Assembly: GCF_018734325.1 (NCBI RefSeq)
Contig: NZ_CP073754.1
Coordinates: forward strand, 310,001-374,000
Length of the DNA: 64,000 bases
Origin: Methylomonas paludis
GTDB taxonomy: Bacteria > Pseudomonadota > Gammaproteobacteria > Methylococcales > Methylomonadaceae
Reading direction: 5' to 3'
How positions within the stretch are numbered: position 1 is the stretch's first letter; each line of letters begins with the position of its first letter. The translations under genes and the position numbers were made by a program. This document shows, piece by piece, positions 1 through 64,000 of this stretch. A model generated the notes under the pieces. It saw only the letters and a list, made by a program, of their open reading frames with translations, was not told the origin of the DNA and searched no databases.

Positions 1-1
1 A

Positions 2-247
2 GACCCGTTCTATCTGTTGCCGATTGTGTATGGCATCACCATGAAAATTCAGCAAAGTCTGAATCCGGCCCCTATTGATCCGCTGCAAGCCAAAGTCATG
101 AAAATGTTCCCTATCATTTTCACCGTGTTCTTCCTGTTTTTCCCCTCAGGATTGGTACTGTACTGGATTTGCAACAACAGTCTGTCCATCATCCAGCAGT
201 GGTACATCACCAAACACATCCTGGAAGCAGACAACCACGCTCATTAA
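2..247 (+). CDS. yidC: YidC membrane insertase, C-terminal fragment
   Basis: The reading frame is open from the window edge and encodes about 81 residues of the C-terminal end of YidC, the inner-membrane insertase that works with or without SecYEG. Visible family features are the segment [14 protein letters not shown], the hydrophobic stretch [18 protein letters not shown] and the closing [12 protein letters not shown]. The 5' end lies outside the window. It is followed three bases later by mnmE, the usual gammaproteobacterial order. Confidence 0.95.
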
Positions 248-250
248 GCC

Positions 251-1591
251 ATGCTCACTAGTGGCGACACCATAGCCGCTATCGCCACACCGCCGGGTAA
301 CGGCGGTGTCGGCATCATCCGTATCTCAGGCCCGGCAGCCGGGCCTATTGCCAAACAACTTAGCCGTAAAATCCCAAAACCCCGCTACGCCTATTTTGTG
401 CAGTTTCTGGAGGCAGACGGCAGCAGTCTTGATAGCGGCTTAATGCTTTACTTTCCCGGCCCCGCCTCATTTACCGGCGAAGACAGCCTGGAATTGCACG
501 GCCACGGCGGCAGAGTCGTGTTAGACATGCTGTTACGCCGGGTTTTGGCCTTGGGAGCACGTCTGGCCCAACCCGGCGAATTCAGCCAGCGCGCCTTTCT
601 TAACAACAAACTGGATTTAGCCCAGGCCGAAGCCATAGCCGATCTAATCAGCAGCAGCACCGAGCAAGCGGTACGCTCCGCACAACGCTCCATGCAGGGC
701 GAATTTTCCGCAAAAATTAACGAACTGGTCGATGAATTAATCGAACTGCGCGTGTATATCGAAGCCGCCATCGACTTTGTTGATGAAGAAATCGACTTTC
801 TTCACGATGGTCTCGTCGCCGCCAAAATAGCCGGTCTGCATCAAAGAGTGCTGGCCATTTACGCCACCGCCCGGCAAGGCCGCTTACTGCACGACGGCAT
901 GAATGTGGTGCTGGCCGGTGAGCCCAATGCAGGCAAATCCAGTCTGCTCAACGCCTTGGCCGGCCACGAAGCCGCCATTGTCACCGATATTGCCGGCACC
1001 ACCCGTGATGTACTGCGCGAACGCATCCAACTGGATGGCATGCCGCTCCACATCATTGACACCGCCGGACTGCGCGAAAGCGAAAACCCGGTCGAACAGG
1101 AAGGCATCCGCCGCGCCCATCAAGAAATCCGTAAAGCCGATCAGGTGCTGGTGCTGATAGACAGCACCCGACCGGAAACCGCCGCCATACTCGACAGCAT
1201 TCCAGCCGATATCCATCTCACCAAAATCTTCAACAAAATCGATTTGCTGGGCGAAACCGCCAGAATCAGCCAAACACCCCAGGGTTGGGAAATCTACCTG
1301 TCCGTCAAAACCGGCATCGGCATGGATTTATTAAAACAGCATCTCAAACACAGCGCGGGTTATACCGAAACCAGCGACAGCGTATTCACCGCCCGCCGCC
1401 GCCATATTCAGGCGCTTGATCAGGCCGCCGCCGTCCTGCAAAGCGCCGCTGCCCAACTGGACAGCCACGCCCCGGAACTGGTCGCCGAAGATCTCCGTCA
1501 GGCCCAGCTCAGTCTCGCCGAAATCACCGGTGAATTCAGCGCCGATGACCTGTTAGGTGAGATTTTTGGCAGTTTTTGTATCGGAAAGTAA
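251..1591 (+). CDS. mnmE: tRNA uridine-5-carboxymethylaminomethyl modification GTPase MnmE
   Basis: This 446-residue protein matches full-length MnmE (TrmE/ThdF), the GTPase that with MnmG installs cmnm5U34 on tRNAs. The N-terminal folate-binding region contains [22 protein letters not shown]. The inserted G domain has a P-loop ([12 protein letters not shown], near residue 223), the G2/G3 region IAGTTRD and DTAGLRE, and NKID. The C-terminus ends in the family signature FCIGK, whose cysteine and following residues are conserved. An integrative element is inserted in these last codons, but the element supplies a synonymous tail, so the gene is intact. It follows yidC with a three-base gap. Confidence 0.97.
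1574..1591 (+). other. Left attachment site (attL) within mnmE tail
   Basis: The last six codons of mnmE (F-C-I-G-K-stop) form this site. It differs from the right copy at three bases, all third codon positions. The longest exact core shared by the copies is TGTATCGG (1577-1584), so strand exchange most likely happened there. Which codon variants belonged to the original host is inferred: bases left of the crossover here, and right of the crossover at the distal copy. Confidence 0.85.
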
Positions 1592-1638
1592 AGTGGTAAA
1601 ACAAGGGAAAGAAACCGGCAATCAAAGGCAAATAATAC

Positions 1639-1668
1639 AAAGGGTTAAAGAAATTTAACCCTTTTTGT
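1639..1668 (+). terminator. Rho-independent terminator downstream of mnmE
   Basis: A perfect 11-bp stem, AAAGGGTTAAA paired with TTTAACCCTTT across a four-base loop, is followed by a T-rich run. It lies inside the element just past attL, so it would end yidC-mnmE transcription and shield the integrase region. Confidence 0.8.
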
Positions 1669-1699
1669 TTTCTGATTTTTGACTTTACTTTACCATTTT

Positions 1700-1749
1700 T
1701 TACCCCTATATTACCCCTTAAGCATTTCAAGGGGTAAAAAGGGGTAAAA
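1700..1749. repeat. TTACCCCT repeats, probable integrase arm-type sites
   Basis: Two direct copies of TTACCCCT start at 1700 and 1711 (11-bp period). Two inverted copies (AGGGGTAA) follow at about 1730 and 1740, right up to the integrase start. A pair with the same 11-bp period sits near the other end at 12136-12154. Placement at both ends next to the core sites fits arm-type binding by the integrase N-terminal domain. The repeats also overlap the integrase promoter region, so binding could autoregulate the gene; that is inference. Confidence 0.6.
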
Positions 1750-1752
1750 TTC

Positions 1753-2886
1753 GTGAAAGTGACCATCGAAAAACGCATCAACTCCGAGGGCGACAAGCAA
1801 AGCATTCGGCTTGTGTACTGGTACGGTAGCCACCTTAAAGATGGTAAGCTGGTACACGATAGAAAGCGTGAACAATTAGACCAATTTTTATACGTCAACC
1901 CTAAAAGCAAGGTTGAAAAGCTGCACAATAAAGAAACCTTGCAACTGGTCGAAGCTATCAAAGCTAAGAGGATTACAGAGGCGGCCAGTGGTCAGTATGG
2001 TTTTACCAATGAAACCAAGTTAAAAGCTAGTTTTTTTAGTTTTTATAATCAGATTATGGAAACCAAAAAAACCAATGAAAGCAGTAGCAATTACAGCGTG
2101 TGGCAGTGTTGCCTTATTCAATTAAAGCGTCATCACCCAGATGAAAGCCTCACGTTTGAACAAGTCACTCCGGAATGGTTGGAAGGGGTGCGGAAGTTCT
2201 TTGATACTCAAGCCAAAACCAAAAGCGGTAATCTGATTAGCAAAGGCAGCGCTTCATCTTATTTCAATAAGGTTAGGGCTGTTATCAATGCGGCCTATGC
2301 AAAAGGCATGATTACCCGTAACCCATTGGCGCAAGTTAAAGGTATTAAGGCCGAACAGGCAGAACGGGTCTACCTGACTATTGAAGAGGTGCGGAACCTG
2401 GTTAAAACTGATTGTCGGTATGATGTGCTGAAACGGGCCTTTCTATTTTCCTGCCTGACCGGTTTACGCTGGAGCGATATAAATAAACTGGAATGGGATG
2501 AAGTTAGCCAATTTGATGGGGTGTACCGGATAACCTTTAATCATAAAAAAACCAGGAACTTGCAATATTTAGATATTACTCAGCAGGCTTACAATTTACT
2601 GGGCGAACCGGAAAAGGAAGGCCGGGCTTTTCAGGGCTTGAAATATTCTGACTACATGAATGTTGAATTATTACGTTGGGCTATGGCGGCAGGGATAAGC
2701 AAACACGTTACCTTTCACACCGGACGGCATACGTTCGCGGTAAGCCTGCTTAGTAATGGCGTGGATATTTACACTGTATCTAAATTGTTGGGGCATAGTG
2801 AGGTAAAAACTACGCAAATCTACGCGGATATTATCGACAGCGTTAGAAAAGAAGCTATGCATCGGATACCGGACATAGGCTTATAA
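1753..2886 (+). CDS. int: Tyrosine recombinase/integrase of the mnmE element
   Basis: This 377-residue site-specific recombinase presumably integrates and excises the element at the mnmE tail. The catalytic set is complete: R239 in TGLRW, K265 or K266, H322 and R325 in HTGRH, H348 in GHS, and nucleophile Y357 in QIYADI. Residues 1-85 look like an arm-binding domain, with [16 protein letters not shown] followed by GQYGF. That style is most familiar to me from Bacteroidetes-type integrases rather than P4 integrases. A core-binding SAM-like domain spans roughly 90-195. Translation probably begins at GTG; the next upstream bases are the AGGGGTAA repeats. It is transcribed away from attL. Confidence 0.93.
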
Positions 2887-2894
2887 ATCAGTTT

Positions 2895-2951
2895 AACCAA
2901 GTCTAGCCCGACGGGGTGAAAGCCGGATACCTTCAGCCGGCTGGCTTGGTT
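2895..2951 (+). terminator. Large hairpin downstream of integrase
   Basis: AACCAAG (2895-2901) pairs with CTTGGTT (2945-2951), and AGCCGG (2921-2926) pairs with CCGGCT (2937-2942) inside it. The outer stem is followed by a short T-rich stretch. It could be a terminator for the integrase gene or another structured element; the T-run is weak. Confidence 0.4.
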
Positions 2952-2987
2952 TCTATTTTGAGGGCTGGCACTTTGAAGGGGTGTTGA

Positions 2988-3599
2988 ATGGCAATTAATC
3001 CTATTTGGAAAAATCGGGAGACTTATACCTATCTTGAGTTAACATATTTAGCTTGCGATTTAGAGCCAGAAAACAAAAATCATGCTTGCACGAATTCTAC
3101 GCATTTATTAAATAGAATGTATTCGGATATACTTAATTTTTTAAATAAAAAAAAGCTTGAAAAAGAAAATCCGTTTCCTTATACACCAAACTTTAGAATA
3201 TATGAGGCTGATGATAGTTTTAACAGATATAAGGAAAAGCTCGATTATTCTGTTAATAAGGAATATGCGATAGAAATAATTGACGCCTTGGGAGTTAAGA
3301 ATTTTTTGAGGGATAATTTAGATATACCAATACATAATAATAGGGTTGTTACGCCATCATATCTTGATACAAGTCACCCTATGCATAGTAAAGAATTGAA
3401 GATCGCTATTGATGCATGGGAGGCTGTTTTAAAGTGCAATCCAGATAGACCAAACCAAGGTAGTAGAAAAAAGTTAATTGAACGATGGTTAGAAGATTCT
3501 TATCCTAAATCATTAGACATATTATCAGATGAAGCGAAAAACCGTATTGCTACTATGCTGAATCCAGATAAAGCCGGCGGCGCACCTTCCACACCTTAA
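2988..3599 (+). CDS. Conserved hypothetical protein of mobile elements
   Basis: This is a 203-residue soluble protein of unknown function, encoded by DNA clearly more AT-rich than its neighbours. The N-terminal two thirds show no motif I recognise. The C-terminal third resembles the ending of many element-borne hypothetical proteins: SKELKIAIDAWEAVL, a stretch of basic helix, then SDEAKNRIATMLNPDK and a closing GGAPST-type tail. AAGGGG lies just ahead of the ATG as a plausible ribosome binding site. It sits alone between integrase and the HTH gene; the base composition suggests a separate acquisition. Function is not assigned. Confidence 0.75.
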   Translation: MAINPIWKNRETYTYLELTYLACDLEPENKNHACTNSTHLLNRMYSDILNFLNKKKLEKENPFPYTPNFRIYEADDSFNRYKEKLDYSVNKEYAIEIIDALGVKNFLRDNLDIPIHNNRVVTPSYLDTSHPMHSKELKIAIDAWEAVLKCNPDRPNQGSRKKLIERWLEDSYPKSLDILSDEAKNRIATMLNPDKAGGAPSTP

Positions 3600-3788
3600 A
3601 AAATTAACATAGCTATCAAAAATAACATAACCACCTGCTAACTATTTGAAATTAATTGTTTATTTATAACCTAACCACCTCCCAACAACCCCATCCCCTG
3701 GAACAGTTACACCTACACAAATCAGTTTTATGTGATTAATATTCCTGCCAGCTTTAACAACCGCTAACAATAGCAAGGTAGTAAAAAA

Positions 3789-4091
3789 ATGGCAGAAATA
3801 AAGAAACCTATTACGCTTGATGACATATTAAGCCGTCTGGATGTACTTATAACGGCTGTTCTCAGCAATAAAAATGCTTTAAATATTGATGAAGCAGCAG
3901 CCTTTACAGGGTTGGCTGTTAGTTATCTTTACAAGCTAACTTCTACCCAAGAAATCCCCCACTATAAACCACGCGGCAAGATGTTGTATTTTGATCGGGC
4001 TGAGTTGGAAAGATGGTTGCTTCAGCGTCGTATTAAATCAATCGATGAAATCAATAAGGAAGCGGCTAATCATGTCGCGGGCGGTGTGTAA
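3789..4091 (+). CDS. AlpA/excisionase-type helix-turn-helix protein
   Basis: This 100-residue protein has a MerR-like winged HTH of the HTH_17/excisionase class at about residues 36-78: ALNIDEAAAFTGLAVSYLYKL, then IPHYKPRGKMLYFDRAELERWL. The NIDEAA..TG and YFDRAELERWL halves are the family hallmarks. In integrative elements such proteins act as excisionases or as activators of integrase or replication genes. Its stop overlaps the next ATG by one base, so it heads a translationally coupled series running to the helicase gene. The upstream 190 bp contain two near-copies of TAACCACCT that could be its operators. Confidence 0.85.
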   Translation: MAEIKKPITLDDILSRLDVLITAVLSNKNALNIDEAAAFTGLAVSYLYKLTSTQEIPHYKPRGKMLYFDRAELERWLLQRRIKSIDEINKEAANHVAGGV

Positions 4092-4417
4092 TGAGAATTA
4101 CATCTGCACGTGAAGGTTGGTACGCCTTAAAAGTTAGCCAGAAAGAGCTTGATAGTTTTAAGAGGTCGGACATTATGACTTTGAAAAAATATCACATAGT
4201 CGGTTGGCAAGTCCACGAAACTGAGATTAAGCCAATTACCCCTATTGGCGTTTTTGAAAGCAGCTATGTTTGTATTGCGCCGAATGGTCGGGTGTATTCT
4301 TCTAAAACTGTTTTTAGTAACTTGGCGTGTTGGTGGAATTATGTTTTGACTGATCGCAAGGTACGCTTAAAAAGGATGGATATAAAGCTGTTACACGATA
4401 TTAGCAGGGGTGTGTAA
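4091..4417 (+). CDS. Hypothetical protein in replication operon
   Basis: This 108-residue basic protein has no motif I recognise and no signal or membrane segment. The start overlaps the preceding HTH gene stop by one base, and its own stop overlaps the next start by one base, so it is very likely expressed as part of the operon. Its middle, AAWNGR-like VCIAPNGRVYSSKTVF, suggests a small beta-rich fold. Position between the HTH protein and the primase suggests a role in element replication or its control; that is inference from context only. Confidence 0.65.
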   Translation: MRITSAREGWYALKVSQKELDSFKRSDIMTLKKYHIVGWQVHETEIKPITPIGVFESSYVCIAPNGRVYSSKTVFSNLACWWNYVLTDRKVRLKRMDIKLLHDISRGV

Positions 4418-5022
4418 TGCGGCGCAAAATTACAAGTTCGGCACAACGTGAATTATTAGCTAAATTCCTTGATGGTGGATGGTTAGAAATTGATGATTTA
4501 TTAATTGATGAACTCGTTACTAACGGCTGGCGATTTAAATATAAATCTATTCATAACTACAAGCCTGGGAATTTTCGGAAGTTAAGCAGCAATTCATTAA
4601 TAGCTCGCCGAAAATTGAAAGAGTTTGATCTGTTAACGGCGTTATCTGCAAAAATTAGTAAGGTTAATCAAATAATTGGTTGTATCAGTGTAAACGAATA
4701 TGGTCGCGAGCAATGGGAGTCATTGTTACCAATTATTAATGGTGTTTTGGTCAATATTATGAGTCTTCGCAATTGGCCGCATAGCAAAGAACAGGAAGTC
4801 ATTAACCAATTTGCAGACGACCTTATTATTAGGGTTGATAGCATCAGGGCTTCTTGTTTTGTTAACCAACATAAGCAGATCATGGGGCGGTTTGGAACAT
4901 TGAATCAATTAGAAATTGATGATTGGGATGTTTTGTTACCAATTATTCAAGACATCCAGTCTGATATTAATAAGTTTTTATCGCCTGATACCTTGAAAAA
5001 TCTTAGTAGGGGTGAATTATGA
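4417..5022 (+). CDS. Hypothetical protein in replication operon
   Basis: This 201-residue protein is unrecognised. The sequence looks mostly helical, with two similarly built halves: a YGREQWESLLPIINGVL segment near 96 and a LEIDDWDVLLPIIQDIQ segment near 166. This suggests an internal duplication. No transmembrane segment or signal is seen. It overlaps both neighbours by one to four bases, so it is coupled to the primase-like gene downstream. No function is assigned. Confidence 0.65.
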   Translation: MRRKITSSAQRELLAKFLDGGWLEIDDLLIDELVTNGWRFKYKSIHNYKPGNFRKLSSNSLIARRKLKEFDLLTALSAKISKVNQIIGCISVNEYGREQWESLLPIINGVLVNIMSLRNWPHSKEQEVINQFADDLIIRVDSIRASCFVNQHKQIMGRFGTLNQLEIDDWDVLLPIIQDIQSDINKFLSPDTLKNLSRGEL

Positions 5023-5954
5023 CCCGGCAAAGCATTGATGACGCTTGCCGGGTGGCCTGCCTGGCCATTGGCGTTGAATATAAGGCTGTGCCTAGTGATG
5101 GCCGTTTTCATGTGGCTGATTTGGTGGACGATCACCGGGGCCGTAACGATGGCCGGATTAAGGTTTTTCCTGATCGGCAAGGCGGTATCGTTTGGAATCA
5201 CAAAAGCGGCCAGAAACAGAGCTTTTTCGTTAATAACACAATTGATAAATCTACCCCGGTACAAGCCGCCGAGCGGGCGCGTATTAAAGCGGAACAGCGC
5301 CGGCGGACGGCGGAACAGTTAGAGCAGTTGGAAAAGGCTAGTCGGCGGGCGCAAGCCATCTGGTCGGCGGCTGCTCCCGCGCCAGTTGATCATCCTTACC
5401 TGGCGCGTAAGCAAGTTAAGCCTTATGGTTTGCGGTTGGGCTGCTGGAAGCGGGTGATTAAAACCGATGACGGCAGGCATAACACGTTATTAATTGAGGG
5501 TTGTTTGTTGGTACCGATGTTTTGCGAAACAGGTACGCTGAGTAGTTTGCAGGCGATTTTTCCGGATAAGCACCCGGTTTTAGATCGTGATAAAGACTTT
5601 TTGCCTAGTGGAGGTCTAGCTGGCTTGTTTTGGTGGCTGGGGGCAAAAACTGACAAGGTGCTGATTTGTGAAGGCTACGCTACCGGGGCCACTTTGCATG
5701 AAGAAAGCGGTTATCGGGTTTACCTGGCGTTTACGGCCAATAACCTGATGGCCGTGGGGCGGATTGTGCGGGCTAAGTTACCGGCGGCTGAGATTGTGTT
5801 TTGTGCTGATAATGATCAATCAGCCGGTAATCCTGGCCTGACCAAAGCCACCGAAGCGGCGGCTGACGTTGGCGGCAGTGTGGCCGTTCCCCCGATTGTG
5901 GGGGATTTTAACGACTATGCGCTGTATTTACGCGAGGTGGGCCATGTCGGATAA
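5019..5954 (+). CDS. Toprim domain primase-like protein
   Basis: This 311-residue protein probably primes element DNA replication. The N-terminal 70 residues resemble the small zinc-less front of plasmid and phage primases. A charged coiled region (about 82-112) follows, then the DHPYLARKQV segment (about 124-133) typical of phage-type primase/helicase proteins. The Toprim fold covers about 210-295, with the catalytic glutamate in ICEGYATGAT (E218) and the acidic pair in CADND (D264, D266). It overlaps the preceding gene by four bases (ATGA) and the next by eleven, indicating coupled expression with the DUF927 ATPase. Confidence 0.85.
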   Translation: MTRQSIDDACRVACLAIGVEYKAVPSDGRFHVADLVDDHRGRNDGRIKVFPDRQGGIVWNHKSGQKQSFFVNNTIDKSTPVQAAERARIKAEQRRRTAEQLEQLEKASRRAQAIWSAAAPAPVDHPYLARKQVKPYGLRLGCWKRVIKTDDGRHNTLLIEGCLLVPMFCETGTLSSLQAIFPDKHPVLDRDKDFLPSGGLAGLFWWLGAKTDKVLICEGYATGATLHEESGYRVYLAFTANNLMAVGRIVRAKLPAAEIVFCADNDQSAGNPGLTKATEAAADVGGSVAVPPIVGDFNDYALYLREVGHVG

Positions 5955-7923
5955 GGACACTAAGCCTGTATTGAAATTGATTGATTCCGCCAATAAACCA
6001 CCGACCAAAAAAGCCGGTAATGTTGGAGGTGGTAGTGGCCAGGGGGGCGGGAAAAGCAAGAATGAAGGGCGACAATTTGGCAATTATCAAATCATTGATA
6101 ATTGTTTTTATCATTTGAAATCAAAGAATGATGGCGGTTTTGAAAAAATTAAACTTTGTGATTTTTCATGTAAAGTGATTGAAGAAAGACTGACTGATGA
6201 TGGTTTAAGTGAAGAAAGCATCTTGATTATTGAGGGGGTGCGTGAAAATGGTCAACTGTTAAGACGCGTTGAAGTATCGACTAAAAGCTTCTCTTCCAGG
6301 CAAACCACCTGGATTACGGACGCCTGGGGAATGAAGGCACTGGTATTGGCGGGTTCTCAAAAAATGGACAATATCAGGGTATGTATTCAAATGTATTCTA
6401 GGCTTGATGGTGATATTCCAGTAACCACCGTTTATAAGCACGGCGGCTGGAAAGAAATAGACGAACACTGGCTGTATTTGACTGGTACGGGGGCTATATC
6501 CGCCACCGGTCTGACGGATGGCTTTACCGTTGATCTTGGCCGGGGCCAGATGGGCAATTACCAGTTACCCGCGCCTTTGGCTGGTGATGGACTTAAACAA
6601 GCAGTGAATAATGCCTTAATGTTGTTGAAAGTCTGCCCGACAAAACCACATATAGGCGCGGCATTGCTGGCCGCTGCGGTTCGTGCCCCGTTGGGTGAAT
6701 GCCACCCCACTGCTTTTGCTATCTGGCTGCATGGTTTAACCGGTTCGCGCAAATCGGCGCTGGCCGCCATTGTCCAAGCCTTTTTTGGCAATTTTGATGC
6801 TAACCGGGGTTTTCCCGGTAACTGGTCGGATTCCGTCAACGATTGTGAAATGAAAGCTCATCAAGCCAAAGATGGCGTTTTTACGGTAGACGATTTTAAG
6901 CCCAGTGTCAGCCAAGCCGAAGCGGCCAAACTGCACGCTATGGCGGAACGGTTGATTAGAAACACTGGCAATCAGGCCGGGCGTGGGCGGCGGGATTCTA
7001 ATATGCAGGCCAAGGCCGCGCCTTTTAATCGTTCTATGATGCTGATTACAGCGGAAGACTTACCGCGTGGTCAATCCTTGCTTGGCCGCTTGCTGATTCT
7101 TGAATTAAACCGAATGGATGTTGATAACGCGGTTTTATCCGAATTACAGCGGGCTGCAGCGTTAGAACAATTTACAGGTCTAATGTCTGCCTATCTGCAA
7201 TGGTTAGCGCCGCGCCTGGATGATCTAAAGCGCAGTTTCCCGGAAATGATACAGCAGTTACGCAGCCTGGCTATTCGTGAAGGCTTTGCTGCCAGTCACC
7301 CACGCGCCCCTGAAATTTATGCCAACCTGATGGCCGGGATTGATACTTTTCTGGAGTTCTTAACGGATGTTGAAGCGGTAACATCAGTGCAAAGCAATAG
7401 CCTGTTACTGGCGATTGAAACCAGCTTAAAACAGGCCTTTACCGAGCAAACAGAGTACCAGACCGAACAAGACGAAACCGAGCGATTCTTAAAGCTATTA
7501 CAGGCCGCGTTAAGTAGTGGTGAGGCCCATATAGCCGATAGATTAAACCAAGGGCCACCGAATGAGCGGCCATTTTCATGGGGTTGGCGTGATGCGGGTA
7601 CCGATGTTACAGGGGATAAAATACTCAGCCCTAAAGGTGATTTGATTGGGTGGTATTCTGAAATCAGTTCAGCCGGGCCAGCTGAAGTCTGGCTACAACC
7701 GGAATGCGTTTTTAAGGTCGTGCAACAGTTCGCCAGAGGTCAAGGTGAAACCTTTCTAATAAGTCAGCCTAGCTTATGGCGGCGGATGCAGGAAAAAGGC
7801 TTGATATTGAAAACTGAACCGGATACCAAGTCTAAAAAACCGCGTACAGCCGTTAAGCGCACAGTTGCCGGGCGTTCTGTTCGTGTGATGGTGCTGTCTG
7901 CTGAATTAATTGAGTCTGGTTAA
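5944..7923 (+). CDS. DUF927 domain helicase-like ATPase
   Basis: This 659-residue protein is most likely the replicative helicase of the element. After a low-complexity Gly/Lys-rich N-terminus (about 20-45), the DUF927 region contains a Walker A motif, HGLTGSRKSALA (G264 to S271). A Walker B-like VFTVDDF follows with D316 and D317. I chose the ATG at 5944 rather than the in-frame ATG at 5869, because the latter overlaps the primase-like gene by 86 bases and its extra residues look untypical. Primase plus DUF927 ATPase is a recurrent pair in integrative elements and satellites. An origin-like repeat region follows directly downstream. Confidence 0.85.
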   Translation: MSDKDTKPVLKLIDSANKPPTKKAGNVGGGSGQGGGKSKNEGRQFGNYQIIDNCFYHLKSKNDGGFEKIKLCDFSCKVIEERLTDDGLSEESILIIEGVRENGQLLRRVEVSTKSFSSRQTTWITDAWGMKALVLAGSQKMDNIRVCIQMYSRLDGDIPVTTVYKHGGWKEIDEHWLYLTGTGAISATGLTDGFTVDLGRGQMGNYQLPAPLAGDGLKQAVNNALMLLKVCPTKPHIGAALLAAAVRAPLGECHPTAFAIWLHGLTGSRKSALAAIVQAFFGNFDANRGFPGNWSDSVNDCEMKAHQAKDGVFTVDDFKPSVSQAEAAKLHAMAERLIRNTGNQAGRGRRDSNMQAKAAPFNRSMMLITAEDLPRGQSLLGRLLILELNRMDVDNAVLSELQRAAALEQFTGLMSAYLQWLAPRLDDLKRSFPEMIQQLRSLAIREGFAASHPRAPEIYANLMAGIDTFLEFLTDVEAVTSVQSNSLLLAIETSLKQAFTEQTEYQTEQDETERFLKLLQAALSSGEAHIADRLNQGPPNERPFSWGWRDAGTDVTGDKILSPKGDLIGWYSEISSAGPAEVWLQPECVFKVVQQFARGQGETFLISQPSLWRRMQEKGLILKTEPDTKSKKPRTAVKRTVAGRSVRVMVLSAELIESG

Positions 7924-8039
7924 TCCCCGCACCCCCCGAAATTTACGCCATAGGATAGCTGTCAGCCGCTTTGAAGGCCGGTTTTTTGTGAGTTTAACCG
8001 CTCAATGCTGAAAAACAGTTATAGGGTATATATAAATTT

Positions 8040-8291
8040 TTGGGGAATTTGGGGAAATACTACTTAAGCCTATAGATACCAAGGCTTACAGCCTCCCCAA
8101 AAGTTTTTTATAGTTGGGGAAATCCCCAAAAATTTAGGGGAGGCAGTCAAAAGGCCAGTATTCAAGAATTAGGCGGATTTTTGCCGTCTCCCCTAAAAAT
8201 AGCCTATTTTATTTGGGGAGCTCCCCAAGTGTTGGGGAGGCTGTAGGCCGTGTCATTACTGGCCTAGCGGCCTATCTCCCCAACTCCCCAA
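8040..8291. repeat. TTGGGGA iteron cluster, putative replication origin
   Basis: Ten exact copies of the heptamer TTGGGGA lie in 252 bp. Five are direct (8040, 8049, 8114, 8213, 8232) and five inverted (8094, 8123, 8222, 8277, 8285), with a few TAGGGGA variants. Two pairs form 16-bp palindromes: TTGGGGAAATCCCCAA at 8114 (interrupted by two bases) and the perfect TTGGGGAGCTCCCCAA at 8213. A larger inverted repeat joins 8083-8100 to 8232-8249 with 17 of 18 bases matching. AT-rich stretches flank the cluster at about 8028-8040 and 8311-8325. Position behind primase and helicase genes supports an origin; no function is shown. Confidence 0.65.
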
Positions 8292-8573
8292 GTTTTCACA
8301 CATGGGGGGGTATAAATATTTTATAAGGTAGCGTTCTCAAGATGGCCGGTCATGGGCAAAATTAATGAAATGGGAAAACCCATTTTTGTGAATGGATGGG
8401 CGCTGGATGCCTGGCCGGTGTTTTGGTTTTGTTTTGGCCTTGCCGGACACCCGACAAAACATGACAAATCATGACATTTTGAAAATTTTTTCAATAGGTT
8501 ATGCATAAATTGTCGGGTTTTGAGTATAAAAGCACTGGTTTAGGCGTTACCAATCGGGCTTTGCCCGCTACTC

Positions 8574-8897
8574 ATGGCGTGGAAAATAGGGGCGCGGGGT
8601 GTGTTTGACAAGATTATCGGGATTAACTATCCTTATTGCCGATCTGACGTTGTGGCCATCGCGATTGTTGCGTCTCGCCACCGGATTAAAAGCCTTTGCT
8701 TCGGTAAAGGCTTTTTTGTTTTGATTGATCAGCCGGCGGCGAATTGTTGGTTTTCTCTGTTGACACCCTACTTGCATAGTGCCACAATCAAACCGTCTTG
8801 CAGCAGCAAGGCCGGGCGTGAGAACCCGTTTGCACCGGCGAATAATCGCCACTTTTGCCAGTGGCTTTTTTATGCCCGCTATTTTGCGTGGCGTTAA
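8574..8897 (+). CDS. Possible small Ash/Icd-like ORF (doubtful)
   Basis: A 107-codon ORF runs through the structured region. Its C-terminal part (KAGRENPFAP, then HFCQWLFYAR) reminds me of small Ash/Icd-type ORFs found in P4-like elements, but the likeness is weak and partly from memory. Two terminator-like hairpins lie inside the ORF, and no strong ribosome binding site precedes the ATG. A non-coding structured RNA is at least as likely. Listed so that the reader can weigh it. Confidence 0.2.
   Translation: MAWKIGARGVFDKIIGINYPYCRSDVVAIAIVASRHRIKSLCFGKGFFVLIDQPAANCWFSLLTPYLHSATIKPSCSSKAGRENPFAPANNRHFCQWLFYARYFAWR
8688..8718 (+). terminator. Intrinsic terminator with TTCG loop
   Basis: A 12-bp stem, AAAAGCCTTTGC paired with GTAAAGGCTTTT (one G-U pair), encloses a stable TTCG tetraloop and is followed by TTGTTTT. 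This is a strong intrinsic terminator on the plus strand with no evident gene ending just before it. Confidence 0.75.
8848..8871 (+). terminator. Second intrinsic terminator in the same leader
   Basis: GCCACT pairs with AGTGGC across a six-base loop and is followed directly by six T residues. It lies 130 bp past the first terminator and about 170 bp ahead of the next start codon. Confidence 0.65.
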
Positions 8898-9040
8898 TTG
8901 CTTTCTGTTATGGCGGGGTTGTTTGGGCAGTCGCAAGGCTGGCCGCACCGATGCGCGGTATTCTCACCCCTTGCAATCCCGTCACCCATGACGTGAGAAT
9001 CACGGGTGGTGGTTTATATTTCAGCATCGGAGTAACTGCC

Positions 9041-9265
9041 ATGAACAGCACCAATAATCCCGCTCAAATCGAGCATAATCAAAGCATTCTTAATAATCTG
9101 CATCAATCCTTTGCCGGGTTGGCGTTCTGCTATGGTATGACGGCCAAAGAGATTGAACGCAATGAATTGACCGGCAGCGCCTTGGTTTGCCTACAAAGCG
9201 AGTGTGAAGCACTGGCCGCCCTGGTTAAGTCTATTCGCGCCAGTCGCGTCGGGGGTGTGCAATGA
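9041..9265 (+). CDS. Small hypothetical protein
   Basis: This 74-residue protein is of unknown function and looks largely helical. I chose the ATG at 9041 because CGGAGTAA precedes it at a proper distance and because the upstream in-frame extension (to 8855) reads through the terminator region. Its stop overlaps the start of the RadC-like gene by four bases (ATGA), so the two are coupled. Cysteine residues in FCYGMT and VCLQSECEAL are unpaired and give no clear metal site. Confidence 0.6.
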   Translation: MNSTNNPAQIEHNQSILNNLHQSFAGLAFCYGMTAKEIERNELTGSALVCLQSECEALAALVKSIRASRVGGVQ

Positions 9266-9798
9266 GAGCGGTTAGCAATCACTCAGCCGATTCAGGCAGC
9301 ATAATTAAGATCCCGCATTTTGTTTGTGATGAACGCGGCAGGTATCGTGCTAGAGCAGCCCTGACTGAAGCGCAAATCATTAAGGCGGCCAAGGTGCTGT
9401 TGAATAGGCAAATCAGCCAAGGCGTGGCGCTGACCAGTCCAAATTTTACCGCCACCTGGCTGCAAGCCCATTACCGTGATTTAGAACATGAAGTATTTGT
9501 TTGTCTGTTCCTGGATAACCAGCACCGTATCATTAATGCTGAACAGCTATTCAGGGGTACGATAGATGGCGCGTCTGTTTATCCGCGCGAAGTACTGAAA
9601 CGGGCTTTACAGTTAAATGCAGCAGCCCTGATCTTTGCTCATAATCACCCCAGCGGTATTTTATCGCCCAGTAATGAAGACAAATACATCACCGAAAAGC
9701 TGGTTAAGGCTTTGGCGCTGGTTGATATTCGGGTGTTAGATCATTTTATTGTCAGCAAACGGGGTTATTTTTCGTTTGCTGAGCATGGGCTGATTTGA
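9262..9798 (+). CDS. RadC-like JAB domain protein
   Basis: This 178-residue protein has the JAMM/MPN core of the RadC family. The metal-binding motif is complete: AHNHPSGILSPSNED, with H127, H129 and D140 as ligands, and an upstream glutamate in the DLEHEVF strand. RadC homologues are frequent in integrative elements, plasmids and phages. Their role is unproven, and the old repair assignment is doubtful. The N-terminal helix-hairpin-helix of chromosomal RadC is missing, which is usual for element-borne versions. It is coupled by ATGA to the small gene upstream. Confidence 0.88.
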   Translation: MRAVSNHSADSGSIIKIPHFVCDERGRYRARAALTEAQIIKAAKVLLNRQISQGVALTSPNFTATWLQAHYRDLEHEVFVCLFLDNQHRIINAEQLFRGTIDGASVYPREVLKRALQLNAAALIFAHNHPSGILSPSNEDKYITEKLVKALALVDIRVLDHFIVSKRGYFSFAEHGLI

Positions 9799-10043
9799 TC
9801 AATTAGCCGTGGTTGCCGATTAGCCGAAAAAGGCCGCTTGGCTTGATTGTTCCAGGGTTAGCCTGGTGTTATCAAGTTAACGCAGCCTTTGTGCGTTTGG
9901 TGGCTTGGTATTGGTCAATCTGAGGCTGGAGACAATACGAGGACGGACACTATTGAGATTAACCGAAAGGGTGACACTGCTCGCCTTTCGTCCAGCTATT
10001 AGAAATATAGCAAATAAAGCGGTGTAGTTGTGCATTAAGCCGG
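9799..10043. other. Non-coding spacer with small hairpins
   Basis: No ORF is supported here. There are two local hairpins: CCAGG-GTTAG-CCTGG near 9851 and CGAAAGG/CCTTTCG near 9965. It separates the RadC-like gene from the convergent resolvase gene; one hairpin could serve as terminator, but neither has a good T-run. Confidence 0.35.
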
Positions 10044-10601
10044 TTATGCAGCAATCAGCTTGTATAAAGTTGGTCTGCTAATCCCGTATTCTTTGGCTAC
10101 TTTGCTTTTATCTTGGCCCTGTTCAATTCGGGCTTTGATGGCCGCTACCTGGTCGGCTGTCAGTTTAGCCGGTGCGCCCAGCTTTTTGCCTTGGGCTTTG
10201 GCGACTTCTATGCCTTCCCGTTGTCTTTCTTTAATCAGGGTTCTTTCAAATTCTGCAAACGCGCCCAGCATTTGCAGCATAAGGGTTTGCATGGGTGAGG
10301 TGTTGGCGGCCTCAAAGGTTAAATGCTCTTTGTAGAATTTAACGGTTACGCCTTTTAGGGTTAACGCTTCGATTAAGGTTTGCAGGTCTTTTAAGTTCCT
10401 GGCTAACCGGTCGATGCTGTGGACATGTAAAATGTCACCTTCTCTTAAATGGTTAAGGCAGTTGGTGAGTTCTGGCCGGTTTGCGTCTTTGCCGCTGGCT
10501 TTGTCGATAAAGGTGCGGTCTAGTTGCACGTCTGCCAATTGGCGTTCTGTGTTTTGAGAAGTTGAGCTTACCCGGATGTATCCAATGTGTTGACCTTTCA
10601 T
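10044..10601 (-). CDS. Serine recombinase, resolvase/invertase family
   Basis: This 185-residue small serine recombinase has the catalytic motif YIRVSSTSQNTERQL, with S12 as nucleophile, and the conserved arginines in SIDRLARNL (about 65-69). The E-helix region with FAEFERTLIKERQREG follows, and a C-terminal HTH covers about 145-183 (TADQVAAIKARI, then ISRPTLYKL). Length and layout match Tn3-type resolvases and Hin-type invertases. The adjacent upstream region contains three spaced dyads like a res locus, which favours a resolvase that reduces multimers or cointegrates. No transposase gene or Tn3 inverted repeat is seen nearby. Confidence 0.9.
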   Translation of the reverse strand: MKGQHIGYIRVSSTSQNTERQLADVQLDRTFIDKASGKDANRPELTNCLNHLREGDILHVHSIDRLARNLKDLQTLIEALTLKGVTVKFYKEHLTFEAANTSPMQTLMLQMLGAFAEFERTLIKERQREGIEVAKAQGKKLGAPAKLTADQVAAIKARIEQGQDKSKVAKEYGISRPTLYKLIAA

Positions 10602-10617
10602 GATCTTGCCCCGCTAA

Positions 10618-10747
10618 GTGTAAAATAAAGTCTTAGACTAAGCTTATCATGTGTAAATAAAATGTCAAATTAACTTTTATTTACACGATAGATTGCGGGT
10701 TTGCGGGGGTGGCTGGTGGTGTAAAATAATGTATACTTTATTTGCAT
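10618..10747. other. Three-subsite res-like recombination locus
   Basis: Three related sites precede the resolvase gene. The nearest (10618-10643) starts with GTGTAAAATAAAG. The middle one (10651-10686) is a perfect 12-bp inverted repeat, GTGTAAATAAAA and its complement around a 12-bp spacer. The far one (10719-10747) is a 29-bp dyad centred on GTATAC. Sizes of roughly 26, 36 and 29 bp and their order mirror subsites III, II and I of Tn3 res, with the crossover site I farthest from the gene. The gene's own promoter must lie here, so autorepression is likely. Confidence 0.7.
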
Positions 10748-10955
10748 GCAATAATGACTACTCCGCTTATCTTCCATTTGCATAACTTGACACTAACAGA
10801 TAAAGAAAGTGACAATAAAGTTAGAAAACCTGTAATCTGCTGCGCACCAGTGCTTATTGACTATCTGTTTAAGCTGGTTTCCATGATGCAAGTCGCAAAT
10901 AACAATAAATAAATAAATAATATAGAACTACTATTGAACTAAAATAGCCTTTAGC

Positions 10956-11408
10956 ATGACGAAACACAGTAAGGTAGAACAGTTAGAAGCAGAGTTAAGC
11001 AGCTTAAAAAATGAATTAAATAGAGTAAAAGCCAATTGTTTTTGGGACAATGTCAGCAAAATCATCTCTCCTGCGATTAAATGGGGTGCATTGGCTTTTA
11101 TCGCTGTACAAGGAACAACAGCTATTGGCTATTTAAGCGGGAAAACTACAGATGCAACAATTGATTTAAAAGCTAGTGCCATTTTTAACCCAGATGAAGC
11201 GTGTGCTAATTGGCCATATTGGATAGCAGCTTTATCAGCGGTTTTATGTGCAACAGCAATAAGTTACGGTTTCAATCAGCGTACATTACGCAAAAATACC
11301 ATTGAAAATCTAGCTGGTTACAAAGAGAAATACGAAAAGATGATAGACCCGAATCGCTCCACTAGTGGACTACTAGGTGATGGCTCAACACACCCAAAAG
11401 ACAGGTGA
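10956..11408 (+). CDS. Membrane protein, first gene of a two-gene cargo module
   Basis: This 150-residue protein is of unknown function. It starts with a coiled coil (about 5-27, KVEQLEAELSSLKNELNRVK) and has two hydrophobic segments at about 41-60 and 87-106. It ends in a basic helix followed by the motif DPNRSTSGLLGDGSTHP (from 131). I recall this tail from other uncharacterised bacterial membrane proteins, but no function. Three bases separate its stop from the next gene, so they form one transcript, ended by a strong terminator. It sits at the far right of the element, the usual cargo position. Confidence 0.75.
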   Translation: MTKHSKVEQLEAELSSLKNELNRVKANCFWDNVSKIISPAIKWGALAFIAVQGTTAIGYLSGKTTDATIDLKASAIFNPDEACANWPYWIAALSAVLCATAISYGFNQRTLRKNTIENLAGYKEKYEKMIDPNRSTSGLLGDGSTHPKDR

Positions 11409-11411
11409 ACC

Positions 11412-11969
11412 ATGATCACACATACCATAATCTTCTACATGTTATTGGCAGCAATCTGGTGTTTTTTTGTCTGGCTACACTATGACTATCGCATAGATGT
11501 TTTACGTTATCGACTTTTTCTCTTAAGAGACAAATTATTTGCGTTCGCTGAAGACGGCAAAATTTCCTTTGATGATCCTGCTTACATTTTGACTAGAACC
11601 ATAATCAACGGCTCTCTTCGGTTTGCGCATCGCCTCACGTTGACAGATTTGCTGTTAGCTATCTGGGTACAGAAAAAACATAATAAAAACATTCAAGACC
11701 AATATGACACGCATTTCGAAAAGTGCATGCAAAACCTAAACTTAAATCAGAAAAAAAAGATACTTGCGTTACATAATGAAATGCATTTTGTGATGCTTGC
11801 CCATCTTGGACTTACGTCACCAGTCTTGTTCCCTTTCGCATTCGTAATTAAAATGGCATTGAATTTTCACTTGCTCAACGAACGCAGAATGCTTAACAAA
11901 GCAAAAAAAGGACTTAAGCCCTTTGATACAACAATTTACGATCTCGGAAATCAAACGGCAATAGCCTAA
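11412..11969 (+). CDS. Membrane protein, second gene of a two-gene cargo module
   Basis: This 185-residue protein is of unknown function. It has an N-terminal membrane segment (about 4-22), a cytoplasmic middle region and a second hydrophobic stretch (about 126-150). The stretch YRLFLLRDKLFAFAEDGKIS, followed by FDDPAY (about 32-58), looks like a conserved family core that I have seen in uncharacterised proteins. The pairing with a coiled-coil membrane protein in a mobile element resembles small defence or holin-like modules. That is inference; no catalytic motif is visible. Confidence 0.75.
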   Translation: MITHTIIFYMLLAAIWCFFVWLHYDYRIDVLRYRLFLLRDKLFAFAEDGKISFDDPAYILTRTIINGSLRFAHRLTLTDLLLAIWVQKKHNKNIQDQYDTHFEKCMQNLNLNQKKKILALHNEMHFVMLAHLGLTSPVLFPFAFVIKMALNFHLLNERRMLNKAKKGLKPFDTTIYDLGNQTAIA

Positions 11970-11983
11970 TCAAGCATTCTTAG

Positions 11984-12006
11984 AAACCCGCTTAGGCGGG
12001 TTTTTT
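11984..12006 (+). terminator. Strong intrinsic terminator after cargo genes
   Basis: AAACCCGC pairs with GCGGGTTT across a TTAG loop, followed by TTTT. It follows the cargo stop codon by 15 bases and would insulate the element from the chromosome. Confidence 0.85.
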
Positions 12007-12135
12007 ATTGTCACATGTCCATTGTTGTTCGTCATTTCATGATTTACGGCAGGCCAGTCTAGCCGGATCGCTGTCGGTACAGCGGGCCGCGATTCCACAT
12101 TAACGCACCTAAGCCAAGCTGTAAAACTTGATTAT

Positions 12136-12154
12136 TTACCCCTGTATTACCCCT
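12136..12154. repeat. Right-end TTACCCCT direct repeats
   Basis: TTACCCCT occurs at 12136-12143 and 12147-12154, spaced by 11 bp exactly as at the left end of the element. They lie 40 bp inside the right attachment core, consistent with arm-type integrase or accessory sites. Confidence 0.6.
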
Positions 12155-12193
12155 CATATAGCACAAGAAATTGATTTATATACTTACTGTGCT

Positions 12194-12211
12194 TTCTGTA
12201 TCGGGAAATAA
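12194..12211 (+). other. Right attachment site (attR), displaced mnmE tail
   Basis: The sequence again encodes F-C-I-G-K-stop, with three synonymous differences from the mnmE end at 1574-1591. It marks the right border of the element and preserves the tail that the mnmE gene had before insertion. Confidence 0.85.
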
Positions 12212-12426
12212 GCGGCTGGTATAAATTCAGATCATGCCTTAAAACATTAACCAGGCTCGATATAGCCAAGAGTGTCAATGACGTCAATTTGCCTGGCTGG
12301 CGCCTGCATCAACTCTCCGGTAATTTGCTTGGTTATTATTCGATAGTCGTTAATGGTAACTGGCGGATTATTTTTAAATTTGCTGGTGAAGATGTTGTTT
12401 TGGTCGATTATCTTGATTACCACTAG
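12211..12426 (+). pseudogene. HigB/RelE-like toxin, 5'-truncated relic
   Basis: An open frame without a start codon encodes the C-terminal two thirds of a HigB-family mRNA interferase: NLPGWRLHQLSGNLLGYY, then VNGNWRIIFKF and the closing VDYLDYH, all typical of the family. The N-terminal strand-helix part that should precede it is absent, and the likeness to HigB stops at or very near the attachment site. The truncated gene could not be translated normally. The antitoxin relic follows after ten bases in the usual higB-higA order. Confidence 0.75.
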
Positions 12427-12436
12427 GAGCTTCAAC

Positions 12437-12746
12437 ATGTCACAAATTTACGAGCCGCCTTATCCGGGCGAAACCTTACGGGAAGAGTGTTACCAACTTT
12501 AGGGCTAACCATCACAGAAGCAGCAAAACAGCTTGGCGTTACTTGTGCATCGTTATCAAGGGTATTAAATGGCAAGGCGGCCATGTCGCCGCAAATGGCA
12601 TTAAGAATAGAAAGCTGGTTAGGCGTTGAAAATGGCGGTAGCGCCGATATCTGGATTGCTGAACAAGCGCTGCCTACGATCTTTGGCAAGCTCGTCAAGC
12701 TGGTGCACCTCTAGTTCAACGTGCAGCAATTCCCCATAACAATTAA
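12437..12746 (+). pseudogene. HigA-like antitoxin with two frameshifts
   Basis: The gene starts at ATG 12437 with MSQIYEPPYPGETLREE, then shifts frame near 12485. It continues as VLPTLGLTITEAAKQLGVT with an XRE-type HTH (RVLNGKAAMSPQMALRIESW), and shifts again near 12668 before YDLWQARQAGAPLVQRA. Each shift is explained by a two-base tandem duplication (AGAG and GCGC). Removing both restores a complete HigA antitoxin of about 100 residues. The isolated HTH part alone might be mistaken for a small gene at 12487. Confidence 0.8.
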
Positions 12747-12773
12747 TTAGTGGAATATTATGCCGCTAAGCGC

Positions 12774-13631
12774 TTATACCAACTCGCCATTACGATAGTC
12801 GGCCATAGCCTGTTCTATCTCTTCCCGGGTATTCATCACAAACGGCCCGTATTGAGCAATCGGCTCGCGTAATGGCCGGCCGGCCAATAATAAAAATGCG
12901 GATCCCTGGTCGCCGGCCAGGATTTCCACCCGATCGCCACTGGCAAGTACACCGGTATTTTCAGCTTTCAGGGTACGCCTGTTAGTGATAGGCCCAATCA
13001 TCACCTTACCCTCATAGGGGTAAACAAAAGCATTGTGCTCTGCAATCAGCGCATGGGCAAAAAAGCCTCCTGCCGGCAGTCGTACATCCAGATAAAGCAC
13101 ATCGGCACTGATACCTTGAATCGGCCCTTTAATACTTTGGCCATCTATCTCGGCAATACCCGCAATAATTTTTACTTCACCGCCCTCAGCCAAGCTTAGT
13201 AACGGAATTTCTGCCGGCTGCACATCCTGGTAACTGGCCGGTTTCATTTTCTCCTTGGCTGGCAAATTAACCCAAAGCTGAAAGCCACGCATCCGGCCAC
13301 TTTCCTGCTGCGGCATTTCAGAATGAATAATACCGCGCCCCGCACTCATCCACTGGGCACCGCCACTTTGCAAATTCCCCTGATTACCCAGATGATCCTG
13401 ATGCAGCATATGACCGTCCAGCATATAAGTCACTGTCTCAAAGCCGCGATGCGGATGGTCGGGAAAACCGGCAATATAATCATCAGCATTGCTTGACGAA
13501 AACTCATCCAGCATTAAAAAAGGATCTAGCCTCAATGTTTGGGTTTGGCCAAGGCTCCGATGCAACTTAACGCCGTCGCCATCCGATGTGGCAATGGCTG
13601 GAATGATTTGTTGCAGTATACGTGTGCTCAT
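12774..13631 (-). CDS. Pirin family protein
   Basis: This 285-residue bicupin of the pirin family carries the N-terminal cupin metal-binding residues in PDHPHRGFETVTYML and the HSEM motif of IIHSEMPQQ. Bacterial pirins are linked to quercetin dioxygenase activity or to redox-dependent regulation; the substrate here is unknown. A second, distinct pirin lies at 17207-17926 in the same cluster. The pirin, YceI and b561 genes are all on the minus strand with short gaps and may share stress control. Translation starts at ATG with GGAG upstream. Confidence 0.92.
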   Translation of the reverse strand: MSTRILQQIIPAIATSDGDGVKLHRSLGQTQTLRLDPFLMLDEFSSSNADDYIAGFPDHPHRGFETVTYMLDGHMLHQDHLGNQGNLQSGGAQWMSAGRGIIHSEMPQQESGRMRGFQLWVNLPAKEKMKPASYQDVQPAEIPLLSLAEGGEVKIIAGIAEIDGQSIKGPIQGISADVLYLDVRLPAGGFFAHALIAEHNAFVYPYEGKVMIGPITNRRTLKAENTGVLASGDRVEILAGDQGSAFLLLAGRPLREPIAQYGPFVMNTREEIEQAMADYRNGELV

Positions 13632-13693
13632 GTCTCACTCCTGATTTTGCAGACGGCAACAAACCTGCCTGTTGCCGTAGACTCAGTTACAAC

Positions 13694-14260
13694 TTATTCT
13701 TTAACGGCTTCAACTGGAATGGTAATTGTTACTTCATCACCCACATGCGGCGCATATTTGCCCATATTAAAATCGGTACGTTTCACAACAGTCGTTGCAT
13801 TAGCGCCGCAGGCATCTTTTTTAAGCATAGGGTGCGGCATACAATGGAAAGATGTCACGGTCAGTTCCACTGGTTTGCTGACACCTTTCAACGTCAGCGT
13901 ACCTTCAACTGCCACCAATTTTTCACCTTCGAATTTCAGCTTGCTCGAAGAGAAAGTCATGGTGGGATACTTGGCGGTATCCAGAAAATCTTCACCTTGA
14001 ATGTGTTCGTTAAATAAAGTGGAGCCAGTATCCACCGAGGTGGTATCAACGCTGACTTCAACAGCACCGGTTTTCGCCTGGCGATCCAGTACAATTTTGC
14101 CGGAGGTTTTGTCAAAGCGGCTCTCCTGATTAGAGTAACCAAAATGGCTGTAAGAAAAACGCGGTAAAGTATGGCTGTTATCAATCACATAGGTGTCTGG
14201 AGCAGCCAGAGTAGTGCCTGAAAATGTGGCAATTAAAGCTAAAAATGTCATACGTTTCAT
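13694..14260 (-). CDS. YceI family periplasmic protein
   Basis: This 188-residue protein has a signal peptide (about 1-19, cleaved after TTLAA) and a single YceI lipocalin-like domain. Family features include YVIDNSHTLPRFSYSHFG, the EVSVDTTSVDTG strand pair and LKGVSKPVELTV. YceI proteins bind isoprenoid-type lipids in the periplasm, and many are co-transcribed with cytochrome b561. A paralogue follows upstream at 14434, and a b561 gene after it. The two cysteines in the FHCMPHP and KKDACG segments could form a disulfide. Confidence 0.93.
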   Translation of the reverse strand: MKRMTFLALIATFSGTTLAAPDTYVIDNSHTLPRFSYSHFGYSNQESRFDKTSGKIVLDRQAKTGAVEVSVDTTSVDTGSTLFNEHIQGEDFLDTAKYPTMTFSSSKLKFEGEKLVAVEGTLTLKGVSKPVELTVTSFHCMPHPMLKKDACGANATTVVKRTDFNMGKYAPHVGDEVTITIPVEAVKE

Positions 14261-14317
14261 GGTAAATCTCCTAAGATTAGGGTTGGGTTAGCAAAAACAG
14301 GTAAAACTCAGGGTAGC

Positions 14318-14342
14318 CTCGATGCAGCAACGCGGAATCGAG
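14318..14342. repeat. REP-like hairpin, copy 1
   Basis: CTCGAT and ATCGAG enclose the loop GCAGCAACGCGGA. Two related 25-bp copies occur at 17968 and 23716. It lies between the two YceI genes, outside any ORF. Confidence 0.5.
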
Positions 14343-14433
14343 GATGTAGGCTATGAATCCCTTGATTGCACGACTTCAATAAGGGCGTATTCTTTGCAGT
14401 GAATAGGTACAAAATAAAACGTTATTTTCCAGC

Positions 14434-14985
14434 CTAAGCCAGAAAATGAAACTGAATTAAAACTTCGTTGGCAATAACGTCAAAGTCGGCCCAGGCTCCC
14501 TCGCCAATAGCAAAGTCGGCCCGATTCAGCGTGAACCTACCGTCAAAAACAGCGGTATTGTGTTGCGTGGTACAGGTAAAATTGGCCGTTACATTTTGGG
14601 TTTTGCCTTTAATTGTCATTTTGCCGCGCACTTCATAACGGTTTCCAGCCAAGGTCTTGATGTCTGTGGATACAAATTTGGCTTGGGAAAACGTGGGCGT
14701 GTTGAACCAGTCCTTATTGCTGATTTCAGCATTGGCTTCGTCACTACCCGCATCAATACTGGTTAGATCCATATCAAATACGGCTTTAGCGGTTGATAAC
14801 TGATCCGGGTCAAAACTGAGCTGTGCCGCAAACTTTTGTAAACGTCCTGCCATCGGCACTCCCATTTGCTTATAGACAAAACTCACAGTGCTACGGTCAG
14901 TCAGGATACGGTTAAATTCGCTGGCCTCAGCTAATGGGCTTAGGGCAAGGCCGGTAAGCAACAGCGGTAGCATATGGATTTTCAT
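14434..14985 (-). CDS. YceI family periplasmic protein
   Basis: This is a 183-residue YceI-domain protein with a signal peptide (MKIHMLPLLLTGLALSPLAEA). The start at 14985 is chosen over an upstream in-frame ATG (15081) because it has GGGAGAG just ahead and puts the signal at the N-terminus; the longer form would overlap the b561 gene. Domain features include STVSFVYKQMGVPMAGRL and MTIKGKTQNVTANF. It follows the cytochrome b561 gene by 16 bases, so the two form an operon, a common arrangement in proteobacteria. Confidence 0.93.
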   Translation of the reverse strand: MKIHMLPLLLTGLALSPLAEASEFNRILTDRSTVSFVYKQMGVPMAGRLQKFAAQLSFDPDQLSTAKAVFDMDLTSIDAGSDEANAEISNKDWFNTPTFSQAKFVSTDIKTLAGNRYEVRGKMTIKGKTQNVTANFTCTTQHNTAVFDGRFTLNRADFAIGEGAWADFDVIANEVLIQFHFLA

Positions 14986-15001
14986 CAGTAGCTCTCCCAG
15001 G

Positions 15002-15541
15002 TTAAGATTTGTGTTGAAACAACATCCGCACCAGCACCTCATCCTTGTCCAGCCAATGATGCTTAACGGAGGCACCTGCATGAGCCATCACTAGTCCAAT
15101 CAGCAAAAAGTTCAGACTTTGATGTACGGTTTCCAGCAATTCAGCCAGAGACTTATCCTTACTCAACAAATCCGGTATCGGCAAAATGCCAAAATAAACC
15201 GTCTGAAATCCCTTTGCCGAACTCATCAGCCAACCGGACACAGGGATGGCTACCATTAACAGGTATAGCGTAGCGTGACTAATCTGGGCCAACCGACGCA
15301 TGAAGGCTGATGATCTGCCAGGTAACGCCGGTGGACGATGGCTAAACCGCCATAGCAAACGTAAAACCACCAGCAAAAAAGCGGTTACACCCGCCCATTT
15401 ATGCCAGGCATAGATTTGCAACTTCCAGGGAGATAGCGCTAGATCATGCATATAAATGCCCACCGCAAATAAGCCAATCAGCAATAAGGCCATCAACCAA
15501 TGCAGGCAAATTGCAGTCGTGGTGTAATGATTATGGTTCAT
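15002..15541 (-). CDS. Cytochrome b561
   Basis: This 179-residue integral membrane di-haem protein has four transmembrane helices at about 12-32, 46-66, 90-110 and 143-163. Candidate haem-ligand histidines are H14 (CLHWLMAL), H46 (AWHKWAGV), H89 (ISHATLY) and H154 or so near the last helix. Family members pass electrons from ubiquinol to periplasmic acceptors, and the E. coli homologue CybB is a superoxide:ubiquinone oxidoreductase. Operon position with a YceI gene fits a shared periplasmic redox or lipid-quinone role. Confidence 0.93.
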   Translation of the reverse strand: MNHNHYTTTAICLHWLMALLLIGLFAVGIYMHDLALSPWKLQIYAWHKWAGVTAFLLVVLRLLWRFSHRPPALPGRSSAFMRRLAQISHATLYLLMVAIPVSGWLMSSAKGFQTVYFGILPIPDLLSKDKSLAELLETVHQSLNFLLIGLVMAHAGASVKHHWLDKDEVLVRMLFQHKS

Positions 15542-15572
15542 TGCTGCTCCTGTAAAATGACTGGTGCCTAAG

Positions 15573-16175
15573 TCAATCCGCCAGTTCTGCCAGACGTTGC
15601 TTGGCGCTGGCTAAGGCTTTTTCTTTGACATCGCCGCTTTTGTTCAAACCTTCCGCATAAACAAACTCGACATCGCTGATGCCCAGAAAATTCAGAAAAT
15701 CACGTACATAAGCCGTTTGGCTATCCAGCGCGGTACCGGCATAAATCCCGCCGCGAGTGGCAAAAACATAAACCTTTTTTCTGGTAAGCAACCCTACTGG
15801 GCCATTCGCCGTATAATTAAAAGTTACCCCAGCGCGCGCTATCTGGTCAAAATAGGCTTTCAGTGTCGAAGGAATGCCAAAGTTGTACATGGGTAAGCCA
15901 AGCACAATAATGTCAGCTTGTTTAATCTCCTCGATAAGCGCATCAGATTCAGCCACAAAAGTTTGCTGTTCAGGCGTTCTGGCTTCAGCCGGAGTAAAAA
16001 ATGCGGTAACCCGTTGGGCATCCAGATGTGGCAAGGGTTCCTTGGCCAGATCACGCAGCTTAATCAGGCCATTGGGATTTACTGCGTGCCAGGTGGCGAC
16101 AAATTCATTGGCAAGCTGACTGGACTGACCGTCGGCTAAGAATAGGCTGGAATTAAGTTGTAAGAGAGTAGTCAT
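15573..16175 (-). CDS. azoR: FMN-dependent NADH-azoreductase
   Basis: This 200-residue flavodoxin-like oxidoreductase reduces quinones and azo compounds with NADH. Recognisable parts are the N-terminal LQLNSSLFLADGQSSQLANEF (FMN phosphate loop), GLPMYNFGIPSTLKAYFD and the FATRGGIYAG loop. The ATG at 16175 is preferred, since the longer in-frame start at 16241 adds untypical residues and overlaps the intergenic control region. A divergent LysR-type gene 109 bp away probably regulates it, a common azoR arrangement. Confidence 0.93.
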   Translation of the reverse strand: MTTLLQLNSSLFLADGQSSQLANEFVATWHAVNPNGLIKLRDLAKEPLPHLDAQRVTAFFTPAEARTPEQQTFVAESDALIEEIKQADIIVLGLPMYNFGIPSTLKAYFDQIARAGVTFNYTANGPVGLLTRKKVYVFATRGGIYAGTALDSQTAYVRDFLNFLGISDVEFVYAEGLNKSGDVKEKALASAKQRLAELAD

Positions 16176-16284
16176 GGCTTTGTTCCTTAAGTCAGTGAAG
16201 GTGTGTATATTTAACTTCTTATTAATCAGATAAAAAAGCATAATAATTGGCTAAAAATAATCAGTTTATTGGATAGGATTTTTT
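16176..16284. promoter_or_regulatory. Divergent azoR-lysR control region
   Basis: The 109-bp AT-rich gap between the divergent starts holds small dyads such as TTATTAATCAGATAA and must carry both promoters. LysR regulators typically bind such gaps at T-N11-A dyads. Individual -10/-35 boxes are not clear enough to call. Confidence 0.5.
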
Positions 16285-17181
16285 ATGGCTCCCTATATTA
16301 CCCTGGAACAATGGCAATCCTTAATTGCCGTCGTGGATGCCGGCGGCTACGCCCAGGCAGCAGAAAAGCTCTGTAAAAGCCAATCGGCTGTCAGTTATGC
16401 CGTCCAAAAAATCGAATCACTGCTCAATGTCAAAGCCTTTGAAATTCAAGGGCGTAAGGCGGTACTTACTCCCACGGGACAAATGCTGTATAGACGGGCA
16501 CTCGCGTTAGTCAACGAAGCCAATGATTTAGAACGCGCCGCACATAAGCTCTCAGCTGGCTGGGAAGCAATCATTACCATAGCCGCTGAAATTTTATTTC
16601 CCACTGACCTGCTATTAAGCTGTCTGGATCGTTTTGGTCAGGAAAGTCCCGGCACTCGGGTGGAATTGATTGAGTCTGTGCTGGGCGGCACCTCGGATGC
16701 CTTGCTTAGCGGCAATGTTGATTTAGTCATTTCGCCGCAGCTCCCGCCGGGTTTTTTGGGGAATGTGTTAACACGTATCCGCCTGCTGGCCGTTGCCCAT
16801 GCCGATCACCCCCTGCATCATCAGGGGCGCCCATTAAGCTATCGCGACTTACAAGCCCAGCGCCATGTGGTGATTCGCGATTCCGGTGCCAAGCGTGATA
16901 AACGTACCCTAACCATAGAAGTTGATCAACGCTGGACAGTTAGCCAGGTGGCAACCTCAATAAAGGCCGTGTGTATGGGCTATGGCTTTGCCTGGCTACC
17001 CGAAGCACATATCAGTCAGGAATTGGAAACTGGCCTGTTAAAACCTTTACCCTTGCGGGAAGGCCACATCCGTGAAGCACCGCTCTACCTGATTCTGGCT
17101 AATCCAGACTGTGCCGGGCCAGGCGTCAGGCGCTTGGCGGATATCTTCACGGAATCAGCCCAATTTAAAACAACAGCTTAA
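16285..17181 (+). CDS. LysR family transcriptional regulator
   Basis: This 298-residue protein has an N-terminal winged HTH (about 5-63: LEQWQSLIAVVDAGGYAQAA, then SAVSYAVQKIE) and a LysR substrate-binding domain (about 90-295). It is divergent from azoR, and a pirin gene converges on its 3' end. This suggests control of quinone or electrophile detoxification genes, with itself as an autorepressed target. The inducer is unknown. Confidence 0.92.
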   Translation: MAPYITLEQWQSLIAVVDAGGYAQAAEKLCKSQSAVSYAVQKIESLLNVKAFEIQGRKAVLTPTGQMLYRRALALVNEANDLERAAHKLSAGWEAIITIAAEILFPTDLLLSCLDRFGQESPGTRVELIESVLGGTSDALLSGNVDLVISPQLPPGFLGNVLTRIRLLAVAHADHPLHHQGRPLSYRDLQAQRHVVIRDSGAKRDKRTLTIEVDQRWTVSQVATSIKAVCMGYGFAWLPEAHISQELETGLLKPLPLREGHIREAPLYLILANPDCAGPGVRRLADIFTESAQFKTTA

Positions 17182-17206
17182 ATTTATCAGAATTCGACGC
17201 AACTAC

Positions 17207-17926
17207 TTAAGCGCCGGCGAGTTCAAAAGGGCGCAAGTCAAACACCAAAACCTCAGCATTCTGGCCTTGGCCAAAACTAATCAGATTTTCGTCGCGTATG
17301 CGTGCGCCATCACCGGCATTTAGCACCGTGCCGCTAACTGTCAAACTGCCGCGTACCATGTGTACAAAAACGTAACGCTTGTCGGCCAATACTAATTGCG
17401 TCTGTTCATCCCCGTCAAAACAGCCAGCATATACCTGTACATCCTGATGTATAGACAAAGAACCGTCTCTACCATCAGGCGAAATAACCAGACGCAGTTG
17501 CCCTTGCTTTTCTGCCGCACTAAAGTGACTTTGTTGATAACTTGGCTGAATGCCTTTTTGATCTGGAATCAGCCAAATTTGCAGAAAATGCACCAACTCT
17601 TGCTCGGAATGGTTAAATTCACTATGGGTAATACCACTGCCGGCACTCATCAACTGCACATCACCGGTTTCGATCACCGAACCAGTACCCATAGAATCTT
17701 TATGTTCCAGGGCGCCGTCTATCACATAAGTAAATATTTCCATATCCCGGTGCGGGTGAGTGCCAAAGCCTTTACCAGATTGGACAATATCCTCGTTAAT
17801 CACCCGCAAATCAGAAAAGCCGTTTTGCTGCGGATCATAATACTGGCCAAAAGAAAATGTGTGTCGAGAGAACAGCCAGTCAAAATTGGCAGTGCCTCGG
17901 CGTTGGGCGGGATGGATTTCAATCAT
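17207..17926 (-). CDS. Pirin family protein (YhaK-like)
   Basis: This 239-residue bicupin of the short pirin type has metal ligands in THPHRDMEIFTYV and ITHSEFNHS. The start at 17926 (MIEIHPAQRRG) matches the family; the longer start at 17962 would add twelve untypical residues. The sequence differs strongly from the pirin at 12774, so this is not a recent duplication. Likely a redox-sensing or dioxygenase-type protein; the substrate is unknown. Confidence 0.92.
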   Translation of the reverse strand: MIEIHPAQRRGTANFDWLFSRHTFSFGQYYDPQQNGFSDLRVINEDIVQSGKGFGTHPHRDMEIFTYVIDGALEHKDSMGTGSVIETGDVQLMSAGSGITHSEFNHSEQELVHFLQIWLIPDQKGIQPSYQQSHFSAAEKQGQLRLVISPDGRDGSLSIHQDVQVYAGCFDGDEQTQLVLADKRYVFVHMVRGSLTVSGTVLNAGDGARIRDENLISFGQGQNAEVLVFDLRPFELAGA

Positions 17927-17967
17927 GATCTGATTCCAAAATGGTTTTAGTAGCGATTCCATGTTGT

Positions 17968-17992
17968 CTCAATTTAGCAACGCGGAATTGAG
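17968..17992. repeat. REP-like hairpin, copy 2
   Basis: CTCAATT and AATTGAG enclose TAGCAACGCGG. The two base changes in the stem relative to copy 1 are compensatory (C-A-A with T-T-G), so pairing is preserved. Confidence 0.5.
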
Positions 17993-18055
17993 ATTGGTTT
18001 TACGGGCTTACAGTTGATGACACTGCATATAGTTGCACACTTTCAGGTAAACAAC

Positions 18056-18333
18056 ATGCGTCGCAATATGCCTAATCCCTTGCCCATTTTGCTGCTGGCT
18101 AGACTCGCAGTCGCACAACCACAGTCTTGGACAGGTGCTGTTACGTGATGTAATGCTGAGGGGCACTCAGTGTGTCAGGAGAAGCCGACTTATTTGCGCT
18201 ATTGGTGCAAGCACTTTCCGAACCGGCCAAACAGTTTTATCTGTCTCGTGGCTTCGTGTCATCACCAATTCAGCCAATCACATTGTTCATGACACTTGAG
18301 ACCATCAGGATAATTCTGTCGGAACCCGGCTGA
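18056..18333 (+). pseudogene. TacT-like GNAT toxin relic
   Basis: Conceptual translation gives RRNMPNPLPILLLARLAV, then after a frameshift near 18135 LLRDVML, then ADLFALLVQALSEPAKQFYL, followed by SRGFVSSPIQPITLFMTL. These are successive conserved blocks of TacT/AtaT-type GNAT acetyltransferase toxins. The N-terminal part and a DUF1778 antitoxin are not found in the adjoining 100 bp. It is clearly broken, and is the second decayed toxin-antitoxin module in the window. Confidence 0.65.
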
Positions 18334-18364
18334 CAAATTCCAGCAAAAGTGTCCAGCCTATCGG

Positions 18365-18694
18365 TCAATGCCCCACCGCTTTAGAAAAAACATTCAACAC
18401 AATAACCCCGACTACGATAAGCGCCATGCCCACAATAGCCCCAATATCCAGCCGTTGACCATAGACTAGCCACCCAACCAAAGAAACCAGCACGATACCG
18501 GCACCCGACCAAACAGCATAGGCAATGCCCACTGGAATAGTTTTGAGCGTTAGTGATAAAAAAAAGAAAGCCAGACCATAACCAAAAACTACGATGAGAG
18601 ACGGGACTAAATTCGAAAAGCCATTCGTCGCCTTTAATGCCGATGTCGCAATAACTTCAGAAATAATTGCAATGCTTAGATATAGCCAGTTCAT
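18365..18694 (-). CDS. SMR family efflux transporter (EmrE-like)
   Basis: This 109-residue inner-membrane protein has four transmembrane helices and the essential glutamate in [12 protein letters not shown] (E13, equal to EmrE E14). The [19 protein letters not shown] and YAVWSGAG segments are typical of the EmrE/QacE branch. It would export cationic drugs or quaternary ammonium compounds by proton antiport as a dimer. The gene is monocistronic. Confidence 0.93.
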
Positions 18695-18830
18695 AACAGA
18701 AAGAAAAAGGTTAGTAACAGTGTTAGTTGACCGCGCGATGTTTAAGTTCGGCTAGGCTAGAAATTTGGATTTTGTTGAGCAATTTTTACAATAGGTTTGC
18801 AAGTTAACTTTAATTATCCGCTATGGGCCG

Positions 18831-18962
18831 CTAAATTTCAGTAACCACCAGCTCATGCAACATTACCCCCAATAAGCGGCCATCAGTAGATAACCCCAAC
18901 TGCTGAGGTGCCGTTGGGCTTTTGATTTGGATTTCGATACACAATTCACTACCATCAAATAG
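18831..18962 (-). pseudogene. Displaced 3' end of the glycosyltransferase-like gene
   Basis: In the +1 frame relative to the upstream ORF, translation runs LFDGSELCIEIQIKSPTAPQ, then QLGLSTDGRLLGVMLHELVV, then TEI and a stop at 18831. It reads as the natural end of the C-terminal beta domain of the preceding ORF. The join falls near 18962, where one extra C in AAGCCTATTT shifts the frame. Confidence 0.7.
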
Positions 18963-20514
18963 GCTTAATGGGTAGCCTATAGCTTAACCGCAGCGGATAA
19001 GTTTGCATACTGGTAAAATAATCCCAGTCCTGCAGATCATGACCATTAATACTAATCATAACACCCTGCTGAATGTCGCCATATACAAAAGGGGTATATA
19101 AAAGCTGCAATAACAGCGCTGTCTCTGGTTTTTGGCCAAGGTTCAGTCTTAATTTGGCTGCGCTGCTTACCGTCCACACGCCACCGGTTTCCGTTTCACC
19201 CCAGCCTTCAGCCATATAGCCTCTGGAAGTAGCACGTTTATTAAAATGAATCACATTGCCCAAAACATAAACCAAGCGCATATCTTGTTCATGTCTCGCA
19301 TAGTCAGTCATTAAATACAGATTGCGTTGGCAGCTATGTTCTGTTCTAAACCGCTCGGCACGATGATAAGCCTGTTCGGCCAAAGTCGGCAATTGTGTCA
19401 ACACCGTCAGCAAAGTCGATCTGATGTCATCCTGGCCGGCAGCCGCAAAGCTCACCCCGGCGGCATGGCCGGCTGCTACCTGTTCAGCCATCCAGGTTTC
19501 AGCCGGGTATATCATCACTTTACCCAGCGCTGCGCCTTCGGCAAATACCCCGGAATGATGGATTTGATATTCCTGCGCCTGATAAGGCAAAATCATAATG
19601 TCGCTTTGTGCAATCGCCTGCATATATTCTTCATGGGATTGCTGTTCCGGCAGCCATTCCAGTAAATTTTCCTGCAGATATGGGTTTAACTGCTCGGTCA
19701 CCCCCCGGTTTAAAGCGATACAGGTTTTTAGCTTAAATTTTATATTATTCCAGTTGGCCAGTATGGCAGTTATTACCGACACAATCTCAGCAATCAAAGC
19801 CCCGGCACGAATATTCAGATGAATATAAACCACCGGTGCGGTAATATTCAGCCTGTGAGCCGGAAACGCATCACCATAATATTTTGGCAGCGGCATATAA
19901 AAAATCCGCCGCGAGCATAAGCGGCCCAAATCGGTCAGCGCCCGGTGATTATTGGCCAGAAAAAATACTTTTTCCTGACCGGGCCGCAAGGCCAGATCCT
20001 GGCCGGCAAATCGATACATCCAGCTCTGTTCATGGTAATCCAGGGTTTTTAAATCCAGATAATTGGCGGCACTGACAAAGCGCATAAAAACTGTTGGACG
20101 TGCGACCGCCGCAATACGTCCAAACCAGGCACCCAGGCTGTAAATAAAAACCGGGTTCTCGGATAAAACCAGTAGCATATCTTGGCTGGATATCTGCAGT
20201 TCTTCAAGCTTTTCCCAAACCGGTTGCAATTGCTTATCGCCGGCCGCAAAAATATCAAATTGATAATCCAGCAGATTAATATCCACTGGCTGCCAGCTAA
20301 TTACCCTAAATGCATCCAGTTGTTCAGCCAGGACGGGATCGGCATCCTGATTTAACAAGATGTAGGGTTTTATGCCGTATTCTGCCGCGGCGTACTTAAA
20401 ACCGAGCAGTTGATTAAAGTAATGGCCGGATAGCGAGCTTAAATTAAACTCCAGAATGAATAAGTGCCGGTCGGCAACTGGTTTATTAAAAAAATTCAGC
20501 ATGCTATTTATCAC
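18955..20514 (-). CDS. Glycosyltransferase-like protein, 3' end frameshifted
   Basis: The 519-residue reading frame has a GT-B-like body: an N-terminal domain from HLFILEFNLSSLSGHYF and a C-terminal nucleotide-sugar domain, with SDIMILPYQAQEYQIHHSG and FAEGAALGKVMIYP near 330-365. A trailing beta domain contains GWGETETGGVWTVSS, of the type often attached to such proteins (DUF7024-like, by memory). The ORF stops at 18955, but a one-base shift restores 43 further residues of the same domain, so the gene is frameshifted or the assembly has an error. It follows a UDP-sugar dehydrogenase gene by 29 bp and probably belongs to polysaccharide synthesis. Confidence 0.8.
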   Translation of the reverse strand: MINSMLNFFNKPVADRHLFILEFNLSSLSGHYFNQLLGFKYAAAEYGIKPYILLNQDADPVLAEQLDAFRVISWQPVDINLLDYQFDIFAAGDKQLQPVWEKLEELQISSQDMLLVLSENPVFIYSLGAWFGRIAAVARPTVFMRFVSAANYLDLKTLDYHEQSWMYRFAGQDLALRPGQEKVFFLANNHRALTDLGRLCSRRIFYMPLPKYYGDAFPAHRLNITAPVVYIHLNIRAGALIAEIVSVITAILANWNNIKFKLKTCIALNRGVTEQLNPYLQENLLEWLPEQQSHEEYMQAIAQSDIMILPYQAQEYQIHHSGVFAEGAALGKVMIYPAETWMAEQVAAGHAAGVSFAAAGQDDIRSTLLTVLTQLPTLAEQAYHRAERFRTEHSCQRNLYLMTDYARHEQDMRLVYVLGNVIHFNKRATSRGYMAEGWGETETGGVWTVSSAAKLRLNLGQKPETALLLQLLYTPFVYGDIQQGVMISINGHDLQDWDYFTSMQTYPLRLSYRLPIKPI

Positions 20515-20543
20515 CAGCCATTGCCGTTGTCCTGTTTAAACCA

Positions 20544-21776
20544 TCAGTGTCTGCCGCGGGTATTACCGTAATGAATCACCTCACAGCCAGGGTGGGCCAA
20601 AATGCTGCGCCAAGGGTCAAGAATAACCGAACCAGCCGGAATCGGGCAGTAAAACTCCTCTGGTTTACTGGAAAGATCAGTGCCGGCGTAACTAACAGCA
20701 GCATTATGCGCCATCAAATAAACGGCGGGTATGGTTTCTGCCAGGGCATCATCAGTCAGTGGATCCACGTAAAAAACTGTCACGCCGGCTGCAGCAACAA
20801 AATGTCCCACCAGTAGACTATAGCTGCCGTGAGTATAAGGAATATGTGGTTTATAAGTTTTACCGTGTATTACTACCGGTAACTGGCGTTCATTGGCAAT
20901 GCCAACCAAACGTTTCGCCAAGTTCTCAGCCTGACTTTCCCGGCTGACCATGATGGCTTGAAATAAATCATAGCCCAAATCAAGCCGTTCCGACAAATGC
21001 CTAAGGGCAATATTATCTCGAGGATGACAAGGCCCGGCATCACCCAGCCCAGCAGTTAAATATTTGGCGCTGGTTATCCTTTGAGTAGCTGAAATCAGCG
21101 CATCCGTCACCACATCAACATTAATATTGCCATTGCGTTCAGCAACATCCTGAATCATATTTACCAGGCTGATTTTTGCCGAAATATAGGTGTTATAAAA
21201 CACCTTGATGGCTTCGGCTTCATCCCAGGTGCCGATATTTATTGGGCATTGATTCCCGCAAATAGGCAGATAAAAATCAACAATGGTCGCAGCATCTTCA
21301 CTCATATCACCATTTTCCGTGCCGATAATCAAACACTCAGGATTGGTCATGTCCTGTTTGATGGAACCCATGGCGGCAACATAGGGATTGTAGATAAACC
21401 GGCCTTTAGTCAGTAACGGGCGTAATTGCTGACGGATAGTGCCCGGCAATACCGTACTGATTAAGACAATCAATTGGCTATCGGTGGCATATAAACTAAT
21501 CGTGGTTAATACATCTTTAACAACAGCATAATTAAAATCTCGGGCCGGCAATTCGGCAATCGGCTTTTCACCGCCGTATTCCGGTTCATGTGCGGTAGGC
21601 ACCGCCACAAAAATAATATCGCGCTCCAGCATTGCTTCGGCAATACTGACTTTCATGGTGATTTTCGACTGGGGGTCGGCCACTAAATCATAACCAACAA
21701 CATCATAGTGTTTAGCCATCAGTTCTGCGGTCGGCAGGCCAAGCTTGCCGCAGCCTATCATTGCAACTTTTATCAT
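20544..21776 (-). CDS. UDP-glucose/GDP-mannose dehydrogenase family protein
   Basis: This 410-residue NAD-dependent nucleotide-sugar dehydrogenase oxidises a hexose C6 to a uronic acid. The Rossmann motif GCGKLGLP (G8, G10, G13) starts the protein, the middle dimer domain contains EAEAIKVFYNTYISAK, and the catalytic cysteine is C250 in AGPCHPRDN. The usual FPKD of UDP-glucose dehydrogenase is HPRD here, so the exact substrate is uncertain. It precedes the glycosyltransferase-like gene on the same strand and supports exopolysaccharide or O-antigen synthesis. Confidence 0.9.
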   Translation of the reverse strand: MIKVAMIGCGKLGLPTAELMAKHYDVVGYDLVADPQSKITMKVSIAEAMLERDIIFVAVPTAHEPEYGGEKPIAELPARDFNYAVVKDVLTTISLYATDSQLIVLISTVLPGTIRQQLRPLLTKGRFIYNPYVAAMGSIKQDMTNPECLIIGTENGDMSEDAATIVDFYLPICGNQCPINIGTWDEAEAIKVFYNTYISAKISLVNMIQDVAERNGNINVDVVTDALISATQRITSAKYLTAGLGDAGPCHPRDNIALRHLSERLDLGYDLFQAIMVSRESQAENLAKRLVGIANERQLPVVIHGKTYKPHIPYTHGSYSLLVGHFVAAAGVTVFYVDPLTDDALAETIPAVYLMAHNAAVSYAGTDLSSKPEEFYCPIPAGSVILDPWRSILAHPGCEVIHYGNTRGRH

Positions 21777-21833
21777 ACTGTATGGTTGTTTCTTGTTAAT
21801 TCAGTTTGTAACCGGAGTGCGCCTACTTTGTGA

Positions 21834-22721
21834 TTATATTCGCCAACCCTGCAAGCCCCCGGTATGTAATACCACTATACGCTGTCCGGCCGAAAAATAG
21901 CCTTGTTTCAATAAATCATACAGGGCAAACAACAGTTTACCAGTATAGATCGGCTCCAGTGCTATGTCATGTTCGGCCTGAAATTGGCGCATAAAAGCCA
22001 GTAAATCCGGGCTGGTTTTACCAAAGCCGCCAAAATGATAATCCAACAACACCTGCCAGCTATCCCGGTAAATTCCCTGTTCGGCCAGCATGGCTTGCAC
22101 ATCCGCTACCAGAAAACCGGCATTTTTTAGCGCCGCCACTCCCAACACCCGGCTGCTTACCGGTGCCTGACTAATCAGCCCTGCCAAAGTGGTGCCCGTG
22201 CCGCAGGCTACTGCCAGCACATCATAAGACATATCTATTTCCCGGATAATCTCGGCCACGCCCTGCAGCGCCAAACCACAGGCACCGCCTTCCGGCAGCC
22301 AGTATTCACCCGCCGTCAGGCCCGGCAGACTATCGGGTGTTTTGTAATGCCGCAACTGTCGGTAAGCATCGCGTGAGATAAAGCGTAAGCTCATGCCCCA
22401 GCCACGTAAATCAGCCAAAGTCGGGTTAAACTGTGCCGGCTCTTCACCGCGCACCAATGCCGCCGTGTTCAGGCCCAGCGCCTGCCCGGCAAATGCCAGG
22501 GCATGTAAATGATTGGAATAACAGCCGCCCATGCTGACAATGCTGTCGGAGCCGCTGTGCAAGACATCATCCAAAATATATTTTAATTTGCGCCATTTAT
22601 TACCGGATATCACCGTATGCAGTAAATCATCGCGTTTTATCCATAATTCAACTTGGCGCTGCCGAAATTCGGCATCATCAATCCGTTGCAAGGGCGTCGT
22701 AGCTAATTGCTGCGCCAGCAT
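21834..22721 (-). CDS. ACC deaminase/D-cysteine desulfhydrase family PLP enzyme
   Basis: This PLP fold-II enzyme of about 295 residues has KRDDLLHTVISGNKWRKLKY, whose lysine in GNKWRKL binds PLP. It also has MGGCYSNHLHALAFAG and the phosphate-binding loop ACGTGTTLAG. It closes with VVLHTGGLQG, a family signature. The substrate (1-aminocyclopropane-1-carboxylate or D-cysteine) cannot be told. The frame is open upstream into folP; ATG 22721 is chosen, but TTG 22745, just past the folP stop, is an alternative. It is likely co-transcribed with folP. Confidence 0.9.
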   Translation of the reverse strand: MLAQQLATTPLQRIDDAEFRQRQVELWIKRDDLLHTVISGNKWRKLKYILDDVLHSGSDSIVSMGGCYSNHLHALAFAGQALGLNTAALVRGEEPAQFNPTLADLRGWGMSLRFISRDAYRQLRHYKTPDSLPGLTAGEYWLPEGGACGLALQGVAEIIREIDMSYDVLAVACGTGTTLAGLISQAPVSSRVLGVAALKNAGFLVADVQAMLAEQGIYRDSWQVLLDYHFGGFGKTSPDLLAFMRQFQAEHDIALEPIYTGKLLFALYDLLKQGYFSAGQRIVVLHTGGLQGWRI

Positions 22722-22746
22722 CTGCAAGCGCGGGTGTAAAGTCAAG

Positions 22747-23565
22747 TTATTGTGCCTGCTTGATGGCCCAGGCCACATCGGCAGCCTGACGGTTGGCTTT
22801 GACATCATGCACTCTAAACATCTGCACGCCGGCCATTACCCCCAATGCTGTGGTTACTGCCGTAGCCGTTACCAATTCGCCGGGATCGGTTAACTTTAGC
22901 AAATTACCCATAAAGCGTTTGCGACTCGTCCCCAGCAGTACCGGAAACCCCAATGCCACAAATTGCGCCAGATGCGCCAACAGATCAATATTGTCCTGCC
23001 GGCGTTTACCAAAACCAATACCCGGATCGAGCAAAATATTTTCCGGTTTTACTCCGGCTGACAAAGCGGCAGTAACCCGCAGTTGCAAAGTACTTTTCAC
23101 CTCAACCACCACATCCGCATAATAGGGATTATCCTGCATGGTTTGCGGCGTTCCCTGAGCGTGCATCAAAATGATCGGGGTGCGGCTGGCAGCCGCAAAT
23201 TCCAGCATTCGCGCATCGCCCAAGCCAGCACTGACATCATTAATAATTCTGGCCCCAGCCAGAATGGCTGCGTCGGCTACCGTACTCAGGGTGGTGTCTA
23301 TACTAATGCTGATATTGGGATGCAAGGTACGCAGGGCGGTAATCACCGGAATAACCCGGCGTATTTGCTCTTCCGCAGGTACCGGACTGGAGCCAGGCCG
23401 AGTGGATTCGCCACCCACATCAATCAGATCGGCACCTTCAGCTATCATGTTTTCCGCCTGGTTCAGTGCCGCAGTCAGGCTACAATATCTGCCGCCATCG
23501 GAAAAACTATCTGGCGTGACGTTAAGAATGCCCATGATCTGTGGGCCTTGGCCGTTAAACATCAA
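22747..23565 (-). CDS. folP: Dihydropteroate synthase
   Basis: This 272-residue TIM-barrel enzyme of folate synthesis condenses 6-hydroxymethyl-dihydropterin pyrophosphate with p-aminobenzoate. Motifs seen are MGILNVTPDSFSDGG, IDVGGESTRPGS, IINDVSAG, LDPGIGFGK and the phosphate-binding GTSRKRF. It starts very close to its first barrel strand, a few residues shorter than E. coli FolP. In most gammaproteobacteria it follows ftsH; here it stands alone ahead of the PLP enzyme. Confidence 0.96.
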   Translation of the reverse strand: MMFNGQGPQIMGILNVTPDSFSDGGRYCSLTAALNQAENMIAEGADLIDVGGESTRPGSSPVPAEEQIRRVIPVITALRTLHPNISISIDTTLSTVADAAILAGARIINDVSAGLGDARMLEFAAASRTPIILMHAQGTPQTMQDNPYYADVVVEVKSTLQLRVTAALSAGVKPENILLDPGIGFGKRRQDNIDLLAHLAQFVALGFPVLLGTSRKRFMGNLLKLTDPGELVTATAVTTALGVMAGVQMFRVHDVKANRQAADVAWAIKQAQ

Positions 23566-23715
23566 TTTATTCTCCTAGTAGTGTACCAATCTTATTTTGA
23601 CGGATACGGCGTAGGATGCGCTGAACGCAGTGATACGCATCAATCGCGAACCATGCACCTTCAGAGTCGGCACATCCTTTAGCACTTCCCAAAGTAATGT
23701 CGGGCAACCCCTAGT

Positions 23716-23740
23716 CTCGATGCGGCAACGCGAAAGCGGG
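23716..23740. repeat. REP-like hairpin, copy 3 (degenerate)
   Basis: CTCGATGCGGCAACGCGAAAGCGGG shares the GCAACGCG loop with copies 1 and 2, but the 3' arm no longer pairs well. It lies in the gap between folP and the YchJ-like gene, which holds no supported ORF. Confidence 0.4.
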
Positions 23741-23808
23741 TATAACACCTGAGAATTTTGTGCTGAATCAGGCGCTGCCATTTAATATCAGCTATAGGGT
23801 GGGAAGCA

Positions 23809-24300
23809 CTATTTGCCGCAACACCGCTTAAATTTCAAACCGCTGCCGCAAGCACATGCTGCGTTACGGCCAGTCTGGTTTTGCAAACCAACTTTGCTGA
23901 CCGATTTGACGATGCCATCCAGATACAGCCAGCGCTGGCCGTTTTTGACAAAGCGGCTGATTTCATGCATAAAAAACTCATCACCATCCTGAGTATAAAA
24001 TGCCTTAAATTCCACGATGCCTTTACTGTCCTGAATACCACCCTTTTTACAATTGATAATCTGTAAATGCTGCCATTGTGCGGTTTCTTTGGAAAAATCA
24101 ATCTCGGCCGGGCGTTTGGCCACATCCCAACTGACCAGTAAATAATCGACATTGCGCATGGCATAGGCACTAAACCGGGAACGCATCAAAGCTTCAGCAC
24201 TAGGGGCCTGCGCTGCGCCGCTATGATAGCGTTGGCAGCAATCGGCATAACTCAAATCCGATCCGCATAGACAGTGCTTGGTGTCAGAAATAGTGGACAT
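23809..24300 (-). CDS. YchJ family SEC-C domain protein
   Basis: This 163-residue protein of the YchJ (UPF0225) family has zinc-binding SEC-C motifs at both ends: HCLCGSDLSYADCC near the N-terminus and AACACGSGLKFKRCCGK at the C-terminus. The middle NTF2-like domain includes EALMRSRFSAYAMRNVDYLL. The biochemical role is not established. Adjacent ATG codons at 24303 and 24300 could each start the protein. Confidence 0.92.
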   Translation of the reverse strand: MSTISDTKHCLCGSDLSYADCCQRYHSGAAQAPSAEALMRSRFSAYAMRNVDYLLVSWDVAKRPAEIDFSKETAQWQHLQIINCKKGGIQDSKGIVEFKAFYTQDGDEFFMHEISRFVKNGQRWLYLDGIVKSVSKVGLQNQTGRNAACACGSGLKFKRCCGK

Positions 24301-24385
24301 CATAATCGTCAAATTTACTGGATTCTCTGGTATATCGCTGGCCGGAAGCGCAAAATCGCTAGTGTATTCAGCTTAAACCCGCCCA

Positions 24386-25426
24386 TTAGCCATCGTCTAC
24401 CTGATCCGTTTTAATAAGCTCACGTATCAACGCCGTGGCATAGCTGCCGGCAGGTAATTCGAATGCCAGCTTTAGTATCTGATCCGGCTCAAACGACCAA
24501 CACAGCTTTTCCGGGATAACCCGCAAAGGTCGGCGGTCAGTTTCCAGGCCAGCCTTAATCAGGCCAGCGGCCAGTTCAGTTTGGGCCGATATAATGGCAT
24601 GTTCCAGCGCCTGCACCTCGCCCTGAGCGCCACTGTCGCCTTTGCCCCATAAGGCGCCGGTGGGATGAATATCCCCGCTGCCTAGCCGCTCAATCAAACT
24701 GGCGTCCAGATTGTCGGCTTTAAAAAAGCTGTGACTGTGATTAAGATTAAACACATCGCCTGGCATGCCTTGCCGCCAGCTTTGTGAAGTAACCCGTTCC
24801 GCCAGAATTAAATTAAACAAATAAGAACGTGCTGCAGATAAATAAATACTGTGCTGCTCGCGTTTGAATTTCGTTCCCTGAAACAACTCCAGGGCTCTGT
24901 GCAGATTATGGCCGTGGCGGCCAAAGCGTTGTTCACCAAAATAATTGGGAAAACCAAATTGTTGAATGGCGTTGAGTCGCTGGATAGCGGTTTCCTGGTC
25001 GCCTTGCCAGTTGCGTATCACCAGTTCAAACCGATTGCCGGCCAATACGCCGCGTTTCAGTTTACGAGCGTGGCGCACGGTTTGCAAAATTTGCAGTTGC
25101 GGCGATTCCAGTGCGGCCCAGTCCGGATCGGCTTTACCAGGTAACCATACGCTAAACCATTGCCGGGTTCGCGCATGGCGGTCTTTTAATCCGGCAAAGC
25201 TGACATCACGCTGACGAACCTGAGCATGTCGCGCCAGCAACCGGGCAATGTATTCAGTATTCTCGCCGATTTTTTCAACGTGTAAAAACACATGTTCACC
25301 GCTGCCTTCCGGCACAAATCCCAGGATTTCGGCAACAAAAAAATCGTCGGGCTGGATTTTGATCAGTCCATTGCCGCAGGGGCCACCAAATGCGTACGGC
25401 CAGTCCAGACTAAATGCGGTTGGCAT
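24386..25426 (-). CDS. truD: tRNA pseudouridine(13) synthase TruD
   Basis: This 346-residue enzyme converts U13 of tRNA-Glu to pseudouridine. The catalytic aspartate is D82 in FAGLKDRHARTRQWF. The family motif FPNYFGEQRFGRHGHN is present near residue 173, as is RSYLFNLILAERV. It is the last gene of the ftsB-ispD-ispF-truD run, three bases after ispF, and is co-transcribed. Confidence 0.97.
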   Translation of the reverse strand: MPTAFSLDWPYAFGGPCGNGLIKIQPDDFFVAEILGFVPEGSGEHVFLHVEKIGENTEYIARLLARHAQVRQRDVSFAGLKDRHARTRQWFSVWLPGKADPDWAALESPQLQILQTVRHARKLKRGVLAGNRFELVIRNWQGDQETAIQRLNAIQQFGFPNYFGEQRFGRHGHNLHRALELFQGTKFKREQHSIYLSAARSYLFNLILAERVTSQSWRQGMPGDVFNLNHSHSFFKADNLDASLIERLGSGDIHPTGALWGKGDSGAQGEVQALEHAIISAQTELAAGLIKAGLETDRRPLRVIPEKLCWSFEPDQILKLAFELPAGSYATALIRELIKTDQVDDG

Positions 25427-25429
25427 CGC

Positions 25430-25903
25430 CTAATTCTCAATCAGGACGACAGCCTGAACGGCAATACCTTCTTTACGGCCTTCAAAACCCAGTTGTTCGG
25501 TAGTAGTGGCTTTTACATTGATAAACTCGATATCAACGTGCAAATCCTCAGCGATATGGGCGCACATGGCAGTAATATGCGGAGCCATTTTCGGCGCCTG
25601 AGCAATAATGGTGATGTCGGCATTGATCAGGTGATAACCTTTTTTCTGCACGATAGCGTAGACATGGCGCAATAATACCCGGCTGTCGGCACCTTTAAAT
25701 TCCGGGTCAGTATCTGGAAAGTGTTTGCCGATATCGCCTAGCGCCGCAGCGCCCAACAAGGCATCACTCAACGCGTGTAATACCACATCACCATCAGAAT
25801 GGGCTTCCAGACCTTGTTCGTAAGGGATTTTTACGCCACCCAGGATAATGTAATCGCCATTGTTAAAACGGTGGACATCGTAGCCTTGACCGACTCTAAT
25901 CAT
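25430..25903 (-). CDS. ispF: 2-C-methyl-D-erythritol 2,4-cyclodiphosphate synthase
   Basis: This 157-residue trimeric enzyme of the MEP isoprenoid pathway has metal ligands in GYDVHRF (D9, H11) and [20 protein letters not shown] (H35), plus [18 protein letters not shown]. It overlaps the ispD gene by eight bases, so the two adjacent pathway steps are translationally coupled. Confidence 0.97.
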
Positions 25904-26594
25904 CTTGTTGCTCCATATAGAATTGTGCCAGCGCCAGATCTTCAGGGCGGGTAATTTTTAGATTATCGGGCCGGCCTTCGACTATCTTGGGTTGATAACC
26001 CAATAATTCCAGCGCGCTGGCCTCGTCTGTAATGGCCGGATTGCCTTCGGTTTGCTGCAGAGCATCGCGCAGCATGCCATAACGAAACATCTGCGGGGTC
26101 AAAGCCCGCCAAATGTGTTTACGATCCACGCTGGCGGAAATGGTATTACCTTCTACGTGCTTCAGCGTATCGTGGGAAGACAAAGCCAAAATCCCGCCGA
26201 CTGCGTCGTTTGTCAGGCTGTTGATCAACAGATGGATGTCAGCACTGGTTAAACAGGGGCGGGCAGCATCATGTACCAGCACCCAATCCTGCTCATCAGC
26301 TTTACCTTGCAAGGCTTTTAGGGCAGACAATACCGAATCGGCGCGTTCCTTACCGCCGGGCGCGGTAATAACCTGGGGATGGCTGGCTATCGCCAGTTCC
26401 GGCCAGTACGGGTCTTCTGAGGAAATGGCAACGGCAATTGCCTGAAATGCCGCAGATTGGATTAGGCGGTTGAGGGTGTGTTCGATGACAGTTTTGTCCG
26501 CCAGCACTAAATATTGTTTGGGGCGGTCAGCTTGCATGCGCTTGCCGACACCAGCAGCTGGTACCACTGCCCAACAGGCCTGTGTTGAATTCAT
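25896..26594 (-). CDS. ispD: 2-C-methyl-D-erythritol 4-phosphate cytidylyltransferase
   Basis: This 232-residue enzyme transfers CMP to MEP. The nucleotide-binding start [20 protein letters not shown] is canonical, as are [11 protein letters not shown] and the [16 protein letters not shown] ending. It lies three bases after ftsB and overlaps ispF, the standard gammaproteobacterial cluster. Confidence 0.97.
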
Positions 26595-26597
26595 GTG

Positions 26598-26867
26598 TTA
26601 CTCTAGCACTTGAAAGAAAGTTTCGGTTTCCTTGATCATTCCCAAGTCGTAACGGGCACGTTCTTCTATTGTTTCCTGACCCTTGCGTAAGTCATTGACC
26701 TCGGCCAGTAGAGAATTGTTTCTTTCCTTTTTTTCCTGTACGTCTTTGCTGAGTTGTTCCAAACGCTGCCGGGATTCCTGCAGGCGTGCAAGACTCGCAT
26801 CTCCCAGCCATAAACGATATTGGAAGTGCATAATCAAGCAAATAAGGATGAGAATGAGCAGTTTAAT
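26598..26867 (-). CDS. ftsB: Cell division protein FtsB, apparent ATT start
   Basis: This divisome protein links FtsQ and FtsL. The recognisable part is HFQYRLWLGDASL, a coiled coil (about 27-62), then the ERARYDLGMIKETETFFQVLE tail. The first conventional start in frame, TTG 26837, would remove most of the membrane helix. The helix KLLILILICLIM is encoded upstream in the same frame, and the codon aligning with the FtsB initiator is ATT at 26867, with GGAG seven bases ahead. This gives 89 residues. The ATT start is inferred; a sequencing error or true rare start are both possible. Confidence 0.85.
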   Translation of the reverse strand: MKLLILILICLIMHFQYRLWLGDASLARLQESRQRLEQLSKDVQEKKERNNSLLAEVNDLRKGQETIEERARYDLGMIKETETFFQVLE

Positions 26868-26946
26868 GGTTATGCTCCAGACGATACCGGAAAAATGCCG
26901 GGCCAGGCACTGAGGCCTGACCCGGCGGGTATTAATCTAAAACAGA

Positions 26947-28233
<1,287 letters not shown>

Positions 28234-28250
28234 CTAACCTATATGTGTAT

Positions 28251-29084
28251 TTAAAGCGTGGTTTCAATCAGGCTGGCGGATTTAACAGCCCGGTCTATTG
28301 TTACTAATGTTTCAAGCAATTCTTGGATACGGTGTAAAGGCCAGGAGTTGGGGCCGTCACTCAATGCTTCAGCAGGATTAGGATGGGTTTCCATAAAGAG
28401 TCCGGCAATACCCGCCGCCACAGCCGCTCTGGCCAATACCGGCACATGTTCGCGCTGGCCGCCGGAACAATTACCCTGGCCGCCGGGCAGTTGCACAGAA
28501 TGGGTGGCGTCAAACACCACCGGACAACCGGTATCACGCATCACCGCCAGTGCCCGCATATCAGATACCAGATTATTATAACCAAAGGATACGCCGCGTT
28601 CGCAAACCATAATTTGTTGATTTCCGGTTGCTTTGGCTTTGGTCACCACATTGACCATATCCCAGGGCGCCAGAAACTGGCCTTTTTTGATATTAACCGG
28701 TTTGCCTAGTGCGGCGACGCTTTGAATAAAATTGGTTTGTCTGCACAAAAATGCCGGTGTTTGCAAGACATCGACAACGGCGGCAACCTCATTTAACGGG
28801 GTATCTTCATGAACATCGGTCAGCACCGGCACCTTGATTTGCTGTTTGACCTTTTCCAGAATTTCCAGACCTTTTTCCAGACCCAGGCCGCGAAAACTGC
28901 TCATTGAAGAGCGGTTGGCCTTATCAAAAGAGGATTTATAAATAAAGTTAATATTCAGCGCACTGGTAATTTCCTGGAGCTTGCCGGCGGTGTCCAACGT
29001 CATTTGCTCGCTTTCGATCACACAGGTACCGGCGATCAGGAACAGGGGCTGATCCAGGCCGGCTTCAAAATGACATAATTTCAT
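28251..29084 (-). CDS. kdsA: 3-deoxy-8-phosphooctulonate synthase
   Basis: This 277-residue enzyme condenses phosphoenolpyruvate with arabinose-5-phosphate to make KDO-8-phosphate for lipid A core. Conserved features are [51 protein letters not shown] and [16 protein letters not shown]. It follows pyrG by two bases and precedes eno, so it belongs to the same transcript. Confidence 0.97.
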
Positions 29085-29086
29085 GC

Positions 29087-30715
<1,629 letters not shown>

Positions 30716-31428
30716 TTACTTTTTGCGCCCTGTTAGCGGCTGACATTTAAGGGGTACGAAAAGAACTTGATTTTAGCAGTTTTGCCGGGTGGGCGTTTGA
30801 TTTATTGTCAGCTTGACTGGGTAGCAGCGCCGGATTAGCCCTCCTTATACGGAAACCTTGCGGCAGTTGAAGTCCCGTTTTGTAAGTATGCGGCACAGCT
30901 ACAGTTACCGCGCATTTGCCGATAAAAGCATGCTTTATTCTATGCTCGAACGCCCGGTATTTGATGGCTTGATTTGTGGCTAACCAAGCGACAATATAAA
31001 ATTGACAGCTTGAGGAAAACCACGTAAAACCACAAGCACTTGGATTCGTACTTTGTCTAGATCAGTGGAACTCAAAATTAGGCGATAAATTTTGGGTTTA
31101 CTGCTTTAAATTAAAAGATTATTACTATGGAAAAAATAATACCAGAGGTTTTTTATCTTAATCCAAAACAGAGATTAATAGTTTTCATTTAACTATTTTT
31201 GCAACTACGCAGCATTAGTTTTTCCCTATCAATAAACAGTCGGTTGTAAGATGTGGTAAACGCAGCGCAGTATTCCAAGCTAACAGAAGTTATTTGAGAT
31301 GGTTATGCAGTGTTACGCCGACTAATCACCTGTTTTTTTATAACTGAAAGAGAGTTAACGGTGTTTTGTGTTCCTAGTAATTATTAAATTAAACCCGATT
31401 CTCAATTCAAACCCCCTGATTTATTAAA
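30716..31428. other. 713-bp intergenic region, no gene seen
   Basis: This gap separates the divergent pyrG and acyltransferase genes. I found no ORF worth calling, no tRNA-like fold and no relic that I can name. It must hold the promoters of both transcripts. The right half (31050-31428) is markedly AT-rich. Confidence 0.5.
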
Positions 31429-33069
31429 ATGATTTTTAATTCGCTTTCGTTCGCCATTTTCTTGCCGATCGTACTCATTTTTTATTATCTATCGGCTAAG
31501 CGCTACCAAAATTGGATTTTGTTGATTGCCGGTTATATTTTTTATGGTGTATGGGATATACGATTCTTGTATTTGGTTTCCTTATCCACCGTTCTGGATT
31601 TCTGCACGGGTTTGATGATAGCCAATGGGCGAATGACTATATCGCAACGACTCGCCCCCTCATGTCATCTGCTGGGATTTGCCTTGTTTTTTCTGGTACC
31701 CGATTGGCGTGCGGTAAGATTTCAAGGCATGTCTTTAGGAAGTATCGATTGGGTACGATTACTTGCTCCAACATCTTTTGGACTTAAAGTTTTGGCTTTA
31801 TCTGCATTAGGTGTAGCCGTGGCGAATATAGCTTACCCTTATGTGATTAAGCATATGCCGGAAAAGACAAAACGTCTTTTCTTTTTAAGATGCAGTCTGA
31901 TTGGTCAATTAGGCATGCTAGGCGTGTTTAAATATTATAATTTTTTTGTTGCTGAAGCTGAGGCGTGTGCAAAAAGTGTAGGCTTTGATGTGCCTAGCAT
32001 GCATTTAGATATTATTCTGCCTATTGGTATTTCTTTTTATACATTTCAAACACTAAGTTATGTCTGCGATGTCTATTGGGGCAAAATGCAGCCGGTTTCT
32101 CGGTTAAGGGATTTTGCCTTATTTGCAGCCTATTTTCCGCCATTGGTTGCCGGCCCTATCGAACGTGCCTCGCATTTGATTCCGCGAATCTTGGGAGACA
32201 GACGCATCAGCTTTGAAAGTATCTGTCAGGGTGCGTATCTTATTCTGCTTGGTCTGGTAAAAAAAATGGCCATTGCTGATGGATTGGCAGGTTCAGTATC
32301 TTCAATTTACAACACCACTGGTGACGTAGGCTGGTTGGACATCGTAACCGCAACCGTGGCATTTGCAATACAGATATATTGCGATTTTTCAGGTTATTCT
32401 GACATAGCCTGTGGTGTCTCACTTTGGTTTGGCATTGAATTATTAAAAAACTTTGATCAACCGTATTTTTCCTTGAATCCTTCAGAGTTTTGGCGACGTT
32501 GGCATATCAGTCTGTCAACATGGTTACGGGATTATTTGTATATTCCGTTGGGAGGAAATCGCGGATCGGAAATCATGACATATCGGAATTTGATGTTGAC
32601 TATGGTGCTTGGCGGCTTATGGCATGGTGCCGCCTGGAACTTTCTGCTTTGGGGTGGTTACCAGGGCGCCATGCTGATTATTCATCGCTTATACGTCGGT
32701 AGCAAGCCAAAAGAATTTGCCGGATCATTGTTGTTACGTTTGCCGCGAATGGTGTTTTTTTTCGTGTTTATTTGTTATGGCTGGTTATTGTTTCGGGCTG
32801 CATCTTTCGATCAAATCAATACATTCACACAAATATTAATCGGTGATTTATCTGATATGTCCTTGCATATGAAAATCCCGCCTTTAAGTGCTTTATTAGG
32901 TATTTTTATTTTAAGTTCAATAGAAGTCTATCAGTTCAAAACTAAAAATATACATTTCTATGCGGGTTTTCCTGCCTTTGCACATGGTGGTGTATATGCT
33001 TTACTTATATTTTTGTTCATAATGGGGTTGTCAAATGACAGTCAGCAATTCATCTATTTCCAATTCTGA
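31429..33069 (+). CDS. MBOAT family O-acyltransferase (AlgI-like)
   Basis: This 546-residue polytopic inner-membrane protein is of the AlgI/DltB class, moving acyl (usually acetyl) groups across the membrane onto a polysaccharide. Family motifs are IILPIGISFYTFQTLSYV, YFPPLVAGPIERA, FWRRWHISLSTWLRDY and the catalytic histidine in GGLWHGAAWNF. The region after residue 75 is longer than in AlgI, with an extra helix pair. It overlaps the next gene by 35 bases, so the two act together as acyl channel and periplasmic transferase. Confidence 0.93.
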   Translation: MIFNSLSFAIFLPIVLIFYYLSAKRYQNWILLIAGYIFYGVWDIRFLYLVSLSTVLDFCTGLMIANGRMTISQRLAPSCHLLGFALFFLVPDWRAVRFQGMSLGSIDWVRLLAPTSFGLKVLALSALGVAVANIAYPYVIKHMPEKTKRLFFLRCSLIGQLGMLGVFKYYNFFVAEAEACAKSVGFDVPSMHLDIILPIGISFYTFQTLSYVCDVYWGKMQPVSRLRDFALFAAYFPPLVAGPIERASHLIPRILGDRRISFESICQGAYLILLGLVKKMAIADGLAGSVSSIYNTTGDVGWLDIVTATVAFAIQIYCDFSGYSDIACGVSLWFGIELLKNFDQPYFSLNPSEFWRRWHISLSTWLRDYLYIPLGGNRGSEIMTYRNLMLTMVLGGLWHGAAWNFLLWGGYQGAMLIIHRLYVGSKPKEFAGSLLLRLPRMVFFFVFICYGWLLFRAASFDQINTFTQILIGDLSDMSLHMKIPPLSALLGIFILSSIEVYQFKTKNIHFYAGFPAFAHGGVYALLIFLFIMGLSNDSQQFIYFQF

Positions 33070-34198
33070 ATTGCACAACACTGCCTTACCGGTTTTAACT
33101 GGCCGCCGAATATTCGCCGCTTGTTTGTGGGCATTGCTTTGGCTGATCTTGATAGATATATCGCTAAGTGCATTGTTTGTGATGCCGGATTCACCGCTTG
33201 AGCAGCCAAGTAAGCTGCAAAAGTTTTTTGATCATGGTCGTTCAGTTGAAAGTAAATTCAGAAGAATGGTTGGTACTGATCAAGAATCTACAGCCAAAAT
33301 TGCGTATGCCGGTTGGCTGGTAGAGGAGAGCATTGATCAGCAGCCAAAGGCACCATCCAGTCCAGGCCGCATTTTGGTTGCAGCATACGGACAATCATTT
33401 ACCTACAATATATGCAAGGCCCTAAACAGTCTGGATCCGCGTTTTGAACTGCGTCTTAAAGGGGGGCCGGCCGCGACTTTGTCGCATTCACATGCTTTTT
33501 ACAAAATCGATTCCCAGCATCAGCGGGCCGATGTAGTCGTGTTGGGGATATTGGCATCATCCTTGCCCTATATGATGGCACCAACGATATCGACAATAAA
33601 TTTTGAGGGAGCGGTCCCCTATACATACCCGCTTTATTCCTTGAAAAATGAGCATCTGTCAGCTCAGGATCCCATTATTCATTCCCTGGAAGAGTTGCGA
33701 ATTGCCCTGTGGAGTAAACCCGCTGTCTGGAACGAATATTTGGCAATGCTCAGAACCACTCCAACCTACAATAGCTGGATATTCGAGTCTGATTGGTTTG
33801 ATTATTCCTCTTTAGCAAGATTGGTGCGCCGTAGTATTGGCCAAAAGCATGTATACGATGCCACGGCCAGATACTGGAATCCAAATGGATTTACCAATAC
33901 CGATGGGATTTTGGATGTTGCCAATGCCCTTATCGCTGACTTTGCTGCCGATGTAAAAGCTAAAGGCCAAATTCCTTATGTATTGCTAATTCAGGATAAA
34001 GGTTATAAAAACCATCTTGCCTTAGCCTTTGAATCCCAGCTTAAACAATTAGATATTCCTTATTTAAGCACGCACACCATTGCTCCAAGTACAAACGCTA
34101 GAAATTTTGTCGATGATGGTCATTTTACAGCTGATGCAACCATGAAAATTGCTCAGGTATTTCATGCTGATATTTTAAAGAAATTACAGAAAAATTGA
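33035..34198 (+). CDS. Membrane-anchored SGNH-like acyltransferase partner
   Basis: This 387-residue protein has an N-terminal membrane anchor (about 26-50) and a periplasmic domain. AYGQSFTYN near 125 looks like a block I variant, with S in the GxS position of SGNH hydrolases. DDGHFT near 365 gives the Asp-His pair. Such proteins (AlgJ/AlgX/DltD-like in role) take the acyl group from an MBOAT partner and transfer it to a polymer. The 35-bp overlap with the MBOAT gene supports this pairing. The exact polymer is unknown; polysaccharide genes at 18.8-21.8 kb are candidates. Confidence 0.75.
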   Translation: MTVSNSSISNSELHNTALPVLTGRRIFAACLWALLWLILIDISLSALFVMPDSPLEQPSKLQKFFDHGRSVESKFRRMVGTDQESTAKIAYAGWLVEESIDQQPKAPSSPGRILVAAYGQSFTYNICKALNSLDPRFELRLKGGPAATLSHSHAFYKIDSQHQRADVVVLGILASSLPYMMAPTISTINFEGAVPYTYPLYSLKNEHLSAQDPIIHSLEELRIALWSKPAVWNEYLAMLRTTPTYNSWIFESDWFDYSSLARLVRRSIGQKHVYDATARYWNPNGFTNTDGILDVANALIADFAADVKAKGQIPYVLLIQDKGYKNHLALAFESQLKQLDIPYLSTHTIAPSTNARNFVDDGHFTADATMKIAQVFHADILKKLQKN

Positions 34199-34378
34199 TT
34201 TTGTTATCAATTTAGTTGTCCTCAAACTTTTCATAATAGGCATTATTTTTTATACAAAATCTCTTGTTTATGAAATAGCAACCAAAAATCAAGATTGCAT
34301 TATTGATATGCAATCGGTTTTTCCCGGTTGAGCTGGAGAGGTTATAATGCCAAGCTTTGCTTACACCCATAATTACCC

Positions 34379-37300
34379 ATGTTTTTACCGCTGATTCCTG
34401 CCTCGGCCATTCCCCAACAGCCTGACCAGTGTATTTTCTGGTCGGGCTTAACCGGCTGTGGCGATGCGTTGGCGCTGGCAACTGCAATCAAACAGGAACA
34501 GCATTTATGGGTGATAGTCACGCCGGATCATCAAACGGCCTTGCGCCTTGAGCATGAACTGGCATTCTTTCTGGACAATTCATTACCGATTCTGCTGTTC
34601 CCGGATTGGGAAACACTCCCCTATGATGTGTTCTCACCGCTGCCGGAAATCATTTCAGAACGCCTGAAAACCCTGGCCTTATTGCCGGACACTCGTTCCG
34701 GAGCCTTGATTGTCTCAGTGACGACACTGATGCATCGACTGGCCCCGCGTGAGCATGTACTGGCTCATAGTTTTGCCATCAGTGTAGGCAGTACTTTAAA
34801 TTTGGAACTAAGCCGACTTAAACTGGAAGCCGTAGGTTACCAATGTGTTTCCCAGGTTTATCAGCATGCCGAATTCGCCGTGCGCGGTTCAATTCTGGAT
34901 TTGTTTCCCATGGGTAGCAAACAGCCGTTCCGCATCGAATTGTTTGATGATGAAGTCGAATCCATACGCAGTTTTGATCCGGACACCCAGATGTCCAAAG
35001 AAAAAATTGCCAAAATAGAACTGTTTCCCGCCCGCGAATTTCCGTTTACGGATGCCGCCATCAAACATTTTCGTCAGGCCTTCCGCGAACAATTCCCGGA
35101 ATCTTCGCCTAAAAACCCGCTGTATGTCGATGTTTCAAAACAAATTGCCCCGGCAGGAATTGAATATTATCTACCGCTGTTTGTTGATCATACCGAATCC
35201 CTGTTTGCCTATTTGCCTAAAACCGCATTGTTTGTGTTACCGGCCGATTTTGCCGCCACTGCCCAGCGCTTTTGCAACGAAACAGAAGAACGGTTTCAGC
35301 AGCGCAAGTACGACATCGACCGGCCTTTGCTGGCACCTGACCGGCTATTTTTAACCACAACAGAGCTGGAACAGCTCACCAGAAGTTTTAAACGGATTAT
35401 TCTGGATAATCAGTCCGAATCAAGCCATAGCTTTTCCTGTCTGAGTTTGCCGGAACTCCATATAGACAACCGTTTGAAAGAACCAGCCCAACATTTGCGC
35501 CAGTTTATCGAAACCTTTGCCGGTAAGATTTTATTTGTGGCCGAAACAGCTGGGCATAGGGAAGGCCTGATAGATCGGCTGAAAATCTGCAAACTGCCGG
35601 TTAAGCCGATACAAAACTGGACCGAATTCTTACAAAGTTCACAATCGCCCTGTATTCTGGCCGCCCCTCTAGATCAAGGCTTACGGCTGGATAATCCGGC
35701 GCTGGCCATTATTCCGGAAAATTTACTGAGCGGCGAAAAAGTTCAGCAACGCCGCAGACAGCGCAAATCTGCGGCGCGCGAACTGGAAAACGTGTTTAAC
35801 AACCTGAACGAGTTGAGCATAGGCTCACCCGTGGTGCATCAGGAGCATGGTGTAGGCCGTTATCTAGGCTTGCAGACTCTTACGGCCGGCGGCATAGAAA
35901 ATGAATTTCTGATGTTGGAGTATGCCAATCACGACAAATTGTATGTGCCGGTGTCCTCATTGCATCTGATCGGCCGCTATAGTGGTATTAGTGCTGAAAG
36001 TGCCCCTCTGCATCGTCTCGGTACCGATCACTGGAGCAAGGCCAAGAAAAAAGCCATGGAGCGGGCCAGGGACGTGGCCGCAGAATTGTTGGATATCCAC
36101 GCTAAACGTGCTGCTCGACACGGTTTTGCCTTTCAGATCGATAATACCGATTATGCGGCATTTGCAGCAGCGTTTCCGTTTGAAGAAACCCCGGATCAAT
36201 ATAGAGCTATAGCGGCTATTATTAGCGACATGCAAAGTACTCAACCTATGGATAGGGTGGTATGCGGCGATGTCGGCTTTGGCAAAACTGAAGTGGCGAT
36301 GCGCGCTACGTTTATCGCCGTGCAGAGCGGCAAACAGGTAGCCGTATTGGTACCGACTACTTTGCTGGCGCTGCAGCATTATCAGAATTTTCGTGACCGG
36401 TTTGCCGACTGGCCGATTCGGGTTGAAGTCATGTCACGGTTTGTCTCGCCCAAACAGCAAAAAGCCATTACTGAAGATTTAGCTGCCGGCAAAGTAGATG
36501 TAGTGATAGGTACACATAAACTATTGTCCAAAGATATGCAATATCAAAGTCTGGGTCTGGTGATTATTGATGAGGAGCACCGGTTTGGCGTTACCCAGAA
36601 AGAATACTTTAAAAAGTTGCGTTACGAATTAGACATGCTCACCTTAACGGCTACACCGATTCCGCGCACCCTGAATATGGCCATGTCCGGTTTGCGTGAC
36701 ATTTCCATTATTGCTACACCACCGCCCAACCGTCATGCCATTAAAACCTTTATCAGTGAGTGGATAGAATCTCAAATTCAGGAAGCTTGTCAGCGCGAAA
36801 TCAAACGCGGTGGTCAGGTGTTTTTTCTGCACAATGATGTTAAAACCATGGACAAAATGTCCCGCGAATTACAAGTTCTGGTGCCGGAAGCCAGAATCCG
36901 GTTTGCTCACGGGCAAATGGCAGAGCGAGAATTGGAGCAGATCATGCTGGATTTCTATCATCAGCGCTTTAATATTTTGGTTAGCACCACGATTATCGAG
37001 AGCGGTATTGATATACCTAGCGCCAATACCATTATCATCAATCGTGCCGATAAACTTGGGCTGGCTCAGCTGCATCAGTTGCGCGGTAGGGTAGGTCGTT
37101 CACATCATCGCGCCTATGCCTACTGCATAGTGCCACCCAAAGCCCTGATGACTGGTGATGCCATTAAACGGCTGGAGGCTTTTGAAACTTCAGGCGAACT
37201 GGGCGCCGGTTTCATGCTGTCCTCTCACGACATGGAAATTCGCGGTGCAGGGGAATTACTGGGTGATGAACAAAGTGGACAAATCCAGGAGATCGGCTTT

Positions 37301-37822
37301 ACTTTATACACCGAGTTACTGGAACGCGCCGTCAATGCGCTGAAATCCGGCAAACAGCCGGAGTTGGATGCACCGCTGGAAACTGGTCCGGAAGTTGACC
37401 TGCAAACCGCAGCCTTAATACCGGAGAGTTATTTGCCGGATATTCATGCCCGGTTGGTATTGTATAAACGTATCTCCAGTGCCGAAACGGCTGAAGATTT
37501 GCGCTTGCTGAAAATAGAAATGATAGATCGGTTTGGCTTACTTCCCGATCAGGTAAAAGCCCTGTTTAGTGTTACCGAATTAAAACAGCAAGCCGAACAT
37601 TTGGGTATCAGAAAATTGGAAGCACATAGTGCCGGTGGCCGAATTGTTTTTTCCGCTACGCCGCAGATAGATGCCGGTGAATTGATTAAAATGATACAAA
37701 CTCAGCCGCAAGCTTATAAATTCGATGGTGCAGATAAATTGCGATTCACTTATACCTGCAAAGATTTCGATGATAAGGTGACGTTTATTGACACCTTATT
37801 GAACAGGCTGGCACCGAAATGA
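34379..37822 (+). CDS. mfd: Transcription-repair coupling factor
   Basis: This 1147-residue ATPase releases stalled RNA polymerase and recruits UvrA. Domain order is complete: UvrB-homology region with FPDWETLPYDVFSPLPEIISERL, the CarD-like RNA polymerase interaction domain with VVHQEHGVGRYLGL, the RecG-like translocase with Walker A CGDVGFGKTEVAMRA and DEEHRFG, LTATPIPRTLNMAMSGLRD and QLRGRVGRS, and the C-terminal TRCF domain. It is monocistronic. Confidence 0.98.
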   Translation: MFLPLIPASAIPQQPDQCIFWSGLTGCGDALALATAIKQEQHLWVIVTPDHQTALRLEHELAFFLDNSLPILLFPDWETLPYDVFSPLPEIISERLKTLALLPDTRSGALIVSVTTLMHRLAPREHVLAHSFAISVGSTLNLELSRLKLEAVGYQCVSQVYQHAEFAVRGSILDLFPMGSKQPFRIELFDDEVESIRSFDPDTQMSKEKIAKIELFPAREFPFTDAAIKHFRQAFREQFPESSPKNPLYVDVSKQIAPAGIEYYLPLFVDHTESLFAYLPKTALFVLPADFAATAQRFCNETEERFQQRKYDIDRPLLAPDRLFLTTTELEQLTRSFKRIILDNQSESSHSFSCLSLPELHIDNRLKEPAQHLRQFIETFAGKILFVAETAGHREGLIDRLKICKLPVKPIQNWTEFLQSSQSPCILAAPLDQGLRLDNPALAIIPENLLSGEKVQQRRRQRKSAARELENVFNNLNELSIGSPVVHQEHGVGRYLGLQTLTAGGIENEFLMLEYANHDKLYVPVSSLHLIGRYSGISAESAPLHRLGTDHWSKAKKKAMERARDVAAELLDIHAKRAARHGFAFQIDNTDYAAFAAAFPFEETPDQYRAIAAIISDMQSTQPMDRVVCGDVGFGKTEVAMRATFIAVQSGKQVAVLVPTTLLALQHYQNFRDRFADWPIRVEVMSRFVSPKQQKAITEDLAAGKVDVVIGTHKLLSKDMQYQSLGLVIIDEEHRFGVTQKEYFKKLRYELDMLTLTATPIPRTLNMAMSGLRDISIIATPPPNRHAIKTFISEWIESQIQEACQREIKRGGQVFFLHNDVKTMDKMSRELQVLVPEARIRFAHGQMAERELEQIMLDFYHQRFNILVSTTIIESGIDIPSANTIIINRADKLGLAQLHQLRGRVGRSHHRAYAYCIVPPKALMTGDAIKRLEAFETSGELGAGFMLSSHDMEIRGAGELLGDEQSGQIQEIGFTLYTELLERAVNALKSGKQPELDAPLETGPEVDLQTAALIPESYLPDIHARLVLYKRISSAETAEDLRLLKIEMIDRFGLLPDQVKALFSVTELKQQAEHLGIRKLEAHSAGGRIVFSATPQIDAGELIKMIQTQPQAYKFDGADKLRFTYTCKDFDDKVTFIDTLLNRLAPK

Positions 37823-37885
37823 ATGATGCCCTGATAAGTCCGGAGCTGGAATCAGCGGAATGTCGATACGGCTGACTAAAATGCC

Positions 37886-38857
37886 TTATTTCCCATAGTT
37901 CCTTGATAAGAACTGCAATTTATCCCAAGGAAAATTTTTTAAAATCGCCCAGCTTTGTTTGCCGGCAAATAAAGCAGGATAAGGATTTGCCAAGCCTAGA
38001 GCTGTATAAGACAGCACGTTTTCGGCACGTAAGGAAATCGCTCCACTTTTATCCCAGACAACGAAGCCATAGATTTGAGCGGCTTTGGCAATGATTTTGG
38101 CTACCGATGTCAGTTTTAACGCATCTAAGTTGATAGAGGGATCCAACCTGAAGCGGGTGCCTTCCGGTATCCGATGGGGGAGATTTTTAGGGTTGCTACC
38201 ATCGGAGCGATTAGCTGGCCAGGAAAAGATGCTTTTATCGGCTAGTTCAACCAGTGATATGCCAATGACATGATTGATTTGACCGCTTTGTAGCTCCTCT
38301 GCAGTAATTTGTCCAGCCGCCAAAGGCAAACCCGTGGCCGTGGCTCCATAAGGCCAGGGGAAAATTCCATTAGACTTAGAGAAGTTTTTGATTTGACCGC
38401 CCCAACAGGCTTGCCAAGTACCATTAACATGCCGCATTTTCCAGAATTCCCATAGGCTATCATGGACTGGATCGTATATGGCCATTTCCGCATCACTATC
38501 CGGTGAACTGACGGCGTCGCTCGGTACGGGAATTTTGCTTAGTTGTGCTTTCAAACCTGGATTTGATTTTGTGGAATGTTGGCAATTCCATTGCCGCACA
38601 GACACAGTGGGTGTGCCGGGTTTAGCAATAAATACTGGAGCAGTGTAGGTATCCGTCATTATCGAAACCGTACCATAAAAGGAATTAAACTGACGGATAA
38701 ATTCGGTGACATAATTACCAGAATTGGGGTCCAGAGGGACATCGCTAGGGATGGGTTTATGCCAAAAACTTGATGGTAAGGCTGGTATGCTTGCTGGGCA
38801 AGTCGATCCTGACCATAGCAGTAGCCAAATTATAAAATGTATTTTTGGAATCTTCAT
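37886..38857 (-). CDS. Secreted protein of unknown function
   Basis: This 323-residue protein has a signal peptide (about 1-22, HFIIWLLLWSGSTCPA). ATG 38857 is chosen because the upstream in-frame start at 38935 would bury the signal. The mature part contains DAEMAIYDPVHDSLWEFWKM, ACWGGQIKN, PYGATATGLPLAAGQIT and FVVWDKSGA. These blocks recur in secreted proteins I have seen in other phyla, mainly Actinobacteria, without a known activity. The gene stands alone and converges on mfd. Horizontal acquisition is possible but not shown. Confidence 0.75.
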   Translation of the reverse strand: MKIPKIHFIIWLLLWSGSTCPASIPALPSSFWHKPIPSDVPLDPNSGNYVTEFIRQFNSFYGTVSIMTDTYTAPVFIAKPGTPTVSVRQWNCQHSTKSNPGLKAQLSKIPVPSDAVSSPDSDAEMAIYDPVHDSLWEFWKMRHVNGTWQACWGGQIKNFSKSNGIFPWPYGATATGLPLAAGQITAEELQSGQINHVIGISLVELADKSIFSWPANRSDGSNPKNLPHRIPEGTRFRLDPSINLDALKLTSVAKIIAKAAQIYGFVVWDKSGAISLRAENVLSYTALGLANPYPALFAGKQSWAILKNFPWDKLQFLSRNYGK

Positions 38858-39539
38858 ATTTTTCCTTTGTAATGGCATTAGAAACAGTCGTATATAACTG
38901 CGATCTAATATCCAAGCGTTAGACGAAGCTGGCAAAGTGATAAATATAATGTCTGTGTTGGTGCTGACACATTAATCGCCGTCGGCAGATATTCAATTTG
39001 TGATTTTTTAGGATTTTTCACAGTGAAATCAGTTGGATAAATATTATCTATGATAACTTGCTGTTTTAAATTTTCGGTTTATTTAATTGTTCACTTAAAT
39101 ATCAATTATTTACTTGTCTAATTAATGGTGTCGTTTCATGTGCCGAGCTATGTATTTAGCTACAGATCGAGCGTGACGTGTTCTATCCTCTTCAATTTAC
39201 GTCAGTATTAGAACCATTCGTCTACCCACATATATTATGTACCATAAAAAATGGTTTAGCGGTATTTATGATTTTTAATAAGAAACGAATTGTTATCGTT
39301 AAATGGATTGAAGTCAGAAAGAATGTTCGCTTGGATACCAACACCAGCTGCTCGATATACATCGATCAGATATCAAAAAATTGGTATCGAAACACTGTAC
39401 AAAGTGGTTACGTCTTTATGGCACAACTACCAACTTGAGCATGATTTCCAATAAGCCGTAAGATTATAGCTATCAAATTTCAGTACCTAATGCAGGTGTC
39501 AAAGTGCAATTGACTATAATTCTCTTGGCAGCCATTTTA
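38858..39539. other. AT-rich intergenic region without a supported gene
   Basis: About 680 bp between the secreted protein and the efflux region. One 86-codon ORF (39178-39438) is present but has no family likeness, no good ribosome binding site and AT-driven composition, so I do not call it. Promoters for the flanking genes must lie here. Confidence 0.45.
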
Positions 39540-39759
39540 CCATTACGATTTTTATTGGTGTGATTCCGCTGGCAGGCTATTGTCAGAAAAAATGTGATCA
39601 TGATCACAGCGGCACTATTGAGGCGGCTATCGCGCCGACCAGCCTAAATGTGAGGATTTAACTAAATCTATATTGGTTATTTTGATAACCGGTGGCCTAA
39701 TTTCAGTCAGGCTGACACTTTACACCATTCTGGATGTCTATCTTTCTTTATATGGATGA
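39540..39759 (+). pseudogene. Possible C-terminal relic of an RND efflux pump
   Basis: Just upstream of the outer-membrane factor gene, translation in two frames gives FIGVIPLAGY and then ILVILITGGLISVRLTLYTI, followed by LDVYLSLYG and a stop. This resembles the last two transmembrane segments of RND pumps (GVLPLA then GGLISSTLLTLFVLPVLY). A frame change and extra sequence lie between them. The order RND pump then outer-membrane factor is usual. The match is short, so this is a weak call. Confidence 0.35.
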
Positions 39760-39842
39760 ATTTCGTTAGCTTACACAGAAACGGATTTGTCACAACACTT
39801 TGTATTATGCAGATAAATTCGCCTAAGTTTGTCGAGATTTTC

Positions 39843-41333
39843 ATGAGTTTTCACATCACCAGACCTTTGCTTTACACCCTGTTAGCTAGCCAAATTAACG
39901 CCTGTATGATGGGCCCAGACTATATTCGGCCAAATTTGTCGGTTCCGGTCGAATTTAAGGAAGTCAAAGGTTGGAAATCAGCCCAGCCCAGAGATAATGT
40001 GCAAATAGGTAATTGGTGGGAAATATTTAACGATGCGCGTTTGAATGAGCTGGAAGTGCAGGTAACTCAGGGCAATCAATCCATTCAGCAGGCAGAAGCA
40101 CAATTTCGTCAGGCTGAACATTTAGTGCTGACGGCGCAGGCAGCACTTTCACCAGTAGGTTCTGCTACCACTACGGTTAACCGTTTTGTGGCAGCAAGTG
40201 GCCAGAGCGTGGCCGTATCGGGCTTGAGAAATCTATTTGGCACAGCTTTGTCCTTGACCTGGCAGCCGGATTTATGGGGCAGTGTCCGCCGACAAATTGA
40301 GGCCAATACCTCCAACGCTCAAGCCAGCGCCGCGACCATGCAGGCCTTAAAATTATCTAGTCAGGCGGCTCTGGCAGCAGCTTATTTTCAGTTAAAGACG
40401 CTAGACGCTCAAAAGTCCTTGCTTGATGAAACCGCCGGTGCTTATGCCAAGACTCTGAAAATTACTAAAAATCGCTATACCGTTGGTGTGGCAGCTAAAA
40501 GCGATGTAGTGCTGGCCGAAGCGCAAACTGAATCGGTTCGCGCCCAGGCCATTAATTTGGGCGTGCAACGCGCCCAATTTGAACATGCCATAGCGGTATT
40601 AATGGGTAAAACACCAGCAGAAGTTGCTTTACCAGCTTTACCGCTGGATGTTGATCCGCCGGCAATACCTGTCCAGCTGCCTTCAGAGCTTTTAGAGCGG
40701 CGTCCCGATATTGCCGCCGCCGAACGTCAAGTAGCGGCGGCCAACGCCCAGATTGGTGTCGCCAAAGCCGCTTATTTCCCCACTTTTAGTCTCGGTGTTA
40801 CCAATGGATTCCAGTCTGGATTTTTAGACACCTTGATTAGCCAGTCACACCGCTATTGGTCATTAGGTCCTGCTGCGGGGGCTTTGACCCTGTTTGATGG
40901 GGGAGCCAAAAATGCTCAGTATAAACAAGCTGTTGACAATTTTGACGCCAGCGTAGCCGGCTACCGGCAAACAGTATTAACCGCTTTCCAGCAGGTAGAA
41001 GATAATCTGGCGGCATTAAGGATTATGGAAGAACAAGCCCAAGTGCAGCTTAAAGCCGTCAGGGCGGCCAATGAAGGTTTAAGTTTGACCATTAACCAAT
41101 ATCAGGCCGGTACGGTGAGCTATCTGAATGTGATAACGGCCCAAACCACAGCGCTGACAAATCAACTAACAGCCGTACAACTCCAAGGTAGTCGGCTGAG
41201 TGCTGCGGTACAGTTGATTACGGCTTTGGGTGGCGGCTGGAATTTGCAAATGATACCTAATTCAGAGCAAATCGGCGGAGAAATTAAATGGTCGGATTAT
41301 TTGATTATTCCGATGCTGGATCAAGGCAGTTAA
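39843..41333 (+). CDS. NodT/OprM family outer-membrane efflux lipoprotein
   Basis: This 496-residue outer-membrane factor of tripartite efflux pumps has a signal peptide with lipobox-like INAC (Cys21 from the chosen ATG), MGPDYIRPNLSVP just after it, and two OEP repeats. Typical motifs are NWWEIFNDARLNELE, LTWQPDLWGSVRRQIEA, LLERRPDIAAAERQVAAANA and GTVSYLNVITAQ. The in-frame ATG at 39756 would place 50 residues before the lipid cysteine, so 39843 is preferred. No intact pump or adaptor gene is adjacent; only a possible relic precedes it. Confidence 0.9.
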   Translation: MSFHITRPLLYTLLASQINACMMGPDYIRPNLSVPVEFKEVKGWKSAQPRDNVQIGNWWEIFNDARLNELEVQVTQGNQSIQQAEAQFRQAEHLVLTAQAALSPVGSATTTVNRFVAASGQSVAVSGLRNLFGTALSLTWQPDLWGSVRRQIEANTSNAQASAATMQALKLSSQAALAAAYFQLKTLDAQKSLLDETAGAYAKTLKITKNRYTVGVAAKSDVVLAEAQTESVRAQAINLGVQRAQFEHAIAVLMGKTPAEVALPALPLDVDPPAIPVQLPSELLERRPDIAAAERQVAAANAQIGVAKAAYFPTFSLGVTNGFQSGFLDTLISQSHRYWSLGPAAGALTLFDGGAKNAQYKQAVDNFDASVAGYRQTVLTAFQQVEDNLAALRIMEEQAQVQLKAVRAANEGLSLTINQYQAGTVSYLNVITAQTTALTNQLTAVQLQGSRLSAAVQLITALGGGWNLQMIPNSEQIGGEIKWSDYLIIPMLDQGS

Positions 41334-41860
41334 GGCTATATGTATTCGAGTTAAACATCATCACCATAGATCGGTTTTGTAAGTATTGAAGTGCTGCAAA
41401 GTGTAGATCTAGCTATTCCTGCCGGATCAAATTTCCATTTCCCAATTTTGGCCTCAATCTGATTGGTTTTGCTCATTGGGAGCAAAGTAGAGCGGCTTAG
41501 CATGGCCGTCAGGATTTATGGGTTTATAAAAAGTTGTTTAAAATAAGTAACATATAAAAATACCGACAAATATCCAGATAGGGTCGCAACAAACTCCTCG
41601 CTTCAGTAAATGCACATTCTGCAACACCTTATCAACAAGCTGTGACTTAAATTCAACAGTCAGCATTAGCTTTATCGTATTGAGTCATTGAAATAACAGG
41701 ATTGTTTTTTTGGCACAACAATTGCCATATCTGCGGGGTGCATGGGGTTTAATTTTCAAAAAATGAAATAGCCGGCACGCCGCCTTTTGACCTGTTTAAG
41801 CCTCTCAGGATAAAACCGCTGGGCAGATCAAGAGAATTTCAATTAAATTCGAGATCATTA
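41334..41860. other. 527-bp intergenic region with sigma-54 promoter and leader
   Basis: No ORF is supported. A sigma-54-type promoter lies at 41711. The 120-base leader after it includes GC-rich segments that can pair, such as CTCAG with CTGGG at about 41804-41822. The rest shows nothing I can name. Confidence 0.5.
41711..41726 (+). promoter_or_regulatory. Sigma-54-type promoter upstream of PEP-CTERM/sulfatase operon
   Basis: TGGCAC at 41711-41716, a five-base spacer, and TTGC at 41722-41725 match the -24/-12 consensus TGGCAC-N5-TTGC exactly. Transcription would begin near 41737, giving a leader of about 125 bases. Sigma-54 with the PrsK/PrsR regulators is known to drive PEP-CTERM genes in some bacteria, so the site fits the gene it precedes. 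Confidence 0.7.
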
Positions 41861-42430
41861 ATGAAACTTAAGTTAACTCATTGCTCTTCTGTGATTGTGC
41901 TGGCTTTAGGCTTATGTCATCCAGCTTTTGCCGACTTTAGCAACTACTACAATGTAGCCAATTGGACTATTAACGATAATGCCGGCGGCAGCGTGGATTT
42001 AAGTTCTGCTCCGGCCTCGGTGACCCTAACCAGCGGTAATGCAGGTATTCCCGGCGATACTATATTTTCCATCACGGCAGAGGGGCTTGAAAAAATAGCC
42101 TTTGACTGGTCATATACCACCAACGATTTATGGGGTGAATCCGGTACTGATGCCTTCGGATATGTGCTGAACGGCAATTTCACTACACTGATTGACCCCA
42201 ATCAAGATTCCAGCATACCAACCCAATCGGGCAGTATCGAGTTTATTGTCAATCCTCACGATGTATTTGGTTTTGATGCCAATACCCTGGATGGCTACTA
42301 CGGTTCAGCCGTTACGGTCGTGTCCAATTTTACCGTCACAGCCGTACCGTTAACCGAAACCATCTGGATGTTCAGCGGCGGTCTATTGCTAATGTCCTCT
42401 ATGTTAGGCCGCCGCCGACTCCCAGCCTAA
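41861..42430 (+). CDS. PEP-CTERM-like exported protein
   Basis: This 189-residue protein has a signal peptide (about 1-24, to HPAFA) and a beta-rich, low-cysteine middle domain. The C-terminal sorting signal is built like PEP-CTERM variants: VPLTETIWMFSGGLLLMSSM, then LGRRR. The first block usually reads VPxPAxxWLF, so this is a divergent form. Such proteins are processed by exosortase and can be part of the extracellular matrix; no exosortase gene is in this window. A sigma-54-type promoter precedes it and an arylsulfatase gene follows after 78 bp. Confidence 0.8.
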   Translation: MKLKLTHCSSVIVLALGLCHPAFADFSNYYNVANWTINDNAGGSVDLSSAPASVTLTSGNAGIPGDTIFSITAEGLEKIAFDWSYTTNDLWGESGTDAFGYVLNGNFTTLIDPNQDSSIPTQSGSIEFIVNPHDVFGFDANTLDGYYGSAVTVVSNFTVTAVPLTETIWMFSGGLLLMSSMLGRRRLPA

Positions 42431-42508
42431 CGCCTGTCATTATCACGCTTAAATTAATTTGCGATCATCAGTGGTCGCCACCAACATTGCTCCGATTGAG
42501 GTAACAAC

Positions 42509-44404
42509 ATGTCCATTTTACAAAGCAAAGCCGCACATCAACCACCATTTTCCAAGACACTCATGTCTGCTGGTTTGGCTGTTGCTGCGTTAACCTTGTC
42601 TACCAGCCCCATCACGGCTCAGGCCACCGGTACGCTGGCAGGCTCCAAACCTAATATCCTCTACATTATTGCCGATGACCTTGGTTATTCCGATCTCAGT
42701 GCTTTTGGTGGCGAGATCCGTACTCCCAATATCGACAGTCTGGTAAAATCCGGGCGGATTCTCAGTAATCATCATGTATCTACCGTTTGCGCAGTCACCC
42801 GCTCCATGCTGTATTCCGGCACCGATCATCACTTGGTCGGTGAAGGTACTATGGGCGCTCCTAACGATGAACGCCGTGGTTTACCCGGTTACGAAGGTTA
42901 TTTGAATAATCACGCTTTGAGCATAGCCGAATTACTGAGAGATGGCGGTTATCACACTTATATTGCCGGCAAATGGCATTTGGGTTCTTTGGTTAACTCC
43001 TCTATCAACAAAACCCCGGATCAGTGGGGTTTCGAAAAATCGTTTACCCTGCTTGGTGGTGCTGCCAGTAATCATTTCGGACATGATACCTCTGCCCAAA
43101 AAACTTATACTGAAAACGGCCAATACGTTTCGCTGCCTGCTACCGATGTCAGCGGTCAGCCCTGGTATGACACCAATGTCTACACCCAAAAGATCATCAG
43201 CTATATTGATGCCGACCACGGTGACGGCAAACCATTTGCGGCTTTTGCCACGTTTACCTCGCCTCACTGGCCGTTACAAGTACCGGAGCCATGGTTAAGT
43301 CAGTATTCGGGCTGGTATGACGCAGGTTATGATGTGGTGCGCAATCGGCGTTTGCTCAGACAAAAGCAACTGGGTTTAGTGCCTAACGATTACACTGTGG
43401 CCAGTCAAACCCTACCAGATGCTACCAGTGCTTCACCGGCTACCGCCAATAATGGCAAGGCCGCTGCCAGTTACATTAATGCTAATACGGTTGAAACTGG
43501 AAATTTGCTTAATGTAGATTACGGCCCCGGTTTGGTGGACCCAGTCTGGAATAGCTTGACACCCGCCCAGAAAAAGACCCAGGCCCGCTATATGGAAGTT
43601 TATGCAGGTATGGTCTCCAATTTGGACTACAACGTTGGTCTGCTGATTCAACACCTGAAGAATATTGGTCAATACGATAATACCTACATAGTCTTTCATT
43701 CCGACAACGGTGCCGAAGGGTGGCCGCTTTCTGCGGCGCAAGATACCATCAATGCTAGCAACTTCAATAATCTAGGCAAAGATCAAACCCTAAGACCAAG
43801 CGGTTCGGCTGCTACCAATATTCAATATGGATTACGCTGGGCCGAAGTTAGTGCCACACCATTTCGGTTGAGTAAAGGCTACACCACTGAGGGCGGTACT
43901 TCTTCACCAACTATTATCCATTTGCCTGGCCAAACCACCCAGTACCCCACTTTGCGAGATTTTGTCCATATTCGCGATGTTGCTCCAACATTACTGGAAC
44001 TGGCCGGCATTTCGCAGCCCAGCACGCCGTCAGCTAATGTGGGTGTCAATAATTTGCCGCTGGTGGTTTATAACGGTCGCGATGCTTATCCGATTACCGG
44101 GAAATCGTATTTAAGTGAACTGGCTGGACTCAATACAGGTCCGCTGCATACCGAAGCTGTAGGCGAGGAACAATACGGCCGCGCCTATCTGCGTAGCGGT
44201 CAATGGAAAGCTTTGTGGGTTGAACCGCCATTGGGTCCGGCAGATGGTCACTGGCAGTTGTTCAATATTGTCAATGATAGAGCCGAAACCAATGATGTTT
44301 CGGCCAGCCACCCGGATATTGTTAACCAGCTCTATCAGTCCTGGACAGACTATCTGCATAATACCGGAGGAGTTGAGCCGTTAAGACCGCTTGGCTATTA
44401 CTGA
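42509..44404 (+). CDS. Arylsulfatase with CAVTR active-site motif
   Basis: This 631-residue type I sulfatase has a signal-like N-terminus (to about 40, AQA). The metal-binding start is PNILYIIADDLGYSDLSAFG (D56, D57). The active-site residue is C94 in STVCAVTRSMLYSG, where FGE would convert Cys to formylglycine; canonical sulfatases read C-x-P-x-R, and valine replaces proline here. HIAGKWHLG-type YIAGKWHLGS and FHSDNGAEGW (second metal pair) are present. It likely hydrolyses an aromatic or carbohydrate sulfate ester. A dedicated FGE gene follows directly. Confidence 0.92.
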   Translation: MSILQSKAAHQPPFSKTLMSAGLAVAALTLSTSPITAQATGTLAGSKPNILYIIADDLGYSDLSAFGGEIRTPNIDSLVKSGRILSNHHVSTVCAVTRSMLYSGTDHHLVGEGTMGAPNDERRGLPGYEGYLNNHALSIAELLRDGGYHTYIAGKWHLGSLVNSSINKTPDQWGFEKSFTLLGGAASNHFGHDTSAQKTYTENGQYVSLPATDVSGQPWYDTNVYTQKIISYIDADHGDGKPFAAFATFTSPHWPLQVPEPWLSQYSGWYDAGYDVVRNRRLLRQKQLGLVPNDYTVASQTLPDATSASPATANNGKAAASYINANTVETGNLLNVDYGPGLVDPVWNSLTPAQKKTQARYMEVYAGMVSNLDYNVGLLIQHLKNIGQYDNTYIVFHSDNGAEGWPLSAAQDTINASNFNNLGKDQTLRPSGSAATNIQYGLRWAEVSATPFRLSKGYTTEGGTSSPTIIHLPGQTTQYPTLRDFVHIRDVAPTLLELAGISQPSTPSANVGVNNLPLVVYNGRDAYPITGKSYLSELAGLNTGPLHTEAVGEEQYGRAYLRSGQWKALWVEPPLGPADGHWQLFNIVNDRAETNDVSASHPDIVNQLYQSWTDYLHNTGGVEPLRPLGYY

Positions 44405-44411
44405 GGTTAGC

Positions 44412-45428
44412 ATGGCATTAGGATTAAAATCCTGGGGCAAAGCAGGCTCGGCCTGCTTTGCTTTCGCCTGTACGGTGCTAATCGCGGCCTACGGATTGAT
44501 ATTCATTGGCTCCGTCAGCATATACCCGGCGCAACTGGGAAATTCGGAGCTTTGTAGACATTATTCTGGATTGCCCGGCAATTGGCGCATCAAGCCCTTG
44601 GCGGGTATGGTGTACATACACAATGGCGAATTTAAACTGGGAACTACTTTGGGATATGAGGAAGAACGTGATGAAATTGTCACCCAGGTTAAGGGATTCT
44701 GGATAGATCAAACCGAAGTAACTGTCGCGCAGTTCAGTGATTTCGTGTCCGCAACCGGATACATCACCGAAGCTGAACGCGAAGGCGGTGGTGTGGTATT
44801 TAGAACACCAGATGAAACCGTCCCGAATCAACAACCTTATGCCTGGTGGACCTATGACAAATCGGCCAATTGGCGGCATCCAAATGGTTTGGAAAGTAGT
44901 GCTGCAGCAAACCAGCCAGTCACATTGGTGACATTTAATGATGCCCTGGCTTATGCAAAATGGCTGGGTCGCGATCTGCCCACCGAAGCAGAATGGGAAT
45001 ATGCGGCTAAAGCTCATCGGCAAGGTGCTGAACTGGAAAAAGAACCCAGAGATGCTCAAGGCAAACCGCGTGCAAATTTCTGGCAGGGAAATTTTCCCAA
45101 TTTAAATACCCAGGAAGACGGCTATGCCGGCCTAGCTCCGGTGGGCTGCTATCCTGGCAATGATTTTCAGTTATACGATATGATAGGTAATGCTTGGGAA
45201 CAGACCAAAGATATATACACGGAGTCGCATCAGGCCTATGCTCAGCGTTTGTCTGCGGTTGATAGCCAAAAAGCAGACCGGCCTATGGTGGTTAAAGGCG
45301 GCTCACATTTGTGCGGCCGTAATTTCTGTGTCCGTTACCGACCTTCCGCACGCGAAGCACATGAAGCCAATCTAGCTATTTCTCATATCGGTTTTCGTAC
45401 GGTACAGCGAAATTTTGGTTTGTTTTAA
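44412..45428 (+). CDS. Formylglycine-generating enzyme, membrane-anchored
   Basis: This 338-residue FGE-sulfatase domain protein has one N-terminal membrane helix (about 14-36). It oxidises the sulfatase active-site cysteine to formylglycine with O2 and copper. The two copper-binding cysteines are present as C301 and C306 in GGSHLCGRNFCVRYRPSAR. Other family blocks are PLAGMVYIHNGEFKLG, WIDQTEVTVAQF, LPTEAEWEYAAK and DMIGNAWEQTKD. ATG 44412 with GAGG ahead is chosen over 44391, which would overlap the sulfatase stop. The anchor suggests action at the periplasmic face or during export. Confidence 0.93.
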   Translation: MALGLKSWGKAGSACFAFACTVLIAAYGLIFIGSVSIYPAQLGNSELCRHYSGLPGNWRIKPLAGMVYIHNGEFKLGTTLGYEEERDEIVTQVKGFWIDQTEVTVAQFSDFVSATGYITEAEREGGGVVFRTPDETVPNQQPYAWWTYDKSANWRHPNGLESSAAANQPVTLVTFNDALAYAKWLGRDLPTEAEWEYAAKAHRQGAELEKEPRDAQGKPRANFWQGNFPNLNTQEDGYAGLAPVGCYPGNDFQLYDMIGNAWEQTKDIYTESHQAYAQRLSAVDSQKADRPMVVKGGSHLCGRNFCVRYRPSAREAHEANLAISHIGFRTVQRNFGLF

Positions 45429-45443
45429 ACCGGAGTAGGTCGA

Positions 45444-46448
45444 GTGTCAATAGCTGAGACAACAACGATAAATCCCTTCGATACGGTATCGTTCAATTGT
45501 ACGGCATGTGGTAAATGCTGTAATTCACCGCCTTTGTTAAGTGTACCGGAGCTGCTGCATCATGAATCGCTTTTTGTCGGTAGTCTGGCCTTGCGCCGCA
45601 TCAGTTCCCCGGAATCCGAAGCCAGTTTTGATGCTAGGCGCGGTTTGATTTTAAGTAATTCCGATAGTGCCTTATTAACAGAAACGCTTGATGCTCAGTT
45701 ATTTAGCGCTAAACAGACAAAATCTGCAGACTTTTATGTTTCGCTAATGCCTATGGCCATCGATTATGAATCGTTGAAAAAATGTCCGGCTTTAGCCGAG
45801 AACAACCAATGCCGGATCCAGCATAATCGTAAACCAGTGGTTTGCAGCATGGTACCTTTTGATTCACTTTATCCAGACAGTTTGCAACATCTGGTGCTGC
45901 AAAGCCGGCATTATGGGGAAGAATGTATTATGAGCGGCACTAAAGCCGGCTATCAAGTTGTCATAGAAAAACAGCAAGTGGTCAGCCAGGAATATCAGAC
46001 AGCTTTACAGCAGCGTCGCGCCGAATTGATTTTGGAAAAAACTGTTTGGGCCAATCAGGTTTACACCGCATTGGAGCAGCAATTGTTGAGTAATCCACAG
46101 GAATTGGCAAAAATCCCAATAGACACCGGTCTGTTATCCATTTCAATTTTGCCTATGTTAATGGTGTTATGTGAGATTTCCGAGCCATGCGCAAATCGGT
46201 GTTTGCAATATATTAACGCCCAAATTGATTTAATCGACAGTAAAATTGCCCAGGCAATCGCCAGAAAAATACCGGCGGATAAGGCAATGACCAAAGAATT
46301 TAGATTCTTTAAGGAAAAATATCTGCAATTTAGGCCTTATCTGCTGAACAAACTGGCACAGCCGAATTTTCGCAAAGATATGATTCCATCCGAGCAAGTC
46401 AATGCCGTGGAAAATTATCTGGGGATTGTTTTTAACGCAACCGGATAG
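45444..46448 (+). CDS. YkgJ family cysteine-cluster protein
   Basis: This 334-residue protein starts with the PF03692-type cluster FNCTACGKCCNSPP (C19, C22, C25, C26) and has later cysteines in KKCPALAENNQCRIQHNRKP and VVCSMVPF that complete a zinc or iron-sulfur site. The C-terminal half is helical and unassigned. Family function is not settled. GTG is used as start, with GGAG 11 bases ahead. It lies 15 bp after the FGE gene, so the three genes form an operon; a role in sulfatase maturation or metal supply is conceivable but unproven. Confidence 0.85.
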   Translation: MSIAETTTINPFDTVSFNCTACGKCCNSPPLLSVPELLHHESLFVGSLALRRISSPESEASFDARRGLILSNSDSALLTETLDAQLFSAKQTKSADFYVSLMPMAIDYESLKKCPALAENNQCRIQHNRKPVVCSMVPFDSLYPDSLQHLVLQSRHYGEECIMSGTKAGYQVVIEKQQVVSQEYQTALQQRRAELILEKTVWANQVYTALEQQLLSNPQELAKIPIDTGLLSISILPMLMVLCEISEPCANRCLQYINAQIDLIDSKIAQAIARKIPADKAMTKEFRFFKEKYLQFRPYLLNKLAQPNFRKDMIPSEQVNAVENYLGIVFNATG

Positions 46449-46537
46449 CAGATTTTGGCAGAGCAACTCAGTGTCGCGAAATAATAACGCGACAATCTGC
46501 TTGATCAATACATGTGATCGGCAAATAAGTACTAGCA

Positions 46538-46574
46538 GTTTATCCTCTGGCACTTAAAGCACCAGAGGATAAAC
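46538..46574. terminator. Convergent bidirectional hairpin
   Basis: GTTTATCCTCTGG pairs perfectly with CCAGAGGATAAAC (13 bp) across an 11-base loop. It lies between the converging YkgJ and phosphatase-like genes and can stop both transcripts. Confidence 0.7.
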
Positions 46575-46581
46575 TAATCGC

Positions 46582-48375
46582 TTAGTTGATTTGTGGCAAT
46601 ACCTGAGTTTTTTCAGCTTGCACCGCTTGTAATTGACTTGGATCCAAGCCTAATAACTTGAGAATGGTTGGTGCAATTTGTGTGGTTTCAACATTGCTAT
46701 TGACGCTGACACCGTGTTTGATGCCGGGTCCCCAAACCAGAATAGGCACATGACGGTCATTTATGGAATAACCACCATGCTCGGCAACTTTTGACAATGA
46801 ACCGCCGGCATAAACAGAGCCTTGTTTGGCAATACCAATCACATCGGGTACCCGCTGATCAGTTGCTTTTACATTGATTAACTTTTGGGCATCAACACCG
46901 GCATATACTGCTCTTAAGCCGGCATTACTGAAAGGTTTGCTGATTTTCACACCTGCAGAGTCAGAACCAACGCCGGCAGGTACTTTAACACCTGATAGGG
47001 TTTTACCTGTGGTGTAGTTTAACAAGAACTGTTTGGTAAAGCTTAAAGCGGCAGTCGATCTGTCATTTAACCACAATAATACCCCATCATCATCCATGGC
47101 ATGGGCTACCAGGGGTAGCTTGGCTTTGGGGTTTTTCTGTGCCCAAGCGTTATTCAAAGCAGTGGTCAGGGCTCCATCATCAATAATAGTCAAATCGCTT
47201 CTGCTTTGTGGGGATTGGCCGTGTTTTGCCGAAATAATAATGGCTGTATTAGCTTGGGTGCTGGGGTTGTTGTTGATTTCGTCAAAAATTTGTTTAAGAC
47301 TACTGTCAACAAAACTTAAGGCACTTTGCACAACTTGACCCGGCACAGTACCATTGTTGGTATAACCACCCAACTCAGCTACTGTTGGACTTTCAGGAGT
47401 GGTTGATGTGTTCAGTTTTTGAGCCGTGGATACAGCCTGAAAGTTCATGCCAAAAATCGCTGGTGTACCTGGATTTTTAATGCCGGCGTGATCGTAACCA
47501 TTAATTTCATTAATAATCGACACGACCTTGATGCTATCGTATCTTTGGGTATTAATATTATTTTTGGTCCAATCAGCAGCGCTGGCATTATCGGCAATTT
47601 GGCTATTGATTTCAGGTGCAAACAGATCATCGACCCCGGTTCCGGAAGGTCCGTTCAATATCTCATAAGCCGGATGTTTATCGGTCCAAGCAGTATTCAG
47701 GCCGTGGGCTTTAGCCACTTCAAAGATGGTATTGACTTGCAGGTATTGATGTGGATAAACAACATTACAGGTGCTTGGATCAACTGGTAGTTGGGTTGGA
47801 TCAATCAGCGTGCTTCTGATATCAGCCGGACTACTTTTTAAGCTCAAAATAGTGGTGGGTACTTGGTCCAAAACGCCAGGGGTAAATGCCGGAACCGGAT
47901 ATAATCCAGAAATGCCTTGCCCGGCATCGAGTAATAAAAGGCCATTTGTGGTTTTATCGATATTTTCGGCGTACTGGACTTCCGCGCCGGCTGCGACAGT
48001 CTTAGCTTGGCAATCAGTAACACTGGTGCCTAAAGGCAGCAAAGCCCGGCTATACGAATCGTCATAATAAATCCCGGTCGATTGTGGATTACCGCCGGTT
48101 GCTTGGGCGACTAAGCCAGGAAATGAATCGGAAGGAAATGGTGTCGAAGCATTGGTATACTTAATACCATTATTGACGATGGTTGCCAAAGTGGAGTTAT
48201 GATTTTGCTGCACAAACCAATCAAGATCGTTTTGGTGTAAGCCATCCACCGAGATTAGCAACACATGCTTTATAGTTGAGCTGCTAGTTGTAGCAGAGTT
48301 TTTAGTGGCCGCAACTGCAGAGCCTGCGACCGCCATACTCACAGCTAGTGAGATTAGGGTTTTGTTTATCGTCAT
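46582..48375 (-). CDS. Secreted alkaline phosphatase superfamily protein (phosphodiesterase-like)
   Basis: This 597-residue protein has a signal peptide (MTINKTLISLAVSMAVAGSAVAA). The fold is that of type I phosphodiesterase/nucleotide pyrophosphatases. HVLLISVDGLHQNDLDWF provides the first metal aspartate, TPFPSDSFPGLVAQATGG holds the nucleophile serine or threonine, and TAIIISAKHGQSP, EHGGYS and HVPILVWGPG complete the site. ATG 48375 is chosen since it starts the signal; 48408 adds eleven residues. It converges on the sulfatase operon. The substrate is unknown; a phosphodiester or phosphonate is likely. Confidence 0.88.
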   Translation of the reverse strand: MTINKTLISLAVSMAVAGSAVAATKNSATTSSSTIKHVLLISVDGLHQNDLDWFVQQNHNSTLATIVNNGIKYTNASTPFPSDSFPGLVAQATGGNPQSTGIYYDDSYSRALLPLGTSVTDCQAKTVAAGAEVQYAENIDKTTNGLLLLDAGQGISGLYPVPAFTPGVLDQVPTTILSLKSSPADIRSTLIDPTQLPVDPSTCNVVYPHQYLQVNTIFEVAKAHGLNTAWTDKHPAYEILNGPSGTGVDDLFAPEINSQIADNASAADWTKNNINTQRYDSIKVVSIINEINGYDHAGIKNPGTPAIFGMNFQAVSTAQKLNTSTTPESPTVAELGGYTNNGTVPGQVVQSALSFVDSSLKQIFDEINNNPSTQANTAIIISAKHGQSPQSRSDLTIIDDGALTTALNNAWAQKNPKAKLPLVAHAMDDDGVLLWLNDRSTAALSFTKQFLLNYTTGKTLSGVKVPAGVGSDSAGVKISKPFSNAGLRAVYAGVDAQKLINVKATDQRVPDVIGIAKQGSVYAGGSLSKVAEHGGYSINDRHVPILVWGPGIKHGVSVNSNVETTQIAPTILKLLGLDPSQLQAVQAEKTQVLPQIN

Positions 48376-48593
48376 ATATGCCTCGTTTATTGTATGGTTT
48401 TGTAGCAAGTATCAGCATAACCATCAAAGATTGCATATTTATGACGAGCCAATTAATTAGCCGCTAAACTCAGGGGTGAGGGCAATATTTTGTCATTCGC
48501 TGGAGTGGCAAAATACCCGTTAAAAAATTATATTTTGCTTGAGTAGGAGCCATTCTTGAGTACTCTACTTGCCATCCTCAATCGACTTAAAAA

Positions 48594-49634
48594 ATGAAAC
48601 TTAGTGTTTTTCATGCCTTATGTGCTGCCGTTCTGTTTGGCGTCAGCACCCCGTTGGCCAAATTACTAGTTGGAGAAATGCCGGCTATCCTGCTGGGTGG
48701 CTTGTTGTATTTGGGCAGTGGTGTAGGCCTGGGAGTTGCTCGTCTAGTCAGAGATCGTGGTTGGCAAGTCAGCGGACTTAGTTGGCAGGAATGGCCCTGG
48801 CTGCTGAGTGCGATTTTATTTGGCGGTATACTGGGGCCGGTACTGTTGTTGTTGGGTTTATTGTTAGTTAATGCCGCCACAGCTTCTTTGTTGTTGAATC
48901 TGGAAGCCGTAATTACGGCTTTGCTTGCCTGGTTAGTGTTCCAAGAGAATACTGACCGGCGCGTGGTAATGGGGATGCTGTGTATCGTTGGCGGCGGAGT
49001 GATATTGGCTTGGCCAAACGCTGAAACTTTAGCCGCAAACGGCTTGGGCTGCCTATTTGTGGCATTGGCTTGCTGCTGTTGGGGAATAGACAATAATTTG
49101 ACTCGCCGCATTTCCGCTAACGATGCTTTGTTTATTGCCGCAGTCAAAGGCCTGATAGCCGGTTTATTTAATTGTACCCTGGCCTTGTTGATAGGGTATA
49201 GCTTGCCTAAGCCGCCAATTTTACTGGAAACTGCAACGCTCGGCTTGTTTGGCTATGGTATTAGTCTGGTGTTTTTTGTGCTGGCTTTACGTGGTTTGGG
49301 TGCTGCCCGAACCGGAGCCTATTTTTCCACCGCGCCGTTTATCGGTGCATTCGTGGCAATCAGTCTGCTTGGAGAAACAGCTAGCGCAAAATTTTGGCTA
49401 GCTGCCGGATTGATGGCAATAGGCGTATGGCTGCATTTAACTGAACGCCATGAGCACGAGCATACCCATGAATCATTAGGGCATCGCCACCGCCATATAC
49501 ATGACGCACATCATCAACATGACCACGAATTTGCCTGGGACAGCAGCGCATCGCATGATCATTTCCATACCCATGAGGTCATCACGCACAAACATCCCCA
49601 TTATCCGGATATTCACCACCGCCATCAGGATTAA
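48594..49634 (+). CDS. EamA family transporter with histidine-rich tail
   Basis: This 346-residue inner-membrane transporter of the DMT superfamily has ten predicted helices in two EamA repeats (about 1-135 and 150-282). Residues 283-346 form a soluble tail very rich in histidine (HEHEHTHESLGHRHRHIHDA and onward, over 20 His), suited to binding nickel, cobalt, zinc or copper. A metal-linked export role is plausible; the core family moves small metabolites. The gene stands alone and converges on the amine oxidase gene. Confidence 0.9.
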   Translation: MKLSVFHALCAAVLFGVSTPLAKLLVGEMPAILLGGLLYLGSGVGLGVARLVRDRGWQVSGLSWQEWPWLLSAILFGGILGPVLLLLGLLLVNAATASLLLNLEAVITALLAWLVFQENTDRRVVMGMLCIVGGGVILAWPNAETLAANGLGCLFVALACCCWGIDNNLTRRISANDALFIAAVKGLIAGLFNCTLALLIGYSLPKPPILLETATLGLFGYGISLVFFVLALRGLGAARTGAYFSTAPFIGAFVAISLLGETASAKFWLAAGLMAIGVWLHLTERHEHEHTHESLGHRHRHIHDAHHQHDHEFAWDSSASHDHFHTHEVITHKHPHYPDIHHRHQD

Positions 49635-49637
49635 CCA

Positions 49638-51098
49638 CTATTTTTGTTCGGCTTGTGATTCTTGTTGCAGAATGGCCTTAACTACCCGCTGTGCAGATAC
49701 CGTTGCGCCATTGGAATGGGTATCCTCGCTAAAATCACCGCCAAAATAAATCCGGCCTTGCGGTTGCCGTAAGGAATCGGACAATTCGTCAAAACGGGAG
49801 CGGCCAACTGGCCAGGCCGCAATGGCACGAGGATGATATCGATAAAAAAACATTTGTTTTAGATATTGGCCAAAGCCCGGCCATTGTTTTTCAAAGGCAG
49901 TTAGCAAGATAGCCTTAATATCATCCAATGTTGTGATTCGGGTGTTAAATTGCTCGGCATTAGCACCGGTAATCAATAAATTTAACAGAACCTGTTGGTT
50001 GGATTGAGTTTTCCCGGCATAAATTACCCCTAAGACACTATCGCTAAGTATAGGTAACAGACTTTGCCCATTCTGGATCCAGTAACGGCTGGCTTGGGCA
50101 TCCAATAATATGTGAGCAGTAAAGTATGCGCCGCCACTCTGAGTCTGGATAGCCTGTTTTCGCGCTAAGCTGAGTGGCGGCTCGAATTGAATTTCGTTGA
50201 GTTTGTATAAAGGGATGGCGCTGATCAGATATTTGGCTCGGTAAACATGCTGCTGATAAGTCGTTTGATCGATAGTCAGAACTTCAACTCCATCTGCATC
50301 GGATTTGACATGAGTGACCAGTTGATTGAGCTGCACGCTGTCTTTGCCGATAAAGTCGGCAATTTTAGCAACTGCGAGCTGATTACCGCCGACCACATGA
50401 TAGGGCGTCTGCCCTTCACCACTAAAAAAGTCCCATTCCGCAATAGCATCCAGAGCACTAATTTGTTGCCAGGAGCCACCAAATTCCGGCTCGGTCTGGA
50501 TACGGACAAACTCCCTTGCTTTGGCGGATAATCCGCTGGTTTCAGCTAACCAATCGGCAAAAGATTGGTCTTTCAAGGCCATTAGCTCAGGGCTGATCGG
50601 TCGTCTGGCGAGTTGTTGATGTAGAAAGTGCATATTGGCATCCCAGCGCCGGTAGGTTTGTAATTCCGTTGGTGTTAAAAAGGTTTTTAAAAAAGCCTGA
50701 TTATTTTCCTGAATTGCTGCATATAATCGACCCTGATAATAAAAGCTTGAAAAACCGTGGTAAGCAGTTTCCAGCGGTACATTAAGATCATGCAAAATTT
50801 CAATAGCCGGATTGCTTTCCCAAAACTCCTCAAGACCCACCTCAGCGTAAGTATAGTTATCATAAGCCGCAGTGCGAATGCGTCCGCCCAAGCGTGCACT
50901 CATTTCCAGGATATGCACGGTTTTTCCGGCTTTTTTCAGATAATAGCCAGAACTTAGTCCAGACAGACCGGCACCGATAATAAGCACATCTGCTTCAGGG
51001 GTATCAGCACATACCTTGCCGGCGGCTAAACCGGTTAACAGCGCAAAAAGCATGACCAAATTTACCAGTCGACTGGTATTTGCACAGTGTTGTAGCAT
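49638..51098 (-). CDS. FAD-dependent amine oxidase family protein
   Basis: This 486-residue flavoprotein has an N-terminal signal-like helix (about 12-31, ending VCA) followed by the dinucleotide-binding motif DVLIIGAGLSGLSSGYYLKK and EMSARLGGRIRTAAY. The C-terminal FAD block is RIYFGGDFSEDTHSNGATVSAQRVV. The family includes monoamine oxidases and phytoene-desaturase relatives; the substrate is unknown. An exported flavoenzyme would need the Tat route, but no twin arginine is seen, so the helix may be an anchor. Confidence 0.88.
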   Translation of the reverse strand: MLQHCANTSRLVNLVMLFALLTGLAAGKVCADTPEADVLIIGAGLSGLSSGYYLKKAGKTVHILEMSARLGGRIRTAAYDNYTYAEVGLEEFWESNPAIEILHDLNVPLETAYHGFSSFYYQGRLYAAIQENNQAFLKTFLTPTELQTYRRWDANMHFLHQQLARRPISPELMALKDQSFADWLAETSGLSAKAREFVRIQTEPEFGGSWQQISALDAIAEWDFFSGEGQTPYHVVGGNQLAVAKIADFIGKDSVQLNQLVTHVKSDADGVEVLTIDQTTYQQHVYRAKYLISAIPLYKLNEIQFEPPLSLARKQAIQTQSGGAYFTAHILLDAQASRYWIQNGQSLLPILSDSVLGVIYAGKTQSNQQVLLNLLITGANAEQFNTRITTLDDIKAILLTAFEKQWPGFGQYLKQMFFYRYHPRAIAAWPVGRSRFDELSDSLRQPQGRIYFGGDFSEDTHSNGATVSAQRVVKAILQQESQAEQK

Positions 51099-51264
51099 TG
51101 AAAACCCTCGGTAGATAGTTTGTAAGATTCACTTAATACATATTTTAAAAAATCGGCAATGCACAAACCCAGGGTTTTTATGGCAGAATGAATCCTCAAC
51201 CGGAGGCGAGTAATGACACACTCTCTGCCCGCCGCCATCCACTATTCACAATCCGCGTTTAAGC

Positions 51265-52041
51265 ATGACACGTATTATTTCTGCAAATCTTAACGGTATT
51301 CGTTCCGCCAGCACTAAAGGTTTTTTTACATGGCTAGCAGATCAGAATGCAGATTTTGTCTGTGTGCAGGAACTGAAAGCCCAGGCAGCCGATATGACAG
51401 CAGAAATGTTGCGACCTGCCGGTTTTAGCGGCTATTTCCATTATGCCGAAAAAAAAGGCTACAGCGGTGTGGGTATTTACAGCAAACAGCCGGCCGATAA
51501 AGTAATCGTTGGTCTGGGACATGCCGATATCGATAGTGAAGGCCGCTATTTGGAAGTGCAATTGGGTAATCTCAGTGTTATTTCCCTGTATTTGCCTTCC
51601 GGGTCCAGCAGTGAAGAACGGCAGACCATCAAATATAGCGTAATGGCCAGATTTTATCCCCACTTGGCAGATTTATATGCCAGTGGTCGAGATGTGGTGA
51701 TTTGCGGAGACTGGAACATTGCTCATCAGCAGATTGACCTGAAAAACTGGCGCGGCAATCAAAAAAATTCCGGATTTTTACCAGAAGAACGGGCGTGGTT
51801 GACACAGGTTTTTACCCAACTGGGTTGGGTGGATGTTTATCGGCGACTGTGTCCTGAGGCTGGCGAAGAATGTTACACCTGGTGGAGTAATCGGGGGCAA
51901 GCCTGGGCCAAAAATGTCGGTTGGCGCATAGATTATCAAGTCGCCACACCGGCGTTAGCTGCTAAAGCAGTGACAACCAGTATCTATAAAGCACAGCGAT
52001 TCAGTGATCATGCGCCCTTACTGGCTGATTATGATATCTAA
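51265..52041 (+). CDS. xthA: Exodeoxyribonuclease III family AP endonuclease
   Basis: This 258-residue Mg-dependent nuclease of base-excision repair contains RIISANLNGIRSA (metal Asn), CVQELKAQ (catalytic Glu), GDWNIAHQQIDLKNW, the RIDYQVATP strand and the terminal FSDHAPLLADY, whose Asp-His pair is catalytic. The length fits the ExoA/Xth group. The downstream region leads into the glnL promoter. Confidence 0.95.
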   Translation: MTRIISANLNGIRSASTKGFFTWLADQNADFVCVQELKAQAADMTAEMLRPAGFSGYFHYAEKKGYSGVGIYSKQPADKVIVGLGHADIDSEGRYLEVQLGNLSVISLYLPSGSSSEERQTIKYSVMARFYPHLADLYASGRDVVICGDWNIAHQQIDLKNWRGNQKNSGFLPEERAWLTQVFTQLGWVDVYRRLCPEAGEECYTWWSNRGQAWAKNVGWRIDYQVATPALAAKAVTTSIYKAQRFSDHAPLLADYDI

Positions 52042-52246
52042 CTTGTCATCAAGCGGGCTTGAAGGCAATCAGCAATTTTTCAGGCTGGCGATTAATAACT
52101 TGAGAAGTAAGTAGTTTTCCCAGCTGTAAAATTGATAGCAATAAAATTGGCTGATTTCAGCAGCACCGTAAAGGGGCATTTTTTCTAGGCAGAAGCACTA
52201 ATCCATAATTAATAAATTCAGCATCGGGCGTGAGTAGCTCAAATTA

Positions 52247-52295
52247 TTGCACCACAAATAAACGCACACATTTATGTTTTGATCCAAAATGGTGC
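52247..52295. promoter_or_regulatory. Putative NtrC half-sites upstream of glnL
   Basis: TTGCACCA at 52247-52254 and TGGTGC at 52290-52295 match the two halves of the NtrC consensus (TGCACCA-N5-TGGTGCA) but are about 35 bp apart. They lie 55-105 bp ahead of a sigma-54-type promoter, the right distance for an enhancer. The remaining 52042-52246 shows nothing I can name. Confidence 0.4.
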
Positions 52296-52349
52296 GAAAT
52301 ATCCTGTTTATCCCCCATCCTGCTGTTTCTAGATCATGCCTCTAATCTT

Positions 52350-52365
52350 TGGCGCATTAATTGCA
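52350..52365 (+). promoter_or_regulatory. Sigma-54-type promoter upstream of glnL-ntrC
   Basis: TGGCGC, a five-base spacer, and TTGCA match the -24/-12 consensus with one mismatch. Transcription would start near 52376, 18 bases ahead of the glnL ATG. This suggests that glnL-ntrC is activated by phosphorylated NtrC itself. Confidence 0.6.
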
Positions 52366-52393
52366 GTAATTTTAACAAAGCCGATTCCATATC

Positions 52394-53458
52394 ATGACCA
52401 CTGTGTTTAAAAAAATCCTCGATCACTTAAATGAAGCGATCCTGTTATTCGACAGAGATTTACGCTTGACTTATGTAAATCCGGCTGGGGAAATTTTACT
52501 GGCTGATAGTGCCAAACATCTGCTGGGTAATCATATCCATAAATTGTTGAAGACATCAAACACATCAGTTTTTGAAGATTTGCTGCACCGCCTGAATATG
52601 GACGAACCCTTGGTGGACAGAGAATTGATATTGGAGCGCATGAACCAATCGATTACCGTAAATTTCAGCGCCACACCGCTGCATGAAAACGGCAAACTCA
52701 ATGAAATTTTGATCGAATTATTACAAGTGGACCGACATTTAAAGATAACTAAGGAAGAGCAATTACTTGCCCAGCAAAATACCAGTCGTTTACTGGTCAG
52801 GGGTTTGGCTCACGAAATCAAGAATCCCCTGGGGGGCTTACGCGGGGCAGCGCAATTACTGGATTTAGAATTGCATGATCCTGAGCTCAAGGAATATACC
52901 CAAATTATTATTGCCGAGTCTGATCGGTTACAGGATTTGATGGACAAAATGCTCGGCCCTAACAAACCTGCCCAAAAAAGTCTGATTAATATTCATGAAG
53001 TTTTGGAACGAGTACGGCATCTGGTAGCGGTGGAAGCCAATAAATCTATAGTGCTGCTAACCGATTACGATCCAAGTATTCCGGAATTGTATGCTGATAA
53101 AAATCAATTGATTCAGGCCTTACTGAATATAGTGCGTAATGCAGTACAAGCTATTCAAAACGAAGGAGAAATTGTTATCAGCACTCGAATCAGCCGCCAC
53201 ATGACCATAGGCCGTAAACGCTACAAACTAGCTATTAAAATAGACATTACCGACACTGGTCCCGGCATCAAGCCGGAATTGATGGATCAGATTTTCTATC
53301 CCATGATCACCAGTCGTGCGGAAGGAACCGGTTTGGGTTTATCCATAGCACAATCACTTATCAATCAGCATAATGGTCTGATCGAGTGCGAAAGTGAACC
53401 GGGCAGCACTGTGTTTTCCATTTATTTACCGCTGGAGAATGTCTATGCAGCAGCTTGA
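52394..53458 (+). CDS. glnL: Nitrogen regulation sensor histidine kinase NtrB
   Basis: This 354-residue cytosolic kinase phosphorylates NtrC under nitrogen limitation and is controlled by PII. It has an N-terminal PAS domain (about 5-110), the H-box VRGLAHEIKNPLGGLRGAAQ with H140, the N-box ALLNIVRNAVQAI, and G-boxes DTGPGI and GTGLGLSIAQ. It overlaps ntrC by 14 bases. Note that glnA is not adjacent in this window. Confidence 0.95.
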   Translation: MTTVFKKILDHLNEAILLFDRDLRLTYVNPAGEILLADSAKHLLGNHIHKLLKTSNTSVFEDLLHRLNMDEPLVDRELILERMNQSITVNFSATPLHENGKLNEILIELLQVDRHLKITKEEQLLAQQNTSRLLVRGLAHEIKNPLGGLRGAAQLLDLELHDPELKEYTQIIIAESDRLQDLMDKMLGPNKPAQKSLINIHEVLERVRHLVAVEANKSIVLLTDYDPSIPELYADKNQLIQALLNIVRNAVQAIQNEGEIVISTRISRHMTIGRKRYKLAIKIDITDTGPGIKPELMDQIFYPMITSRAEGTGLGLSIAQSLINQHNGLIECESEPGSTVFSIYLPLENVYAAA

Positions 53459-54863
53459 TATGGTGTGGATAGTTGATGACGACAAATCGATACGCTGGGT
53501 ATTGGAAAAGGCCCTGCAAAAATCAGGGATAGCATCGCAAAGCTTTGCCAGCGCCCAGGAAGTGCTAAAACTGTTGCCGACAGCCTTGCCGCAAGTATTG
53601 ATTACCGATATTCGGATGCCGAATATGGATGGATTGGAACTGCTGAAAAATATTCAGCTACATTATCCTGATCTACCAGTGATTGTTATGACAGCCCATT
53701 CGGATCTGGAAAGTGCCGTCTCAGCTTTTCATGGTGGTGCATTTGAATATTTGCCTAAGCCGTTTGATGTCAATGATGTGGTTGAAACAGTACAAAGAGC
53801 CTGTATTCACAGCAAACAATTGCAAAATAATGTCACTGCACCCCAGGAAACTATAGAAGAAACGCCAGAGATAATTGGCGAAGCCCCAGCCATGCAGGAG
53901 GTATTCAGGGCTATAGGCCGTTTGGCGCGTTCGCATATTACCGTGTTGATAAATGGTGAATCCGGTACCGGCAAAGAGTTGGTTGCCAAAGCCTTGCATA
54001 GACATAGTCCTAGGGCAGGACAGCCCTTTATTGCCCTGAATATGGCGGCAATACCCAAGGATTTAATGGAATCCGAATTATTCGGTCATGAAAAAGGCGC
54101 GTTTACCGGTGCACAGGCACGGCGTATTGGTCGTTTTGAGCAGGCCAATAACGGCACATTGTTTCTGGATGAAATCGGCGATATGCCGGCAGAATTACAA
54201 ACCCGTTTGTTAAGAGTGCTGGCGGATAATGAATTTTATCCGGTCGGAGCTCATGCTTCGGTAAAGGTTAATGTGCGAATTATTGCCGCCACTCACCAAA
54301 ATCTTGAAACTCTGGTGGCGCAAGGCCGGTTTCGGGAAGACTTGTTTCATCGGTTAAATGTCATTCGTATTCACATTCCGCCGTTACGGGAACGCCGTCA
54401 GGATATCGGACTGCTGATGCGGCATTTTCTTTATCAAAGTGCCAAGGAATTAAACACTGAAATAAAAAGCCTGAAACCCGAAGCCGAACAGTTTTTAAGT
54501 AATCTGAAATGGCCCGGCAATGTCCGGCAACTGGAAAATATATGCCGTTGGCTAACAGTAATGGCCTCAGGCCGGGAAATTCATATAGAGGATTTGCCGC
54601 CCGAACTGACCCAGCCTAATCAGGATATATCCATTAATAATAACCAGGGAAATTGGGAAGCTGCCTTTAATATCTGGGTAAAACAGCAATTAGCAGCAGG
54701 CAAGATCGATATTGCCAAACAGGCCAGCATTACCATGGAAACTTTGCTGATTGAAACCGCATTACAACATACCCATGGCCGAAAACATGAAGCAGCCATT
54801 TTGTTGGGCCTGGGCCGAAATACCTTAACCAGAAAACTTAAAGATTTAAATATCAAAGAATAA
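53445..54863 (+). CDS. glnG: Nitrogen regulation response regulator NtrC
   Basis: This 472-residue sigma-54 activator has a receiver domain with phosphorylation site D55 (LITDIRMPN). The AAA+ domain has Walker [14 protein letters not shown] and the sigma-54 contact motif GAFTGA, with [22 protein letters not shown]-terminal Fis-type HTH ends at [12 protein letters not shown] 53445 is preferred over 53439 because GGAG (53434) is then seven bases ahead. It is a plausible activator of both sigma-54-type promoters in the window, though the PEP-CTERM promoter more likely uses another regulator. Confidence 0.95.
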
Positions 54864-54956
54864 GCGTAGTCGCATACTAAGTGTTTTCCGCCATGCGCGC
54901 ATAGGTGTATACTCCCGCCGTCTGATAATTGTCACTAATAATAAGGCGTACATCAC

Positions 54957-56315
54957 ATGGCGGATAAAACGGTTAGCAAGCACTTAATCAATCTGGAAAA
55001 GCAATTTGCAGCCACCGACCCCGTTTTACAAAAAGCGGCTAAGGTATTTCAGGAACTGGATCAGCTTGAACAGGAATTGGGCCTGCTGGATAATGATGAA
55101 ACAACCGCGCGAAAAACCTCGTGGTGGCCCATCATTAGCACCTTGGGCGGATATTCGCCGGCCAAATCAGAATTTCTCAACCGTTATCTAGGTGTAGATC
55201 TGCATACTGCGCGGCACAAATTCACAGTACTACAATACACCCCGCAAACTAATACGGTTACTTTACCGGGCACCGCACTGGATGCGGATCATCGTTTACC
55301 GTTTTATCAAATCGGACGGGACATTGAATTGATTGCCAGTGGTGAAGGCAATAGGCTCAACACCTATCTGGAATTGGTGACTGTTAATAGCGCACCCATC
55401 AAAAACAAACTGGTAATAGATACTCCAGTGCTGAATCGCAGCACCGAAAATCAGGTGACCAGTTTGTTGCGTCAACATGTGCTGGATATATCCGATTTGG
55501 TGCTGGTATTTACCGATTTATTCGAAGCGGATAATGAACTGGTCAGCGATGTGGTATCCAGCATAGTCGCCCAACAGGATTCCAATAAATTTGTCTTTGT
55601 CATCGACCATTCCGAAATCACCTTAGAAGCTCACAAAAGTCTGGAAATTGCCGCCGCCTGGCAACGTCGCTTGACCGAGTTTGGTATCCATACCGGGCAA
55701 TTTATCGTATTGTCTTACGGCAGCAGTCCTGCTGCTATAGATCAGCGAGTCAATAATCTGAATAATGACCGCTCCTACCGAATTCTAGGCACCTTGGAAA
55801 AAAGTATCCGAAATATCGATGATGTGATTTTTCAGGAAGTGGAAGAAGCTTTAGTGCTGTGGAAAGAGCGCAGCAATGCCGTCATGTTGGTTATTATGGG
55901 TTTTATTATCATGCTGGTGCTGTTTGCCGAAGTGGCTGGCGGCGTGTTGGATCTGCTGTTTGATCCTATCATCGGCCCGGTGGTCATTCTGGTTTCCATC
56001 GTGATCCTGACACCGCTGCATCTTATTGTCAGCCGCTTTAATGCCAAGCTGGTCATCAATCAGTTGATCAAACGACAAAAGCAACTGAATTTATCGGAAG
56101 ATTTGGCGGGTCTGTTTGCTAAAAGCCTCAGCTTCTGGCGCATACTGTTGCCGATTACTACGCCGGTCGGCAAAAACAAAAAGAATCGGAAACGCATCAA
56201 TGCCTTAATTGAGCAAACCAAGGACTTGATTCAGGCCTTGAACGATCAATTCAGTCATCAATATCAGGACTTCCGTACCCCGTTCGATACTTTTCCGGGT
56301 AACGACGAGTTTTGA
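54957..56315 (+). CDS. Dynamin-like membrane protein with degenerate P-loop
   Basis: This 452-residue protein resembles bacterial dynamin-like GTPases in layout: an N-terminal helix (about 8-45), then STLGGYSPAKSEFLNRYLGV (61-80), which follows the dynamin G1 pattern G-x-x-S-x-G-K-S but has alanine (A69) in place of the second glycine. A G3-like VIDTPVLNRST and a possible G4-like FVIDHSE follow. Two hydrophobic helices near 305-350 (MLVIMGFIIMLVLFAEV, then VVILVSIVILTP) give membrane attachment. The altered G1 suggests weak or no GTP hydrolysis. It stands between ntrC and the convergent DUF2066 gene. Function unknown. Confidence 0.8.
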   Translation: MADKTVSKHLINLEKQFAATDPVLQKAAKVFQELDQLEQELGLLDNDETTARKTSWWPIISTLGGYSPAKSEFLNRYLGVDLHTARHKFTVLQYTPQTNTVTLPGTALDADHRLPFYQIGRDIELIASGEGNRLNTYLELVTVNSAPIKNKLVIDTPVLNRSTENQVTSLLRQHVLDISDLVLVFTDLFEADNELVSDVVSSIVAQQDSNKFVFVIDHSEITLEAHKSLEIAAAWQRRLTEFGIHTGQFIVLSYGSSPAAIDQRVNNLNNDRSYRILGTLEKSIRNIDDVIFQEVEEALVLWKERSNAVMLVIMGFIIMLVLFAEVAGGVLDLLFDPIIGPVVILVSIVILTPLHLIVSRFNAKLVINQLIKRQKQLNLSEDLAGLFAKSLSFWRILLPITTPVGKNKKNRKRINALIEQTKDLIQALNDQFSHQYQDFRTPFDTFPGNDEF

Positions 56316-56346
56316 TTGAACAGAGCCGTAGAGCAGCGCGGATAAG

Positions 56347-57168
56347 TTATGGCGTCGCTGCTTTATCGGCTTTAATGCCGTAATAATTTGACAGTACATC
56401 ATAAACGCCGCGGACACCGGTCTGTATCACCGGCTTAAGGGCTAAACAGCCGGTGTGCCACTGCCTGACTTTGCCGTCGAAATAAGATTCCCAGCTGCCT
56501 TGCCAGCAATCCGCTTTTTTCAACAAGCGGCCCACCAAAATCGAAGGCACTTCGTAGCGTGCAGAAGCCGTTTTCAGATTTCTGGATTCCGTGGTCAAAA
56601 CATCGTTAACAGCAATTTTTTGCTGCTCTTCCAGATCAAGCAGCGGATAAATTAACGGGATACCCTTAATTTTTGCGATTAGCGCCAAGCCACTTTCAAT
56701 ATCCGGCATGGTATCAGAATTGTAGAATTGCCAGCCCGCTCCTTCATCCACCACCAGCCAAACTAAAGTTTGCGGCCTGATTTCCGTCCAGATGCCCAGC
56801 TGATTCCTTCTTAATTCATCCAGCACCTGGTCCTCATCAAACTCAACTCGTAACAGGCGCGCACTGGTATCAGCATAATCATCCGCCGGCAGCGGTAAAA
56901 ACTGCGATTGTTTGACATATTGCTGAGCGTTCTGCAGCATTTGCTGAACTGCCGGAATTTGAGCGATATCTTCAGTAATGACCACCCGGTCCAGTACCGC
57001 AAACAAACCTTGTCTGATGGCGTAGTTTCTGGCATCAGACGATTCATTATTAGCGATTAGTTCGGCCGAAAAAACACCACTGACTTCCACAGCGGCCACC
57101 GGTTGACTTAGAGCCAACAGCAAAACCAACCATCCGTAACATCCAACTGCATATTTTAGAAAATTCAT
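56347..57168 (-). CDS. DUF2066 domain exported protein
   Basis: This 273-residue protein has a signal peptide (about 1-26, LALSQPVAA). The DUF2066 region includes [17 protein letters not shown] and [17 protein letters not shown]-type sequence. It is conserved next to purM in many gammaproteobacteria, divergently transcribed as here, but has no known function. A periplasmic place is likely. Confidence 0.9.
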
Positions 57169-57312
57169 TGCCCAGTGCCTAGTCTGCCGTTCTTAGAGTG
57201 GAGTTATAGTACAATATTGACTGATAATCCGGGTAAACTTACTGACTGGCGCAAATGTGTCATGATCTGCCCGTTGCTAAATTTTTACAATTTGTTGATC
57301 AAGAGGCCTACA

Positions 57313-58362
57313 TTGAGCGAACAACAGCAAGAACGCCTGAACTATAAGAGCGCCGGTGTCGATATTGAAGCAGGTAACGCTTTAGTCGAACGTATAAAAC
57401 CGATTGCAGCCAAAACCCGCAATGCCGGTGTAATGGCAGGGCTGGGCGGCTTTGGTTCCTTGTTTGAACTGCCGCTGGATCGTTATCGCAGTCCTGTACT
57501 GGTGTCCGGCACTGATGGTGTCGGTACCAAGTTAAAGCTGGCACTGGATTTAAATGTTCACGATACCGTGGGTATTGACCTGGTGGCCATGTGCGTTAAT
57601 GATATCGTCGTGCAAGGTGCAGAGCCGCTGTTTTTTCTGGATTATTTTGCTACCGGCAAACTCGATGTCGATACGGCGGCGGCGGTAATTGCCGGTATAG
57701 GTCAGGGCTGTGAATTGGCCGGGGCGGCTCTGGTTGGTGGTGAAACCGCAGAAATGCCAGGTATGTATGCTCATGGTGATTATGATCTGGCCGGCTTTTG
57801 TGTCGGCATCGTCGAAAAAGACCGCATCATAGACGGCAGCAAAGTCAAAGCGGGTGATGTATTAATAGGCTTGGCTTCCTCCGGGCCTCATTCCAACGGC
57901 TATTCACTGATTCGCAAGATTATCGAGAAATCCGGCCATAGCTTGGATGATCTGGTCAACGGCAAGCCGCTGGGACAAACCTTGTTGGAACCTACCCGTA
58001 TCTATGTAAAATCAGTTTTAAACCTGCTCAGCAGCATTGATGTGCATGCCCTGGCGCATATTACCGGCGGCGGCATCACCGAAAATCTGCCGCGGGTATT
58101 GCCCAAAGATTTATCTGCCAATATCCGGCTTTCCGCTTGGCAATTACCGGATATTTTTGTCTGGTTGCAGGAGCAGGGCAATGTGGCTTTGGTGGATATG
58201 CTGCTAACTTTCAATTGCGGCATCGGCATGATCTTATGTGTAGGCCAGGAAGATGTTGCTAATGCCTTGCAAATTTTGCAACAAAATGGTGAAAGCGCAG
58301 TGGTGCTCGGTGAAATAATCACAGCGACAGCGGAAAGCCAACGGGTAAATTATCAGGATTAA
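57313..58362 (+). CDS. purM: Phosphoribosylformylglycinamidine cyclo-ligase
   Basis: This 349-residue AIR synthetase of purine synthesis has motifs [76 protein letters not shown] and [17 protein letters not shown]. The frame is open to 57175, but PurM proteins begin near [17 protein letters not shown] 57313 with GAGG seven bases ahead is therefore the likely start. Confidence 0.95.
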
Positions 58363-58522
58363 GGCAAATGCTTGCTGGCCCTAACAGTCTATTTTTATGG
58401 CGTATTTGTCCTAAAATCAGCTGCAGGTAAGAATTTGTTGATAGCTTTTATTTTTTAGCTATTGCGTAACCCGGCAATATTGGCGATAATGCACCACTCT
58501 TCAGCTTTGACTGATGTTTTAT

Positions 58523-58636
<114 letters not shown>

Positions 58637-58661
58637 AAACGCCTCATTTCCTTAGTTGCCG

Positions 58662-60248
58662 ATGGCCTATCAGGTTCTTGCCAGAAAATGGCGCCCAAGC
58701 AATTTCTCCCAACTGGTCGGACAAGAACACGTCACATTATCGCTTACCCATGCTTTACAGCATGATCGTTTGCACCACGCTTATCTGTTTACCGGAACAC
58801 GTGGGGTTGGCAAAACCACTGTAGCCCGCATTTTAGCCAAAGCCATCAACTGCGAAAATCTGCAAGACTTTAATCCTTGCGGCGAATGTCAGGTATGCCG
58901 GGATTTTGAACAAGGCCGCTTCATGGACTTGATTGAAGTTGACGCAGCCTCCCGCACCAAAGTTGAAGATACCCGCGATTTACTGGATAACACCCAATAC
59001 GCTCCCCATCAGGGCCGCTATAAAGTTTATCTGATAGACGAAGTACATATGCTGTCCGGCCACAGCTTTAATGCCTTGCTGAAAACGCTGGAAGAGCCGC
59101 CGGCGCATGTAAAGTTTTTACTGGCAACCACCGACCCGCATAAGATACCGGTCACCGTCTTGTCGCGTTGTCTGCAGTTTAATCTTAAACGCCTGTTACC
59201 GGAACAGATAGCCACACAATTAGAATTTATTCTCGGTCAGGAACAGATCGAGTTTGAAAGCGCGGCGCTAAAACTGTTGGCACGTGCTGCAGACGGCAGT
59301 ATGCGCGATGCCTTAAGCTTGCTTGATCAAGCTATAGTGTATGGTAGTGGTGGCGTTAATCTGTCTGCTGTAAGCGGTATGTTGGGTACGATTGCCCAGC
59401 AGCCGGTAGCAGATATCTTAATGGCCTTGGCGGATGCTGATGCGCCGGCGCTGCTGGCAAAAACGGCCGAAGTGGCCGAATTAAGCCCGGATTTTGCCGA
59501 TATTTTGCAGCAAATTTTGCGGGTTCTGCATCGGGTGGCGCTCATTCAGCATATACCCGAGTTTAAGGATCAAGAATTTGATAAACAATTATTAAATCAT
59601 TTAGTACAAACCATTACGCCGGCAGATACCCAGTTATTCTACCAAATTGGCTTGATTGGTCAGCGTGATCTGCAACTGGCTCCGGATCCGCGTAGCGGGT
59701 TTGAAATGGTGCTGTTGCGCATGTTGACATTCAAGCCGCAACTACCCACAGATAAACCAGCTGCAGCCAGTCCCCCTGTGGTGAAAGTTAGAGAAAATAC
59801 CAATCGTTCAGTAATTGCCGCTCCTGCTGTAGAGCCGGTAGGCAATCTGCAGCAAGCAAATCGCTCGTCAACAGCAGCAAGCTGGTCTGAGATAATTTCC
59901 GCACTGCGGCTGCCGCCGTTAAGCCGGGAATTGGCCAGTCATTGTGTTTTGGAAAGCATGGCTGATAATGTCTGTCGCTTGCTGCTCAATCCTGATTTTC
60001 AGCAAATAGGCAACAAAGCAGAAGAAAAATTAAAAGATGCCCTGGAAAATTATTATGGAACCCCCATTAAACTAATTATTACCAAGCAAAGCACTGAACA
60101 AATGACCCCGGCTGAGCAAATGCAAAAAGCCAGTGAACACCGGCAAGAGGCTGCAGTGGCCAGCATCAATAATGATAAAAATGTTCAGGAATTAATGGAG
60201 ACTTTTACGGCCAGAATTTTGCCCGGCAGTATTGAGCCTCTCACCTAA
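58662..60248 (+). CDS. dnaX: DNA polymerase III subunit tau/gamma
   Basis: This clamp-loader ATPase has 528 residues from ATG 58662 (a TTG two codons earlier is possible). It shows [20 protein letters not shown], Walker [14 protein letters not shown], zinc cysteines in [37 protein letters not shown] and the sensor [16 protein letters not shown]. The C-terminal tau part is present. I saw no clear A-AAA-AAG slippery site for gamma production. ybaB and recR follow in the standard order. Confidence 0.97.
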
Positions 60249-60265
60249 CCCTTTGGAGAAGTACC

Positions 60266-60589
60266 ATGAAAAGTGCGCTAGCGGGCATTATGCAACAAGC
60301 CCAAAAAATGCAGGACAATTACAAAAAAGCTCAGGAAGAACTGGCCGCCATTGAAGTGCTGGGTGAGTCCGGTGCTGGTCTGATCAGTATCGTCATGACC
60401 GGCAAGCGCGAAGTGCGTAAGGTCACCATAGATCCATCACTGTTAAGTGAGGATAAAGATATGCTGGAAGATTTAGTCGCCGCAGCCGTAAACGATGCTG
60501 TGCACAAAGTCGCGAAAATGAAAAAGGCAAAAATGGCAGACGTTACTGCCGGTATTCCAATCCCGCCAGGCTTTCAAATGCCTTTTTAA
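60266..60589 (+). CDS. ybaB: Nucleoid-associated protein YbaB/EbfC
   Basis: This 107-residue DNA-binding homodimer is helical at both ends with a short beta hairpin. [19 protein letters not shown] begins it and [16 protein letters not shown] ends it, both typical. GGAG precedes the start. It lies between dnaX and recR, coupled to both. Confidence 0.96.
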
Positions 60590-60590
60590 T

Positions 60591-61187
60591 ATGCAAAATC
60601 GCGGCTTGCTGAAAGAATTGATCCAGAGTTTCTGCTGCCTGCCTGGCGTGGGGCCTAAATCAGCACAACGCATGGCTTTTCATTTGCTGCAACGCAATCG
60701 CCAGGGTGGTGAGCAGCTTAGCCGGATTCTGGCGCAAGCCCTGCAAGAAATAGCTTACTGCGCAGAGTGCCGTACACTGACGGAAACCAAATTATGCGAG
60801 GTTTGTGCTAATTCCCAGCGCGATACCGGTTTGCTCTGTGTAGTGGAAAGTCCGGCCGATAGCTGGATCATTGATCAGGCTATCGGCTTTAAGGGCAAGT
60901 ATTTTATATTGCATGGCAGATTGTCGCCATTAGATGGAATAGGCCCGGATCAGCTAGGCATAGACGCATTGGAGCAGCGCTTGCAAGCAGGCGCAATCAG
61001 CGAAATAATTCTGGCAACTAACTCAACCGTGGAAGGTCAGGCAACAGCCCATTTCATCGCAGAAATTGCCGGTAAACACAATATTCGCGCCACGCGCATT
61101 GCTTACGGTATTCCAATGGGTGGTGAGCTGGAATTTATAGACAGCAGTACCTTATCCCACGCATTTAATGGACGCAGGGAAATCTAA
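60591..61187 (+). CDS. recR: Recombination mediator protein RecR
   Basis: This 198-residue RecFOR pathway protein has an HhH region with FCCLPGVGPKSAQRMAFHLL, a C4 zinc finger CAECRTLTETKLCEVC and a Toprim domain with VVESPADSWI. It begins two bases after the ybaB stop. It helps load RecA at gaps. Confidence 0.97.
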   Translation: MQNRGLLKELIQSFCCLPGVGPKSAQRMAFHLLQRNRQGGEQLSRILAQALQEIAYCAECRTLTETKLCEVCANSQRDTGLLCVVESPADSWIIDQAIGFKGKYFILHGRLSPLDGIGPDQLGIDALEQRLQAGAISEIILATNSTVEGQATAHFIAEIAGKHNIRATRIAYGIPMGGELEFIDSSTLSHAFNGRREI

Positions 61188-61288
61188 GAAGCTGTGTCTC
61201 GTAGGTGAGTGCTTACCGAATAATATCAGCAAGCAAACAGAAGCCAGATCAAGCTATAGATCAAATAGCAGGGCTACAATATCGTAAT

Positions 61289-61312
61289 AAAAGACCGCTA
61301 ATGCGGTCTTTT
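61289..61312. terminator. Bidirectional terminator between recR and cold-shock gene
   Basis: AAAAGACCGC pairs with GCGGTCTTTT across a TAAT loop, with A/T runs on both sides. It can stop the dnaX-recR and the converging csp transcripts. Confidence 0.85.
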
Positions 61313-61333
61313 AAACGTGTGCCCAACGTCAAC

Positions 61334-61543
61334 CTATAAAGGGGTAACGTTTTCTGCCTGTGGACCTTTTTGACCAGTGGTAACTTCCATCGTTACGCGC
61401 TGACCTTCTTTCAAGGTTTTACGGCCACTGCCATTGATAGCGCTAAAATGTACAAATACATCTTTGCCGCCTGCCTGTTCGATGAAACCGAAGCCTTTTT
61501 CATCGTTGAACCATTTTACTTTGCCTTCTACTTGTACTGACAT
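61334..61543 (-). CDS. Cold shock domain protein (CspA family)
   Basis: This 69-residue single cold-shock domain protein is an RNA/DNA chaperone. RNP1 reads KGFGFIEQ and RNP2 reads DVFVHFSAI. The leader from the promoter at 61654-61680 is about 100 bases, shorter than E. coli cspA but enough for some control. AGAGAG precedes the start codon. Confidence 0.95.
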
Positions 61544-61653
61544 AAATCTCTCTTGCTTAATAAAGCCATCACTGGCGTGTTACGGGGTTTTGAATAAAGC
61601 GGGTAGTGGAAGACTTGGAAAAGCGACAACGATTACCTTGCTAAATCGGTGTC

Positions 61654-61680
61654 ATTATACATAGCAATTGTCTTTGTCAA
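61654..61680 (-). promoter_or_regulatory. Sigma-70-type promoter of the cold-shock gene
   Basis: On the minus strand TTGACA (61675-61680) and TATAAT (61654-61659) both match consensus, with a 15-base spacer that is shorter than the ideal 17. A TG lies just ahead of TATAAT, which could help. The region from 61681 to 62078 is AT-rich and shows no ORF; it should also hold the ilvE promoter. Confidence 0.6.
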
Positions 61681-62078
61681 AGCAAAAATACAGCGAATTA
61701 ACCGGTTAACAAATTATGACAAAAATCAGCTGAAAAAATCTTAATCAGCCTCCAATAGGTTATATTTTTAACAAATTGATTTTAAATGATTTTTTAATGA
61801 ATAGCCGCTTAGTGCTTCTGGAGTTGGCCTGTTTAATGTTTTTTTTACATTTGCCGCGAGACTAAAATTTTTAGCAGTTTTTTACAAGCATTCCCATCAA
61901 AAAAATCCACAAATTCAGCCAAAACTACTCAAAAAACAAACTATTGTTAAAAATATTTTCAAGCCTAATCGTGGTTTTTTATGCCGGTTAGTTAATGAGC
62001 ATAAGGCTTTATAGTACAATTTACCACTATAGCAGGCACCGCGCCCTTATTTATTAAGAAACATACAAACAGGTTCAT

Positions 62079-63008
62079 ATGATGAAAACGATGGATGACA
62101 GAGACGGCTGGATATGGCTTGATGGGAAATGGGTAGAATGGCGCGAAGCTAAAGTCCACGTTTTAACCCATACCTTACACTATGGTGCCGGCGTATTTGA
62201 AGGCTTGCGCGCCTATAATGCCCAAGGTGGTACCGCCATATTCAAATTGCAGGAACATACAGACCGGCTGTTCCGTTCGGCGCATATTCTGAATATGAAA
62301 ATGCCATACAGCAAAGATGAAATCAATCAGGCCCATCGTGATGCCGTAGCCAAAAATAACTTGGATAGCGCTTATATTCGCAGCATGTGTTTCTTTGGTT
62401 CCGAAGGTATGGGCTTACGGGCAGATAATTTAAAAGTTCATGTCATGGTAGCAGCCTGGAACTGGGGAGCCTATCTGGGCGCAGAAAACATGGAAAAAGG
62501 CATACGGATTCGTACCTCCTCGTATACCCGTAATCACGTTAACAGCACCATGTGTAAAGCTAAAGCCAACGGCAACTACATCAATTCCATACTGGCATTG
62601 CAGGAAGCTCTGGCCACCGGTTACGACGAAGCCCTGCTGCTGGATCATGAAGGGTTTGCTGCCGAAGGCAGTGGTGAAAATCTGTTCATCGTCAGAAACG
62701 GCAAACTATACACACCGGAAACCACCTCGGCTCTGGAAGGCATTACCCGCGACACCCTGATCACCATAGCCCGCGAACAAGGCTATGAAGTCAGCGAAAA
62801 GCGGATCAGCCGTGATGAAGTCTATATAGCCGACGAAGCCTTCTTTACCGGTTCCGCAGCGGAAGTCACCCCAATTCGCGAATACGATGGCCGAGCTATC
62901 GGCAGTGGCAGTCGTGGCCCGATTACCGAAAAACTGCAAGCCCTGTACTTTGATTACGTAAACGGCCGTCGCGACGACCATCGGGAATGGTTGAGCTTCG
63001 TCCGTTAA
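62079..63008 (+). CDS. ilvE: Branched-chain amino acid aminotransferase
   Basis: This 309-residue PLP fold-IV aminotransferase handles the last step of Ile, Leu and Val synthesis. Features are the HTLHYGAGVFEGLRAY motif, the PLP lysine in STMCKAKANGNYINS, DEALLLDHEGFAAEGSGENLF and FFTGSAAEVTPIREYDGR. It precedes waaF by two bases. Confidence 0.96.
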   Translation: MMKTMDDRDGWIWLDGKWVEWREAKVHVLTHTLHYGAGVFEGLRAYNAQGGTAIFKLQEHTDRLFRSAHILNMKMPYSKDEINQAHRDAVAKNNLDSAYIRSMCFFGSEGMGLRADNLKVHVMVAAWNWGAYLGAENMEKGIRIRTSSYTRNHVNSTMCKAKANGNYINSILALQEALATGYDEALLLDHEGFAAEGSGENLFIVRNGKLYTPETTSALEGITRDTLITIAREQGYEVSEKRISRDEVYIADEAFFTGSAAEVTPIREYDGRAIGSGSRGPITEKLQALYFDYVNGRRDDHREWLSFVR

Positions 63009-63010
63009 AC

Positions 63011-64000
63011 GTGAGTTTATCGGCAGCACGTATCCTTATCATCGGCCCATCCTGGGTCGGTGATATGGTCATGGCGCAAAGTCTGTTCATTAGCCTAAAA
63101 CAAACCCATCCAGATTGTCTTATCGATGTACTGGCCCCAGCCTGGTCAGCCGCACTGCTGGCGCGCATGCCGCAAATCAATCAGGCCATAGCCTTACCTT
63201 TGAGTCATGGCCAGTTGGCCTTAAGCACACGAATTAAACTAGGCAGACAATTAAGCCAACAACATTACCGGCAAGCCATTGTGCTACCCAATTCCTGGAA
63301 ATCAGCACTGCCCGTGTTTTTTGCCGATATCCCGCTGCGTACCGGTTATATAGGCGAATTGCGCTGGGGTTTATTAAACGACGCCCGCCGCCTCCATAAA
63401 CAGCGCTTGCCCATGACAGTGCAACGCTTTGTCGCGCTGGGTTTACCGGCCAACGCTGCACCAGCTCCCGCCTATCCCTTACCAAAACTGCTAGTCAGCC
63501 CGGCCTTACAGGCCGATGTCAGGGCCAAATTCAAAGTTAGCGCAGGCAGTAAAATTCTGGCAATCTGCCCCGGTGCGGAATACGGCCCGGCCAAACGCTG
63601 GCCGGCGGCGCATTTTGCGGAAGTAGCCCGGCAAAAACATCAGGCCGGCTGGCAGGTATGGCTGTTCGGTTCGGTCAAGGATCAGGCGGTCGCCGCCGAA
63701 ATTCAGACTTTGTCCGGCGGGATAGGCCGGGATTTTACCGGCAACACCAGTCTGGGCGAAGCGGTGGATTTATTATCGCTGGCCAGTGTGGTACTGAGTA
63801 ACGATTCCGGGCTAATGCATGTCGCAGCGGCGCTGGATAAACAGGTGATAGCGATTTACGGTTCCTCTGACCCCGGTTTTACCCCGCCGCTACACCCCCA
63901 GGCCAAAATTCTTAGTCTTAATCTGCCGTGCGCCCCCTGTTTTAAACGAGATTGCCCGCTGGGTCATACCCGCTGTCTTACCGACATCAGCCCGGCTATC
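63011..64000 (+). CDS. waaF: LPS heptosyltransferase II, 5' part
   Basis: This frame runs off the window edge after 330 codons. It starts at GTG two bases after the ilvE stop and translates to ILIIGPSWVGDMVMAQSLF, a WaaF hallmark. Then come PNSWKSALPVFFADIPLRTG, CPGAEYGPAKRWP and SNDSGLMHVAAALD, then SSDPGFTPPL. The enzyme adds the second heptose of the LPS inner core (GT9 family). Only the last few residues appear to be missing. Confidence 0.95.
   Translation, partial: MSLSAARILIIGPSWVGDMVMAQSLFISLKQTHPDCLIDVLAPAWSAALLARMPQINQAIALPLSHGQLALSTRIKLGRQLSQQHYRQAIVLPNSWKSALPVFFADIPLRTGYIGELRWGLLNDARRLHKQRLPMTVQRFVALGLPANAAPAPAYPLPKLLVSPALQADVRAKFKVSAGSKILAICPGAEYGPAKRWPAAHFAEVARQKHQAGWQVWLFGSVKDQAVAAEIQTLSGGIGRDFTGNTSLGEAVDLLSLASVVLSNDSGLMHVAAALDKQVIAIYGSSDPGFTPPLHPQAKILSLNLPCAPCFKRDCPLGHTRCLTDISPAI

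Follow-up and report, generated by a model that had tools for sequence, protein, structure and literature searches.

Why should a cysteine-rich protein of the YkgJ type be encoded together with a secreted sulfatase and the enzyme that activates it? The question is raised by a four-gene set of Methylomonas paludis, found in the 64,000-nt stretch of contig NZ_CP073754.1 analysed here as a whole (the window), in which genes for a PEP-CTERM-like secreted protein, a sulfatase, a formylglycine-generating enzyme (FGE) and a YkgJ-like protein follow one another on the (+) strand, separated by 78, 7 and 15 nt. The best explanation of the locus as a whole, to which we give about an even chance, is an operon-like unit built around an arylsulfatase that belongs to a distinct clade and resides at the cell surface or in the periplasm. 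The parts named in a preliminary description of this DNA were all recovered, namely an exact sigma-54-type site, the PEP-CTERM-like protein, a sulfatase of the AtsA kind, an FGE that carries a membrane anchor and both copper cysteines, and, 15 nt 3' of the FGE gene, a cysteine-cluster protein, which is YkgJ-like and has eight cysteines.

Promoter, boundaries and first gene of the cassette

The sigma-54-type promoter, TGGCAC-AACAA-TTGC (41711-41725, +), matches the consensus exactly, lies 135 nt 5' of the first gene and is the sole exact occurrence of TGGCAC-N5-TTGC within the window; with one mismatch allowed, the pattern was found in the window at chance level (11 sites vs 7.6 expected). In the 3.67 Mb genome, the exact pattern occurs at 15 sites, against one for a reversed control, and two of the 15 stand directly 5' of frames that we take to be nifH-like and nifE-like. 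The -24 GG and -12 GC elements (GG-N10-GC) are present in all three aligned upstream regions, those of the window and of two relatives (L015 and L016), and the full consensus is not kept in the two relatives. The preliminary description knew of no account of such a set, and indeed no paper on it was found in the open-licence literature, nor any linking YkgJ, CxxCxxCC or a chelating domain-containing protein with a sulfatase or arylsulfatase, or treating a sulfatase-formylglycine operon in Burkholderia or Cupriavidus; the pairing of a sigma-54 motif with PEP-CTERM genes, on the other hand, had already been reported (Haft 2006, PMC1569441), also for Aquincola pepA (PMC9850573). The site of the window resembles those in being a -24 GG/-12 GC site 5' of a PEP-CTERM-type gene, and differs in heading a four-gene set, PEP-CTERM genes being mostly single-gene operons according to PMC1569441. 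At the other end, between the operon and a convergent gene (46582-48408), an inverted repeat, TTATCCTCTGG-N11-CCAGAGGATAA (46540-46572, no strand assigned), was read by eye and its letters confirmed. It is possibly a terminator shared by the operon and the convergent gene, and it was not reported by a terminator scan that covered loops of 3-8.

The first gene (41861-42430, +) encodes a secreted protein of 189 aa, whose C-terminal tail, VPLTETIWMFSGGLLLMSSMLGRRR, is a degenerate PEP-CTERM (VPLPA-CTERM-like) signal in which the VP-helix-RRR layout is visible by eye. Orthologues lie 5' of the sulfatase gene in L015 (57% identity), L016 (58%) and L023 (partial), and a PEP-CTERM-type partner occurs in 4/97 scanned stretches, all from the window's lineage. 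The proposal that this protein is an exosortase-type substrate is weaker than first put. The orthologues end in the standard VPLPG/VPVPG form and the genome has three matches over cut-off to the exosortase family PF09721, but the window protein itself matches neither of the NCBIfam sorting signals TIGR02595 and TIGR03370; the L015 orthologue stays below their cut-offs (13.4 vs 16 and 13.6 vs 25.35, respectively) and that of L016 matches neither.

A sulfatase clade with two maturases

The second gene (42509-44404, +) encodes a secreted type I sulfatase of 631 aa (AtsA-like; Pfam Sulfatase, 161.7 bits), placed in this type by both its domain and its catalytic residues, the motifs ADDLGY55, C94, GKWHLG154, SPHW251, SDNG398 and SKGY455 having all been located. 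It shares its catalytic motifs with the arylsulfatase of PDB 1hdh, which we take to be Pseudomonas aeruginosa AtsA and to which it aligns in two long stretches that span the chain (E 6.8e-109). Unlike it, the window enzyme is exported, belongs to a clade with an FGE or anSME gene of its own adjoining, and has a different formylglycine site: the 1hdh motif is presumably C-S-P-T-R, of which S-P-T-R was seen aligned, and the window reads C94-A-V-T-R. Three outgroup sulfatases without YkgJ carry CSPTR, and (C/S)-A-(I/V)-T-R was read in 85/85 distinct clade members. The canonical (C/S)-X-(P/A)-X-R motif, as given in the accessible part of PMC6189696, is thus departed from at the third position, where the window has V and each of the 85 has either I or V. 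This clade motif and the swapped maturase are what is new here, and formylglycine is predicted at C94 of the window sulfatase.

The third gene (44412-45428, +) encodes an FGE of 338 aa counted from its ATG, with PF03781 at 208.6 bits (cut-off 23.3) and an N-terminal membrane anchor, a hydrophobic segment seen by eye from which a periplasmic location is predicted. Its likeness to the SUMF1/FGE family extends to the copper-cysteine pair, C301 and C306 in ATG numbering: GGSHLC-x4-C aligns to GGSYMC-x4-C of 5ssy and of human FGE (1y1e) at E about 2e-54, and both cysteines are present in 75/75 FGEs of the clade. It differs from that family in being membrane-anchored and in its presumed substrate motif, with Val/Ile where Pro/Ala is usual.

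The maturase follows the active-site residue. An FGE gene adjoins 75 of the 76 Cys-type cassettes, and the remaining one (L123) has neither maturase adjoining and several FGEs elsewhere in its genome; all nine Ser-type cassettes adjoin a gene for a radical-SAM anSME, and none an FGE gene. A search of 14 genomes or records with TIGR03942 (anSME) gave scores over the cut-off in five (456-477 bits, cut-off 349). These are precisely the Ser-type ones first found, and in each of them the anSME gene lies directly 3' of the YkgJ gene; the anSMEs of L145-L148 were assigned by similarity to that of L051 alone (752-788 bits). Since strong FGE genes occur away from the cassette in some Ser-type genomes (G817, G988 and G877), the pairing of Cys with FGE and of Ser with anSME is local, not genome-wide. 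A Ser sulfatase paired with an anSME, here over the TIGR03942 cut-off, is also the arrangement of the Klebsiella AtsA/AtsB type, from which the present case differs in that the Ser form shares one clade with the Cys/FGE form and the YkgJ partner is common to both. Three changes between Cys and Ser are favoured within the clade, and there may have been as few as one.

The YkgJ-like protein and its distribution

The last gene (45444-46448, +, GTG start) encodes the YkgJ-like protein of 334 aa, whose eight cysteines (C19, C22, C25, C26, C114, C123, C134 and C161) are unchanged throughout two alignments, one of 40 relatives and one of 36. Outside the cysteines the protein evolves fast, with 53% and 48% identity to L015 and L016 vs 77% and 84% for the sulfatase. 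No signal peptide was seen by eye, and the protein is probably cytosolic, as judged from its sequence. Its similarity to PF03692 is weak (17.9 bits, under the Pfam cut-off of 23), and 34 of the 36 aligned relatives match that family at E<=0.01; among six YkgJ proteins scanned, four are over the cut-off (L051 25.5, L039 36.9, L093 31.6 and L099 29.3) and two under it (L091 20.7 and L034 12.4). A search of the PDB with the YkgJ model gave no convincing match.

In a genome scan that used one peptide pattern, and hence missed YkgJ relatives without it, 69 of the 72 strong relatives lay 3' of a clade sulfatase gene, in fixed order and on the same strand, although these locus counts overstate the number of independent events, since many of the 72 loci belong to Burkholderiaceae that are related to one another, and the change between Cys and Ser could have taken place as rarely as once. 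Two of the other three relatives sit at contig ends, and the third is accompanied by only the last 53 residues of the sulfatase. The expected co-occurrence of YkgJ with sulfatase and FGE is therefore borne out, and the YkgJ gene is not a chance neighbour; by record titles, the association covers methanotroph-type gammaproteobacteria, several Burkholderiales genera, a Neisseriaceae-titled genome, Nevskia and Myxococcales. YkgJ is found in 72/76 Cys-type (counting the short frame of L098) and 7/9 Ser-type cassettes. Three of the four Cys-type cassettes without it keep their FGE (L120, L121 and L124), and a YkgJ profile search of the whole genomes of all four found nothing; the two Ser-type cassettes without it, L145 (in G786) and L147 (in G817), have their anSME. 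A phylum sample anchored on the sulfatase gave YkgJ in two of six further clade genomes, and its absence from 6/85 cassettes and from four of these six genomes means that YkgJ cannot be essential. In a Burkholderiales sample the clade was present in 11 of 399 genomes, with YkgJ in 5/11 when the query genome is counted; six of the 11 were taken to be the genomes of the phylum sample, given their identical size and nearly the same coordinates. Within the window's own order, the clade sulfatase was found in 3/201 genomes and YkgJ in all three. Two other genomes of that order, G185 and G163, have YkgJ fragments or distant kin and no clade sulfatase.

Possible roles of the YkgJ-like protein

A comparison is offered by FliB, the flagellin lysine methyltransferase. 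According to PMC8598068, eight of its cysteines are conserved, a motif resembling PF03692 houses a [4Fe-4S] cluster, and this cluster is used for methyl transfer to flagellin. The YkgJ-like protein resembles it in a PF03692-like motif and in a similar arrangement of eight cysteines, spaced C-x2-C-x2-CC...C-x8-C-x10-C...C vs C-x4-C-x3-CC...C-x8-C-x14-C...C in FliB relatives. The two differ in that the FliB family model NF038110 matched neither the window protein nor five of its relatives at E<=10 (and had no match in the window's own genome), in that hhalign placed only the C-x8-C block in register, and weakly (probability 13.9; control anSME 0.2), and in that the partner here is a sulfatase, not flagellin.

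We envisage that, in the methanotroph-type lineage, the sigma-54 promoter would drive a single transcript covering the cassette. The signal peptide of the sulfatase would direct its export; the copper FGE, anchored in the membrane and presumably facing the periplasm, would oxidise C94 to formylglycine with O2, and the mature enzyme would cleave sulfate esters near the surface, where the PEP-CTERM-type protein would be co-produced. Elsewhere in the clade, where Ser replaces Cys and an anSME gene replaces that for FGE, the anSME could act on Ser before export. In both forms, the YkgJ-like protein would most likely be a cytosolic protein of the FliB/YkgJ type with a putative [4Fe-4S] cluster. It would act on the sulfatase precursor itself, perhaps through a modification made before export, much as FliB modifies a protein that is later exported, and would be an optional improvement instead of an essential maturase. 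Because YkgJ is usually kept through the maturase swap, this helper probably serves the sulfatase, not its activating enzyme. That the whole is a sulfate-ester scavenging cassette, with a dedicated maturase and an accessory YkgJ acting on the sulfatase, seems to us evenly balanced between right and wrong; no residue or lysine content of the sulfatase clearly tracks the presence of YkgJ. More tentative, and on balance rather unlikely, is the further suggestion that the YkgJ-like proteins are a new FliB-like [4Fe-4S] protein-modifying family, devoted to one exported sulfatase clade and adding before export a second modification beyond formylglycine, with residue and maturase changed around a constant partner.

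Alternatively, YkgJ may work alongside a MetQ-like protein in sulfur or metal metabolism at large, responding to the same starvation signal and never touching the sulfatase. In most Burkholderiaceae loci the gene for this MetQ-like binding protein, which scored 144 and 181 bits against PF03180 in two examples tested, lies between those for FGE and YkgJ, and in the loci read its stop overlaps the YkgJ start, so that YkgJ could serve the MetQ-like protein instead. However, no MetQ-like gene was found in the methanotroph-type cassettes or in 8/9 Ser-type ones, and YkgJ is present in six of those eight; we regard this role as rather unlikely. YkgJ might also be an additional formylglycine-forming maturase, active for example at low O2 and redundant with FGE or anSME. 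Such a third sulfatase maturation system was reportedly proposed by Benjdia in 2007 from E. coli mutants. A role of this kind would agree with the tie of YkgJ to the sulfatase clade whichever maturase is present, and with the methyl transfer that FliB performs via its [4Fe-4S] cluster (PMC8598068). It is made improbable by the Ser-type cassettes, in which an additional maturase ought to show most plainly, since 9/9 have their own anSME and L145 and L147 combine Ser and anSME without YkgJ, and by the fact that no YkgJ cassette among those scored in the clade lacks both FGE and anSME.

The preliminary description had named YkgJ as a possible maturation or metal-supply factor. That it supplies or guards copper for FGE, or aids the FGE reaction in some other way, is a natural thought given that YkgJ adjoins FGE in the window and that FGE is a copper enzyme with both cysteines present here. 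The idea loses its footing where anSME replaces FGE, as YkgJ is still kept in 7/9 such cassettes, and two of the five Ser-type genomes searched (those of L033 and L091) contain no FGE-domain protein at all. The presence of YkgJ with both forms speaks against a role confined to copper or to FGE, as do the FGE cassettes without YkgJ and the locations judged by eye, YkgJ being predicted cytosolic and FGE anchored; we hold this role to be very improbable. Least credible of all is a passenger gene kept by linkage in an ordinary sulfatase-maturase operon, for although such gene pairs are common and YkgJ is optional, the association crosses the taxa listed above, keeps order and strand in 69/69 loci and outlives the maturase swap.

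The clade is a natural experiment, in which two unrelated enzymes mature related sulfatases, the active-site residue changes accordingly and one further protein outlasts the switch. It separates maturase-linked from sulfatase-linked features and opens a function of the YkgJ family, most members of which have, to our knowledge, no assigned role, to direct genetic testing. The FGE described here should also take Cys-Ala-Val/Ile-Thr-Arg as its substrate motif. As this differs from the usual CxPxR/CxAxR, the enzyme has practical interest for labelling proteins by aldehyde tags.

Cassette and promoter region

The gene set named in the preliminary description is present in the window. Downstream of a sigma-54-type site (TGGCAC-N5-TTGC, 41711-41725), the sole exact match in the window, lie four genes on the + strand, with intergenic gaps of 78, 7 and 15 nt, encoding a secreted protein of 189 aa with a degenerate PEP-CTERM tail, a sulfatase (631 aa), a copper-dependent formylglycine-generating enzyme (FGE, 338 aa) and a cysteine-cluster (YkgJ-like) protein (334 aa). 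The link between sigma-54 and PEP-CTERM proteins was already known. The exact pattern occurs at 15 sites in the genome (3.67 Mb, single contig), against one for the reversed control; several of the others fall within frames, and two (L149 and L151) lie 7 and 2 nt ahead of open frames that we take to be nifH and nifE-like. These two sites directly precede nif-like frames, which makes nitrogen fixation by the organism probable. Among the 15 sites, two pairs have identical spacers (TGAGA and TTAAA), suggesting repeats. When the upstream sequences of the two nearest relatives are aligned, the -24 GG and -12 GC pairs prove to be retained (TTGGCATATTAAATGC and TTGGCTTGATAATTGC) and the exact consensus does not. 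A promoter and terminator scan of the region gave hits not above those of shuffled sequence. A NodT-type outer membrane efflux protein (39756-41333, +; TIGR01845, 402 bits) is encoded 5' of the promoter, and a convergent gene (46582-48408, -; PF01663, 70.7 bits) encodes a member of the type I phosphodiesterase/alkaline phosphatase superfamily, to which the sulfatase also belongs.

The sulfatase is related to 1hdh along its whole chain (E 6.8e-109), with a signal peptide as judged by eye and the formylglycine motif C94-A-V-T-R. The FGE scores far above the PF03781 cut-off, starts with a hydrophobic anchor and has both copper cysteines aligned with those of solved FGEs; elsewhere in the genome (region C1:1006682-1009971; L019, L004), a second FGE-domain gene follows an exosortase gene at a distance of about 2 kb. 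The YkgJ-like protein finds its best named match on a contig of a Methylobacter MAG (L022). By eye it lacks a signal peptide, and its score stays under the cut-off of PF03692, a family matched at E<=0.01 by 34/36 of its aligned relatives. Eight cysteines are invariant in the YkgJ alignments (n=40 and n=36 sequences). Its AlphaFold2 model (pLDDT 87.6) had no convincing match among solved structures. In a tree of YkgJ the main groups reappear, with many weak forks.

Co-occurrence of YkgJ with the sulfatase

The proposed association of YkgJ with the sulfatase was confirmed and extended. A search of 84,980 species, one genome each, with the alignment of YkgJ by way of a single peptide pattern gave 78 loci, which were scored with profiles from seven cassettes; 72 matched YkgJ strongly (at least 150 bits), and in 69 of these the sulfatase lies upstream on the same strand, in fixed order. 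Two of the three exceptions start mid-gene (L038 inside a MetQ-like gene, L056 inside the FGE), and the third, L061, a MAG contig of 3,167 bases, holds only the last 53 sulfatase residues, followed by a MetQ-like gene. Record titles of the 69 loci include Methylobacter, Nevskia, Burkholderia and kin, Comamonas, Variovorax, Neisseriaceae bacterium, Rhodocyclaceae bacterium and Myxococcales. Among the six remaining loci, L098 carries a cassette whose YkgJ frame is short, and L093, L095, L096, L097 and L099 encode distant YkgJ proteins (50-76 bits) with no clade-type sulfatase. In L093, L095 and L099 the distant YkgJ (65-76 bits) lies shortly 3' of a conserved gene, PilZ-like by eye, a context different from that of the sulfatase cassette.

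Anchored on the sulfatase, a sample of 398 genomes of the phylum yielded clade members (575 bits or more) in seven, the window's included; an eighth match, at 278 bits, is an outgroup. YkgJ is present in two of the six other clade genomes, and its profile had no match genome-wide in the remaining four. YkgJ thus accompanies the sulfatase, but the sulfatase does not depend on YkgJ. A decayed cassette in L017 (G185, 7845-9206) has a partial FGE, a YkgJ without some of its cysteines and no sulfatase. Most Burkholderiaceae cassettes among the YkgJ-scan loci have a MetQ/NlpA-like binding protein gene between FGE and YkgJ (as in L010, 7153-7968, and L013, 7198-8001), with PF03180 in both proteins tested. 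In the loci read, the end of this gene and the start of YkgJ overlap, and a partner transporter could not be recognised beside this orphan.

Maturase exchange and the role of YkgJ

In the YkgJ-scan loci, serine replaces cysteine at the sulfatase active site exactly where no FGE is adjacent. The anaerobic radical-SAM maturase anSME (TIGR03942) scored over cut-off in 5/14 genomes or records searched, the five Ser-type genomes, in all of which it lies directly 3' of YkgJ (positions cross-checked). A Burkholderiales search added four Ser-type cassettes, all with anSME and two with YkgJ; in the others (L145 and L147) the YkgJ slot is occupied by an unrelated opposite-strand gene. By eye, these slot genes (L145, 6029-7018, -; L147, 5993-6979, +) resemble aminoglycoside-phosphotransferase-type kinases. 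The 85 distinct clade sulfatases comprise 75 Cys-type with FGE, one Cys-type with neither maturase (L123) and nine Ser-type with anSME, with no mixed Cys/anSME or Ser/FGE pairing. All 85 have (C/S)-A-(I/V)-T-R, which differs from the canonical (C/S)-X-(P/A)-X-R (PMC6189696); three outgroup sulfatases have CSPTR. On a sulfatase tree built with this motif masked, the Ser state needs three changes, though it may have arisen once.

YkgJ is retained in 72/76 Cys-type and 7/9 Ser-type cassettes. It is thus kept beside the copper- and O2-dependent FGE and the Fe-S radical maturase alike, so a role as copper factor for FGE is not likely, which disfavours the earlier metal-supply suggestion as far as copper is concerned. 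Nor is YkgJ likely to be essential for formylglycine, because both kinds of maturase occur without it, in five cassettes (the sixth lacking YkgJ, L123, has neither maturase adjacent). The simplest remaining partner of YkgJ is the sulfatase itself. FliB offers a precedent: it methylates an exported protein and has eight conserved cysteines, with a PF03692-like cysteine motif that binds an O2-sensitive [4Fe-4S] cluster (PMC8598068). The FliB-family proteins compared have an eight-cysteine layout comparable to that of YkgJ, and a profile comparison aligned the C-x8-C block, though weakly (probability 13.9; anSME control 0.2). Since the FliB family model gave no match to YkgJ, we do not class the protein as a FliB, though its action may be FliB-like. 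The role of YkgJ is now testable.

Localization of the sulfatase

A lipobox, strict or relaxed, precedes the sulfatase domain in 78 of the 85 clade rows scored (L122 duplicates L027, and L084 is not scorable); no lipobox was seen for the sulfatases of the window, L016, L022 (the same contig as L015), L023, L039, L091 and L124, that of L039 probably lying beyond the stretch scanned. By profile, four of 97 stretches have a PEP-CTERM-type gene (window, L016, L022 and L023), in each case 5' of a sulfatase without a found lipobox. The methanotroph-type lineage may thus, as no more than a suggestion, have swapped the lipid anchor for a PEP-CTERM companion.
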